From NCBI GenBank assembly GCA_027886925.1, contig JAPCJN010000007.1, positions 1-37,963 of the forward strand: a stretch of DNA of 37,963 nucleotides, written 5' to 3'. Made by a program: the position numbers and the translations under genes. Positions 1 through 37,963 of the stretch are shown here, in pieces. Position 1 is the stretch's first letter. Every line of letters starts with the position of its first letter. The stretch is from Nitrososphaerota archaeon. GTDB lineage: Archaea > Thermoproteota > Nitrososphaeria > Nitrososphaerales > UBA183. The notes beneath the pieces were generated by a model. It had not been told where the DNA came from. It worked only from the letters and a program-made list of their open reading frames with translations, and made no database searches.

Positions 1-122
1 ATATTCATGAAGAGGCAATCGACGAAACCTGAATCCTCAAAAAGTCCGAGAAGCGCCTCGGCACCACTCACCTGTTTGGGTTGTAGATGCGAAAGTGGGG
101 TCGGACTTCGTCTCGTCTCCAC
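1..122 (-). CDS. Partial N-terminus of a probable thiamine-diphosphate-dependent enzyme
   Basis: An open frame runs from GTG at 122 off the left edge, giving 40 residues. The segment from residue 18 (V-S-G-A-E-A-L-L, then G-L-F-E-D-S-G-F) resembles the opening helix of acetolactate-synthase or sulfopyruvate/phosphonopyruvate-decarboxylase-type proteins, where a G-A-E/Q-A-L motif precedes a 'G-V-x-x-x-F-x-x-P-G' strand; here the strand would be V-D-C-L-F-M-N. A TATA-like element at 151-160 sits about 33 bp upstream of the GTG; a second GTG at 71 is an alternative start. The next gene upstream on the same strand is a small tautomerase. Only the first tens of residues are visible, so the family is a suggestion; the existence of a coding frame is better supported. 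Confidence 0.45.
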   Translation of the reverse strand, partial: METRRSPTPLSHLQPKQVSGAEALLGLFEDSGFVDCLFMN

Positions 123-150
123 ATTGAACCGTCTTGCTTCCGGCTCTGAT

Positions 151-160
151 TGATTTAACC
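151..160 (-). promoter_or_regulatory. TATA-like element for the left-edge gene
   Basis: On the minus strand this reads GGTTAAATCA, centred about 33 bp before the GTG at 122, matching the spacing of other likely leaderless genes in the window. Confidence 0.4.
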
Positions 161-203
161 CTATTCGACTCGCTTCCCCTGTGGGTAGCCTGTAATCGGG
201 TTG

Positions 204-383
204 TTATCCTTCGAGCTTCCCGCCCGAGCTCCAGTTCTCTCTCGGTACTTCCTCGAAGATTACTGTGACATGGTCTGCTCTCGCGTTTGCAATCGTCGCC
301 ATGGCCTCGGTTATGGCCTTTGCCAACGACGCCTTCTGCTCCTTCGTCCTACCTGCGAGCATGGATACTCTCACGACTGGCAT
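204..383 (-). CDS. 4-oxalocrotonate tautomerase family protein
   Basis: A 59-residue protein beginning Met-Pro-Val-Val-Arg-Val. In this family the initiator methionine is removed and Pro-1 is the catalytic general base for keto-enol tautomerisation; the length is typical of the short, oligomer-forming members. The body (A-G-R-T-K-E-Q-K, then an alpha helix, then V-T-V-I-F-E-E-V) follows the beta-alpha-beta 4-OT pattern. The frame extends further upstream, but the Met-Pro start at 383 is chosen because it exposes Pro-1 and because a TATA-like element lies about 33 bp upstream. It lies between the partial left-edge enzyme and an aminotransferase, all on the minus strand, which suggests a role in breakdown of an enol or keto-acid intermediate. 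The substrate is unknown. Confidence 0.85.
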   Translation of the reverse strand: MPVVRVSMLAGRTKEQKASLAKAITEAMATIANARADHVTVIFEEVPRENWSSGGKLEG

Positions 384-410
384 GATTATTCGTGTTGCGG
401 GTCGCCCACC

Positions 411-420
411 GGATTTTAAG
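411..420 (-). promoter_or_regulatory. TATA-like element for the tautomerase gene
   Basis: Minus strand reads CTTAAAATCC, centred about 33 bp upstream of the ATG at 383. No ribosome-binding site is visible between them. Confidence 0.45.
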
Positions 421-498
421 CATATGGTGCTAGCTGGACGCTGATCGCAAGGCTGCACAAAGTTCGAGCGTTCGAAATGCTGCCTGTCTTCCGGCGGC

Positions 499-1830
499 TC
501 ATTTGTGGCGCGCCCGGTCTCTGACCCGCTTGCCAGGCTTCAGACTTGCGATGACGTCTCGCGAGCTATCCACGAGCTTCCTGACGTCTGCTTCAGAGTG
601 GACAGAGGAAAAATGCATCCGTTTGAGGGGTAGGGGGAGTGTGAGTATCCCTCTCCACAGTAGCCCTTCCTTGAAGCGCGTCCCCATCTCCATGTCATTG
701 TGCGAGAGGTCAGAATATGTCTTGATCTCGTGCCGCGTGAAATACACCGCGATTATCGACCGGAACCCCGCCACGTGCCCGTCTATCTTGTGTTCTTCGA
801 GAGCACCCGTGATGCCCTTCCTCGCCACCGCGGCGGCGGCGGTCATCTTCTCATAGGGCACTCCCGTCTTCAGGATCGAGAGAGTCGCCTTCGCGGCGGC
901 GAGCGAGACTGGATGGGCGATGTACGTCCCGAACTCGACCACGTTGCCGAGAGGCTGGAACTCTGACATCACCTCTTTCGTCCCGCATATCGCAGCTATG
1001 GGGAAGCCATTCGCGAGCGCCTTGGCGACCACCGTGAGATCCGGGGTCACCCCGTAGATGCTTTGCACCCCGCCGATCGCGTGCCGGAATCCTGTGATTA
1101 CTTCGTCAAAAATCAACAGGCTGCCGTTTCGCTCCGTCACTTCCCTCAGGAACCTGAGGAATCCTTCTTCCGGCAATATGCATCCAACCGACGAGTGCAT
1201 TATTGGCTCCGTCAGCAGGGCGGCGATCTCCCCCTTGTTCTGAGCGAACGCCCTCTCCACTGCTTTGGGATCGTTGAAGGGGACCGTTATCGTGTTCGAC
1301 GATACGGAAGGGTCTAGACCTGACGACTCCAGATGAGGAGGAGGACGGCCCGTCTCCAGCAGGCTAGGTGAGACATCTACCAGGACGTTATCGTTGTTGC
1401 CGTGATATCCTCCGATGAACTTGATTATTTTGTTGCGCTTGGTGTATGAACGGGCTAGCCTGATGGCGAATAGGATTCCGTCGGAGCCAGTTACGCAGAA
1501 TCTCACCTGCTCGGCCGAAGGGACGTGGTCATGGATGCCTTCTGCCACCTCGACCTCGAGCTCGTTCAATCCTGCGTTCCAGATGTCTCCCTGTTCGAGT
1601 TGGGCAGAGACTGCTGAGAGCACCTTAGGGTGCCTGTGCCCCAGTACGAGCGGCCCGAACGACAGATGATAGTCGACGAATTCGTTTCCGTCTACGTCCC
1701 AGACATGCGAGCCGTCCCCTCGCGCGAACGCGAGAGTGCGAGTACCAGTCATCCTCATAGGGTCAAACGTCCCACCCGGTGTCACGGCCAGCGCCCTCTC
1801 GAAGAGCTTCTTTGACTCGCTGACTTCCAC
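499..1830 (-). CDS. Class III aminotransferase, glutamate-1-semialdehyde aminomutase-like
   Basis: PLP-dependent fold-type I enzyme of about 443 residues. Visible marks are the N-terminal S-K-K-L-F-E-R-A segment with the following P-G-G, the E-F-V-D-Y strand, the cofactor region F-C-V-T-G-S-D, the I-F-D-E-V-I-T-G-F-R motif and the Schiff-base lysine in V-V-A-K-A-L-A-N-G-F-P (about residue 270). These match the glutamate-1-semialdehyde aminomutase-like branch, which includes many catabolic omega- and beta-amino-acid aminotransferases. The frame stays open to 1908, but a TATA-like element at 1860-1870 lies inside that extension, so the GTG at 1830 is the better start. No haem genes are nearby, and the catabolic neighbours argue for a transaminase or mutase acting on an imported amino compound rather than tetrapyrrole synthesis. 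Confidence 0.88.
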   Translation of the reverse strand: MEVSESKKLFERALAVTPGGTFDPMRMTGTRTLAFARGDGSHVWDVDGNEFVDYHLSFGPLVLGHRHPKVLSAVSAQLEQGDIWNAGLNELEVEVAEGIHDHVPSAEQVRFCVTGSDGILFAIRLARSYTKRNKIIKFIGGYHGNNDNVLVDVSPSLLETGRPPPHLESSGLDPSVSSNTITVPFNDPKAVERAFAQNKGEIAALLTEPIMHSSVGCILPEEGFLRFLREVTERNGSLLIFDEVITGFRHAIGGVQSIYGVTPDLTVVAKALANGFPIAAICGTKEVMSEFQPLGNVVEFGTYIAHPVSLAAAKATLSILKTGVPYEKMTAAAAVARKGITGALEEHKIDGHVAGFRSIIAVYFTRHEIKTYSDLSHNDMEMGTRFKEGLLWRGILTLPLPLKRMHFSSVHSEADVRKLVDSSRDVIASLKPGKRVRDRARHK

Positions 1831-1859
1831 GCCGTACCGCTGCGACGAGTCCGCTATAC

Positions 1860-1870
1860 TATTTATTTCT
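1860..1870 (-). promoter_or_regulatory. TATA-like element that decides the aminotransferase start
   Basis: Minus strand contains GAAATAAATAG. It is about 34 bp upstream of the GTG at 1830 and inside the longer open frame, so translation from the upstream in-frame start is unlikely. Confidence 0.5.
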
Positions 1871-1976
1871 AGACGCCCAGAATCGGTCCCGACGAAGCGT
1901 CCCCGCATCCTGCTGCGTCGACGGGGTTGCTCGGAGCTAGCATAGCATGGCGAGGTCGCAGAGACGCGCCCACACG

Positions 1977-1988
1977 GTTAATTAAATC
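1977..1988 (+). promoter_or_regulatory. TATA-like element for the SDR gene
   Basis: GTTAATTAAATC is centred about 29 bp before the ATG at 2012, and no Shine-Dalgarno sequence is seen. With the element at 1860-1870 it makes a divergent promoter region. Confidence 0.55.
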
Positions 1989-2011
1989 AGCGCCGTAGAC
2001 TTCGCGACGGC

Positions 2012-2797
2012 ATGCCAGCCACCGACTCTGAACTCCGGCACATGTTCGATTTGACCGGGCACGTCGGCATCGTCACTGGGGGCAGCGGCGGACTAGGGAG
2101 GATGGCGGCGCAGGGTCTTGCAGCCTTCGGCGCCGACCTCGTCCTGGTAGGGAGAGACACCACGAAGCTTGATGCTGCAAGGAAGGTCGTCGAGGGGCGT
2201 CGACGCAAGGTGATCTGTCTGACCGTGGATGTGAGCGACCCGGACGCAGTTGAGAAGATGGTGCGCGAGACGCTTCAAACTTTCCGTCGCATAGATTTCC
2301 TCGTAAATGCCCACGGCATGAACTTCCGCATGCCAACTGACAAGATGCCCATCGAAGAGTGGGACCGGGTGATCGATGTGAACCTCAGAGGCGTGTTCCT
2401 GACATGCCGAGCCGTTGGCAAGGCGATGATCGAGCGGAGACAGGGAAAGATCGTCAACATCTCGTCGACCTCAGGCGCCCTGGGGTACGCGACGGGCTAT
2501 TCGGCCTACTCCCCGAGCAAGGCGGGCGTGGATGCGCTGACTCGGACCCTGGCGGCCGAGTGGGGTCGGCACAACATCAATGTGAACTCCGTCGCGCCCT
2601 ATTTCATAGAAACCGAGATGACGAGGGCAGTCCTCGGGATGAAGGAGTTTCGCGACACGGTATTGGCAGGTCTGCCGCTCAAGAGAATCGGCAAGCCGCT
2701 GGACGCAGCAGGGGCAGTCGTCTTCCTCTGTTCCCATGCCTCCGACTGGATCACCGGCCAGACCATCTACATCGACGGCGGACGCACGATAGCTTGA
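2012..2797 (+). CDS. Short-chain dehydrogenase/reductase (gluconate 5-dehydrogenase-like)
   Basis: A classical SDR of 261 residues. The cofactor motif T-G-G-S-G-G-L-G is at residues 22-29, N-A-H-G at 99-102 replaces the usual N-N-A-G, the structural Asn is N124, and the catalytic set is S152, Y166 and K170 (Y-S-P-S-K). The C-terminal I-T-G-Q-T-I-Y-I-D-G-G is typical. An Arg (R48) follows the second strand, as in many NADP-preferring members. Members of this branch oxidise or reduce sugar acids, polyols or 3-hydroxy/3-oxo compounds; the substrate here is unknown. The 3' end overlaps the convergent dehydrogenase gene by 31 bp. Expression is likely from its own TATA element upstream. Confidence 0.92.
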   Translation: MPATDSELRHMFDLTGHVGIVTGGSGGLGRMAAQGLAAFGADLVLVGRDTTKLDAARKVVEGRRRKVICLTVDVSDPDAVEKMVRETLQTFRRIDFLVNAHGMNFRMPTDKMPIEEWDRVIDVNLRGVFLTCRAVGKAMIERRQGKIVNISSTSGALGYATGYSAYSPSKAGVDALTRTLAAEWGRHNINVNSVAPYFIETEMTRAVLGMKEFRDTVLAGLPLKRIGKPLDAAGAVVFLCSHASDWITGQTIYIDGGRTIA

Positions 2798-4071
2798 TCT
2801 TTGCTCCCGTATCTCTTGATCCTAGCCAACGCGCTGCGCTCGTGCGCGACCATCCCCTCGGCCCTCGATATCCTGGACGCCGGAGGCGCGATTCTTAGGC
2901 TTCCCTCTTTCGTGAGCCGCTGCCAAGTCACGTTCTTCATATATTTCCCAACCCATAACCCGCCCGTATAGCGAGCGGCTCTGCCAGTGGGAAGAATATG
3001 GTTCGTGCCGATGGCTTTGTCTGAGTACACCACTGTCGCCTCTTCGCCGATCGCAAGCGTCCCGTAGCTCTTCAGGTTTTCAAAGAACCATCCGTCCTCG
3101 CCGGTCTCGAGCTGCAGATGCTCTGGCGCATATGAATCGGCAACGCTCGCCGCCTCTTCCTTGGAAGCTACGAGTATCACCTCGCCGTTTCGAGTCCATG
3201 CTTCTCTCGCGACCTCTGCAGTCGGCAGGTCGAGGAGTTGCTCCTCGATGGCCGCGATGACTTTGCTCCCCATTTGCCTGGAGGTCGTTATCACGAATTG
3301 CGGAGAGTCGGGATCGTGCTCCGCCTGGGCGACTATGTCGGCGGCCACCAGCTCGGCGTCTGCGGTTTCGTCCGCGATGATTCCGATTTCGGTCGGGCCT
3401 GCCACCAGGTCGATCCCGACGCTCCCGAACACCTGGCGTTTCGCCTCGACCACGAACTTGTTCCCAGGCCCCGCAATGAGGTCGACCGGTCTGGTGCCTT
3501 CGACGCCGTAGGCCATGAAACCTATCGCCTGCGCACCCCCAATGGTGTAGATCTCGTCAGCCCCCGCGATATGAATCGCATACACGACCGCAGGATTGAG
3601 CTTTCCTCTCTGAGTGGGCGTGCACGCTATCACCCTTCTTACACCCGCCACCCGAGCGGGCACGATGCTCATCTGCGACGACGCAATTAGCGCATACCGC
3701 CCTCCGGGGATGTAGACGCCGACCGAGTCCACCGCTAGATACCGCTGACCTAGCGTAACACCCGGCAGTGTCTCCACCTCAAAGTCGGTGAGCGTCTTCT
3801 TCTGGGCCTCTGCGAAGCGCCTTACTTGCTCGTTGAGGAACTGGATGTCCTTCTTCAGGCCCTCAGGGACCTGATCGATGAGCTCCTTGATCTCGGCCTC
3901 GGACAACCTGAACGAGGGCGGATTCCACTTGTCGAACTTCTCTGAATAGAACCTCACGGCAGCCTCTCCTTCTGTCCTGACTCTCTCCAGGACCTCTGCC
4001 ACTAGATTCCTTACCGGTGCGGCATCTTCTTGCTTCCGTGGCTGCGCAGACTTTAGATAAACGGCTGGCAT
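2767..4071 (-). CDS. Histidinol dehydrogenase family protein, probably not in histidine synthesis
   Basis: A 434-residue NAD-dependent, zinc-type dehydrogenase. Family marks are G-P-G-N-K-F-V-V-E-A-K-R, A-G-P-T-E-I, Q-A-E-H-D-P-D-S (zinc ligands Gln and His), Y-A-P-E-H-L-Q-L (catalytic Glu-His), a Ser-Asp-Lys-Ala-Ile-Gly-Thr-Asn-His segment (ligand Asp) and a final R-A-E-G-M-V-A-H (ligand His), so the metal site looks intact. The ATG at 4071 is preferred over the in-frame TTG at 4080 because a TATA element is centred 27 bp upstream of it. No other his genes are present; HisD paralogues such as sulfopropanediol dehydrogenase (HpsN) oxidise other alcohols to carboxylates through an aldehyde, so a catabolic role is inferred. 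Confidence 0.88.
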   Translation of the reverse strand: MPAVYLKSAQPRKQEDAAPVRNLVAEVLERVRTEGEAAVRFYSEKFDKWNPPSFRLSEAEIKELIDQVPEGLKKDIQFLNEQVRRFAEAQKKTLTDFEVETLPGVTLGQRYLAVDSVGVYIPGGRYALIASSQMSIVPARVAGVRRVIACTPTQRGKLNPAVVYAIHIAGADEIYTIGGAQAIGFMAYGVEGTRPVDLIAGPGNKFVVEAKRQVFGSVGIDLVAGPTEIGIIADETADAELVAADIVAQAEHDPDSPQFVITTSRQMGSKVIAAIEEQLLDLPTAEVAREAWTRNGEVILVASKEEAASVADSYAPEHLQLETGEDGWFFENLKSYGTLAIGEEATVVYSDKAIGTNHILPTGRAARYTGGLWVGKYMKNVTWQRLTKEGSLRIAPPASRISRAEGMVAHERSALARIKRYGSKDQAIVRPPSM

Positions 4072-4093
4072 CGTCGTCAATAGACTCTAACGC

Positions 4094-4102
4094 GATATAA
4101 AC
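4094..4102 (-). promoter_or_regulatory. TATA element for the HisD-like gene
   Basis: Minus strand GTTTATATC, centred 27 bp from the ATG at 4071. This is one of the clearest leaderless arrangements in the window and separates this gene transcriptionally from the upstream oxidoreductase. Confidence 0.6.
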
Positions 4103-4130
4103 GGTGCTACCTGACTGACGCGAATCGAAG

Positions 4131-5279
4131 TCAAGCCGCCGACTTTTTCAAGAGCTCTCTGGACTTGCCCATGAGTTCCTGAGCAAGGGGCTCCATCTCT
4201 TGGAGTCTGAGTACTTGGTGGTCGACTCCTAGAGCCTCCTTCATGACACGATGAGACTTTGGTGTCAGGACTACCGTTCCGTCCTTCTCTATGCTTTCGA
4301 TCCCGTCTCCAAGTTGCTGTTCCTCGACCATGCGAACTGCTTCCTCCATTGTCAGCGAGCTGGGGAGCTGGACGTGCGCCCCCCTCCTGTCGAGCATGAC
4401 CGGCCATCCTCCCGGCAGACCACCGGGCCCCGGGGCGTTCGTCGAGACACCTGACTCAGATAACAAAGCCAACGCATTCCGGATGGTCGAGGAGACCAAA
4501 AGAGAGGCAGGGAGATTGACCGGGGGGAGCCTCACCGCTGCCACGAGTAGCTTCTGGACGTTCAGCTTGCTCGTTATGTCTGAACCGTTGTGGTATACCC
4601 TTAAGAAGACTGGGGCTCCGGAAGGCTTTCCTGTCGCCCTGATATGTGACGCTTCTCCATGGTGAAATATCATCGAGACTGAGATGTGGCCGGCGGGTAT
4701 CTTCAATTTGTCGCTAACCATCACCCTGACCTTGGCCGAGTAGTGTGACACGTTCCCTGCCCCGACGGTGGGAGCGAGTCCCACCTTCTGAAGGACTGCA
4801 TGCGTGATGTCGGGGACGCTCACGTTGACTACAGGCGCATTCGACTTCGATCGCTTCACCGCCTTCATCAGCTTGTGCAAGACCACCAGGTGGATGGGCA
4901 CCCAAGGAGCGATGCCGGCCTCATAGTTTACTTTGTAATAGAGGGACTCTGGGATCTTGCCTTGGAGGAAATAGGCGGATTGCAACGAAGCCGTGTTAAG
5001 AATCACCTCGGGTTTGATTCGCCCGATGACCTCGGCTGACCCCTCAAGGTCATCGATGTCGAGCTTGACAAAACGTATCTCAGGGTGTCTGCCTTCCAAC
5101 GCCGCTCCGATCCTCGCATTCTCGATTTGATCCAGCGCCCTTTCTTCTTCCCTCCGGCATACGTAGATACTCGCGATGCTAGGAGTCCGAGCGAGGGACT
5201 CGAGCATAGGCCCTCCGATCAGTCCCAGGCCCAGAAGGATCACCTTCGCCCCTCTTTCAGCGTCTGCCTTGGGTGCCAT
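4131..5279 (-). CDS. Rossmann-fold NAD(P)-binding oxidoreductase of unknown function
   Basis: A 382-residue protein whose N-terminus (V-I-L-L-G-L-G-L-I-G-G-P, residues 13-24) is a dinucleotide-binding beta-alpha-beta turn, followed by an acidic/basic strand end (Y-V-C-R-R) and a second half-Rossmann with I-K-P-E-V-I-L-N-T-A. The middle segment (N-V-S-V-P-D-I-T-H-A-V-L) resembles the region after the cofactor domain of saccharopine/homospermidine-type or malate-type dehydrogenases. The C-terminal half does not match a family I can name. It lies 55 bp downstream of the M19-like gene on the same strand, so the two probably form an operon. A role in opine- or imine-type amino-acid chemistry is possible but unproven. 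Confidence 0.7.
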   Translation of the reverse strand: MAPKADAERGAKVILLGLGLIGGPMLESLARTPSIASIYVCRREEERALDQIENARIGAALEGRHPEIRFVKLDIDDLEGSAEVIGRIKPEVILNTASLQSAYFLQGKIPESLYYKVNYEAGIAPWVPIHLVVLHKLMKAVKRSKSNAPVVNVSVPDITHAVLQKVGLAPTVGAGNVSHYSAKVRVMVSDKLKIPAGHISVSMIFHHGEASHIRATGKPSGAPVFLRVYHNGSDITSKLNVQKLLVAAVRLPPVNLPASLLVSSTIRNALALLSESGVSTNAPGPGGLPGGWPVMLDRRGAHVQLPSSLTMEEAVRMVEEQQLGDGIESIEKDGTVVLTPKSHRVMKEALGVDHQVLRLQEMEPLAQELMGKSRELLKKSAA

Positions 5280-5334
5280 TATTCATCGGTTCCCCGTTGC
5301 CTTGATCGTTGGCCGGTTGAACCCTGATTCCGCA

Positions 5335-6393
5335 CTACTTCCAGGCTCTGCTGAAGACCCTCAGAAAGTTTCCGCCCAGTATCTTCTCTACGTCCGAATC
5401 CGAATAGCCTCGAGCAACTAGGCCTTCGACGACAGGGAGCAGGTTTTCGGGCATTAGTCCGGACGCGTAGCGCTTGTCGTGGGGGACCATGAAGTTGCCA
5501 GAGAGCTTCGTGAGCTCCGGATACCTCTGCGTGAAGCTGGCCGACTCCGAGTCCTTCCTGGCATGGGACTGGTCGAGCCCGATCCCGACATGGTCGACGC
5601 CGGACACTTTCACCACGTGGTCTATGCAGTCCAAATAGTCCTCCATCGACGGAGAAGGAGCGTTCGGGAGCACCCAATAGAGCCCGTATATACCGACGAC
5701 ACCACCTTTCTCAGAGATCGCGACGATCTCCTCCTCGCTCGCGTTCCTTATCACATCGCGCAGTGCCCTGGGGGCCGAGTGGGAGAAGATGCACGGCTGC
5801 TTGGAGACCTCAATGGCGTCTAGGGCGGTCTTCGTGTGCGAGTGAGACAGGTCGATCACAATCCCTGCTCTGTTCAGCTCTTCTACAACCTTGATCCCAT
5901 AGTCGCTCAACCCTGCCGGAGAGTGTGCCTCGAGGCAACCATCTCCGATGAAGTTCCTTCTCATGTAGGTCAGACCCGTTATCCTAATCCCGAGCTTCTG
6001 AATCGCGGGGATCACGCCCAGTTCCTCGATGTAAGCTGATCCCTGCATCCCAAAAATGAAACCGAACTTCCCTGACTGCTTGGCCTTCCGGATGTCGTCC
6101 GCCGTCTCTACCAGCATCGCCTTGTCTCCAAAGCTCTCGATGATCCGGTACCAGTTCGAGACGCTCCTTAGAGCGAACCTAAGTGTGGATTCGTAGATCG
6201 GCTCTGCCATCTCGGGGCTCGTGGGGTGGGCGACAGTGACCACCGCAGCGGTTATCCCTCCGTTCTGGATCTTAGGAAAATGCTCGGGCCACGAATACTG
6301 CCTGGTCGCATCCTGCGCGTTTATCGAGACGAACTTGCGGTAGAGTTCGGCTGCTTCGTCTTTCTCTTTTTTTGTGATTTCAGAGACCTGCAA
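5335..6393 (-). CDS. M19 (renal dipeptidase) family protein with altered metal site
   Basis: A 352-residue TIM-barrel protein. Family marks include G-L-T-Y-M-R-R-N-F-I-G-D-G, the D-L-S-H strand and F-S-H-S (the two histidines that follow the barrel), H-V-G-I-G-L-D and a C-terminal I-L-G-G-N-F-L-R-V-F. In classical members an N-terminal His-x-Asp and a bridging Glu complete the zinc pair; here the first position appears as A26-Q27-D28 and the Glu region as G-M-Q-G (Q117), so the first His and the bridging Glu look replaced. It is paralogous to the gene at 11424-12530, which shows the same replacements. The start is TTG at 6393, just downstream of an A/T-rich promoter shared with the DegT gene. 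Activity is uncertain. Confidence 0.82.
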   Translation of the reverse strand: MQVSEITKKEKDEAAELYRKFVSINAQDATRQYSWPEHFPKIQNGGITAAVVTVAHPTSPEMAEPIYESTLRFALRSVSNWYRIIESFGDKAMLVETADDIRKAKQSGKFGFIFGMQGSAYIEELGVIPAIQKLGIRITGLTYMRRNFIGDGCLEAHSPAGLSDYGIKVVEELNRAGIVIDLSHSHTKTALDAIEVSKQPCIFSHSAPRALRDVIRNASEEEIVAISEKGGVVGIYGLYWVLPNAPSPSMEDYLDCIDHVVKVSGVDHVGIGLDQSHARKDSESASFTQRYPELTKLSGNFMVPHDKRYASGLMPENLLPVVEGLVARGYSDSDVEKILGGNFLRVFSRAWK

Positions 6394-6410
6394 ACCACTC
6401 GGTCCGAGCC

Positions 6411-6427
6411 TGATAAAGTTAATAAGC
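6411..6427. promoter_or_regulatory. Shared divergent promoter core
   Basis: TGATAAAGTTAATAAGC carries TATA-like sequence on both strands (CTTATTAAC on the minus strand). It lies about 26 bp from the TTG at 6393 on one side and about 42 bp from the ATG at 6465 on the other. Confidence 0.5.
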
Positions 6428-6464
6428 TTTGAAAGGCTTTCAGCGATCGGAAATCGCGGTCAGA

Positions 6465-7685
6465 ATGTATCCAGCCGAATCCTATGTGGTCCCCTACAAG
6501 CGTCTGTTGTTCGACGACGAGACGAAGAAAGCGGTGATCGAGCACATGGAAAGGGGAGAATTGCTGCAGGACGACGAGCCCGCATATCATTTCGAAAAAG
6601 CGTTCGCTTACGCGGTAGGAAAGAAGGAGGCCATCGCGGTGTGCAACGGGTCCTGGGCGGGTTGGCTCGCCCTTTACGGATGCGGCATCGAGGAAGGAGA
6701 CGAGGTGATCCTGCCCGCGTGCACCGACTACCCGGTAGCCAACCAGGTCGTCCATTCCAGGGCGAAGCCTGTCTTCGTCGACGTGGATCCTGAAACGCAA
6801 AACATGGACCCGACCAAGGTTGAAGAGAAGATCACCGAGCGGACCAAGGCGATCCTACCGGTGCACATGATGGGTCACCCCGTCGACATGGACCCAATCC
6901 TGGAGATCGCGCGCAGGCACGGGGTTTTTGTCATCGAGGATGCCTGCCATTCGCTCGGGGCCCGATATAAGGGCAAGAACTTGCCGCTAGGCGACGTTGG
7001 TTACTACAGCTTCCACGGGAAGAGCCTTTGGACGGTATCAGGCGGCGGCATGGTCGTAACAAACGACCCGAAGATTGCGGAGAGGATCCGGTTCGAGAGG
7101 CATCACGGGGTCTTGGTGAAGGGATACAACCACAGGCCCCCGCATGTCACGGAGGACGGGATCTGGGAGGATTTGATCACGAGCTTCAGCATGAACTACC
7201 GGATCGCCGAGATAGCAGCGGTCATTGGGCTACACCAAGTGAAGAAGCTCCCGCAACTCGTGGAGTCGCAAAGAGAAACGGCGAAGCAATACACTGAACG
7301 GCTCGCGGGGGTCCCGATAGTCCCTCCGATAGAGAAGGAATGGGCTTTTCATACGTATACGCGCTACGTGATAAACGCCCCATTGAGAAACGAGCTTCAG
7401 AGCTACCTGAAGAAGAAAGGCATCCAGACGATCGTAAGCTACCCGGCTCCGATCCCTCTGCTCGGGATCTATGCAAAGCGCTATGGTCACAAGTCAGGAG
7501 ACTTCCCCGTGACGGAAAACATCAAGAAAATCCAGCTGAGCCTACCTGAACCGAGGTGCCTGAGCAGCTGGCAGGTCGAGTACGTCACCGCCATGATCCG
7601 GGAGTTCTACAACGAGAATCCTCTCAGCGAAGCGGACCTTGAGAGGCTAAAGAGCGAGCGGATGAGCCCGCTTCCTCGCCCCTAA
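6465..7685 (+). CDS. DegT/DnrJ/EryC1/StrS-family PLP aminotransferase
   Basis: A 406-residue fold-type I aminotransferase. It shows V-C-N-G-S-W-A-G-W-L-A-L (phosphate-binding region), L-P-A-C-T-D-Y-P-V, I-E-D-A-C-H-S-L-G-A (cofactor ring contact) and S-F-H-G-K-S-L with the Schiff-base lysine at K186, followed by S-G-G-G-M-V-V-T-N. DegT enzymes usually aminate keto-sugars or cyclic ketones using glutamate or glutamine. No sugar-nucleotide genes are nearby, so a keto-compound from the local pathway is an equally good substrate. An in-frame TTG exists at 6429, but it overlaps the promoter core, so the ATG at 6465 is preferred. It ends 7 bp before the convergent enolase-superfamily gene. Confidence 0.88.
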   Translation: MYPAESYVVPYKRLLFDDETKKAVIEHMERGELLQDDEPAYHFEKAFAYAVGKKEAIAVCNGSWAGWLALYGCGIEEGDEVILPACTDYPVANQVVHSRAKPVFVDVDPETQNMDPTKVEEKITERTKAILPVHMMGHPVDMDPILEIARRHGVFVIEDACHSLGARYKGKNLPLGDVGYYSFHGKSLWTVSGGGMVVTNDPKIAERIRFERHHGVLVKGYNHRPPHVTEDGIWEDLITSFSMNYRIAEIAAVIGLHQVKKLPQLVESQRETAKQYTERLAGVPIVPPIEKEWAFHTYTRYVINAPLRNELQSYLKKKGIQTIVSYPAPIPLLGIYAKRYGHKSGDFPVTENIKKIQLSLPEPRCLSSWQVEYVTAMIREFYNENPLSEADLERLKSERMSPLPRP

Positions 7686-7692
7686 CACTGGA

Positions 7693-8787
7693 CTACTTGC
7701 TGTAGCTCTTGACCGGCTTGCCTAGGTATTTTGGATCTATCTCCAGCCCCAGTCCAGGTCCGCGCGGTACCTTTCCAATGCCGTCCTTGACGGTTATCCC
7801 TCCGCTCTTGACAAGGTCCTCCTTGAGATAGGTGTGCGTTGTGAAACCACAACCGAAGAGGTCCCTGGTGCTGACCGCTAGTTGGAGCCCTGCGGTGTTG
7901 GCGACCCTGCTGCAGACGTAGTCGTCTATGTAGACCGGAATCGACGCGGCCTCGGCTATAGTGCAAAGGCCTTTCGCGGTAAAGAACCCGCCGAACTTCA
8001 AGAGTTTCAAAGCGACCATGTCCGCCGCCTGCGCCCTGATGACCTCGATCAAGTCAGACGGACCCATGATGCACTCGTCAGCGACCACCGGCACCTTCAC
8101 TGCTCTGCGAATTTGAGCAAGGTCTTGAATGGTCGGAGAAGGTTGCTCCGCCCAGATGTCCAAGTGCTCCACCTTCTTGAGGATGCTGATGGCCTCGGAA
8201 GGTGTCCAGCCTCCGTTCGCGTCGAACTTCAAGACCACGTCAGGTCCAGCCGCCTTGCGTAGCGAGGTTATTCGTTCGATGTCGCCTTGCGGGTCCAGAC
8301 CTACCTTGACCTCAAACGTCCTGTAACCCATTTCTATGAAATTGGTCAAGTCGGCAACCATGTCCTTGGTGCTCTTGATCGTCAACATCATGTGGTTCGG
8401 AAGCTTCTCAGCATACAACCCGCCGAGAAGCTTGTGAATCGGCTTATTGGACGCCTTGCCCATGAGGTCGTAGGCGGCGATGTCGACGGCCGCCTTTGCA
8501 GCATGGTTGTGTTTTATGCCGGCGTCCATCTGGTCATGTATCCTGCTGATGTCAAATGGGTCCATCCCGAGGATTCGCGGGACTATCTCGTCAAAGGCAC
8601 CGAGGATGGATCCGGTCGTCTCACCTGAGTATCCCGGCGGGCCCGTGGTCTCGGCCACGCCTGTCAATCCGTCGGCATGCATGATGAGAATCACGACAGG
8701 GTTCGTAGTGTAAGTCTGGTAGCCGGTCACAATTGGTTGTCTCAACGTCGCGTTGAACAGGTGGACGTCCACCTTTTGGATTTGCAT
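7693..8787 (-). CDS. Enolase superfamily (mandelate racemase/muconate-lactonizing type) enzyme
   Basis: A 364-residue protein with the N-terminal capping domain and a modified barrel. Metal ligands are visible as Asp in F-D-A-N-G-G-W, Glu in W-A-E-Q-P and Asp/Glu in V-V-A-D-E; a catalytic Lys is in A-L-K-L-L-K-F-G-G. At the second-strand K-x-K motif the sequence is F-E-V-K-V-G, so the first lysine is glutamate while the second is kept. Members racemise, epimerise, cycloisomerise or dehydrate carboxylates through an enolate. I see no clear C-terminal D-x-D motif, so L-Ala-D/L-Glu dipeptide epimerase is not specifically supported. The ATG at 8787 is 26 bp from a TATA element. Confidence 0.9.
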   Translation of the reverse strand: MQIQKVDVHLFNATLRQPIVTGYQTYTTNPVVILIMHADGLTGVAETTGPPGYSGETTGSILGAFDEIVPRILGMDPFDISRIHDQMDAGIKHNHAAKAAVDIAAYDLMGKASNKPIHKLLGGLYAEKLPNHMMLTIKSTKDMVADLTNFIEMGYRTFEVKVGLDPQGDIERITSLRKAAGPDVVLKFDANGGWTPSEAISILKKVEHLDIWAEQPSPTIQDLAQIRRAVKVPVVADECIMGPSDLIEVIRAQAADMVALKLLKFGGFFTAKGLCTIAEAASIPVYIDDYVCSRVANTAGLQLAVSTRDLFGCGFTTHTYLKEDLVKSGGITVKDGIGKVPRGPGLGLEIDPKYLGKPVKSYSK

Positions 8788-8807
8788 GCGGCGCGAGGCT
8801 CCTCTGA

Positions 8808-8818
8808 CTTTATTTATG
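8808..8818 (-). promoter_or_regulatory. TATA element for the enolase-superfamily gene
   Basis: Minus strand CATAAATAAAG, centred 26 bp from the ATG at 8787: a leaderless arrangement. Confidence 0.6.
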
Positions 8819-8884
8819 CGTTCTCAGAAATTCTGCGTCCAGCAACGGGGACCATTCGTTAGCGATTCTTAAAAGTCGGAAACA

Positions 8885-8891
8885 GATAAAG
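8885..8891 (+). promoter_or_regulatory. TATA-like element for the cysteine hydrolase gene
   Basis: GATAAAG is centred 27 bp from the TTG at 8915. A second A/T-rich stretch, TTCTTAAAAG near 8866-8876, is an alternative. Confidence 0.4.
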
Positions 8892-8914
8892 ACCTAACAG
8901 ACCAACGTGGACTG

Positions 8915-9652
8915 TTGATAGAATTCCGAGGGCGGCTTATTCCTGAGAACCTCGAAGAACTCGTTGATCCGAAGAGGACGGCACTCCTTGTGGTCGACGT
9001 CCAGAACGACTTTTGTTCTGAGGGGGGAGTCTGGCACAGGCAGGGAAAATTCTCGCCGACTTACAAGCAAACGATCAACAACATCAAATGGCTTCTGGAC
9101 GAGGCAAGGAAGTCGGGTGTCCTGGTGCTGTACTCTCTCAGCACCCATCTCCCAGATTTTCGCGGAGATACGGCAGTGTCTCTGCGGACGTTCTTCCGGT
9201 ATCACGGAGTCAAAGAGACCGCTGCGTTCGAACCGTACATCGTGGAAGACACCTGGGGGCACCAGTTCGTCGACGATGTGAAGCCCAAGCCTGGAGACCT
9301 GGTCTTCAAGAAGACGAGGGCCAACGCGTTTCTCAACAGCTACCTCGACACAATTCTGCGCGCGAACGCAATATCAAACCTGGTGATCACCGGCGTGCTA
9401 ACCGAGGCTTGTGTCGAGGCCACCGCCCGAGAAGCGTCATACCGCGACTACTTCTCTATCGTGATCACAGATTGCGTCGACTCCTATAACAAGGAATTCC
9501 ACGAGATGGCTCTGAAGTATATGAAAAGTAGGCTCGACTGTGCCACCAGCCGCGAGGTAGGCGAAATATGGAGGCACCAACTTTCAAATGGCCAAAGACA
9601 GGACATCGTTAGGGATGTCCAAGAACGACAAGGGACTTTCGTGACACCTTAG
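8915..9652 (+). CDS. Isochorismatase-family cysteine hydrolase
   Basis: A 245-residue alpha/beta hydrolase of the isochorismatase-like family. The catalytic triad is D28 in L-V-V-D-V-Q-N-D-F, a Lys at 132-133 in F-K-K-T-R-A-N-A-F, and C166 in T-E-A-C-V-E-A-T-A-R. Such enzymes include N-carbamoylsarcosine amidase, nicotinamidase and ureidoacrylate or biuret hydrolases; a C-terminal nucleophile Cys with this context favours amide or ureido hydrolysis over isochorismate. The start is TTG, supported by TATA spacing; no ATG start gives a complete domain. The neighbours (enolase-superfamily enzyme on the other strand, DUF885 peptidase downstream) suggest amide cleavage in the same pathway. Confidence 0.88.
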   Translation: MIEFRGRLIPENLEELVDPKRTALLVVDVQNDFCSEGGVWHRQGKFSPTYKQTINNIKWLLDEARKSGVLVLYSLSTHLPDFRGDTAVSLRTFFRYHGVKETAAFEPYIVEDTWGHQFVDDVKPKPGDLVFKKTRANAFLNSYLDTILRANAISNLVITGVLTEACVEATAREASYRDYFSIVITDCVDSYNKEFHEMALKYMKSRLDCATSREVGEIWRHQLSNGQRQDIVRDVQERQGTFVTP

Positions 9653-9680
9653 CGCGTCCGGGCCTGTGCGATTCCCTTCT

Positions 9681-9690
9681 GCTTATTAAC
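9681..9690 (+). promoter_or_regulatory. TATA element for the DUF885 gene
   Basis: GCTTATTAAC is centred about 34 bp upstream of the ATG at 9720. The same CTTATTAAC form recurs at other promoters in the window. Confidence 0.55.
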
Positions 9691-9719
9691 GCGGTTTCAC
9701 TGGGGCCGATTGCGAAAAA

Positions 9720-11381
9720 ATGCCGCGCACCTTCCGTGCGATTGAGGAAGACTTCATAGAACTCTATGGCACAATCCAGTGTCACGGAATTGCGGTAGGC
9801 GGGTCGGCGACAAGGGTAGGGTTCCACAAATATGACGATCGCATCTTCGTTCCCTCCGATAGGAACCTGGCCCACGTCTGGAAGGAGATAACCAGGCTGA
9901 CCAAAGATTTGAAGACGCTCAACTACACTAAGATGAGTTTTCGCGATGGTCTCCGAGCGCGGGAGATGGTGAAGCGCCTGGCATCGATAAAGAAAGACAT
10001 GGAGTGGAATATCCAGAGTCCTGTCTACTATCTCCGCGCCATCGGCGAAGGGATCCTCACTCTACAAGGTTGCGACCACCTACCGAAACAGAGACGGGCC
10101 GTGAACATGGCGAAGCGGTTCAAGTACACCCACGCCCTGTTCGAGAGTTCCAAGAAGAGAGTACGGCGGACCTCGCAGCTGCACGTGCAGGTAGCCACTC
10201 AGCTCGGAAATGCGCTCATTGGATTCTTCACGACAGAGATTCCAAGATTTGTCGAAGACCAAAAGCCCCAGATCCGCAAGACCGTGGTAAGCGAAGCTCG
10301 GGCGGCTGCGGAGGAGGTGCGCCAGTACCTGCGATTCATCGACTCGATAAAGAAAGAGCTTCCGGAGAGGCAGCCACTGGGCGACGAGGAGTATACGGAA
10401 ATACTTCAGGTGAAGTTCGGCTTCGACACCGACGCCACAGCAATGAGGGAGTTCGGTGAGAGGGAGTTCGAGATCTGGAGCGCCAAGCTCGACGGCCTTG
10501 CACGGAAACTCGTCCCAGGAGCCAAGTCATGGGTGGAGGTCAAGCAGAAGTTGATGGACGACCACCCTGTGACCGACAGGCAGGTGATAACAGAGTACAG
10601 GGCTGCGTTGGCCCAGAATCGGAAGTTCCTAAGGAAGAACAACATCGTGACTCTCCCAGAGGGTGAGACTTGCAAGCTGATAGAAACGCCCACGTGGGAG
10701 AGAGTGTTCAAGGGTTTTGCCTCTTGTTGGAACGATGGAATAGTCGAGGGGATGCGCTCCTCGACCTTGTGGATGACCCCGAGCTTTCCTGGCAAGGACC
10801 CGGAAGAGCATCACCGGGAGCACTACCGTGCTTATCAGCGCATACACGTGGGACACGAGGGCTATCCAGGCCACCACGTGAACTACACCAATATCGCGGT
10901 CCATGCCCCGAAAAGCTCCAGGTTCATCACGCGTTTCGGGGGTGGCATCATCGAGGGCTGGGCCGTGTACGCCGAAACGGTCCTCAAGGAGAACGGCGCG
11001 TTCGACGAGGAGCAAGAATTCGCGTGGGCTCTGAACATCCTCTGGAGATGCGTCCGGGTCATCAACGACGTGGGCCTGCACACCGGTTCGATGTCATTCG
11101 ATGACGCGGTAAAGTTGCTGGTCGACAAGCTCAAGATGAACCCCACAGCTGCTGAGAGCGAAGTGAACAGGCAATTGGTCGAACCCGGGAACCTCCCGAA
11201 GTACCTCTACGGCAGGAACACGATAATAGAAATCCGAGAAGAAGCGCGTGAGAAGCTCGGATCAAAGTTTGACCAAAAGTGGTTCCACGACCTGTTGACC
11301 CAGGCAGGCGAGATATCTCTTCCTGGACTCCGAGAGTTGACGATGCACGAAGCCGATGTCCTCTTGGAAAAGCGCGCCTAG
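9720..11381 (+). CDS. DUF885-family putative metallopeptidase
   Basis: A 553-residue protein with the DUF885 signature H-V-G-H-E-G-Y-P-G-H-H (H379, E380, H385/H386), the zinc-binding and catalytic motif of this family within the gluzincin-like clan, followed by G-G-G-I-I-E-G-W-A-V-Y-A-E, which supplies the further Glu. The N-terminal third is helical and less conserved. There is no signal peptide, so it should act in the cytoplasm, where it could trim short peptides delivered by the Dpp importer encoded nearby. It sits 42 bp upstream of the second M19-like gene, with which it could be co-transcribed. Substrates of the family are poorly known. Confidence 0.87.
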   Translation: MPRTFRAIEEDFIELYGTIQCHGIAVGGSATRVGFHKYDDRIFVPSDRNLAHVWKEITRLTKDLKTLNYTKMSFRDGLRAREMVKRLASIKKDMEWNIQSPVYYLRAIGEGILTLQGCDHLPKQRRAVNMAKRFKYTHALFESSKKRVRRTSQLHVQVATQLGNALIGFFTTEIPRFVEDQKPQIRKTVVSEARAAAEEVRQYLRFIDSIKKELPERQPLGDEEYTEILQVKFGFDTDATAMREFGEREFEIWSAKLDGLARKLVPGAKSWVEVKQKLMDDHPVTDRQVITEYRAALAQNRKFLRKNNIVTLPEGETCKLIETPTWERVFKGFASCWNDGIVEGMRSSTLWMTPSFPGKDPEEHHREHYRAYQRIHVGHEGYPGHHVNYTNIAVHAPKSSRFITRFGGGIIEGWAVYAETVLKENGAFDEEQEFAWALNILWRCVRVINDVGLHTGSMSFDDAVKLLVDKLKMNPTAAESEVNRQLVEPGNLPKYLYGRNTIIEIREEAREKLGSKFDQKWFHDLLTQAGEISLPGLRELTMHEADVLLEKRA

Positions 11382-11401
11382 TTCTCATTCTAACCCGAAT
11401 G

Positions 11402-11409
11402 GTTTAAAC
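11402..11409 (+). promoter_or_regulatory. Possible TATA element for the second M19-like gene
   Basis: GTTTAAAC is about 19 bp from the GTG at 11424 and about 52 bp from the TTG at 11457. It fits neither start perfectly, so it is weak. Confidence 0.3.
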
Positions 11410-11423
11410 GCACTTTTCTGGGT

Positions 11424-12530
11424 GTGGCGAGGCGTGAACGCTATCTGGCCCGAAGATTGAAACAAATAACTGCGAGCGAGAACGAACGCGCCCTCGAAAT
11501 CTATGGAAAATCGATTGTAGTCAATACCAACGATTCGACGAAGTATTATGCTTGGCCTGTCTACTTTCCCCGTCTTTACCAAGGAGGGATAACATCATCG
11601 TTTGTGACCGTTGTTCATCCAACCGGAGAAGGTCTGCCACCGCCTATCTATGAAGCGACATTCCGGATAGTGGCTCACTGGGTCGACTTTTGGAACAAGC
11701 TCTTGCTGAGCCTCGGTCCCGATAAGGTACAGCGTGCGACTACCGTGAAAGACATAAAGAAAGCAAAGAAGGAAAAGAAAATTGCTCCGGTCTACATGCT
11801 CCAGGGAGCGAACTCGATAGAGGAACTCGGCCTAGTTAACACTCTTTTCCAGATGGGCATCCGGATCATGGGGCTCACGTACATGCGCCGTAATTACATC
11901 GGCGATGGATGCATGGAGCGCAATCCCAGTGGTTTGAGCAAGTATGGGATACAGGTCGTGGAAGAAATGAACAAGGTGGGAATCGTGGTGGACCTTTCGC
12001 ATGTGGGTTATCGGACTACGATGGACGCCATAGAGACTTCGAAAAACCCGTGCACCTTCTCGCACTCGAACCCCATGGCCCTCCGCGAGGCCGTAAGGAA
12101 CGCCACGGACGACCAGATCCAGGCGCTGGCAGCAAAGGGCGGAGTCATGGGCATCACGAGTCCTTGGTGGTTTTTGCCGACGAGCTATGGCAAGCGCCCA
12201 GAGGTCGATGACTACCTCGACGCCATGGAGTACGTCATCAAGCTGGTAGGCATAGATCACGTGGCTATCGGGCTCGATATCTCCGCCCCGGAAGGGCGCA
12301 GGAAGGAAGACGTGAAACAGCTCAACGCGTACTTTCCTGACCTGACAGAAGCCTCGGGGGGTAAGTTCGACGTGTGGCCCGTCAAGAGACGATATGCCAA
12401 CGGCCTTGATGCCCACACCGCTCTGCCCATCGCGAAGGGCCTGGTGGTAAGGGGTTACTCGGACCAGGATATCCAAAAAGTCCTAGGGCTCAACTGGTTG
12501 AGAGTCTTTGAGAAGGTCTGGGGCGAGTAG
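11424..12530 (+). CDS. Second M19 (renal dipeptidase) family paralogue with altered metal site
   Basis: A 368-residue homologue of the protein at 5335-6393, sharing G-L-T-Y-M-R-R-N-Y-I-G-D-G, V-D-L-S-H, F-S-H-S and the D-H-V-A-I-G-L-D strand. At the family's His-x-Asp site it reads T35-N36-D37, and at the bridging-Glu site L-Q-G (Q127); the same two ligand positions are therefore changed in both copies. The GTG at 11424 is used here, but TTG at 11457 aligns better with the N-terminus of the paralogue. It follows the DUF885 peptidase by 42 bp, and its 3' end overlaps the convergent dppC gene by 48 bp. It may be a barrel hydrolase with different metal use, or a binding protein. Confidence 0.82.
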   Translation: MARRERYLARRLKQITASENERALEIYGKSIVVNTNDSTKYYAWPVYFPRLYQGGITSSFVTVVHPTGEGLPPPIYEATFRIVAHWVDFWNKLLLSLGPDKVQRATTVKDIKKAKKEKKIAPVYMLQGANSIEELGLVNTLFQMGIRIMGLTYMRRNYIGDGCMERNPSGLSKYGIQVVEEMNKVGIVVDLSHVGYRTTMDAIETSKNPCTFSHSNPMALREAVRNATDDQIQALAAKGGVMGITSPWWFLPTSYGKRPEVDDYLDAMEYVIKLVGIDHVAIGLDISAPEGRRKEDVKQLNAYFPDLTEASGGKFDVWPVKRRYANGLDAHTALPIAKGLVVRGYSDQDIQKVLGLNWLRVFEKVWGE

Positions 12531-13421
12531 TGTATCCTCAACTTGGCGCGGCTTCCCGATTGAAAATCTTCTGACGCGCAACCTCGGGTTCAAGCTGTCG
12601 TTCAACCCGTCGCTGATCAGATTGAACGCGATCACGGTAAGCGCGATGGCTACGCCGGGAAAGACTGACATCCACCAGGCTATGTCATAGGTCCGCAGCG
12701 CGTCATTCAGGAGCCATCCCCAGCTCACAGCGTTTGGGTCGCCTAGCCCGAGGAAACTCAACCCAGATTCTGTCAGGATCGCTCCCGCAATTTGGTAGCC
12801 GAAGACGATTATGACCGGGAAGATCGCGCTCGGCAATATCTCGCGGAAGATGATGTGAAAATCTCCAGCGCCGAGCATCCTCGCCGACTCTACGAACTCG
12901 CGCTCTCTAAGAGAGAGGAATTGCCCTCTGAGGAGGCGAGCGGGCTCCGGCCAGTTTGTGATTGCAATGGCGAAAGTGATCAGGTAGATGCTGTGCCCCA
13001 CGAATGCGACTATCAAGAGCGCCAGAAAGAACGTGGGGATGACGAGAAAAGTGTCGACCAGCCTCATAAGGACAACGTCCACGACGCCACCGAAATAGCC
13101 TGCTGCCGCGCCGACCAGGATGCCTACGGAGATGGAAACTAGCGCCGCGGTGAAGCCTATGAACAGCGACACCCTCGACCCCCAAAGCATCCTCACGAGG
13201 AGGTTCCTTCCGAAGTCGTCTGTCCCCATGGGGTGACTGAGGCTGGGTGGCAACAAGATCTCATGGAAATTGAGCAGCCCAGGATCAGGGGCAAACAATG
13301 GCGTCAATGCCGCCACCGCGGTGAAGAGACCGACGATTGCGAGGCCGACGACGGCTCCCCTAGACCTGCTGAAGCGGGTCCAGAACTCCCTAATCTTGGG
13401 GAACCGCCCAAGGCTCTTCAA
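12483..13421 (-). CDS. dppC: Dipeptide/oligopeptide ABC transporter permease, DppC-type
   Basis: A 312-residue inner-membrane permease. It has the DppC hallmarks: an N-terminal cytoplasmic segment before the first membrane helix, H-P-M-G-T-D-D-F-G-R-N-L-L near residue 65-78, further helices and the coupling-loop sequence E-S-A-R-M-L-G-A-G-D...P that contacts the ATPase. A G-L-S-F-L-G-L-G-D-P segment is typical. The TTG start overlaps the dppB stop by 4 bp (TTGA), implying translational coupling. The 3' end extends 48 bp into the convergent M19-like gene. It works with DppB, the binding protein at 14627 and the ATPases at 19285 and 20324. The substrate could be a dipeptide, but related systems import opines, oligosaccharides or nickel. 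Confidence 0.93.
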   Translation of the reverse strand: MKSLGRFPKIREFWTRFSRSRGAVVGLAIVGLFTAVAALTPLFAPDPGLLNFHEILLPPSLSHPMGTDDFGRNLLVRMLWGSRVSLFIGFTAALVSISVGILVGAAAGYFGGVVDVVLMRLVDTFLVIPTFFLALLIVAFVGHSIYLITFAIAITNWPEPARLLRGQFLSLREREFVESARMLGAGDFHIIFREILPSAIFPVIIVFGYQIAGAILTESGLSFLGLGDPNAVSWGWLLNDALRTYDIAWWMSVFPGVAIALTVIAFNLISDGLNDSLNPRLRVRRFSIGKPRQVEDTLLAPDLLKDSQPVEP

Positions 13422-14398
13422 ACCGAGGACCTGCTGTACCTGATCCTCGGGTCTACCATTCCATAGATTATGTCGGCGAGGGCGTTGAAGAAAATCGTTA
13501 TGAGAGACAGCAAAGTGAACGCACCGAGCAGCAAGTTAAGGTCCCGGTCCGCTATCGCTCCGGTTATCACACGGCCCAAACCGGGCCACGCGAAGACTGT
13601 CTCCACGAGAACCGCACCCACGAAAATATAGCCGAGACGCAACGAAGCCACCGTCACCAGCGGCAAAAGAGCGTTCCTGAACGAGTGCCTGAAGAGTATC
13701 CCCCGATTGTCGACTCCTTTTGCCTTCGCGGTCGTTATGAAATCCTCTTGTCTGACTTCCAGCATGCTAGCCCTCGTCACCCTCAAAAAAATCACGGTTC
13801 TCTCCAGCCCCACTATCGTGGCAGGAACGACCAAGTGATACAGGAGGCTTGAAACATATGCCAACCCGTGGACGCCATAGTCCACCATCCCCTCCACAGG
13901 GAACAGCCTGAGGACGAGCCCGAGTTCATAAGAGGCCAACAGGGCTAACCAGAATGCCGGCATCGAGTAGACAATGAGCGACGACGTGAGGATCGCATGG
14001 TCAGTGAGCGAATCGTGCTTGCTTGCTGCGTAAATCCCCCCGAGAACGCCGATTACCAGGGCGATTGCGTACCCCGTTCCTACGAGCAGCAAGGTGGCTG
14101 GTAGTCTCTCGAGCAGGACGTTGAGCACAGGTTCGCCGTATGAAAATGATTGACCGAAGTTCCCTCGAAGAAGGCTCGCCATGTAGATGAAGTACTGTTC
14201 GTAGAGCGGTCTGTCCAAGCCGTACTGGTGTCTCAAAGCGTTGACGAATTGCGGCGAAGCGCCTGGCCCTGCGAGCGAGATAGCAGGATCACCTGGAGCC
14301 AGATGCAACAAAAGAAATGTAATGGTGAGAGTGAGCAGCACAGTAGGGACAGCTTGAATAACCCTTGAGGCGATAAACCTCGGCAACCCTGCGTTCAA
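13418..14398 (-). CDS. dppB: Dipeptide/oligopeptide ABC transporter permease, DppB-type
   Basis: A 326-residue permease with about six membrane helices. It opens with F-I-A-S-R-V-I-Q-A-V-P-T-V, has H-L-A-P-G-D-P after the first helix, Y-G-L-D-R-P-L-Y-E-Q-Y-F-I-Y and the coupling motif A-K-A-K-G-V-D...R-H-S-F-R-N-A-L-L-P. The open frame extends to 14470, but a TATA element at 14425-14435 falls inside that extension, so the TTG at 14398 is the likely start, close to the predicted transcript start. It is first in a two-gene dppBC operon that diverges from the binding-protein gene. It forms the membrane channel together with DppC. Confidence 0.92.
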   Translation of the reverse strand: MNAGLPRFIASRVIQAVPTVLLTLTITFLLLHLAPGDPAISLAGPGASPQFVNALRHQYGLDRPLYEQYFIYMASLLRGNFGQSFSYGEPVLNVLLERLPATLLLVGTGYAIALVIGVLGGIYAASKHDSLTDHAILTSSLIVYSMPAFWLALLASYELGLVLRLFPVEGMVDYGVHGLAYVSSLLYHLVVPATIVGLERTVIFLRVTRASMLEVRQEDFITTAKAKGVDNRGILFRHSFRNALLPLVTVASLRLGYIFVGAVLVETVFAWPGLGRVITGAIADRDLNLLLGAFTLLSLITIFFNALADIIYGMVDPRIRYSRSSV

Positions 14399-14424
14399 GA
14401 GTTCACAGCCTTCGCTTCCGAGAT

Positions 14425-14435
14425 GGCTATAAGTT
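14425..14435 (-). promoter_or_regulatory. TATA element for the dppBC operon
   Basis: Minus strand AACTTATAGCC, centred about 32 bp before the TTG at 14398. It excludes the longer upstream extension of the frame. Confidence 0.5.
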
Positions 14436-14598
14436 TGGCGCAGGCACAGGCGGGATGCTCTTGCCATCAATGACCGAGGGTTCTAATGCCTTGGCGCACG
14501 ATTTTCCAGCGGCTGACGTAAAAGGGCGGCGGACTCCTAAAAGAAAAAGCGGGACAATATTGTGCTAAGTAGCCACTTTTTTCATGGACTTTGAAAGA

Positions 14599-14609
14599 GT
14601 ATTTATTAA
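14599..14609 (+). promoter_or_regulatory. TATA element for the binding-protein gene
   Basis: GTATTTATTAA is centred about 23 bp before the ATG at 14627 and only 8 bp before the ATG at 14612, which argues for the downstream start. With the element at 14425-14435 it makes a divergent promoter region of about 230 bp controlling both halves of the importer. Confidence 0.5.
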
Positions 14610-14626
14610 CAATGAAAACTTCAATC

Positions 14627-16561
14627 ATGAAGTTGGCAAACCTGAAGCTTGCAGCTCTTGTCATCCTGGCGGTGTTTTCGTTTTCGCCCCTCGCAGGAGT
14701 GGCTCATGCGGCTCAGGCGGCTCCACTAGCTGCGACTACGCAGATTAGCGGGAATCCTAACATCTGCGGAGGAGGCCATTATGGTGGGACGCTGAACATT
14801 GCATACGGTGGCGACCCCGGCAGCTTCAATCGCCTGATAAGCCATTCAACCGTGACCGCGATGATTTCGACGCAGATGGACTCAACGCGCTTGCTCGCCT
14901 ATGGACCTGGATGGGTGCCGATTAACCAATTGGCGAGCAATTACACAGTCACTCCTGACGGAAAGACATGGACGTTCCACATACCCAATAACATAACCTG
15001 GAGCGACGGGGTTCCCTTTACCTCGCAGGATATCAAGTTCTGGTATCTCGCCCTTGCGGGAAAGTTGCCGGGGACAGCACCCACTTCCACGGGATCGGTG
15101 TTTGTTCAGCAGAACATGACCAGCATAACCACCCCTGATAACTACACAGTGATATTCAACTTCAACTCCTTCACACCCTCCGCGCTGTTTTCGTACATCA
15201 ACGGGGACACGCCTGTCGCACCGCAGCACCTGTATCCCGCAGGTCAAAACATCTCTCTCAGTACGCAGGCGACGAGCCCGGTTGGCGTCGGTCCGTTCGA
15301 ATTCACATCCTATACCCACGGTCAGAATGTGATTCTCAGCAAGGACCCGACCTATTGGAAAGCCGGTCTCCCGTGCCTAGACTCTTTGAACTATCAGATC
15401 ATCCCTGACCAGCAGACCGCTGTCAACGCTTTGCTCGCAGGTCAGGTCAACTACATCTCCGAACAACTGGGAGTCCCAATAGCGCAGTTGGCGACGATAA
15501 ACAGCACCAAAGGCTTTGAGGCCAAAGTCCTGCCAGAGCCCACGGTCTACCGCTTGGCGATTAATCAGCGTCCCGACGCAGTAGCAGCACATCCCTGGCT
15601 TGCGAACCTGCAGGTCAGGACCGCGATCGCCACGGCCATAGACAGGGCTGGGATAGTGAGCACTGTATTCCACAACTTCACTACGACCAATTGGGGCCCA
15701 ATCCCACGGTCAATGGCGGCATTTTATGACCCGAAGATAGACTCGTTGGCTCCCAAATACAACGTCACACTTGCGAACAAGATGCTCGACCAGGCAGGAT
15801 ATCCAAAAGCAGCGAACGGGACGAGGTTCTCGGCCGACATGCCCTATCTAGCTGATCCTGGCGTAGATCAGGCTGCACAGATAATCAAGGCTGAACTTGC
15901 CCAGGTCGGAATAAACATCAACATAATCGCGCTTGATCGCAACGCCTACCTGAACACCTACGAGTACGACAAGAGCGGCCTTGGGACTACCCCCTTCGAC
16001 ATAATGGGCGCGACGGTCGGACCCGACCCGCTCAACCTCAACAGCCAGTACTTGTCGACACAGACTGCAGCCGTCGGAGGGTTCAACACGATTTGGTACA
16101 ATAGCTCTTCGGCGGACAAGTACCTCCTCATGGGGTCTTCGACCAACGACCTAAAGACTCGTCAAGCGGCCTACTACAACGCTTCTGAAACAATAGCAAA
16201 AGACATGGATTGGATTTCCCTGTTCAACGGGTTCAGGACGTATGCATGGAGCACGAACTTCGCTGGGTTCAACAACTACGGTCCCAATGCCTACTACGCC
16301 ACGCTGGGAAACATCTACTCGGTGAACGCTCCGATTTCCGGGACTCCAGTAAGCACTAGCACAATTTCAAGGAGTGCTTCGTCAAGCTCTGCTTCAACCT
16401 CCACCTCCCCGACTACATCCACGTCGGCAACTTCGACCACGTCCTCGACCTCGAACGCAGGTGGCTCGAACGTCACGACCTACCTGATAATAGGCGTGGT
16501 CCTGATAGTGATCGTAGCCGGTGCCGGGCTCTTCCTCAGGTCTCGAAGTAAGACGGGTTAG
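14627..16561 (+). CDS. dppA: Membrane-anchored extracellular solute-binding protein, family 5 (DppA/OppA-type)
   Basis: A 644-residue secreted receptor. An N-terminal hydrophobic signal (A-A-L-V-I-L-A-V-F-S-F) ends near A-H-A-A-Q-A. The body is SBP family 5, with Y-G-P-G-W-V-P, W-T-F-H-I-P-N-N-I-T-W-S-D-G and G-V-G-P-F-E-F. After it come a Ser/Thr-rich linker of about 50 residues, likely glycosylated, and a single C-terminal membrane helix ending R-S-R-S-K. There is no lipobox cysteine; this C-terminal anchoring is an archaeal design. It diverges from dppBC and is followed after 27 bp by the phosphotriesterase-like gene. It captures a peptide-like ligand at the cell surface. The start is uncertain between 14612 and 14627. 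Confidence 0.93.
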   Translation: MKLANLKLAALVILAVFSFSPLAGVAHAAQAAPLAATTQISGNPNICGGGHYGGTLNIAYGGDPGSFNRLISHSTVTAMISTQMDSTRLLAYGPGWVPINQLASNYTVTPDGKTWTFHIPNNITWSDGVPFTSQDIKFWYLALAGKLPGTAPTSTGSVFVQQNMTSITTPDNYTVIFNFNSFTPSALFSYINGDTPVAPQHLYPAGQNISLSTQATSPVGVGPFEFTSYTHGQNVILSKDPTYWKAGLPCLDSLNYQIIPDQQTAVNALLAGQVNYISEQLGVPIAQLATINSTKGFEAKVLPEPTVYRLAINQRPDAVAAHPWLANLQVRTAIATAIDRAGIVSTVFHNFTTTNWGPIPRSMAAFYDPKIDSLAPKYNVTLANKMLDQAGYPKAANGTRFSADMPYLADPGVDQAAQIIKAELAQVGININIIALDRNAYLNTYEYDKSGLGTTPFDIMGATVGPDPLNLNSQYLSTQTAAVGGFNTIWYNSSSADKYLLMGSSTNDLKTRQAAYYNASETIAKDMDWISLFNGFRTYAWSTNFAGFNNYGPNAYYATLGNIYSVNAPISGTPVSTSTISRSASSSSASTSTSPTTSTSATSTTSSTSNAGGSNVTTYLIIGVVLIVIVAGAGLFLRSRSKTG

Positions 16562-16588
16562 TAGGGCCCGAATGGCTCGGGCTGGCCA

Positions 16589-17674
16589 TTGACAACGGAA
16601 GACAACGGCACAGTCACAACCGTGCTGGGCCCCGTTGAAAGCGCGTCGCTCGGGCCCACGTTGACACACGAGCATCTCTTCTGCGACAATTATCCAAAGT
16701 GGAACGAACCCGACGCCCATAGCCCGGCGACGCGTAGGCAATTGGCAGAGGCAAAGTTCAGCCTGGAACTGTTGGACGAGATCAGGCGTGCTCCTCTCGA
16801 CACGATCAAGGACAATCTCATACTTGCTGATGCTGAAGTCGCGACAAAGGAGGCTATGGAGTTCAAGATTTTCGGAGGAGGGACGATAGTAGACCTATCC
16901 AACGTGGGTCTGGGAAGGGACCCTCTGGGCCTTGTCCGGGTTTCCAGGTCGACTGGCTTACACGTTGTAGCTGGTTGTGGCTATTATGTCAAGCTGTCAC
17001 ATCCTCCCGAGGTATCTAAGGAATCAGAGCGCCGACTGACCAACAAGATCGTGAACGACATCGTCGAGGGAATACAGGGAACCTCTGTCAAAGCCGGAAT
17101 AATAGGGGAGATAGGCGTCTCCTACAATCCTCATCCTGACGAGAAGAAGGTCCTCCGCGCCTCATGCGCCGCACAGAAAAAGACGGGAGCTCCAATCTCG
17201 CTGCATTGTTCAAGACTCTCCAAAGACGATTATCTCCAGCTGCTCGAGATCATTGAGGGGGAGGGATGCAGTCCGGAGCGCGTCATATTCGGCCACCTGG
17301 ACAGGACCACGGATGGCAAAATCGACGTGCCTCTCCACAAGATCATAGCCAAGAGGGGTGCCTACGTTCAGTATGACGGATTCGGTTCCGAGTCATATTT
17401 CTCTGTGCATGGGGCCATGTTCCAGAACCCTCAAGATTACTCAAGGGTGGAGGCCATCTCAGAGCTCAAGAAAGCAGGAATGCTCTCGAGAGTCTTGATC
17501 TCGCACGATATCTATCTGAAACATCATCTCCGCTCTTACGGTGGATGGGGGTACGCGCACATTCTCAAGACGGTCGTCCCCATGTTCAAGTTGCAAGGTT
17601 TTGACGATGGAGAGGTTAACAAAATCCTGGTCGACAATCCCGCCGCAGCCCTGGTCAAGGTCGTGGAGAAGTAG
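16589..17674 (+). CDS. Phosphotriesterase-family amidohydrolase/lactonase
   Basis: A 361-residue TIM-barrel metal hydrolase. The first metal pair is in T-H-E-H (H27, H29). The bridging residue appears to be Glu in I-I-G-E-I-G rather than the carbamylated Lys of bacterial phosphotriesterase, as in the Php-type branch. Further ligands are His in S-L-H-C, His in F-G-H-L-D and Asp in I-S-H-D. Family members hydrolyse lactones, organophosphates or N-acyl amino acids. It lies 27 bp after the binding-protein gene, so it is probably in its operon and may act on the imported compound or a lactone made from it. The start is TTG; the nearby ATG is in another frame. Confidence 0.87.
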   Translation: MTTEDNGTVTTVLGPVESASLGPTLTHEHLFCDNYPKWNEPDAHSPATRRQLAEAKFSLELLDEIRRAPLDTIKDNLILADAEVATKEAMEFKIFGGGTIVDLSNVGLGRDPLGLVRVSRSTGLHVVAGCGYYVKLSHPPEVSKESERRLTNKIVNDIVEGIQGTSVKAGIIGEIGVSYNPHPDEKKVLRASCAAQKKTGAPISLHCSRLSKDDYLQLLEIIEGEGCSPERVIFGHLDRTTDGKIDVPLHKIIAKRGAYVQYDGFGSESYFSVHGAMFQNPQDYSRVEAISELKKAGMLSRVLISHDIYLKHHLRSYGGWGYAHILKTVVPMFKLQGFDDGEVNKILVDNPAAALVKVVEK

Positions 17675-17897
17675 AGGAGCCATCGTAACGCCTCACAAAC
17701 GCAGTCCAGTTTGGCTCCCGTGTGTGAGGAGCAGGCCAAATGCGTCGGCGCCTGGATTCGCTCGCGTGAGTCGAACATTTGGTGAAAAAATCCGTTTTGT
17801 TTCCGACGGACACCAAACGCCGTGCCCATCAAGTGAACACAGGTCGCATCGGACTCTATAACGTTTATAGCCGGCACCGGGCTCGTCATCACCAGTA
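17675..17897. other. Intergenic gap (223 bp)
   Basis: No coding frame, tRNA or strong hairpin is seen. It contains a T-rich stretch near 17796-17812, which could end the upstream transcript, and the TATA element of the next gene near its right end. Confidence 0.4.
17862..17870 (+). promoter_or_regulatory. TATA element for the class-III aminotransferase gene
   Basis: CGTTTATAG is centred about 32 bp before the TTG at 17898 and 44 bp before the ATG at 17910. Confidence 0.5.
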
Positions 17898-19196
17898 TTG
17901 GACGGTACCATGTCGTCTACGAAGGAAAAGTCTCCAGCGAAAATAATCTTTCCCGAACGCTGGTCCCATCCGGTGCTTTCTAGGGGGGTAGGCTCAAAGG
18001 TGTGGGACGTCGCAGGAAGAGAGTACATCGACTGTCATAGCGGCCCTGGAGTGCTCGCCATTGGACATGGACATCCAGAATACATCGGAGCGCTGAAGTC
18101 TCAGTTGGACAAACTAATGATCGCGCCCGCGAACAAGTGGCATGAACCCTTAATCGAGCTCCAGAATGTTTTGGGCGATGTGTTACCACCCAACCTCCTC
18201 AACTTTTTCCTCTTCAATTCTGGTTCAGAGGCTAACGAAGGAGCGATAAAAGTGGCGAAAAAGTATGCATACTCGGTGGGGAGGACCGGGGGTTGCGTCG
18301 TCTCGTTAGAATATTCATTTCATGGTCTCACATCGCTCACGCTGAGCCTCACCGGGATGTACAAGACAAAGCGAGGTCTTGGCTCTTTTGCGAACTCCCC
18401 CGGCGCTCTTGTCATCCCTGCACCCTATGTCTACCGATATCCTGGCGGAGCCGAGGCCTGTGCGGCACATTGCATTTCTGCGCTAGAGAGCCTGATAGAA
18501 AGCAAGGGCGCCGACGACATCGCAGCCGTGATCTACGAACCCGTCTTAGGGTCGGGGGGGCTGATCGTGCCGCCAAGGCCCTTCCACGAGGCTCTGCGTA
18601 GAGTAACGAAACAAAACGGAATCGCATTGATTGCCGACGAAGTCTTCACAGGCTTCGGCAGGACCGGGAAGATGTTCGCCTATCAGCACTGGGGGTTCGA
18701 ACCCGACATGATGACCTTAGGCAAGGCGCTAGGAGGAGGAGTACCCATCGGAGGCTTGGCTGCCGTGAGCAAGCTGGCCAACGCGATGGAGAAGGGAGAC
18801 TTGGGAGGAACTTTCAGCGGTAATCCGCTTTCAAGCGCAGCGTCCGCCGCGAGCGTGAAGATAATCAAGAAATACAACTTGGACGAGAACGCAGCGAGGG
18901 TCGGAGACTACCTGCTCGACGAACTCACGCGCCTAAAGGAAGACGGGAAGTTTCGTGGAGATGTACGAGGTCTGGGACTCGCCATCGGCATCGAACTGGT
19001 GACGGACGAAAAGACAAAGACCCCCGATCCCGAAGGGACCAGGAGTCTGGTGAAACGTCTCCGCGAAGAAGGGGTACTGGTAGGAATAGGAGGACCTTTC
19101 GACAATGTGGTCAGAGTACACCCTCCGCTGATCCTTACGGAGGAAGAGGCCAAGGATGTGGTGGCGGCTTTCAAGAGAAGCCTCGTCAACTCGTGA
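17898..19196 (+). CDS. Class III aminotransferase (GABA/acetylornithine/alanine-glyoxylate-like)
   Basis: A 432-residue PLP enzyme. Marks are V-W-D-V-A-G-R-E-Y-I-D, G-H-G-H-P, F-N-S-G-S-E-A-N-E-G-A (phosphate-binding), Y-S-F-H-G, the A-D-E-V-F-T-G-F-G-R-T-G motif and the Schiff-base lysine K276 in L-G-K-A-L-G-G-G-V-P. It belongs to the omega-aminotransferase group that uses GABA, ornithine, beta-alanine or similar amines; the exact donor cannot be told. The TTG at 17898 fits the promoter spacing; ATG at 17910 is an alternative and would remove four residues. The ATPase gene follows 88 bp later on the same strand, so it may head the operon that includes dppD and dppF. Confidence 0.9.
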   Translation: MDGTMSSTKEKSPAKIIFPERWSHPVLSRGVGSKVWDVAGREYIDCHSGPGVLAIGHGHPEYIGALKSQLDKLMIAPANKWHEPLIELQNVLGDVLPPNLLNFFLFNSGSEANEGAIKVAKKYAYSVGRTGGCVVSLEYSFHGLTSLTLSLTGMYKTKRGLGSFANSPGALVIPAPYVYRYPGGAEACAAHCISALESLIESKGADDIAAVIYEPVLGSGGLIVPPRPFHEALRRVTKQNGIALIADEVFTGFGRTGKMFAYQHWGFEPDMMTLGKALGGGVPIGGLAAVSKLANAMEKGDLGGTFSGNPLSSAASAASVKIIKKYNLDENAARVGDYLLDELTRLKEDGKFRGDVRGLGLAIGIELVTDEKTKTPDPEGTRSLVKRLREEGVLVGIGGPFDNVVRVHPPLILTEEEAKDVVAAFKRSLVNS

Positions 19197-19284
19197 TCGA
19201 TACTATTGTTGGCCCAGGGAAGCACTGTCGCCGCAGTTCATGTCGATCGACGATCAGCTTTGTTGAGGAACTCGGCGCGATAGC

Positions 19285-20307
19285 TTGAGCGTGGATTCGA
19301 TGTCTTCGTCCAACCTCCTCAAGGTCGAGGACCTGACAACCTGTCTTTTCACGGAGGCTGGAAGGGTGACGGCCGTGAATTCAGTGTCTCTCGAGATTGG
19401 CCACGGAGAATCGGTCGGGTTGGTCGGTGAATCTGGGTCTGGCAAGAGCATGACGGCCCTGAGCATACTCGGCCTCCAGCCTTCGCCTCCCGCGCGGATT
19501 ATGAAAGGTAGGGTTCTCTTCGAGGGACGCGACGTCCTCAAAATGACGGAGGAGGAGTTGAGAAAGATTCGCGGAAAAGACATCTCCATGATCTTCCAGG
19601 ATCCTGCTACCTTCCTTAACCCTGTGATGAAGATAGGTGACCAGATCAAGGAGGCTATCTATGTGCACGCGACGACCCCCCGAAGCGCCGAGAGGAAAAA
19701 GTCGATCCAGAATCGTGTCGTGGAGCTTCTACGACTTGTCCGCATCCCAGACCCTGAGAGTGTGATGGACCGCTATCCCCACGAGTTGAGCGGAGGCATG
19801 AAACAGCGAGTCTTCATAGCGATGGCCCTCGCGGTTGTCCCTAAGCTTTTGATTGCCGACGAACCGACGACGGCGCTGGACGCGACGATCCAAGCGCAGA
19901 TCGTTTCGTTGCTTCGCGATATCCGGCAGAAGCTCGGCATCTCTCTCCTCCTAATCAGCCACGACCTCGGCCTAATCGCCGAGCTTTGCGACAGGGTCTA
20001 CGTGATTTACGGGGGAAGAATAGTGGAGACGGGCGACGTATTCTCCATCTTCAAGCCTAAACACCCCTACACTCAAGGTCTCATCGATTCGGCGAAGGAC
20101 TCGGGCACCAGGAAGGGAAAATTCGCTTACATCGACGGAGAGGTGGCGGACCTTGCCAACCCCCCTAGCGGGTGCAGTTTCCACCCCAGGTGCAAACACG
20201 CGCAGAGTATCTGCAGTGAAAAACTTCCTGTACTGGAGCCCACCGGAGAAGGGAACCTGGTTGCGTGTCATCGTTGGAAAGAATTGGATCTAAAGGTGGA
20301 GACTTGA
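19285..20307 (+). CDS. dppD: Dipeptide/oligopeptide ABC transporter ATPase, DppD-type
   Basis: A 340-residue ATPase. It has Walker A G-E-S-G-S-G-K-S, Q-loop F-Q-D-P, signature L-S-G-G-M-K-Q-R, Walker B L-L-I-A-D-E-P-T-T-A-L-D and H-loop I-S-H-D. The C-terminal oligopeptide-transporter extension carries a four-cysteine cluster (C-S-F-H-P-R-C, then C-S-E and a final A-C-H), known in this subfamily to be able to hold an iron-sulfur cluster. It pairs with DppF to drive the DppBC channel. The start is uncertain among TTG 19285, GTG 19291 and ATG 19300; no clear TATA element precedes it, consistent with transcription from the aminotransferase promoter. Confidence 0.93.
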   Translation: MSVDSMSSSNLLKVEDLTTCLFTEAGRVTAVNSVSLEIGHGESVGLVGESGSGKSMTALSILGLQPSPPARIMKGRVLFEGRDVLKMTEEELRKIRGKDISMIFQDPATFLNPVMKIGDQIKEAIYVHATTPRSAERKKSIQNRVVELLRLVRIPDPESVMDRYPHELSGGMKQRVFIAMALAVVPKLLIADEPTTALDATIQAQIVSLLRDIRQKLGISLLLISHDLGLIAELCDRVYVIYGGRIVETGDVFSIFKPKHPYTQGLIDSAKDSGTRKGKFAYIDGEVADLANPPSGCSFHPRCKHAQSICSEKLPVLEPTGEGNLVACHRWKELDLKVET

Positions 20308-20323
20308 TCTGACCCAACCTCTG

Positions 20324-21301
20324 GTGTCTGTCAACAACCTGGTCAAACATTTTCCGGTCTCCGGTGGTCCGGCCTTCTGGAAGCGAAATTCCGAGCCGGT
20401 CGTGGTCCACGCGGTCGACGGCGTGAGTTTCGAGATCAGACCAAAAGAAAGTTTCGGACTGGTGGGCGAGAGCGGATGTGGTAAGACCACAATGGCGAAG
20501 ATAATGGCTCGGCTCCTCCGCCCAACATCTGGCGAAGTCGTCTTCTCTAATGCGGATATTTTCCGGGCCCGAGGAGACGAGCTAAAGTCGATTCGCAGGG
20601 ATATCTCGTTCGTGTTTCAGAATCCTCTCTCCTCGATGAACCCTCGGTGGAAGATTGCGGACATACTTGCCCTCCCATACAGGATTCACAAAATCACTCC
20701 CAAAAATCAGATTGTCAATCGCGTGAGGGAACTCCTCTCCGATGTTGAGCTGTCACCTCCTGAGAGATATATGGATAGGTATCCTCACGAGCTCAGCGGA
20801 GGGGAAAGGCAGAGGGTGGTCATCGCTCGCGCGCTTGCCCTCAAACCCAAGTTCGTAATCGCGGACGAGCCTGTCGCCTCGCTCGACATATCCGTCAGGG
20901 GCAAGGTCCTTAACATGATGAAAAACCTTCAATCGCAGTTCGGCCTGACCTATCTCATCATCACCCATGATCTGAACGTCCTGCACGCGATGTGCGATCG
21001 GGTAGCAGTGATGTATCTCGGAAAGGTGGTCGAGATAGGCCCCGTTGATGAGATTTTCAGCGACCCAAGGCACCCCTACACGAAGGCCCTCTTGCGGTCG
21101 CGGATGATAGCGAACCCGGTGCAGACCAGAGCGAGGCCCATAACCGCGCTCGAGGGCGAAGTGCCTTCACCGCTCCATCCTCCGATCGGCTGCCGGTTTA
21201 ATACGAGGTGCCCGTCAAGGGTGGAGAGCTGTTTCAAGGAAGAGCCCCGCCTGGCCCCAGTCGGCTCGGATCACGACGCGGCCTGTCCCGTCCTTAACTG
21301 A
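20324..21301 (+). CDS. dppF: Dipeptide/oligopeptide ABC transporter ATPase, DppF-type
   Basis: A 325-residue ATPase that starts 16 bp after dppD. It has Walker A G-E-S-G-C-G-K-T-T, Q-loop F-Q-N-P, signature L-S-G-G-E-R-Q-R, Walker B F-V-I-A-D-E-P-V-A-S-L-D, H-loop I-T-H-D, and the C-terminal extension with a four-cysteine cluster (C-R-F-N-T-R-C, then C-F-K and A-C-P). GTG at 20324 is the first conventional start in frame, although typical DppF proteins begin a few residues earlier. With DppD it forms the asymmetric ATPase pair typical of peptide importers. The ornithine-cyclodeaminase-like gene follows after 25 bp. Confidence 0.93.
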   Translation: MSVNNLVKHFPVSGGPAFWKRNSEPVVVHAVDGVSFEIRPKESFGLVGESGCGKTTMAKIMARLLRPTSGEVVFSNADIFRARGDELKSIRRDISFVFQNPLSSMNPRWKIADILALPYRIHKITPKNQIVNRVRELLSDVELSPPERYMDRYPHELSGGERQRVVIARALALKPKFVIADEPVASLDISVRGKVLNMMKNLQSQFGLTYLIITHDLNVLHAMCDRVAVMYLGKVVEIGPVDEIFSDPRHPYTKALLRSRMIANPVQTRARPITALEGEVPSPLHPPIGCRFNTRCPSRVESCFKEEPRLAPVGSDHDAACPVLN

Positions 21302-21326
21302 CTGAGCTTTTCGATAATCATCAAGG

Positions 21327-22385
21327 ATGCCCGACAGCCTTATGGTCGCGGCGGCTCGGACCGAGGACAGGGGAACGAAGTCGACGCTTCTCATAACAGA
21401 AGAAGATATTGCCAAATGCATAAGCCCACTCGACATACTAGAAGCAGAAGAGGATGGCCACCGTCAATATGGTCTGGGCAGAGCAGAGACGTTGCCGCGC
21501 CGAGAAATCGTGATTAGCGGAGGGAAGTTCCCGCACTCGGACCCTCGCAGAAGCAAGGTCAACCAAGGTATGGCGCTCTTGGCAGAATCTCAGGTCCTCG
21601 TCGTCACCATGGGGTACAACTTCTTCAGCAAGAAGAATCGACCAAAGAGACAGTTACGGTATCTGCTGTCGGCTCAAGATGGAAAAGTTCTTGCGATAAT
21701 AGACTCTGTCGTCCTAAGCCAATATCGAACGAGCGCTGGCGGTGCAGTTGGCGCGAAATATCTTTCTAGACGCGATAGCCGAACAGTTGGAATCCTGGGC
21801 GCAGGAAGGCAAGCGGTGAACCAACTCAGATTCCTTCAGCTGGTGAGAGACATCAACACAATTTTCGTTTGGTCTCGCACATATTCAAGAGCGCGAAACT
21901 TCTGCCAGGAGAACAAAGGAGTGCTCCAAGCAAATCTCGTGCCGGTCCATGCCATCGAAGAGATGAGTCGGCGCGTAGATATCCTCGTCACTCTCACCCC
22001 CTCTTATTCGCCGATAGTCTCCGCCGAGTTCATGACCCCGGGGCTGCACGTGAACATAATAGGAGCAGATGACCCTCCGAAAATCGAACTCGACGGTGAG
22101 GCCTTGAAAAAGGCAGACAGAATCGTAATAGCTGGAGAAGAGTCTTTCTTAGCCGGGCAACTAGCCAAACCTATCGCCGAAGGAAAGATCTCCCGAAATG
22201 ACATCTTTGGAACACTTGGAGAGATAGTGGCGGGCCTCAAGCCAGGAAGGGAGCGAGATGACGAGATCACTGTGTTCCATTCGCCCGGGATGACCTTGCA
22301 GGACGTGTCTTCGGGCTACAAGGCTTATCTCCGAGTGAAGGCAGCTGGACTCGGCAAAGAGGTACAAGACCCATTTTTGCTCTAG
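21327..22385 (+). CDS. Ornithine cyclodeaminase/mu-crystallin family protein
   Basis: A 352-residue NAD(P)-binding protein. It shows the family's N-terminal dimerisation region (L-L-I-T-E-E-D-I), K-V-N-Q-G-M-A-L-L, a substrate-side R-T-S-A-G-G-A-V-G-A-K-Y-L, the cofactor loop G-I-L-G-A-G-R-Q-A and D-I-L-V-T-L-T-P-S with G-L-H-V-N-I-I-G-A-D. Relatives catalyse ornithine cyclodeamination, ketimine reduction, or alanine, lysine and opine oxidation, all passing through a cyclic or linear imine. Its place 25 bp after dppF makes it the last gene of the importer operon, so an imine-forming step on the imported molecule is likely. The start could also be ATG at 21342. Confidence 0.87.
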   Translation: MPDSLMVAAARTEDRGTKSTLLITEEDIAKCISPLDILEAEEDGHRQYGLGRAETLPRREIVISGGKFPHSDPRRSKVNQGMALLAESQVLVVTMGYNFFSKKNRPKRQLRYLLSAQDGKVLAIIDSVVLSQYRTSAGGAVGAKYLSRRDSRTVGILGAGRQAVNQLRFLQLVRDINTIFVWSRTYSRARNFCQENKGVLQANLVPVHAIEEMSRRVDILVTLTPSYSPIVSAEFMTPGLHVNIIGADDPPKIELDGEALKKADRIVIAGEESFLAGQLAKPIAEGKISRNDIFGTLGEIVAGLKPGRERDDEITVFHSPGMTLQDVSSGYKAYLRVKAAGLGKEVQDPFLL

Positions 22386-22471
22386 CCTTGGCTACATCTC
22401 CGGACTTCCGTGCTCCCGTGTTTGCTTGCAGCCGGTAGGTCCATCGGTGTAACTCAGGCGCCTGAGCCATT

Positions 22472-22933
22472 CTAGCCCCTTATCTTGACAACGAGCTCAA
22501 TTATTATCGGGATGTTCATCGGATTTCGCACGCCGGCGGAATGTCGGACGTGTCTGCCGTTCTCGCCGAATATCTCCACGAGCAAGTCAGACGCACCATT
22601 CAACACGACGTGCTCGTCGTGAAACTCGCCAGTAGAGTTGATCCACCCTTGCATTTGGACCACCCTATCGACCTTATCGAGGTCGCCCGCAAGAGATTTT
22701 ATCACGCTAAGCAGATTGAGAACGCAGATCCGACCAATCTGATAGCCCTCCTCAATCGATAGATTCTCACCGAACCTCCCTTTGTACTTGATTACGCCGT
22801 TTTCCCACGGACCCATCCCGCTTGTGTACAAAAGTTCGCCTACCTGCAGACCCCTGATGTATGACCCTGCCGTGGGTGGAGGAACTCCCGGTAGTTTGAA
22901 CCCCAATGATTCGATTCTCTTCTCGATGAGCAT
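22472..22933 (-). CDS. RidA/YjgF/YER057c family protein
   Basis: A 153-residue member of the RidA superfamily, which hydrolyses reactive enamine/imine intermediates released by PLP and flavin enzymes. Visible are L-L-Y-T-S-G-M-G-P, the long helix, and the C-terminal V-R-H-S-A-G-V-R-N-P-M-N-I-P-I-I-I-E-L, whose first Arg sits where RidA binds the substrate carboxylate. It lies 63 bp downstream of the FAD oxidase on the same strand and is probably co-transcribed. With several aminotransferases and an imine-handling dehydrogenase around it, detoxification of imines in this pathway is a sensible role. The start codon is TTG or ATG at 22933. Confidence 0.88.
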   Translation of the reverse strand: MLIEKRIESLGFKLPGVPPPTAGSYIRGLQVGELLYTSGMGPWENGVIKYKGRFGENLSIEEGYQIGRICVLNLLSVIKSLAGDLDKVDRVVQMQGWINSTGEFHDEHVVLNGASDLLVEIFGENGRHVRHSAGVRNPMNIPIIIELVVKIRG

Positions 22934-22996
22934 GGTCTCGCTGTTTCTCTTTCCTGTTTCCTGTTTTAGCCTTTCGGCGCTGAAGGCTCGCCGGCA

Positions 22997-24418
22997 CTAA
23001 TCGAAGATTTTCCCTGGATTCATGATGCCGTTTGGGTCCAAAGCCGCCTTGATTCTCTTCATCAACTTGATGGTAGCGTCTCCTAGAACCTCGTTGACCT
23101 CCTCTTTGTAAGACAATCCGGCCCCGTGCGCTCCCGCAAGCGTGCCTCCCGCGTCGTGGACCGCCGCTTTGAGGTCGCGCAAGGCATTTCCCGCGTTTTC
23201 TACCTGAGCATCGTCGGACATGTCGCATTGGAGTCCGAGCGTGATTCTCGTGGGCCGATAACTGCACCCGCCGTAGAGTAGTCCGTGCCTGACGGCTGAT
23301 TCCTTGAAAACCTCCCTGATTTTGATTACCTTTCCTGGAGGAACCCAGACATTCGGCGCGAATCGCCATGTCTTCTTATCGACCTTGCCTGTCCTGACCG
23401 CCTCGAGATTGGCCCTTCCGAATACCGTCCACCAATCGTCAAAGGAGTCGACCAGCTTCTGTCGCAAAGGAAGCCCTCCGTGAGCTCGGACCACCCGTGT
23501 CGCTACGGACATCCCGTTGCTGACGCCCGCCCGCGTGCCTTCAAGCGTCAGAGCGAGCCAGCCATCGTAGCCATGTCCGACAGGATTGAATTCTGGATAT
23601 CTTTCGGCTCGGTCGAAAGAAATGATAGTAGAGACGGCACTATGCTCGCCAAACCATAACTGATGGTTAGCCTCCATTGCCTCCGAGAATGTATCGAAGG
23701 CGAAGCACATCTGTCTCCGGAACGGCGGGACGCGGTGGATCCTTATGGTGGCAGCAGTTATGACTCCGAGAGTCCCCTCTGAACGTGGCAACAGTCCTTT
23801 GAGGTCGAGGCCGGCCCCCCTCCATGCCCCTGTCCTGATTATCACACCCGCGGGTGTAACAAACTCGAGCTCGAGGATTTCCTTGGCGACGGTGCCATAT
23901 CTGAAAAATGAGTTCGTGTGTGCATCGGACGCAATGGCACCACCCACGGTAGCCCAGAGCGCGCTCCCCGCCATGGTGTGATGCCGCAACCCGTATTTGC
24001 CCAAGACCCTTTGCAGGCGGGCCAATTTCACCGCAGGCTCGACGACTACACACAGGTGCCGGTCGTCGACCTTTTTTATTCGGTTGAGCCTGTTCATGTC
24101 GAGCACAATCCACCCTCCCTTGGCGACCGTTGCGCCGACCAAGTTGGAGCCTCCCCCCCACGGCACGACTGGAACGTTGTGGGTATTCGCAATTTGCATG
24201 ACTTGCGATACCTGTTCCGTGGAAGAGGGCCTAACAATGACGCCCGGCAGAGCCTGGGGAAGGTACCGACTCTCCAGCCGCCATCGATACGTCACGTTCC
24301 GTAGGCTTGGAGGCGAGCCTTCGGCATATCTCTTTAACGAGGAAACATCCGACGAAACGTACCTCGCGCCCACTGCGCGCCGAAGCATTTCTTCAAGTTC
24401 GGCCGTGTTGTCCTGCAC
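22997..24418 (-). CDS. FAD-linked oxidase, GlcD/alkyl-DHAP-synthase-like (VAO family)
   Basis: A 473-residue flavoprotein of the PCMH/vanillyl-alcohol-oxidase fold. FAD-binding marks are V-V-P-W-G-G-G-S-N-L-V-G, the M-A-G-S-A-L-W-A-T-V-G-G-A-I-A-S-D loop and G-T-L-G-V-I-T-A; the C-terminus ends K-A-A-L-D-P-N-G-I-M-N-P-G-K-I-F, typical of the glycolate-oxidase-like branch that oxidises 2-hydroxy acids. The frame extends to 24466, but the TATA element at 24443-24452 lies within that extension and GTG at 24418 is about 30 bp downstream, so 24418 is taken as the start. The RidA-like gene follows on the same strand. Confidence 0.9.
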   Translation of the reverse strand: MQDNTAELEEMLRRAVGARYVSSDVSSLKRYAEGSPPSLRNVTYRWRLESRYLPQALPGVIVRPSSTEQVSQVMQIANTHNVPVVPWGGGSNLVGATVAKGGWIVLDMNRLNRIKKVDDRHLCVVVEPAVKLARLQRVLGKYGLRHHTMAGSALWATVGGAIASDAHTNSFFRYGTVAKEILELEFVTPAGVIIRTGAWRGAGLDLKGLLPRSEGTLGVITAATIRIHRVPPFRRQMCFAFDTFSEAMEANHQLWFGEHSAVSTIISFDRAERYPEFNPVGHGYDGWLALTLEGTRAGVSNGMSVATRVVRAHGGLPLRQKLVDSFDDWWTVFGRANLEAVRTGKVDKKTWRFAPNVWVPPGKVIKIREVFKESAVRHGLLYGGCSYRPTRITLGLQCDMSDDAQVENAGNALRDLKAAVHDAGGTLAGAHGAGLSYKEEVNEVLGDATIKLMKRIKAALDPNGIMNPGKIFD

Positions 24419-24442
24419 TTCAGGACGAAGCCTCCCAATATT

Positions 24443-24452
24443 CCTATAAGCA
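24443..24452 (-). promoter_or_regulatory. TATA element that decides the FAD-oxidase start
   Basis: Minus strand GCTTATAGGA is centred about 30 bp upstream of the GTG at 24418 and lies inside the longer open frame. Confidence 0.5.
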
Positions 24453-24679
24453 TTCTGGAGGTACAACGCACCATCGTTGTTGCACGCTCAGCGCTCCGAT
24501 GCGACCTGGGCATCGATAGTCAAAACGGGTTGCCACCGTAAGTCACTGCTCAAGACAGGTCGAGTAACATCCGACTCGGAGAAATACTTTCGAAACGATC
24601 ACTAGATGCGCGCCTGCAAGAGAAAGACTTGTAACGCAAGACTTCGAGCATGTGTCGTGACACTAAAGGAAGTCGATTC
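24453..24679. other. Divergent intergenic region
   Basis: No coding frame or RNA gene is recognised here. A weak A/T-rich stretch lies at 24578-24588, and GGAAG at 24666-24670 lies just upstream of the ATG at 24680, one of the few places where a short Shine-Dalgarno-like sequence might be used. Confidence 0.35.
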
Positions 24680-25666
24680 ATGAAAGCGATAGAAGTAGAA
24701 CACCTCACAAAATTTTACCCTAACGGAGTCAGGGCTGTCGACGACATAAGTTTCTCTGTGGAGGAGGGTCAGATATTCGGATTTCTCGGTCCTAACGGCG
24801 CAGGCAAGACTACAACCATAAAGGTGATTACGACATTGGGAGTCCCGACATCGGGGTCGGTAAGGGTCTTTGGAATCGATGTGACAAAGGCGCCCTCGAC
24901 GGTCAGAAGAATGCTCGGCTATGTGCCGCAGGCTATTTCCGTCGACGGAGACCTCACCGCCTATGAGAACCTCTTGATCTTTGCCAGGCTGTTCGACGTA
25001 GAGAAGAAGATCCGAGGCGGACGCATCAGAGACGCCCTTCAATACATGGGTCTCGCCGAAAGAGCAAACGACCTCGTCAAACACTATTCGGGTGGAATGA
25101 TGCGCCGCCTTGAAATCGCACAGGCAATCGTTAACCGACCGAGAATACTCTTTCTGGATGAGCCTAGCATCGGTCTGGATCCGTCATCGAAGATAAAAGT
25201 GTGGGGATATGTGAAAGGGTTGAACAGGGATTTTGGTGTAACGATTTTCTTAACGACGCATGACATGACCGAGGCAGATGAGCTCTGCGACAAACTTGCC
25301 ATCATGAACGCAGGGAAGATCGCTGTGTCCGGTCCGCCGAACGAGTTGAAAAAATCCCTAGGAGGCGATCTGGTCACGGTTACGACATCGTCAGAGCCCG
25401 TCCTCACCTCGTTTCCCGCCGAGATAGGTTCACTTGCTGGAAACGACGACAGAACGGTTCGAATTCTTACGCAGAACGGGGAAGCAGCCATTCCGAAGAT
25501 CACCGAGTACCTCAGAGCCTCAGGCGTCACAATGGAATCAATCTCAGTGAGTAAGCCTGACTTGAACGACGTCTTCGTGAAGTACACCAGCATGGGCATT
25601 GACGAAGCGGAATCGTTTAGCCAGGCGAAGGAAGTTAGGAGGAGCTTCACGAGACACGCGAGGTGA
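24680..25666 (+). CDS. ABC transporter ATP-binding protein, DrrA/daunorubicin-resistance type
   Basis: A 328-residue ATPase starting M-K-A-I-E-V. It has Walker A G-P-N-G-A-G-K-T-T, Q-loop region G-Y-V-P-Q, signature Y-S-G-G-M-M-R-R-L-E, Walker B I-L-F-L-D-E-P-S-I-G-L-D and H-loop T-T-H-D-M-T-E-A-D-E-L, then the C-terminal domain of about 100 residues typical of exporter ATPases of this branch. An upstream in-frame ATG at 24650 adds ten residues and is less likely. The permease gene starts 12 bp downstream of its stop, so the two form a DrrAB-like half-transporter pair. It exports lipids, drugs or other hydrophobic compounds; the cargo is unknown, and there is no sign that it belongs to the Dpp pathway. 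Confidence 0.9.
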   Translation: MKAIEVEHLTKFYPNGVRAVDDISFSVEEGQIFGFLGPNGAGKTTTIKVITTLGVPTSGSVRVFGIDVTKAPSTVRRMLGYVPQAISVDGDLTAYENLLIFARLFDVEKKIRGGRIRDALQYMGLAERANDLVKHYSGGMMRRLEIAQAIVNRPRILFLDEPSIGLDPSSKIKVWGYVKGLNRDFGVTIFLTTHDMTEADELCDKLAIMNAGKIAVSGPPNELKKSLGGDLVTVTTSSEPVLTSFPAEIGSLAGNDDRTVRILTQNGEAAIPKITEYLRASGVTMESISVSKPDLNDVFVKYTSMGIDEAESFSQAKEVRRSFTRHAR

Positions 25667-25678
25667 TGGCATCGAATC

Positions 25679-26452
25679 TTGAACACTGCAATTAATTTCG
25701 CCTACAAGGCACTGACAATTGCCGAAATGGAGGCCAGAAAGATACGGCACGACTCCTCGGAGCTCTGGATGAGGGCTATCCAGCCAGCGCTGTGGCTCGT
25801 CGTCTTCGGCTCAACCATGAGCGCCATAAGGGGTCTAACCGACGACAATTATTCGTATCTTCAGTTCCTGACGGCTGGAGCTTTGGCTCAAGCCGTTATG
25901 TTCGTAGCGATTCTGTATGGAGTGAGAGTAATTTGGGAGAGGGATGTCGGGATGCTGACAAAGCTCCTTTCGACGCCCGCTCCTCGGTCGGCGATCGTCA
26001 TAGGCAAGACGCTAGCTGCTGGCGTAAGGGGGGTCTTCTTGGCCATAGTCGTCTTCGCCCTCACCCTGATTCTTGGGATTAATCTCAGGTTCGATATCGT
26101 AGACGTATTTGGTGTGTTGTCCGTAGTAGTCCTCTTCGCGATGTGTTTCTCAAGCCTTTCCATAACGCTCGCATCGATGCTAGGCACGCAAGAGAGGATG
26201 CTGGGATTGGGCCAGGCCATCACTATGCCGTTATTCTTTGCGAGCAACGCAATTTACCCGATCTCGTTCATGCCGATATGGTTGCAGTACATTTCCAAAG
26301 CCAATCCTCTGACTTACGTCGTCGATGCCATCCGTTCAATGCTCCTAACGGGGGACTACTCGCAACTTCCCGTCGACATGCTCGCGATAGGGATCTCCAC
26401 TGCCTTGTTCATGACGACGGCTTCGATCACTTTGAGGAAGCTTGTAAGATAG
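25679..26452 (+). CDS. ABC-2 type transporter permease (DrrB-like)
   Basis: A 257-residue membrane protein with an amphipathic N-terminus (I-A-E-M-E-A-R-K-I-R-H-D) and about six hydrophobic segments, including the L-W-L-V-V-F-G helix, the A-Q-A-V-M-F-V-A-I-L-Y-G helix and the M-P-L-F-F-A-S-N-A-I-Y-P region characteristic of ABC-2 permeases; N-P-L-T-Y-V-V-D-A-I-R before the last helix is a strong family mark. The start is TTG, 12 bp after the ATPase stop. Two copies with two ATPase copies should form the exporter. No substrate information is visible. Confidence 0.9.
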   Translation: MNTAINFAYKALTIAEMEARKIRHDSSELWMRAIQPALWLVVFGSTMSAIRGLTDDNYSYLQFLTAGALAQAVMFVAILYGVRVIWERDVGMLTKLLSTPAPRSAIVIGKTLAAGVRGVFLAIVVFALTLILGINLRFDIVDVFGVLSVVVLFAMCFSSLSITLASMLGTQERMLGLGQAITMPLFFASNAIYPISFMPIWLQYISKANPLTYVVDAIRSMLLTGDYSQLPVDMLAIGISTALFMTTASITLRKLVR

Positions 26453-26490
26453 GTCTGCTGGGGACCGTTTACGGAGCGCGGGTGTCGTCG

Positions 26491-26500
26491 ACAAATATAT
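26491..26500 (+). promoter_or_regulatory. TATA element for the molybdenum-hydroxylase operon
   Basis: ACAAATATAT is centred about 37 bp before the TTG at 26533. It shows that the operon, although bacterial in type, carries an archaeal-looking promoter. Confidence 0.45.
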
Positions 26501-26532
26501 TGGAAGCGTAATGGATTGGTTGAGGCTCATAA

Positions 26533-27039
26533 TTGACAGAGCGTAGGGCAGCGAGCGATGAAGCTTGGACAGTCAAGGTTTCCTTGGTAGTGAATGGTCG
26601 CGTTCAACTGCTAGAGATAGATTCGCGCATGTCAATCCTGGACATCCTCCGAGAACGGCTTGACCTCACCGGTACCAAAAAGGGGTGCGACCAGGGCGCG
26701 TGCGGCGCGTGCACTATCTTGCTGAACGGCAGACGCGTGAACTCCTGTCTGACCTTGGCCGTTATGCACCAAGATGCCGAAATAACCACCATCGAAGGCC
26801 TTGCAAACGAGGAGGAACTTCACCCACTCCAGGTGGCGTTCGTCGAACAAGACGGCTTTCAGTGCGGTTACTGCACGGCCGGACAGATCATGTCGGGTAT
26901 CGGTTGCATAGCCGAAGGCCACGCAAATTCGCCAGACGAGATACGGTTTTGGATGAGCGGCAACATTTGCAGGTGTGGGTCGTATCAAGGGATAGTCGCC
27001 GCCGTCGCAGAGGCGGCAGAGAAGAAGGGGCGGCCATGA
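26533..27039 (+). CDS. Molybdenum hydroxylase small subunit, two [2Fe-2S] clusters (PaoA/CoxS-type)
   Basis: A 168-residue electron-transfer subunit. The plant-ferredoxin-type cluster is bound by C52, C57, C60 and C72, and the second, helical-domain cluster by C111, C114, C146 and C148 (Q-C-G-Y-C, then N-I-C-R-C-G). It relays electrons from the molybdenum centre of the large subunit to FAD in the middle subunit. There is no Tat signal, unlike periplasmic PaoA, so the complex should be cytoplasmic. The start is TTG by TATA spacing. Its stop overlaps the next gene's ATG as ATGA at 27036-27039. Confidence 0.93.
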   Translation: MTERRAASDEAWTVKVSLVVNGRVQLLEIDSRMSILDILRERLDLTGTKKGCDQGACGACTILLNGRRVNSCLTLAVMHQDAEITTIEGLANEEELHPLQVAFVEQDGFQCGYCTAGQIMSGIGCIAEGHANSPDEIRFWMSGNICRCGSYQGIVAAVAEAAEKKGRP

Positions 27040-28013
27040 AACCGTTTGCGTTTCACGCAGCCCGCGACGAAGCCGATGCGCTGGAGGCAGGCGTCGCAGG
27101 AGGACGCTACATAGCAGGCGGCACCACTCTGATCGACCTGATGCGCGAAGAGGTCGAGCAACCAGAGCGGCTAATCGACATCAACGCGTTGCCCTTTCAC
27201 GACGTAAAGGCGGAAGGTGATGTGCTCGTCATAGGGGCTCTGGCGCGGATGTCTGAAGTCGCAGCGCACCCCTCGGTTGCCAGGCTGCAGCCGATGGTGG
27301 TCGAGGCGTTGATCGAGGGTGCCTCGCCGCAACTTCGCAACATGGCCTCGATTGGCGGAAATCTGCTGCAACGCGTCCGTTGCCCATATTTCCGCATGCT
27401 CGACTCGGCCTGCAACAAGCGCGAACCCGGAGCTGGGTGTGCAGCCATCGACGGCGTGAATGGCGGACACGCAATCCTTGGCACGAGCGGCCATTGCATT
27501 GCTGCGCATCCTTCCGATTTGGCCGTGGCCCTGGTGGCGCTTGATGCTGTCGTGCGTGTGCGCAAGCCTGGAGCCGAGCGAACGTTCCCGGTGGAAGACC
27601 TCTACCGTTTGCCAGGAGACACGCCTCACGTCGAGCACGCACTCCTTCCTGGCGAGTTAATCGTCGAAGTGCGCGTTCCTCATGGCGCTCACTCGAAGCG
27701 ATCGCGCTATCTCAAGGTGCGAGACCGCTCTTCCTTCGAGTTCGCGCTGGTCTCGGTCGCCGCCGCGCTGAATATCGAGAGTGGCGTGGTTTGCGACGCG
27801 CGTCTTGCGGCCGGGGGAGTCGGCACGCGCCCTTGGCGCCTGCGAGCATCTGAACAGGCACTAGTTGGCAAGGCTCCAGAACGCGACGTTTTTCAGCTCG
27901 CCGCCGCGCAGGCGATTCAAGGCGCTCGGCCACTGCCCGGAAACCGTTACAAGGTCGAGTTGCTACAGCGGACCATTGTTCGGGCGCTTGAAATGGCGAG
28001 AGACGTCATATGA
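27036..28013 (+). CDS. Molybdenum hydroxylase FAD subunit with extra [4Fe-4S]-type cysteines (PaoB-type)
   Basis: A 325-residue FAD-binding subunit. Flavin motifs are Y-I-A-G-G-T-T-L-I-D-L and M-A-S-I-G-G-N-L-L-Q. Four cysteines (C116, C126, C135, C154) in R-C-P-Y-F, A-C-N-K-R-E-P-G-A-G-C and H-C-I-A-A-H-P-S-D match the [4Fe-4S] insertion of E. coli PaoB and relatives, absent from ordinary CoxM proteins. The frame is open upstream to 26685, but that part is a shadow of the small-subunit gene; the ATG at 27036 gives an ATGA overlap. The 3' end overlaps the large-subunit ATG in the same way. It takes electrons from the iron-sulfur subunit and passes them to an acceptor. Confidence 0.93.
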   Translation: MKPFAFHAARDEADALEAGVAGGRYIAGGTTLIDLMREEVEQPERLIDINALPFHDVKAEGDVLVIGALARMSEVAAHPSVARLQPMVVEALIEGASPQLRNMASIGGNLLQRVRCPYFRMLDSACNKREPGAGCAAIDGVNGGHAILGTSGHCIAAHPSDLAVALVALDAVVRVRKPGAERTFPVEDLYRLPGDTPHVEHALLPGELIVEVRVPHGAHSKRSRYLKVRDRSSFEFALVSVAAALNIESGVVCDARLAAGGVGTRPWRLRASEQALVGKAPERDVFQLAAAQAIQGARPLPGNRYKVELLQRTIVRALEMARDVI

Positions 28014-30247
28014 GCGTCCCCGCAATCGGCATGCCTATAGCCCGTGTCGACGGCCGCTCCAAAGTGACCGGCGCCGCCCGGTATGCCGCCGAATTCAACC
28101 AGCCCAATCAGGTCTATGCCTCGGTCATTAGCAGCACGATCGGCGTCGGAAAAATAGGAGCCGTCGATGCGGCGCCAGTGCTGAAGATGCCCGGAGTCAT
28201 CACCGTGATCACTCACCTTAATTCACCGCGTTTGGACTATAATCCACACAAGGACGTGGTCGAGCCGGCAGTCGGTGAGAGGCTGCACGTCCTGCAGGAC
28301 GACGTGGTCCGCTTCTACGGTCAGCCTGTGGCAGTTGTCGTAGCTGACACTCTCGAACGTGCAGACCATGCTGGAAGGTCGCTGCGGATAGATTACACTC
28401 GGGACGTGCCAATCGTCGTTGCCACCGACTCCGAGCCTCGGCGAATCGTCCCCGAGGCCGCGACATGGCCAGGGACGCGCGTCCATGCCGACATGGCGCG
28501 CGGCGACGCTGAAGGCGCACTGGTAGCCGCACCGGTCAAGATAGATGCGAACTACAGCATAGCGAGGGAGAACCACAACCCCATCGAGCCTCACGCGACC
28601 ATAGCAGCATGGGACGGGGATCGGTTGACGCTGTGGAGCAAGAGCCAATATGTCCGGAACGAAGCCGCCGAAATCGCGGCGATCTTCGGCCTTCCAGCGG
28701 AGAACGTGCTGGTGATTTGCCCCTTTGTCGGCGGCGGTTTTGGCACAAGCCTTCGCACTTGGCCCCATGTTACCCTCGCTGCGATTGCGGCGCGGCAAGT
28801 CGGAAAGCCGGTCAAGCTGGTGCTGACCCGAAAACAGATGTTCAGCATTACAGGTCACCGGCCCCAATCCTTCCAGCGGGTGGCGCTGGGGGCGACACTA
28901 GCCGGTCAGCTGACCAGCATAATCCATGAAGCGACCACGGAGACCAGCCGTTATGAACAGTATATTGAAGGCCTGACGGAAGCCTCAGCTTTCATGTACT
29001 CCTGCCCGAACGTCCGCACTCGCTATCGTCTAGCGCCTCTGGATATCGGGACGCCCACGTTTATGCGAGGACCTGGCGCGGCGAGCGGTAACTTTGCACT
29101 GGAGTGCGCGATTGATGAGCTGGCCTGCAAGCTGCGTATGGACCCGATAGACCTTCGCCGACGCAACGAGCCCGTGGTAGACGAAAGTAAGAACCTGCCT
29201 TTTTCCAGCAGGTCGCTGGTCAAGTGTTATGACCTTGGTGCCGAACGCTTCGGATGGTCACGTCGTAGTTTCGAGCCCCGCTCCATGCACGATGGCCGAC
29301 TCCTCGTCGGCTGGGGCATGGCATCTGCGACTTATCCCGTCGTGCATCGTCCATCGCTTGCGAGAGTGCGTCTGCTTCCTGACGGCAGCGCAGAGGTCGA
29401 CGTGGCAGCGAGCGACATGGGCCCGGGCACCTACACATCTATGACGCAAGTTGCCGCCGACTTCCTAGGGCTGCCAATTAGTCAGGTAAGGTTCAGCCTT
29501 GGACGGTCTGATTTTCCCGCCGCACCAGTTCACGGAGGTTCAGAGACAATGGCTTCAGTGGGTTCCGCGGTTCGCGCCGCGTGCATAGCGGTGCAGCGCG
29601 AGGCCTCAGCGCGCGCCTTGGCAGACCCACGTTCTCCGTTCTTCGGTGCGGCGGAAGTCGACCTTGAATGGAGCGGCGGCAGGCTGCGACGCCGCGGCTA
29701 CCCCTCCGCAGGACAGTCTTATCGAGACATCATCGCCGGCGGAGGACCCATCGAGGCGATTGGTAACGCTGCGCGAGACAGCGAAGCGGAGCGCAACTTC
29801 TCGATGCACTCTTTTGGTGCCATCTTCGTCGAGGTTGTGGTCGATCCGGACCTATGCAACATAAGAGTCAGGCGTGCGCTGGGAGCTTACAGCGCAGGCC
29901 GCATCATCAATCCGCGCCTTGCGGCCAGCCAATGCAAAGGAGGCCTGGTCGGCGGCATAGGCATGGCGCTCATGGAGCGCACGATCCTCGACCCGCGCGA
30001 TGGAAGGCCCGTCAACTCCCACATGGCCGACTATCTAGTGCCCGTGAATCTCGATATCCCCGAACTCGAGGTGCATCTTATCGAAGAAGAAGACTCCCAT
30101 GTCAACCCCCTAGGGGTGAAGGGTCTGGGGGAGTTGTCGATGATAGGTGTCGCACCCGCGATCGCCAACGCGGTCTTCCATGCGACTGGCAGGCGGGTGC
30201 CCAATCTACCGATTCGCATCGAAAGCCTGCTAGATATAAGTTACTAG
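28010..30247 (+). CDS. Molybdenum hydroxylase catalytic subunit (PaoC/xanthine-dehydrogenase family)
   Basis: A 745-residue molybdopterin-binding subunit. It opens with D-G-R-S-K-V-T-G-A-A-R-Y-A-A-E, includes the cofactor-binding G-G-G-F-G-T-S-L-R, E-C-A-I-D-E-L-A and G-S-E-T-M-A-S regions, and ends with the G-x-K-G-x-G-E motif in which E708 is the catalytic base. It hydroxylates aldehydes or N-heterocycles using water. Its closest named type is the PaoABC aldehyde oxidoreductase, judged by the FAD-subunit insertion and gene order; the substrate is unknown. No XdhC/PaoD-type maturation gene is in the window, so that factor must lie elsewhere if needed. It overlaps the preceding gene by ATGA. 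Confidence 0.93.
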   Translation: MSVPAIGMPIARVDGRSKVTGAARYAAEFNQPNQVYASVISSTIGVGKIGAVDAAPVLKMPGVITVITHLNSPRLDYNPHKDVVEPAVGERLHVLQDDVVRFYGQPVAVVVADTLERADHAGRSLRIDYTRDVPIVVATDSEPRRIVPEAATWPGTRVHADMARGDAEGALVAAPVKIDANYSIARENHNPIEPHATIAAWDGDRLTLWSKSQYVRNEAAEIAAIFGLPAENVLVICPFVGGGFGTSLRTWPHVTLAAIAARQVGKPVKLVLTRKQMFSITGHRPQSFQRVALGATLAGQLTSIIHEATTETSRYEQYIEGLTEASAFMYSCPNVRTRYRLAPLDIGTPTFMRGPGAASGNFALECAIDELACKLRMDPIDLRRRNEPVVDESKNLPFSSRSLVKCYDLGAERFGWSRRSFEPRSMHDGRLLVGWGMASATYPVVHRPSLARVRLLPDGSAEVDVAASDMGPGTYTSMTQVAADFLGLPISQVRFSLGRSDFPAAPVHGGSETMASVGSAVRAACIAVQREASARALADPRSPFFGAAEVDLEWSGGRLRRRGYPSAGQSYRDIIAGGGPIEAIGNAARDSEAERNFSMHSFGAIFVEVVVDPDLCNIRVRRALGAYSAGRIINPRLAASQCKGGLVGGIGMALMERTILDPRDGRPVNSHMADYLVPVNLDIPELEVHLIEEEDSHVNPLGVKGLGELSMIGVAPAIANAVFHATGRRVPNLPIRIESLLDISY

Positions 30248-30276
30248 GAACGAGACTCAACGTCATGGACGAGCGG

Positions 30277-30687
30277 CTATTGCTCATCCTTGATTTCTTT
30301 CCACTTGACATTCAGGAATTTGTCCGCCTTGTTGAGAAACAACTCTATCTGGAATTTGTCGGACTCGTGAAGCATGTTCCAGACCTTCCTTGTGATCTCC
30401 CTCGTCTTGCTTTTGAATTTGGGATCCGGGCGAAGCAGAACATCGACCACTGACTCGTTGTCACAAAGGAGGCGAAACTTTCCGTCCTTCTTTCCCAGCC
30501 TCCTCATGGCAAAGTCTATTGCGTAGAGCTCGGCGGCGTCGGTTTCACTAGCGTCCCTCTCATGTATTTCCTCAAACTCGGACTCTTCTCCATCGACCAC
30601 GTAGGCAACGAAAGTGCGCTTGTCTTTCTCTTTGCTATCCCGGTTGATAATCTTGGCGTCGACGTGTACGTCTACCAGCAAGTCCAT
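30277..30687 (-). CDS. RNase H-like protein
   Basis: A 136-residue protein with the RNase H fold order: strand one with D10 (D-V-H-V-D-A-K), strand three T-F-V-A-Y-V-V, helix A with E53 (T-D-A-A-E-L-Y-A-I), strand four with D76 (L-L-C-D-N-E-S-V) and a C-terminal N-K-A-D-K-F with D122. All four acidic positions of a two-metal RNase HI active site therefore seem present. It might cleave RNA in RNA-DNA hybrids. It lacks the basic protrusion of bacterial RNase HI. The ATG at 30687 is 25 bp from a TATA-like element. It is convergent with the molybdenum hydroxylase operon and otherwise isolated. Confidence 0.72.
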   Translation of the reverse strand: MDLLVDVHVDAKIINRDSKEKDKRTFVAYVVDGEESEFEEIHERDASETDAAELYAIDFAMRRLGKKDGKFRLLCDNESVVDVLLRPDPKFKSKTREITRKVWNMLHESDKFQIELFLNKADKFLNVKWKEIKDEQ

Positions 30688-30708
30688 CACCGGTGTGGCC
30701 TCAGAGTA

Positions 30709-30717
30709 GGTAAATCC
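30709..30717 (-). promoter_or_regulatory. TATA-like element for the RNase-H-like gene
   Basis: Minus strand GGATTTACC, centred about 26 bp before the ATG at 30687. Only moderate match. Confidence 0.4.
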
Positions 30718-30800
30718 ACCGAAAGGTCGGTGGCGTCTCGGTACTTGGGTGCAAAAAGAGCGAAAAAGATCCTAGCGGACTACACGATGCGAAGGTCCAG

Positions 30801-31520
30801 TCACTTGCTCGCGTCGCCGAATATCCTGAGGGCGCTCCTCCCCTGCTCCGTGAGGGTGACCTCGCTCCGCCTTCCCCTCGCCCTGACCTCCACGAACCCC
30901 CACTCCTTCTCCAGCGGCTCGATTATCGCGCGCAGCCTGCTGTGGGGCGCGCTCTTGCTCGCGTCGGCCCCATACGAGGGTATGAGCGGACGGTCGCCAG
31001 ACTGCAGGGTGCCGATCAGCTCCTTCTTCGACAGGGTTCCGCCGCGCTTGCTTATCACCGAGATCACGTGCAGGAGCTCCTTGCTCGGCTGGCTGATCTT
31101 GTAGACCGGCAGGTCGTCCGTGCTCTTGAACTTCTTCGACGCATAGTCTATCTCGGCGTAGTAGGGGTGGCCGCCCCACAGCATGCACGAGAGCATCCCG
31201 GCGATCGCGATTATCTTGCTGCCCGTGGAGACGTTGGCGTATACGTGACTCCTAGATTCGCCGAGGTAGATCTCCCTGCATGTCTCGAGGCATGCGAAAA
31301 GGTTCCAGATGTCGGTCCGGACGTCCAGCACCTCGCACGAGGCGAGGTCCCTCCTGAGGGTTGCGTGGATGGCGTGGACGTTCGCAGCCGCCTCTTTGCT
31401 GTCGGTGAGATGGCTCACCAGATATGCCTTGTCCGCCCGGTAGTTGATCAACGGGGAGGTCACACGCTCGGGAGGTTCGTGCCCGACCGGAGCGATGTGC
31501 ACGCGCAAGTTATCTGCCAT
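30801..31520 (-). CDS. CARF-domain winged-helix regulator (HFX_2341/DUF6293-type)
   Basis: A 239-residue protein. The N-terminal two-thirds look like a CARF-type Rossmann domain: it begins R-V-H-I-A-P-V-G-H-E with R-A-D-K-A-Y-L-V-S near residue 28-36, and has the ligand-loop motif V-Y-A-N-V-S-T-G-S-K at 93-102, matching the N-x-T/S-x-G-x-K loop of CARF and Csa3-like proteins. The C-terminal part (about 145-239: L-L-H-V-I-S-V-I-S, K-K-E-L-I, R-S-E-V-T-L-T-E-Q-G) is a winged helix. The frame is open for a further 600 bp upstream, but that part is antisense to the divergent gene; the ATG at 31520 fits a TATA element 27 bp away. It probably binds a small nucleotide and controls itself and the divergent zinc-ribbon gene. 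Confidence 0.8.
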   Translation of the reverse strand: MADNLRVHIAPVGHEPPERVTSPLINYRADKAYLVSHLTDSKEAAANVHAIHATLRRDLASCEVLDVRTDIWNLFACLETCREIYLGESRSHVYANVSTGSKIIAIAGMLSCMLWGGHPYYAEIDYASKKFKSTDDLPVYKISQPSKELLHVISVISKRGGTLSKKELIGTLQSGDRPLIPSYGADASKSAPHSRLRAIIEPLEKEWGFVEVRARGRRSEVTLTEQGRSALRIFGDASK

Positions 31521-31533
31521 GCGCTGCGGATCT

Positions 31534-31570
31534 GTTATTAACGTTATAAGGGTTGATATCGTTATTAACG
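31534..31570. repeat. Direct repeat GTTATTAACG, two copies 27 bp apart
   Basis: Identical 10-mers at 31534-31543 and 31561-31570; each contains the near-palindrome GTTA-T-TAAC, and the first is followed by TTAT, the second by ATAT. They lie between the CARF regulator and the zinc-ribbon gene, and the first overlaps the regulator's TATA element. They may be operator sites; however, the same TTATTAAC core also acts as a TATA element elsewhere in the window, so tandem core promoters are an alternative. Confidence 0.6.
31542..31551 (-). promoter_or_regulatory. TATA element for the CARF regulator
   Basis: Minus strand CCTTATAACG, centred 27 bp before the ATG at 31520. Overlaps the left copy of the direct repeat, which would allow autorepression. 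Confidence 0.5.
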
Positions 31571-31587
31571 ATATTCTCGTCAACAAC

Positions 31588-31596
31588 AATAAATAT
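31588..31596 (+). promoter_or_regulatory. TATA element for the zinc-ribbon gene
   Basis: AATAAATAT is centred about 34 bp before the ATG at 31626 and makes the upstream TTG at 31614 an unlikely start. Confidence 0.5.
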
Positions 31597-31625
31597 CTCC
31601 CGAATGCGTTCCTTTGAACATAGGC

Positions 31626-32327
31626 ATGCCACAAGACACTGACTTTCCAAGGACGCAGCCCGAAGTCGAGCGCTGGGCAAGGGGCCCAAACCGGGACAGG
31701 CTCGCACTGGGATACATGGTGTGCTTCATGGTCAGCGCGCTCGAAAGGAGCAGGTCGGGCGCCCCGAGCGACTACCGGTGGATAGCGAACACCGCCAAGG
31801 CTATCGTGAGCGGGATGCCCAGCGTCGAGGCTCAGCTGGAGTTCGAGGTCTCCGAGACGACCCACACGTTCGAGTCCGCCCCTCTGAAGCAGATACTCGG
31901 CGAGCTCCTGTCCTCCCGCCTTCTGACTCTGGGATGCGAGCACTGCGGCGAGCCTTTCTCGACGCCTACAAGGGAGAAAGCATCGCCTTGGGAATCTGGA
32001 GGCACGCGCAAGTGCAGGAGGTGCGGGAAGCCCTTCGACCACCGCTTTGCGGTCTTCAGGATGCCGGACGACGGGCTCGAATGGATGACGGAGTGGGCGG
32101 CGCCACTGCTGGAAGACCACGACCTTGCTATCATGACGAAGACCATGGTGCTAGGGACGCAGTTGCTCCACCGGGATGGGAGGAGCCAGTTCGATTTCGC
32201 GTCGGATACGGCAGTGAAGATATCGGAGCTAAAGGAGCTGCCCCTAGCCTCTAATCGCCCTCCGTCGGCCCTTCTTACCGGAAATAACGCCCACCCATTG
32301 GACCAAGTCTACAAGATTGTGGTCTGA
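31626..32327 (+). CDS. Zinc-ribbon protein of unknown function, divergent partner of the CARF regulator
   Basis: A 233-residue protein I do not recognise. The only clear motif is a zinc ribbon made by C104-x2-C107 and C130-x2-C133 (C-E-H-C-G-E-P-F, then C-R-R-C-G-K-P-F). Before it is a region with R-L-A-L-G-Y-M-V-C-F-M-V-S-A-L-E that may be an amphipathic helix; after it the sequence is acidic with W-M-T-E-W-A. There is no signal peptide and no long membrane helix. It is transcribed away from the CARF regulator, from a shared intergenic region of about 105 bp with a repeated element, so it is a candidate target of that regulator. The ribbon suggests binding of nucleic acid or protein; no catalytic motif is seen. 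Confidence 0.72.
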   Translation: MPQDTDFPRTQPEVERWARGPNRDRLALGYMVCFMVSALERSRSGAPSDYRWIANTAKAIVSGMPSVEAQLEFEVSETTHTFESAPLKQILGELLSSRLLTLGCEHCGEPFSTPTREKASPWESGGTRKCRRCGKPFDHRFAVFRMPDDGLEWMTEWAAPLLEDHDLAIMTKTMVLGTQLLHRDGRSQFDFASDTAVKISELKELPLASNRPPSALLTGNNAHPLDQVYKIVV

Positions 32328-32410
32328 CTAGGCGCCCCCCCGGAAGTGGCTATATCCGCGGTTCAGGCTTCTCGATATCTTGAGCGGTCTCACTAGAAGG
32401 CTGGAGCGCC

Positions 32411-32764
32411 TTACTTTTTCGCAGATTTGGGGACCTTTGGAGGAAGCTTGCCTGCCCAGGTCAAGGACCTGGAGACCCACGCCCTGACAGTTTTGGGGTC
32501 TTCCTTCCATGACCCCGGAATGACGGAGTAACCAGTCATCGGCCTCCCCTTCATCGGCTCAAAATTCGACCCACCCTTGCTCTCGAGCTCTCTGCGGTCG
32601 TCGTCCGACAGGCGAAGGAAAAGATCATTTCCGAAGAGCCCCATGAACATGTTCCCGTTCACAAAAGCCGCGTTGTTGCCGAACATCGGCCTGACCTTCA
32701 CCCTCGGATCGCTCGGCACTACGGAGGCGAAGAACTCCTTTGCGCGTTCATCTGGCTTTGGCAT
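32411..32764 (-). CDS. TfoX N-terminal domain protein
   Basis: A 117-residue protein corresponding to the stand-alone TfoX-N domain: V-R-P-M-F-G-N-N-A-A-F-V-N-G-N-M-F near the start, then L-F-L-R-L-S and a Y-S-V-I-P-G-S-W strand, ending in a lysine-rich tail. In proteobacteria the domain is part of the competence regulator Sxy/TfoX; single-domain copies are common in archaea and soil bacteria and have no firm function. An in-frame TTG at 32770 adds two residues. No clear TATA element is seen upstream, so it may be transcribed with the small frame upstream. Confidence 0.82.
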   Translation of the reverse strand: MPKPDERAKEFFASVVPSDPRVKVRPMFGNNAAFVNGNMFMGLFGNDLFLRLSDDDRRELESKGGSNFEPMKGRPMTGYSVIPGSWKEDPKTVRAWVSRSLTWAGKLPPKVPKSAKK

Positions 32765-32787
32765 GCTCAAGTGGTGGACCTTTGGCT

Positions 32788-32952
32788 CTAGATTCCAACG
32801 CTTTTCTTCGGTCTCCTAAAGGACTTGCGATTCCCCCTTCGTAGAGGAGCCATCAAGGTCGGCGATATCAGGGACCCGCTTCCCTTCCACGTGGTCGAGC
32901 CGTGCTCGATGATGGACTCGCCGTTTTCCTGTTCGAACTCGTGTTCTCTCAA
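32788..32952 (-). CDS. Possible small protein, unrecognised
   Basis: A frame of 54 residues from TTG at 32952, charged and polar (R-E-H-E-F-E-Q-E-N-G-E-S-I-I-E-H-G at the start, basic at the end), with third positions mostly G or C in its first half like the neighbouring genes. A TATA-like GTTTTATTC at about 32963-32971 is too close to this TTG for standard spacing, and an alternative TTG start lies at 32973. It fills the gap of about 200 bp between the TfoX-N and phosphorylase genes. It matches no family I know and could be non-coding. Confidence 0.3.
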   Translation of the reverse strand: MREHEFEQENGESIIEHGSTTWKGSGSLISPTLMAPLRRGNRKSFRRPKKSVGI

Positions 32953-32976
32953 GTACTGACCTGAATAAAACAAACC

Positions 32977-33762
32977 TCACGAAACGAAGCGCTCTCCAGC
33001 GTGGCAAATCCCCCTTAGAATCTCGAACTCCAGCTGGCGAGAGCCCTTGTCAAACTCCTTTCCGGTCGACTCAATGCTGTTGGTGACATACGCCACTAGA
33101 CCGACCGGAAATCCCCGTGCCTTCGAGAAGGCGAAGAGGGAAGCGGCCTGCATCTCGACGGCCAGCACTCCCGCCTTCGCGTGTTCGGCCATCTGTATCG
33201 CGGTTTCGCGGTAGGGAGCGTCGGTGGTCCAAACGGTTCCGGACAACACCGGCAGCGGCTGGATTCTAAGCTCGGATTCGAGGAGGTTCGACACTTTTGA
33301 TGGCGCGTCTATCGCGGGAGCCGGGGGCAGATAGTGATAGGAAGTCCCCTCGTCTCTGATTGCCCGCGTCGCCACAACAAGGCCCGGAACGGGCATGGAC
33401 GAAGAGACGCGACCGGCAGAGGTCAGGCCGAGTAGCAGGCGTGCGCCAGAGATTGCCATCTGCTCCGCCACCAGAACCGCGTACGGGCCCCCTATTGTCC
33501 GCGGCACTATAGCGCATCTGATCCCGTCGACCGCGAGCGAATACATGGTGGTATGGAAGCACGCCCATCCCTCGAATCGCTGGGCTGCACCCGTCGAAAC
33601 GAGCCAATCCGTCAGGTCACCGTCGAACTCAAGGATGCATATCTCAGGAATCGGCTCAGGTTCGAGATTTCTTTCAGCACGCACTGCATTCATCAGGTCC
33701 TCGGGAGAGAACGCTGTGGGTGCATCTAGAGGATGGTCAAGCAGAGGTATGGGCTCGGTCAT
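32977..33762 (-). CDS. Nucleoside phosphorylase (uridine phosphorylase/PNP family)
   Basis: A protein of about 261 residues of the PNP_UDP_1 fold. The family's late motif A-V-E-M-Q-A-A-S-L-F-A-F is present, with Glu-Met contacting the ribose, as are the D-E-G-T-S-Y-H-Y and W-T-T-D-A-P-Y-R-E-T segments and an early I-G-G-P-Y-A-V-L-V-A-E. It should split a nucleoside with phosphate into ribose-1-phosphate and base in salvage; the base is not determinable here. ATG at 33762 is used; TTG at 33783 would add seven residues and lies nearer to the TATA-like element at 33815-33824. It seems unrelated to its neighbours. Confidence 0.87.
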   Translation of the reverse strand: MTEPIPLLDHPLDAPTAFSPEDLMNAVRAERNLEPEPIPEICILEFDGDLTDWLVSTGAAQRFEGWACFHTTMYSLAVDGIRCAIVPRTIGGPYAVLVAEQMAISGARLLLGLTSAGRVSSSMPVPGLVVATRAIRDEGTSYHYLPPAPAIDAPSKVSNLLESELRIQPLPVLSGTVWTTDAPYRETAIQMAEHAKAGVLAVEMQAASLFAFSKARGFPVGLVAYVTNSIESTGKEFDKGSRQLEFEILRGICHAGERFVS

Positions 33763-33814
33763 CGGCTTGCCTTCGAGAGACAAGGCGCTGTAAGGTTTTT
33801 GTCGCTGGACAAGT

Positions 33815-33824
33815 CGAAAATAAG
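33815..33824 (-). promoter_or_regulatory. TATA-like element for the phosphorylase gene
   Basis: Minus strand CTTATTTTCG, centred about 37 bp before the TTG at 33783 and 58 bp before the ATG at 33762. Confidence 0.35.
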
Positions 33825-33947
33825 GAAATCAGCGAAGGACTTTCCGAGCGCAGCCAGACCTCGTCCGAACCGGATTGATTAGGCCAGTGGCACAAAGGAG
33901 TGTGCAACGTCAATTACGGGAACTCTAACGAAAGTGACAGAATCGAC

Positions 33948-34577
33948 CTAGGGGCGCAACGCTGCCATGCCGCTCAGCTCAGAGCCTATCCCATTGCCAG
34001 TTTTGTCAGTAGCCATTTCGCCCCTTGTCACCTGGGCTCGAACGAGCCCAGGTTTCTGTGGGCCCGAGTTCCGGAGCCTCGGAGCGAGCAAGATCAGGGC
34101 CGCCAAGGCCACAAAGACGAGCGCCCCAAGCGCAGCGGTCGGAAATTCGGGAGTGGTGGACGTCGTCGTGCTGGTCGATGCCGCGGCCTTTACTAAGACG
34201 TAGCCGATCATCCAATTATGGTATGTGCAGATGTAGGTGTAGTTCCCCGGAGTTGTGAAAGTGTAGGAATATGTCGCGGCTGGCGCCATATCTCCTGACC
34301 CAGCAACCGGCCAGCTCCCTGACGAAGGCGTTACGGACGGCGTCACGGTGTGATGCGCTGTGTCGTTATTCGCCCACATGACCGTGTTGTTTACGCCGAT
34401 TACTACTGTGATTTTGTCAGGAGCATAGCCGGGCGGGTTGGCGGGAAGTCCAGCCCCATTCGGCATGCTCACTTTGACCGTCGATTGCGCGCTGACCAGA
34501 GGCAGTGAAGTAAGGACTCCTGATATCAGCAGCACGATCATAGTTCCAGCGGCTAGGGACATCTTCTTGGGTCGCAT
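33948..34577 (-). CDS. Membrane-anchored type-1 (blue) copper protein
   Basis: A 209-residue secreted protein. An N-terminal signal (M-I-V-L-L-I-S-G-V-L) ends near V-S-A30. The cupredoxin domain follows with copper ligands H76 (N-N-D-T-A-H-H-T-V) and C117, H120, M123 (Y-I-C-T-Y-H-N-W-M), a plastocyanin/halocyanin-type site. A Thr/Ser-rich linker (S-T-S-T-T-T-S-T-T) and one membrane helix (A-A-L-G-A-L-V-F-V-A-L-A-A-L-I-L-L) anchor it outside the membrane, and a polar tail of about 40 residues would face the cytoplasm. It is likely a mobile or tethered electron carrier. The ATG at 34577 is about 23 bp from a TATA-like element. A strong inverted repeat lies within the 3' coding part. Confidence 0.9.
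   Translation of the reverse strand: MRPKKMSLAAGTMIVLLISGVLTSLPLVSAQSTVKVSMPNGAGLPANPPGYAPDKITVVIGVNNTVMWANNDTAHHTVTPSVTPSSGSWPVAGSGDMAPAATYSYTFTTPGNYTYICTYHNWMIGYVLVKAAASTSTTTSTTPEFPTAALGALVFVALAALILLAPRLRNSGPQKPGLVRAQVTRGEMATDKTGNGIGSELSGMAALRP
34030..34053. repeat. Inverted repeat inside the 3' end of the copper-protein gene
   Basis: ACCTGGGCTCG and its exact complement CGAGCCCAGGT are separated by AA, an 11-bp stem (10 with a 4-base loop). It falls in the codons for the C-terminal tail after the membrane helix. It could be a structured mRNA element or a chance GC-rich hairpin. Confidence 0.75.
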
Positions 34578-34595
34578 TTCTAAGGACTTTTCCAA

Positions 34596-34603
34596 TTAAA
34601 GGA
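34596..34603 (-). promoter_or_regulatory. TATA-like element for the copper-protein gene
   Basis: Minus strand CTTTAATT, centred about 23 bp before the ATG at 34577; the in-frame TTG at 34595 would lie within the core promoter. Confidence 0.45.
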
Positions 34604-34705
34604 GGAACGTATATCTCTGTTTTGGTTCATTTTTCCAAAACGCTTTTATCGCGAATCCCAATCAATCGGTCCATCTGTCCTCCAGCTGGGCCGCGCGGAC
34701 CATCG

Positions 34706-35191
34706 TCAGGCGCGAGGCAAGCTTGTCGTGCGCTCTTTGTAGACTCTTGAAGCAAAGAAAAGAACTCCTACCAACAAGACGATTGTCACGACCTCGACGT
34801 CTGCGACAAGGACTGGCGCTCTTAGCGAAGACACGGACCCTGCCAGGTCCCCAAGCCCGACAGCAATGTATGCGATGGACCCGACGATGGCCAGTATCGA
34901 CGCGGTCCGGGGCCTGGAACGTAGCAGGATGAGCGAAATGATGTTGAGGATCAACCCCCCGAAAAGAAGCCCAAGCCACGGAAGGGACGCAGGGTTGCCG
35001 AGGAGCGCCGACCCTCGAGTCTCAAATCCAAGCGGCGACAAGAGAAAGTCGCAGAACACGAAAACAATCAGAAGTATTGCTAGCGTCTTGGCGGTGCCGG
35101 TCATCCTTGTCCGGGAACTGACTGAAGCACCGATGCCCTGTCGCGGAGCCATTCCTCTGGTGAGGCGGGTAGTATGCGTCGCTCTTGTCAC
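34706..35191 (-). CDS. Small membrane protein of unknown function (four helices)
   Basis: A frame of 161 residues from GTG at 35191, or 132 from ATG at 35104. Hydrophobic segments are T-L-A-I-L-L-I-V-F-V-F, L-G-L-L-F-G-G-L-I-L-N-I-I-S-L-I, A-S-I-L-A-I-V-G-S-I-A-Y-I-A-V-G-L and V-T-I-V-L-L-V-G-V-L-F-F-A. No functional motif is seen and the family is not recognised. The first 29 residues are basic and polar and may be 5' untranslated sequence; the shorter form starts cleanly before the first helix. It diverges from the HxlR regulator across a shared A/T-rich promoter, so it might be that regulator's target. Confidence 0.68.
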   Translation of the reverse strand: MTRATHTTRLTRGMAPRQGIGASVSSRTRMTGTAKTLAILLIVFVFCDFLLSPLGFETRGSALLGNPASLPWLGLLFGGLILNIISLILLRSRPRTASILAIVGSIAYIAVGLGDLAGSVSSLRAPVLVADVEVVTIVLLVGVLFFASRVYKERTTSLPRA

Positions 35192-35222
35192 TTACAATCG
35201 CGTACCAAGTACCGGATTGAAA

Positions 35223-35231
35223 GTATATAGG
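35223..35231. promoter_or_regulatory. Shared divergent TATA element
   Basis: GTATATAGG is near-symmetrical. It is 31 bp from the TTG at 35258 on the plus strand and about 36 bp from the GTG at 35191 on the minus strand. Confidence 0.5.
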
Positions 35232-35257
35232 TCTCGGCTATCCGGACGGTAACCAAC

Positions 35258-35665
35258 TTGCTTGAAGGAAAGTACCTTGCGGCCATCTACGCTGACCCGA
35301 ACCACAGGTCGTGCCCCATCGAGCAGACGTTCCGAATAGTGGGAAAGAGGTGGACTGTGGTTATCCTCCGTGAATTGTTCTTTGGCGCGAACAGGTTCGG
35401 CCGGATTAAGAGCGGAGTGGGCAGGATTAATCCGAAGGTGCTGTCAAACCGTCTGAAGGAATTGGAAGACTTCGGGATCATCAAGAGGAGCGTCATTCCC
35501 GGAAGACCCGTCCAAATCGACTACTCCCTCACTGAAAAGGGTAGCAACCTGCTCCCGCTTCTCTTTTCTGCGGCCTCGTACTCCTTGGGAAATTGCCCGG
35601 AAGTCGTGTTCAAGGATGGCAAGCCCTACACCGCGAAAGAGATATTCGAGAAGACGTCTTCGTGA
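35258..35665 (+). CDS. HxlR-family transcriptional regulator
   Basis: A 135-residue winged-helix protein. It has the conserved family cysteine C19 in R-S-C-P-I-E-Q-T-F, then G-K-R-W-T-V-V-I-L-R-E-L-F-F-G, R-F-G-R-I-K-S-G-V-G-R-I-N-P-K-V-L-S-N-R-L-K-E-L (recognition helix region) and V-Q-I-D-Y-S-L-T-E-K-G. HxlR proteins sense formaldehyde, quinones, oxidants or disulfide stress through this cysteine. The TTG start fits TATA spacing. It diverges from a small membrane protein, and its stop overlaps the GTG of a universal-stress-protein fragment (GTGA at 35662-35665). Confidence 0.88.
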   Translation: MLEGKYLAAIYADPNHRSCPIEQTFRIVGKRWTVVILRELFFGANRFGRIKSGVGRINPKVLSNRLKELEDFGIIKRSVIPGRPVQIDYSLTEKGSNLLPLLFSAASYSLGNCPEVVFKDGKPYTAKEIFEKTSS

Positions 35666-35844
35666 CGCACCGAAGCCTTCTAGTCTCGCCAGCGGATGCG
35701 ATAGCCGAGAGGGCGAAGACGGAGGACATCGACCTCATTGTGATCGGTACCCGCGGCCTCAGTCCGTCCAGAAGGCTCTTCCTCGGGAGCGTCTCGAGCG
35801 GCGTCGTTTCGGGAGCTGACATGGCGGTGCTCGTGGTGAAATGA
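35662..35844 (+). pseudogene. Universal stress protein, C-terminal half only
   Basis: A 60-residue frame from GTG at 35662. It matches only the second half of UspA-type proteins: helix A-D-A-I-A-E-R-A-K-T-E-D-I-D, strand L-I-V-I-G-T-R-G, the ATP-binding G-x2-G-x9-G-S motif and the final A-V-L-V-V-K strand. The first half of the fold (about 80 residues) is missing. GTG overlaps the HxlR stop, so it may still be translated by coupling. It looks like a remnant of a full gene joined to the regulator's end by deletion; a functional half-domain is possible. Confidence 0.7.
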
Positions 35845-35978
35845 TTGCAGGAAAGCTAACGGAGGAGAGGTCAACGCCAATTCGCTTGCTGTCGTCGACC
35901 TGGAGAGAACTGCTCGGCTAGTATTGAGGCGCTCAAACAATCCTTACAACGAAACAAAACCAAGTTAGGTCGACAACT

Positions 35979-35986
35979 GCTTTAAT
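35979..35986 (+). promoter_or_regulatory. TATA element that decides the zinc-ribbon membrane protein start
   Basis: CTTTAATA is centred about 27 bp before GTG at 36010. The ATG at 35989 lies within a few bases of it and would be upstream of the transcript start. Confidence 0.5.
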
Positions 35987-36009
35987 ACATGAACCGACAG
36001 TTCTACACT

Positions 36010-36399
36010 GTGTTTTGTTCCAAGTGCGGAGCTGCGAATGTGGACGGGGCTGGGTTCTGCCAGAGCTGCGGAACTAGCCTTGCGACGGCGACGAGCTCGC
36101 CCTATCCCTCCGCCTCGAGTCCCTGGACCGCCGGAACATCCCCTCATAATCCTCAAGGAGGAAAGAGTCCGCCGATTGCCGCCTTTCTCAACCTGTTCTG
36201 GGGAGTGGGATACTTGTATCTTGGATACAAGCGCGTGCTAGGAGTTCCTGCGATAGCCTTCGTCATCTTGGCGATAGTTGTTTACTTCTTCATCGGAATT
36301 TTCACGATCGGGATAGGATCTCTGATTATAGCCATCCTGTTTGCCGTCGACGGTTGGCAGAAGGCGAGCGGTTCGAAAGGGTTCATCAACGCAGAGTGA
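36010..36399 (+). CDS. Zinc-ribbon membrane protein
   Basis: A 129-residue protein beginning V-F-C-S-K-C-G with the partner pair F-C-Q-S-C-G, a classic N-terminal zinc ribbon. A Pro/Ser-rich linker follows, then P-P-I-A-A-F-L-N-L-F-W-G-V-G-Y-L-Y-L-G-Y, A-I-A-F-V-I-L-A-I-V-V-Y-F-F-I-G-I and G-S-L-I-I-A-I-L-F-A-V-D-G-W, which make two or three membrane segments. The G-Y-L-Y-L-G-Y pattern resembles TM2-domain proteins, common in Nitrososphaerota. The function is unknown; such proteins may be membrane scaffolds. GTG at 36010 is chosen because it follows the TATA element and starts directly at the ribbon. Confidence 0.8.
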   Translation: MFCSKCGAANVDGAGFCQSCGTSLATATSSPYPSASSPWTAGTSPHNPQGGKSPPIAAFLNLFWGVGYLYLGYKRVLGVPAIAFVILAIVVYFFIGIFTIGIGSLIIAILFAVDGWQKASGSKGFINAE

Positions 36400-36441
36400 C
36401 TCGAGTCGCCCGACGAAGCGACGCCCACTCTGCAACAAGAG

Positions 36442-36672
36442 TCACTGAAAACCATCCTGCCTCGCCGTCTTTCTGGAGGCCCTCCGCTTGGAGGTACCAA
36501 GGTTCGCTTCATCAGCGATGGCGTCTTGGTAGGTGCTCAGTTGGTCGCCCACAAATGCGAGCAGCTCGACCATTTCTACTCCAACATCTTCAGATTTTGA
36601 AGCTTCGGCTAGCTCTTCTTTCGCCTTTCCCAGATACCTGATCGCGGCACGGATCCGCTCGTTTTCCGACAT
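36442..36672 (-). CDS. Small helical protein, unrecognised
   Basis: A 76-residue protein starting M-S-E-N-E-R-I-R-A-A-I-R. It is predicted to be largely two helices (R-Y-L-G-K-A-K-E-E-L-A-E-A and V-E-M-V-E-L-L-A-F-V-G-D-Q-L-S-T-Y), with a basic tail (K-R-R-A-S-R-K-T-A-R). The ATG at 36672 is 28 bp from TATA-like GTTATATCG and is preferred over ATG at 36681. No family is recognised. It faces the degenerate Nudix-like gene across a divergent promoter region. Confidence 0.6.
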   Translation of the reverse strand: MSENERIRAAIRYLGKAKEELAEASKSEDVGVEMVELLAFVGDQLSTYQDAIADEANLGTSKRRASRKTARQDGFQ

Positions 36673-36695
36673 CAAAGTCATGGGTCTTACCTAGC

Positions 36696-36704
36696 GATAT
36701 AACT
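36696..36704 (-). promoter_or_regulatory. TATA element for the small helical protein
   Basis: Minus strand GTTATATCG, centred 28 bp before the ATG at 36672. Confidence 0.5.
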
Positions 36705-36790
36705 CTCCCAGTTGAAAACCTTCGAAGGGAATGACAATGAGCCTCTGCAGCGAGGCACCATCAAGTGCGTTTTTGCGAGCTAAACGAAGC

Positions 36791-36799
36791 AGATTAATT
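36791..36799 (+). promoter_or_regulatory. TATA-like element for the Nudix-like gene
   Basis: AGATTAATT is centred about 23 bp before the ATG at 36818 and 29 bp before the ATG at 36824, excluding the longer frame that begins at 36731. Confidence 0.45.
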
Positions 36800-36817
36800 C
36801 TCCCGCACATAGATCGC

Positions 36818-37411
36818 ATGAAGATGACCACGGACAGACGCTTCGCCCGCTTCAACGCCGGAAAGTCGACTGCTTCTGGCAGACCGGACTCTAGCCCGCT
36901 TACCGCTCGCGAGGTTCCAGAGGGTGGGATGTGCCTTTCAACGTTCGTCGTGCTGACGGAGACTGGCAGTCCGAGCCGCGTCCTCCTCGGCCACCTGAAC
37001 AAAGAGGCCAGGTGGGACCACATCGGCGCGCTCGACCCCGAACGAGTCCAAGTGCACTCCACTGGGTGGATGATCCCGTCGTCCCACCTGATCCTGAAGG
37101 AATCGCCGCACGAGTCAGCCAGACGCATATTGAAGGAGCAACTGGAGCTCGAAGACGTGCAGCTCTCCGAGCCCATGGTCGTATCGGAGACATACACGCC
37201 GAGGAGGTTCCCCGAACTACCTAGTCACTGGGACCTTGAATTCATCTTCAGGGGCGAGCTCCCCAAGGGGATGCTTCCGAGGGCGTCTGCCTGGAAGGAA
37301 CTCATTTTCGTCGACCTGAGCCACACGAGGAAATCAGAAATAGCAAGGTCCCATGAAGATGTCCTTGAGTCCGCAGGATTCGGGTTCGCAGAAGATTCTG
37401 CGTCTGGCTAG
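36818..37411 (+). CDS. Nudix-like protein with a degenerate Nudix box
   Basis: A 197-residue protein. The central region follows the Nudix fold: strand F-V-V-L-T-E, H-L-N-K-E-A-R-W-D-H-I-G-A-L, then E-S-P-H-E-S-A-R-R-I-L-K-E-Q-L-E-L in the place of the Nudix box. The canonical R-E-x-x-E-E-x-G becomes R-I-L-K-E-Q-L-E, with the first Glu replaced by Ile and the second of the E-E pair by Gln, so Mg-dependent hydrolysis may be lost. It then continues W-D-L-E-F-I-F-R-G-E-L as in the fold's later strands. It might bind a nucleotide rather than hydrolyse it. The ATG at 36818 or 36824 fits TATA spacing. Confidence 0.6.
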   Translation: MKMTTDRRFARFNAGKSTASGRPDSSPLTAREVPEGGMCLSTFVVLTETGSPSRVLLGHLNKEARWDHIGALDPERVQVHSTGWMIPSSHLILKESPHESARRILKEQLELEDVQLSEPMVVSETYTPRRFPELPSHWDLEFIFRGELPKGMLPRASAWKELIFVDLSHTRKSEIARSHEDVLESAGFGFAEDSASG

Positions 37412-37419
37412 TTGGTTGG

Positions 37420-37963
37420 TCAGGGCGCAGAAAAGTCAGGGTATGACCCGATGAGAACCTCGTCGCGCATCACAGAAGCGACGTATCCTCGAGGGTCGTA
37501 GGGAGCAGAGCCACAGTCACGATACCTCACAGGAGGAGGCCCGGCGTTCCATCCAGCCACCGTCCAGAGGACGTATGTCTCTTGGGAGCAGCTTGGATAC
37601 TCTGCTTTGTATTGACCATACAATCGCGTCCAAGTGCTCAGGGTACTGTTGAAGTAATAGTCAGGATTCCTCCAAAGGCTGTCATTGAAAGACCCGTCTG
37701 GATTGCTGGAGAACCAAGGGTTGCACCCTCGATTGATTTGCAGTGGCCCAAAGGACCAGGCCGGATATGTCGACGAGTTGCAGGGGTTCTCTTTGTTAAC
37801 CAAAAATGTGAAGTTTGACTCCTGCATCATCTGAGCTTTCAGGATCGGCAAATTAGAAGAAATAGCTCCGTATTTAATGAGGTACTGGTCGAAGGCATTT
37901 TCAGTCCTTGATGGGGAGTGGCTTTGAGCGTTTATCGAAAGAGATAGCATGCACAGAAGAACG
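37420..37963 (-). CDS. Secreted lytic-transglycosylase/lysozyme-like protein, cut by the right edge
   Basis: An ATG at 37950 gives 176 residues, but the frame stays open to the edge with V-L-L-C before it, and the sequence V-L-L-C-M-L-S-L-S-I-N-A-Q-S looks like the end of a signal peptide, so the start is probably outside the window. The domain has the SLT/lysozyme order: catalytic Glu in A-Q-M-M-Q-E-S-N-F (E44 from the ATG), S-F-G-P-L-Q-I-N-R-G, and G-W-N-A-G with its Asn. These enzymes cut peptidoglycan between N-acetylmuramic acid and N-acetylglucosamine. Archaea have no murein, so the target would be bacterial, or another glycan. It is convergent with the Nudix-like gene, 8 bp away. Confidence 0.75.
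   Translation of the reverse strand, partial: VLLCMLSLSINAQSHSPSRTENAFDQYLIKYGAISSNLPILKAQMMQESNFTFLVNKENPCNSSTYPAWSFGPLQINRGCNPWFSSNPDGSFNDSLWRNPDYYFNSTLSTWTRLYGQYKAEYPSCSQETYVLWTVAGWNAGPPPVRYRDCGSAPYDPRGYVASVMRDEVLIGSYPDFSAP

What the first reader, a model, noticed from the sequence alone, without database searches (positions are those of the whole stretch)
30801..32327. CARF-type regulator divergent from an unrecognised zinc-ribbon protein, with a repeated element between them
The minus-strand protein combines a CARF-like N-S-T-G-S-K loop with a winged helix, while the divergent plus-strand gene encodes a 233-residue zinc-ribbon protein of no family I know. Between them are two identical GTTATTAACG copies 27 bp apart, one overlapping the regulator's own TATA element. 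CARF domains are known to sense cyclic oligonucleotides or related nucleotides, but no CRISPR array or cas gene is in the window. The pair could be a nucleotide-responsive two-gene module outside CRISPR, with the zinc-ribbon protein as effector.
Basis: partly seen in the sequence, partly recalled or inferred. Interest (0 to 1): 0.72.

Follow-up and report, generated by a model that had tools for sequence, protein, structure and literature searches.

The report
CARF regulator with nine-base repeat array
A small archaeal gene switch of a known signal-sensing family carries in front of it a row of nine-base repeats, a feature shared by many of its relatives, and it sits back to back with an unknown protein in a slot where relatives often hold immune or toxin genes.

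Summary
The minus-strand protein (30801-31520) is a CARF-winged-helix regulator of a named family, HFX_2341/DUF6293 (PF19810+PF22665; PADLOC CARF3). The divergent gene (31626-32327) encodes a four-cysteine protein of no known family; three relatives were found. The two GTTATTAACG copies are real, but they are units 3 and 6 of a six-unit, 9-bp-phased array (31534-31587); 27 bp is 3 x 9. The array is a family trait: in 64 non-redundant upstream regions of such regulators, 9 bp is the best lag (of 5-15) in 39, against 28 of 202 intergenic controls (p about 1e-13). In 11 of 11 close loci (window included) a divergent gene fills the same slot, but it is swapped: ubiquitin-like operon (4), PIN, ParE-like, DdmD-like helicase, unknown gene plus NurA, FUN14, NitrOD1, and here the zinc protein. 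One distant relative faces a CBASS-type cyclase, one a Cas3. Best reading: a CARF sensor binds its own array cooperatively, shuts its own promoter and controls a swappable, often defence-type, divergent gene. DNA binding, ligand and zinc-protein function are inferred; conservation of this exact pair is untested.

The parts
30801..31520 (-). HFX_2341/DUF6293-family regulator, 239 aa: CARF domain (about residues 5-140) and winged helix (136-234)
31626..32327 (+). Divergent 233-aa protein with CxxC-22-CxxC (C104, C107, C130, C133) flanked by predicted helices of low confidence; family unknown
   Evidence: No Pfam or NCBIfam match above cut-off and no PADLOC match at E 0.001; three relatives found (98, 77, 77% identity; the third over 87% of the length), all four cysteines invariant; AF2 model unusable, pLDDT 37.5
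31534..31587 (-). Proposed operator: six 9-bp units on the regulator strand, GTTGTTGAC GAGAATATC GTTAATAAC GATATCAAC CCTTATAAC GTTAATAAC
   Evidence: Unit listing and column counts; the repeat finder spacing 18 and 9; 9-bp periodicity across the family
31556..31574 (.). 19-bp palindrome about one central base (ATATCGTTATTAACGATAT) around unit 3; alternative dimer site
   Evidence: Read from the sequence
31544..31549 (-). Putative TATA element (TTATAA) of the regulator, inside the array; about 26 bp from the ATG, so a leaderless transcript is predicted
   Evidence: By inspection; no promoter was mapped
31588..31597 (+). Putative TATA element (AATAAATATC) of the zinc-protein gene, directly beyond the array edge
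   Evidence: By inspection; no promoter was mapped

Best explanation
The minus-strand gene encodes a ligand-sensing CARF-winged-helix autoregulator. Several copies of the protein bind side by side on the 9-bp array in its own promoter. The array covers the regulator's putative TATA element and ends just upstream of the zinc gene's putative BRE/TATA, so binding should shut off the regulator and at the same time control (repress, or activate from an upstream position) the divergent gene. A small signal in the CARF pocket, most likely a cyclic oligonucleotide or related nucleotide, would alter the wHTH arrangement and change output. The divergent slot is swappable and often holds defence or toxin genes, so the zinc-ribbon protein is a candidate conflict gene. 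Shown: family, predicted fold, array, its conservation across the family, the divergent arrangement and the swapping. Inferred: DNA binding, the direction of control, the ligand, the function of the zinc protein.
For: Family and fold. Pocket loops: invariant G13 and R19 after strand 1 and N96, S98, T99, G100 after strand 4 in 36 sequences (secondary structure). Array: lag-9 z 8.9, lag 18 z 7.2, lag 27 z 4.8 in 11 close loci, window included; 9 is the best lag of 5-15 in 8 of 10, 14 of 25 and 17 of 29 non-redundant regions in groups A, B and C, against 28 of 202 intergenic controls; z9 of 2 or more in 27 of 64 against 15 of 202; Mann-Whitney 9e-14. Codon periodicity is not the cause: lags 6 and 12 are weak (z at most 2.0 and 1.3 for groups A-C), and an in-frame stop lies 3-39 bp upstream of the start in 8 of 11 close loci (63-183 bp in L003, L004 and the window). 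The annotated N-terminal extension of P0007, 85% identical, keeps the array frame (LTRISLITISTLIT) while the residues that follow differ. A divergent gene starts within 500 bp in 11 of 11 close loci; identities by Pfam, PADLOC and tblastn. Precedents: MM_0565, a CARF-wHTH protein, binds its own promoter and needs all three 20-nt parts of a 60-nt stretch, with no motif found (PMC7465815, passages); BldC binds 9-bp direct repeats head to tail, each protomer one repeat (PMC5859096, passages).
Against: No binding or ligand data. In the window alone the signal is modest (lag-9 z 2.3, lag-18 z 3.6). 25 of 64 family members do not have 9 as best lag; the Cas3-linked L132 shows no array (z9 0.4; best block 12 of 27); the seven most distant relatives (group D) show nothing (1 of 7). 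A first look at 17 loci of the second subfamily, with starts placed at or near the match edge, gave no clear lag-9 signal (z 1.9); it appeared once starts were re-placed. Other lags are sometimes raised: 15 in group A (z 3.2-3.5), 21 in group B (z 3.2). HFX_2341 acts on many metabolic genes and its deletion gave no significant change of cas genes by RNA-seq, and by qPCR a significant one for cas1 and cas3 only (PMC11434293, parts 1-2 of 5). Csa3a binds DNA independently of cA4 and, in one study, non-specifically (PMC8699464, PMC8844856, passages). In 20 genomes of the second subfamily its operator pattern was not in excess away from the gene itself. Of the 11 divergent neighbours, FUN14, NitrOD1 and the 324-aa unknown are not defence proteins by annotation, the zinc protein is unknown, and the ParE-like match is just below cut-off (26.4 of 28 bits).
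Confidence: 0.62

Rival explanations
1. Two classical dimer sites: each GTTAWTAAC is a palindrome and the regulator dimer binds the two copies (31534, 31561) as ordinary inverted-repeat operators; the 9-bp phase is incidental.
For: GTTANTAAC is palindromic and occurs in the window only at these two places; the 19-bp palindrome at 31556-31574; Csa3a is linked to an 18-bp palindrome (PMC8699464, passages).
Against: Among the loci printed, GTTANTAAC was found in the 150 bp upstream only in the window, whereas the 9-bp phase recurs; lags 9, 18 and 27 are all raised in the close group.
Confidence: 0.2
2. A general metabolic regulator that merely happens to lie next to other genes; the array is purely autoregulatory and the zinc gene is unrelated.
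For: HFX_2341 deletion affects many transport and metabolic genes (PMC11434293, parts 1-2); for the second subfamily 17 of 21 operator-pattern matches in 20 genomes lie at the gene's own promoter (by construction of the pattern) and 4 elsewhere, against 15 matches of the reversed control pattern.
Against: 11 of 11 close loci are divergent from a neighbour that starts within 500 bp, with repeated defence or toxin types; the array ends at the zinc gene's putative TATA (by eye).
Confidence: 0.25
3. The first reader's module: a conserved two-gene unit in which the regulator senses a nucleotide and the zinc-ribbon protein is the dedicated effector.
For: Divergent placement and shared intergenic array.
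Against: The zinc gene was not found in the collections searched, and the close regulators have other partners. The contigs of the three relatives (2,875, 10,726 and 22,614 bases) do not appear as the longest contig of any of the 120 regulator hits listed of 299: weak evidence that the pair is not kept.
Confidence: 0.12
4. The repeats are chance structure of an AT-rich promoter without function.
For: Ordinary intergenic sequence gives some lag-9 signal: best lag in 28 of 202 controls, mean z9 0.28.
Against: Dinucleotide-preserving shuffles and real intergenic controls are exceeded in three groups; the array frame is kept in P0007 while the next residues differ.
Confidence: 0.05

Closest known systems
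HFX_2341 / crr (DUF6293) of Haloferax mediterranei, PMC11434293
   Same: Same family (the Pfam N-terminal model bears its name); CARF-wHTH-like regulator away from CRISPR loci; nucleotide sensing proposed
   Different: Studied there as a global repressor touching cas genes; binding regions left for ChIP-seq; no divergent partner was discussed in the parts I read (1 and 2 of 5)
MM_0565 of Methanosarcina mazei, PMC7465815 (passages)
   Same: CARF-wHTH dimer that binds its own promoter over about 60 nt; leaderless gene
   Different: Beside a type I-B cas locus; no motif found by its authors; membership of DUF6293 not tested here
Csa3a/Csa3b of Sulfolobales (2WTE, 6W11, 6WXQ)
   Same: CARF plus MarR-like wHTH; matched by Foldseek and VIA
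   Different: CRISPR type I-A linked; Csa3a operator described as an 18-bp palindrome (CAPPa); NCBIfam Csa3 model far below cut-off here (18.1 of 60.2 bits); relative placement of the two domains differs (2wte: 13.4 A over 200 residues)
BldC of Streptomyces, PMC5859096 (passages)
   Same: 9-bp direct repeats of variable number bound cooperatively by a winged HTH
   Different: MerR-like 68-residue protein without sensor domain; unrelated, an analogy of mechanism only
BrxR/CapW WYL-domain regulators, PMC9122601 (abstract and outline) and PMC9122588 (listing)
   Same: One family of ligand-sensor plus HTH regulators found next to many different defence systems
   Different: WYL sensor, bacteria, inverted repeats; here CARF, archaea, 9-bp direct repeats

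Membership tests
HFX_2341/DUF6293 (PF19810 + PF22665) | Both Pfam domains above gathering score in this order | tested here: met
   81.6 bits (cut-off 30) at 6-123 and 62 bits (cut-off 27) at 136-234
CARF superfamily | Rossmann-like CARF fold | tested here: met
CARF superfamily | Conserved pocket loops after strands 1 and 4 | tested here: met
   G13, R19 and N96, S98, T99, G100 invariant in 36 sequences; loops placed by DSSP of the model; their role in ligand binding is from knowledge of the fold
CARF superfamily | Binding of cyclic oligoadenylate or other nucleotide | not testable with these tools
   Needs protein
Csa3 (TIGR01884, PF22662) | Score above the curated cut-off | tested here: not met
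   18.1 of 60.2 bits; Csa3_N 18.4 of 27 bits
Csa3 (TIGR01884, PF22662) | Association with CRISPR-Cas genes | tested here: inconclusive
   None in the window: no repeat family of 21+ nt within 500 bp, no Cas family above cut-off in 27 ORFs scanned; the rest of the genome is not held
BldC-like 9-bp repeat binding | Several 9-bp direct repeats in the target promoter | tested here: met
   Six units in the window; family statistics. Analogy of operator, not membership
BldC-like 9-bp repeat binding | One protomer per 9-bp repeat, head-to-tail oligomer on DNA | not testable with these tools
   Needs footprint or structure
Known zinc-ribbon families (for the 233-aa protein) | Match above a curated cut-off | tested here: not met
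   Best Zn_ribbon_8 13.5 of 34.4 bits; ECs_2282 11.4 of 37; PHROG HNH E 0.0056 over the zinc knuckle only

The most novel reading that the evidence does not exclude
The HFX_2341/CARF3 regulators of archaea use a common operator grammar, a run of 9-bp direct repeats on which CARF dimers assemble as a cooperative filament, and this regulator-plus-array is a plug-in switch for exchangeable immune operons (ubiquitin-like conjugation, CBASS-type cyclase, Cas3, toxins): the archaeal counterpart of bacterial CapW/BrxR. The zinc-ribbon protein would then be an undescribed defence effector.
Probability: 0.3. Interest if true: 0.82.

Novelty: new variant of a known kind. Interest (0 to 1): 0.6.

Why it matters
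Two published studies of CARF-wHTH regulators of this kind (HFX_2341, MM_0565) left open what DNA they recognise. A 9-bp repeat array that can be read from sequence makes that directly testable in Haloferax or Methanosarcina, and gives a way to look for the genes it controls. The swapped divergent genes, among them a CBASS-type nucleotide cyclase and a ubiquitin-like operon, suggest that CARF sensing may control immune genes outside CRISPR in archaea, and they offer a route to new defence genes such as, perhaps, the zinc-ribbon protein here.

Tried and rejected
Zinc protein by structure: AF2 on the four-row alignment gave pLDDT 37.5, so no fold search was made. Sequence searches against PDB gave only chance-like hits (best E 0.095 and 0.083: a collagen-binding protein, TRF1, C2H2 fingers). 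A profile search of the 5.8-billion set returned the same three relatives at E <= 1. Profile of the regulator against PDB: none at E <= 0.1; the single-sequence hit to 7on6 (named SAKe6AE; 25 residues, E 1.8e-5, no stretch passing on its own) I took as not meaningful.

CTTATTAACG at 9682, ahead of the DUF885 gene at 9720, considered as a second target: a single unit without an array by eye, rejected.

First autocorrelation control (303 upstreams of any ORF) included coding sequence and showed raised lags 9, 12, 15, 18, 21, 24 (pooled lag-9 z 8.5 at n = 303; best lag 9 or 18 in 40 of 303); replaced by 202 intergenic regions. The second subfamily gave z 1.9 at lag 9 when starts were placed at or near the match edge (17 loci) and 8.7 after re-placing them (25 regions).

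Sample and rows dropped. The test saw only the loci returned (at most 30 per search; 8) plus 50 regions that I picked by score and place, not every hit. 22 loci had no callable start and were left out (among them L007/L128, L008 and L104 of the close kind). Of 127 upstream regions, 56 were dropped as duplicates or 70% or more identical to a kept one. Group borders (240 and 60 bits) were set by me after seeing the scores.

No RNA family at gathering score and no tRNA in the window.

Not in print: the listings and the passages that I read show no report of a 9-bp array for CARF regulators; only open-licence full texts are covered, and the 2020 CARF superfamily classification (recalled) did not appear. 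PMC4012209 and PMC6563490 were seen in passages only; PMC9122588 in a listing only.

Full report

The second protein has two CxxC pairs 22 residues apart. A search of 5.8 billion proteins (relatives sharing short words; clusters at 90%) found three relatives (98, 77 and 77% identity); all four cysteines are invariant. It was not found in genome contigs or viral contigs, and 400 genomes of the class of the nearest reference gave only one 14.5-bit zinc-knuckle hit. No library names it and its fold could not be predicted.

The repeated element. The two GTTATTAACG copies are exact. The repeat finder on its own gave copies spaced 18 and 9. In the window alone this is only suggestive (lag-9 z 2.3, lag-18 z 3.6).

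The array is a family trait. Upstream of 11 close loci (the window, nine of the Nitrososphaeria class by search scope or title, and one Methanoperedens) the autocorrelation peaks at lags 9, 18 and 27 (z 8.9, 7.2, 4.8). I then took 127 upstream regions of regulators and reduced them to 71 that are under 70% identical. With 70 bp upstream, 9 is the best of lags 5-15 in 8 of 10 close relatives (A), 14 of 25 of a second subfamily from the same class (B; the kind seen as a second copy in the Nitrosopumilus and Nitrosotenuis records) and 17 of 29 from the phylum of Methanoperedens (C), but in 1 of 7 of the most distant ones (D). Intergenic controls from the same loci gave 28 of 202. Mann-Whitney for A+B+C against controls is 9e-14. 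A first look at subfamily B with badly placed starts had shown no clear lag-9 signal (z 1.9). The unit sequence drifts between groups (GTTAATAAN in A, ATACTRTAC-like in B, GTTAGCAT or ATACTATCG in some of C, by eye) while the phase stays. Codon periodicity is not the cause: lags 6 and 12 are weak, and the upstream frame is closed by a stop 3-39 bp before the start in 8 of 11 close loci. Lag 15 in A and lag 21 in B are also raised (z 3.2-3.5), which I cannot explain. Twenty-five of 64 do not have 9 as best lag, so the trait is frequent, not universal.

The divergent slot. All 11 close loci have a divergent ORF starting within 500 bp. Four have a Multi_ubiq + Prok-E2_E + ThiF/E1 set (L005 by Pfam; L003, L006 and L102 by tblastn, L102 with the E1 cut by the contig end). 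One has a PIN domain (L011, 53.5 bits), one a ParE-like toxin just below cut-off (L004, 26.4 of 28 bits), one a DdmD-like helicase 487 bp away (L002, 164 bits), one an unknown 324-aa gene followed by NurA (L001), one FUN14 (L105), one NitrOD1 (L103), and the window the zinc protein. In L002 a decayed piece of an E1 gene lies between regulator and helicase (69% over 55 residues), which looks like the scar of a swap. Among more distant relatives, L065 faces a CBASS-type cyclase (328.8 bits, 300 bp), L132 a Cas3 (907 bits, 143 bp), and L087 and L123 PIN domains. Others face ordinary genes or probably spurious ORFs; I make no enrichment claim there.

How it most likely works. By inspection, the array contains the regulator's TATA element and stops at the edge of the zinc gene's TATA. 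Occupancy should silence the regulator (autorepression) and set the zinc gene's output from an upstream position. A winged helix on 9-bp direct repeats has a precedent in BldC, one protomer per repeat, head to tail (PMC5859096, passages). MM_0565, a CARF-wHTH protein, needed all three 20-nt parts of its 60-nt promoter and gave no motif (PMC7465815, passages), which fits a distributed site. Csa3a bound long DNA cooperatively but independently of cA4 (PMC8699464, passages; cA4 independence also in PMC8844856, passages), which is a warning for the ligand step. A CARF signal acting on the array is therefore inference.

Local or global. In 20 genomes of subfamily B the operator pattern (one mismatch allowed) matched 21 times in 17 genomes: 17 at the regulator's own promoter (by construction) and 4 elsewhere, against 15 matches of the reversed control pattern: no sign of a wide regulon of complete arrays. 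HFX_2341 nevertheless affects many genes in Haloferax (PMC11434293, parts 1-2 of 5), perhaps indirectly, as its authors say.

Verdict. The regulator belongs to a known family; the operator grammar and the swapped, often defence-type, divergent slot are the new parts. [quoted passage not shown] Calling the zinc protein an effector remains a guess.

Noticed in passing
window 30277-30690 (-): 137-aa ORF downstream of the regulator on the same strand, looks by eye like an RNase H-type fold (recalled motif); no Pfam or PHROG match and nothing above cut-off in NCBIfam.
   Followed up: no
window 32977-33783 (-) and 32411-32770 (-): A nucleoside-phosphorylase-family protein (PF01048, 85.3 bits) and a TfoX_N protein (60.4 bits) lie just beyond the zinc gene.
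   Followed up: no
L002 5463-5700 (-): Decayed remnant of a ThiF/E1 gene between a Methanoperedens DUF6293 regulator and a DdmD-like helicase, 69% identical over 55 residues to the Nitrosotenuis E1: sign of transfer and slot turnover.
   Followed up: partly
L065: DUF6293 regulator divergent from a CBASS-type nucleotide cyclase (PADLOC 328.8 bits; SMODS 23.6 of 26.5 bits), 300 bp apart, gene cut by the locus end; ties a CARF regulator to a second-messenger synthase.
   Followed up: partly
L138, L064, L066, L134: A protein that looks alike by eye in four genomes (weak OGG-like match, 21.3 of 27 bits, tested on L138 only) is divergent from the regulator.
   Followed up: no
L016-L030, L076-L100 and others: A second DUF6293 subfamily has operator AGTATNNNNACTNTANATACT just before the start; genomes G003, G004 and G005 hold both subfamilies.
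   Followed up: partly
L031/L104 (G092): A regulator copy in pieces, one with a stop; described only.
   Followed up: no
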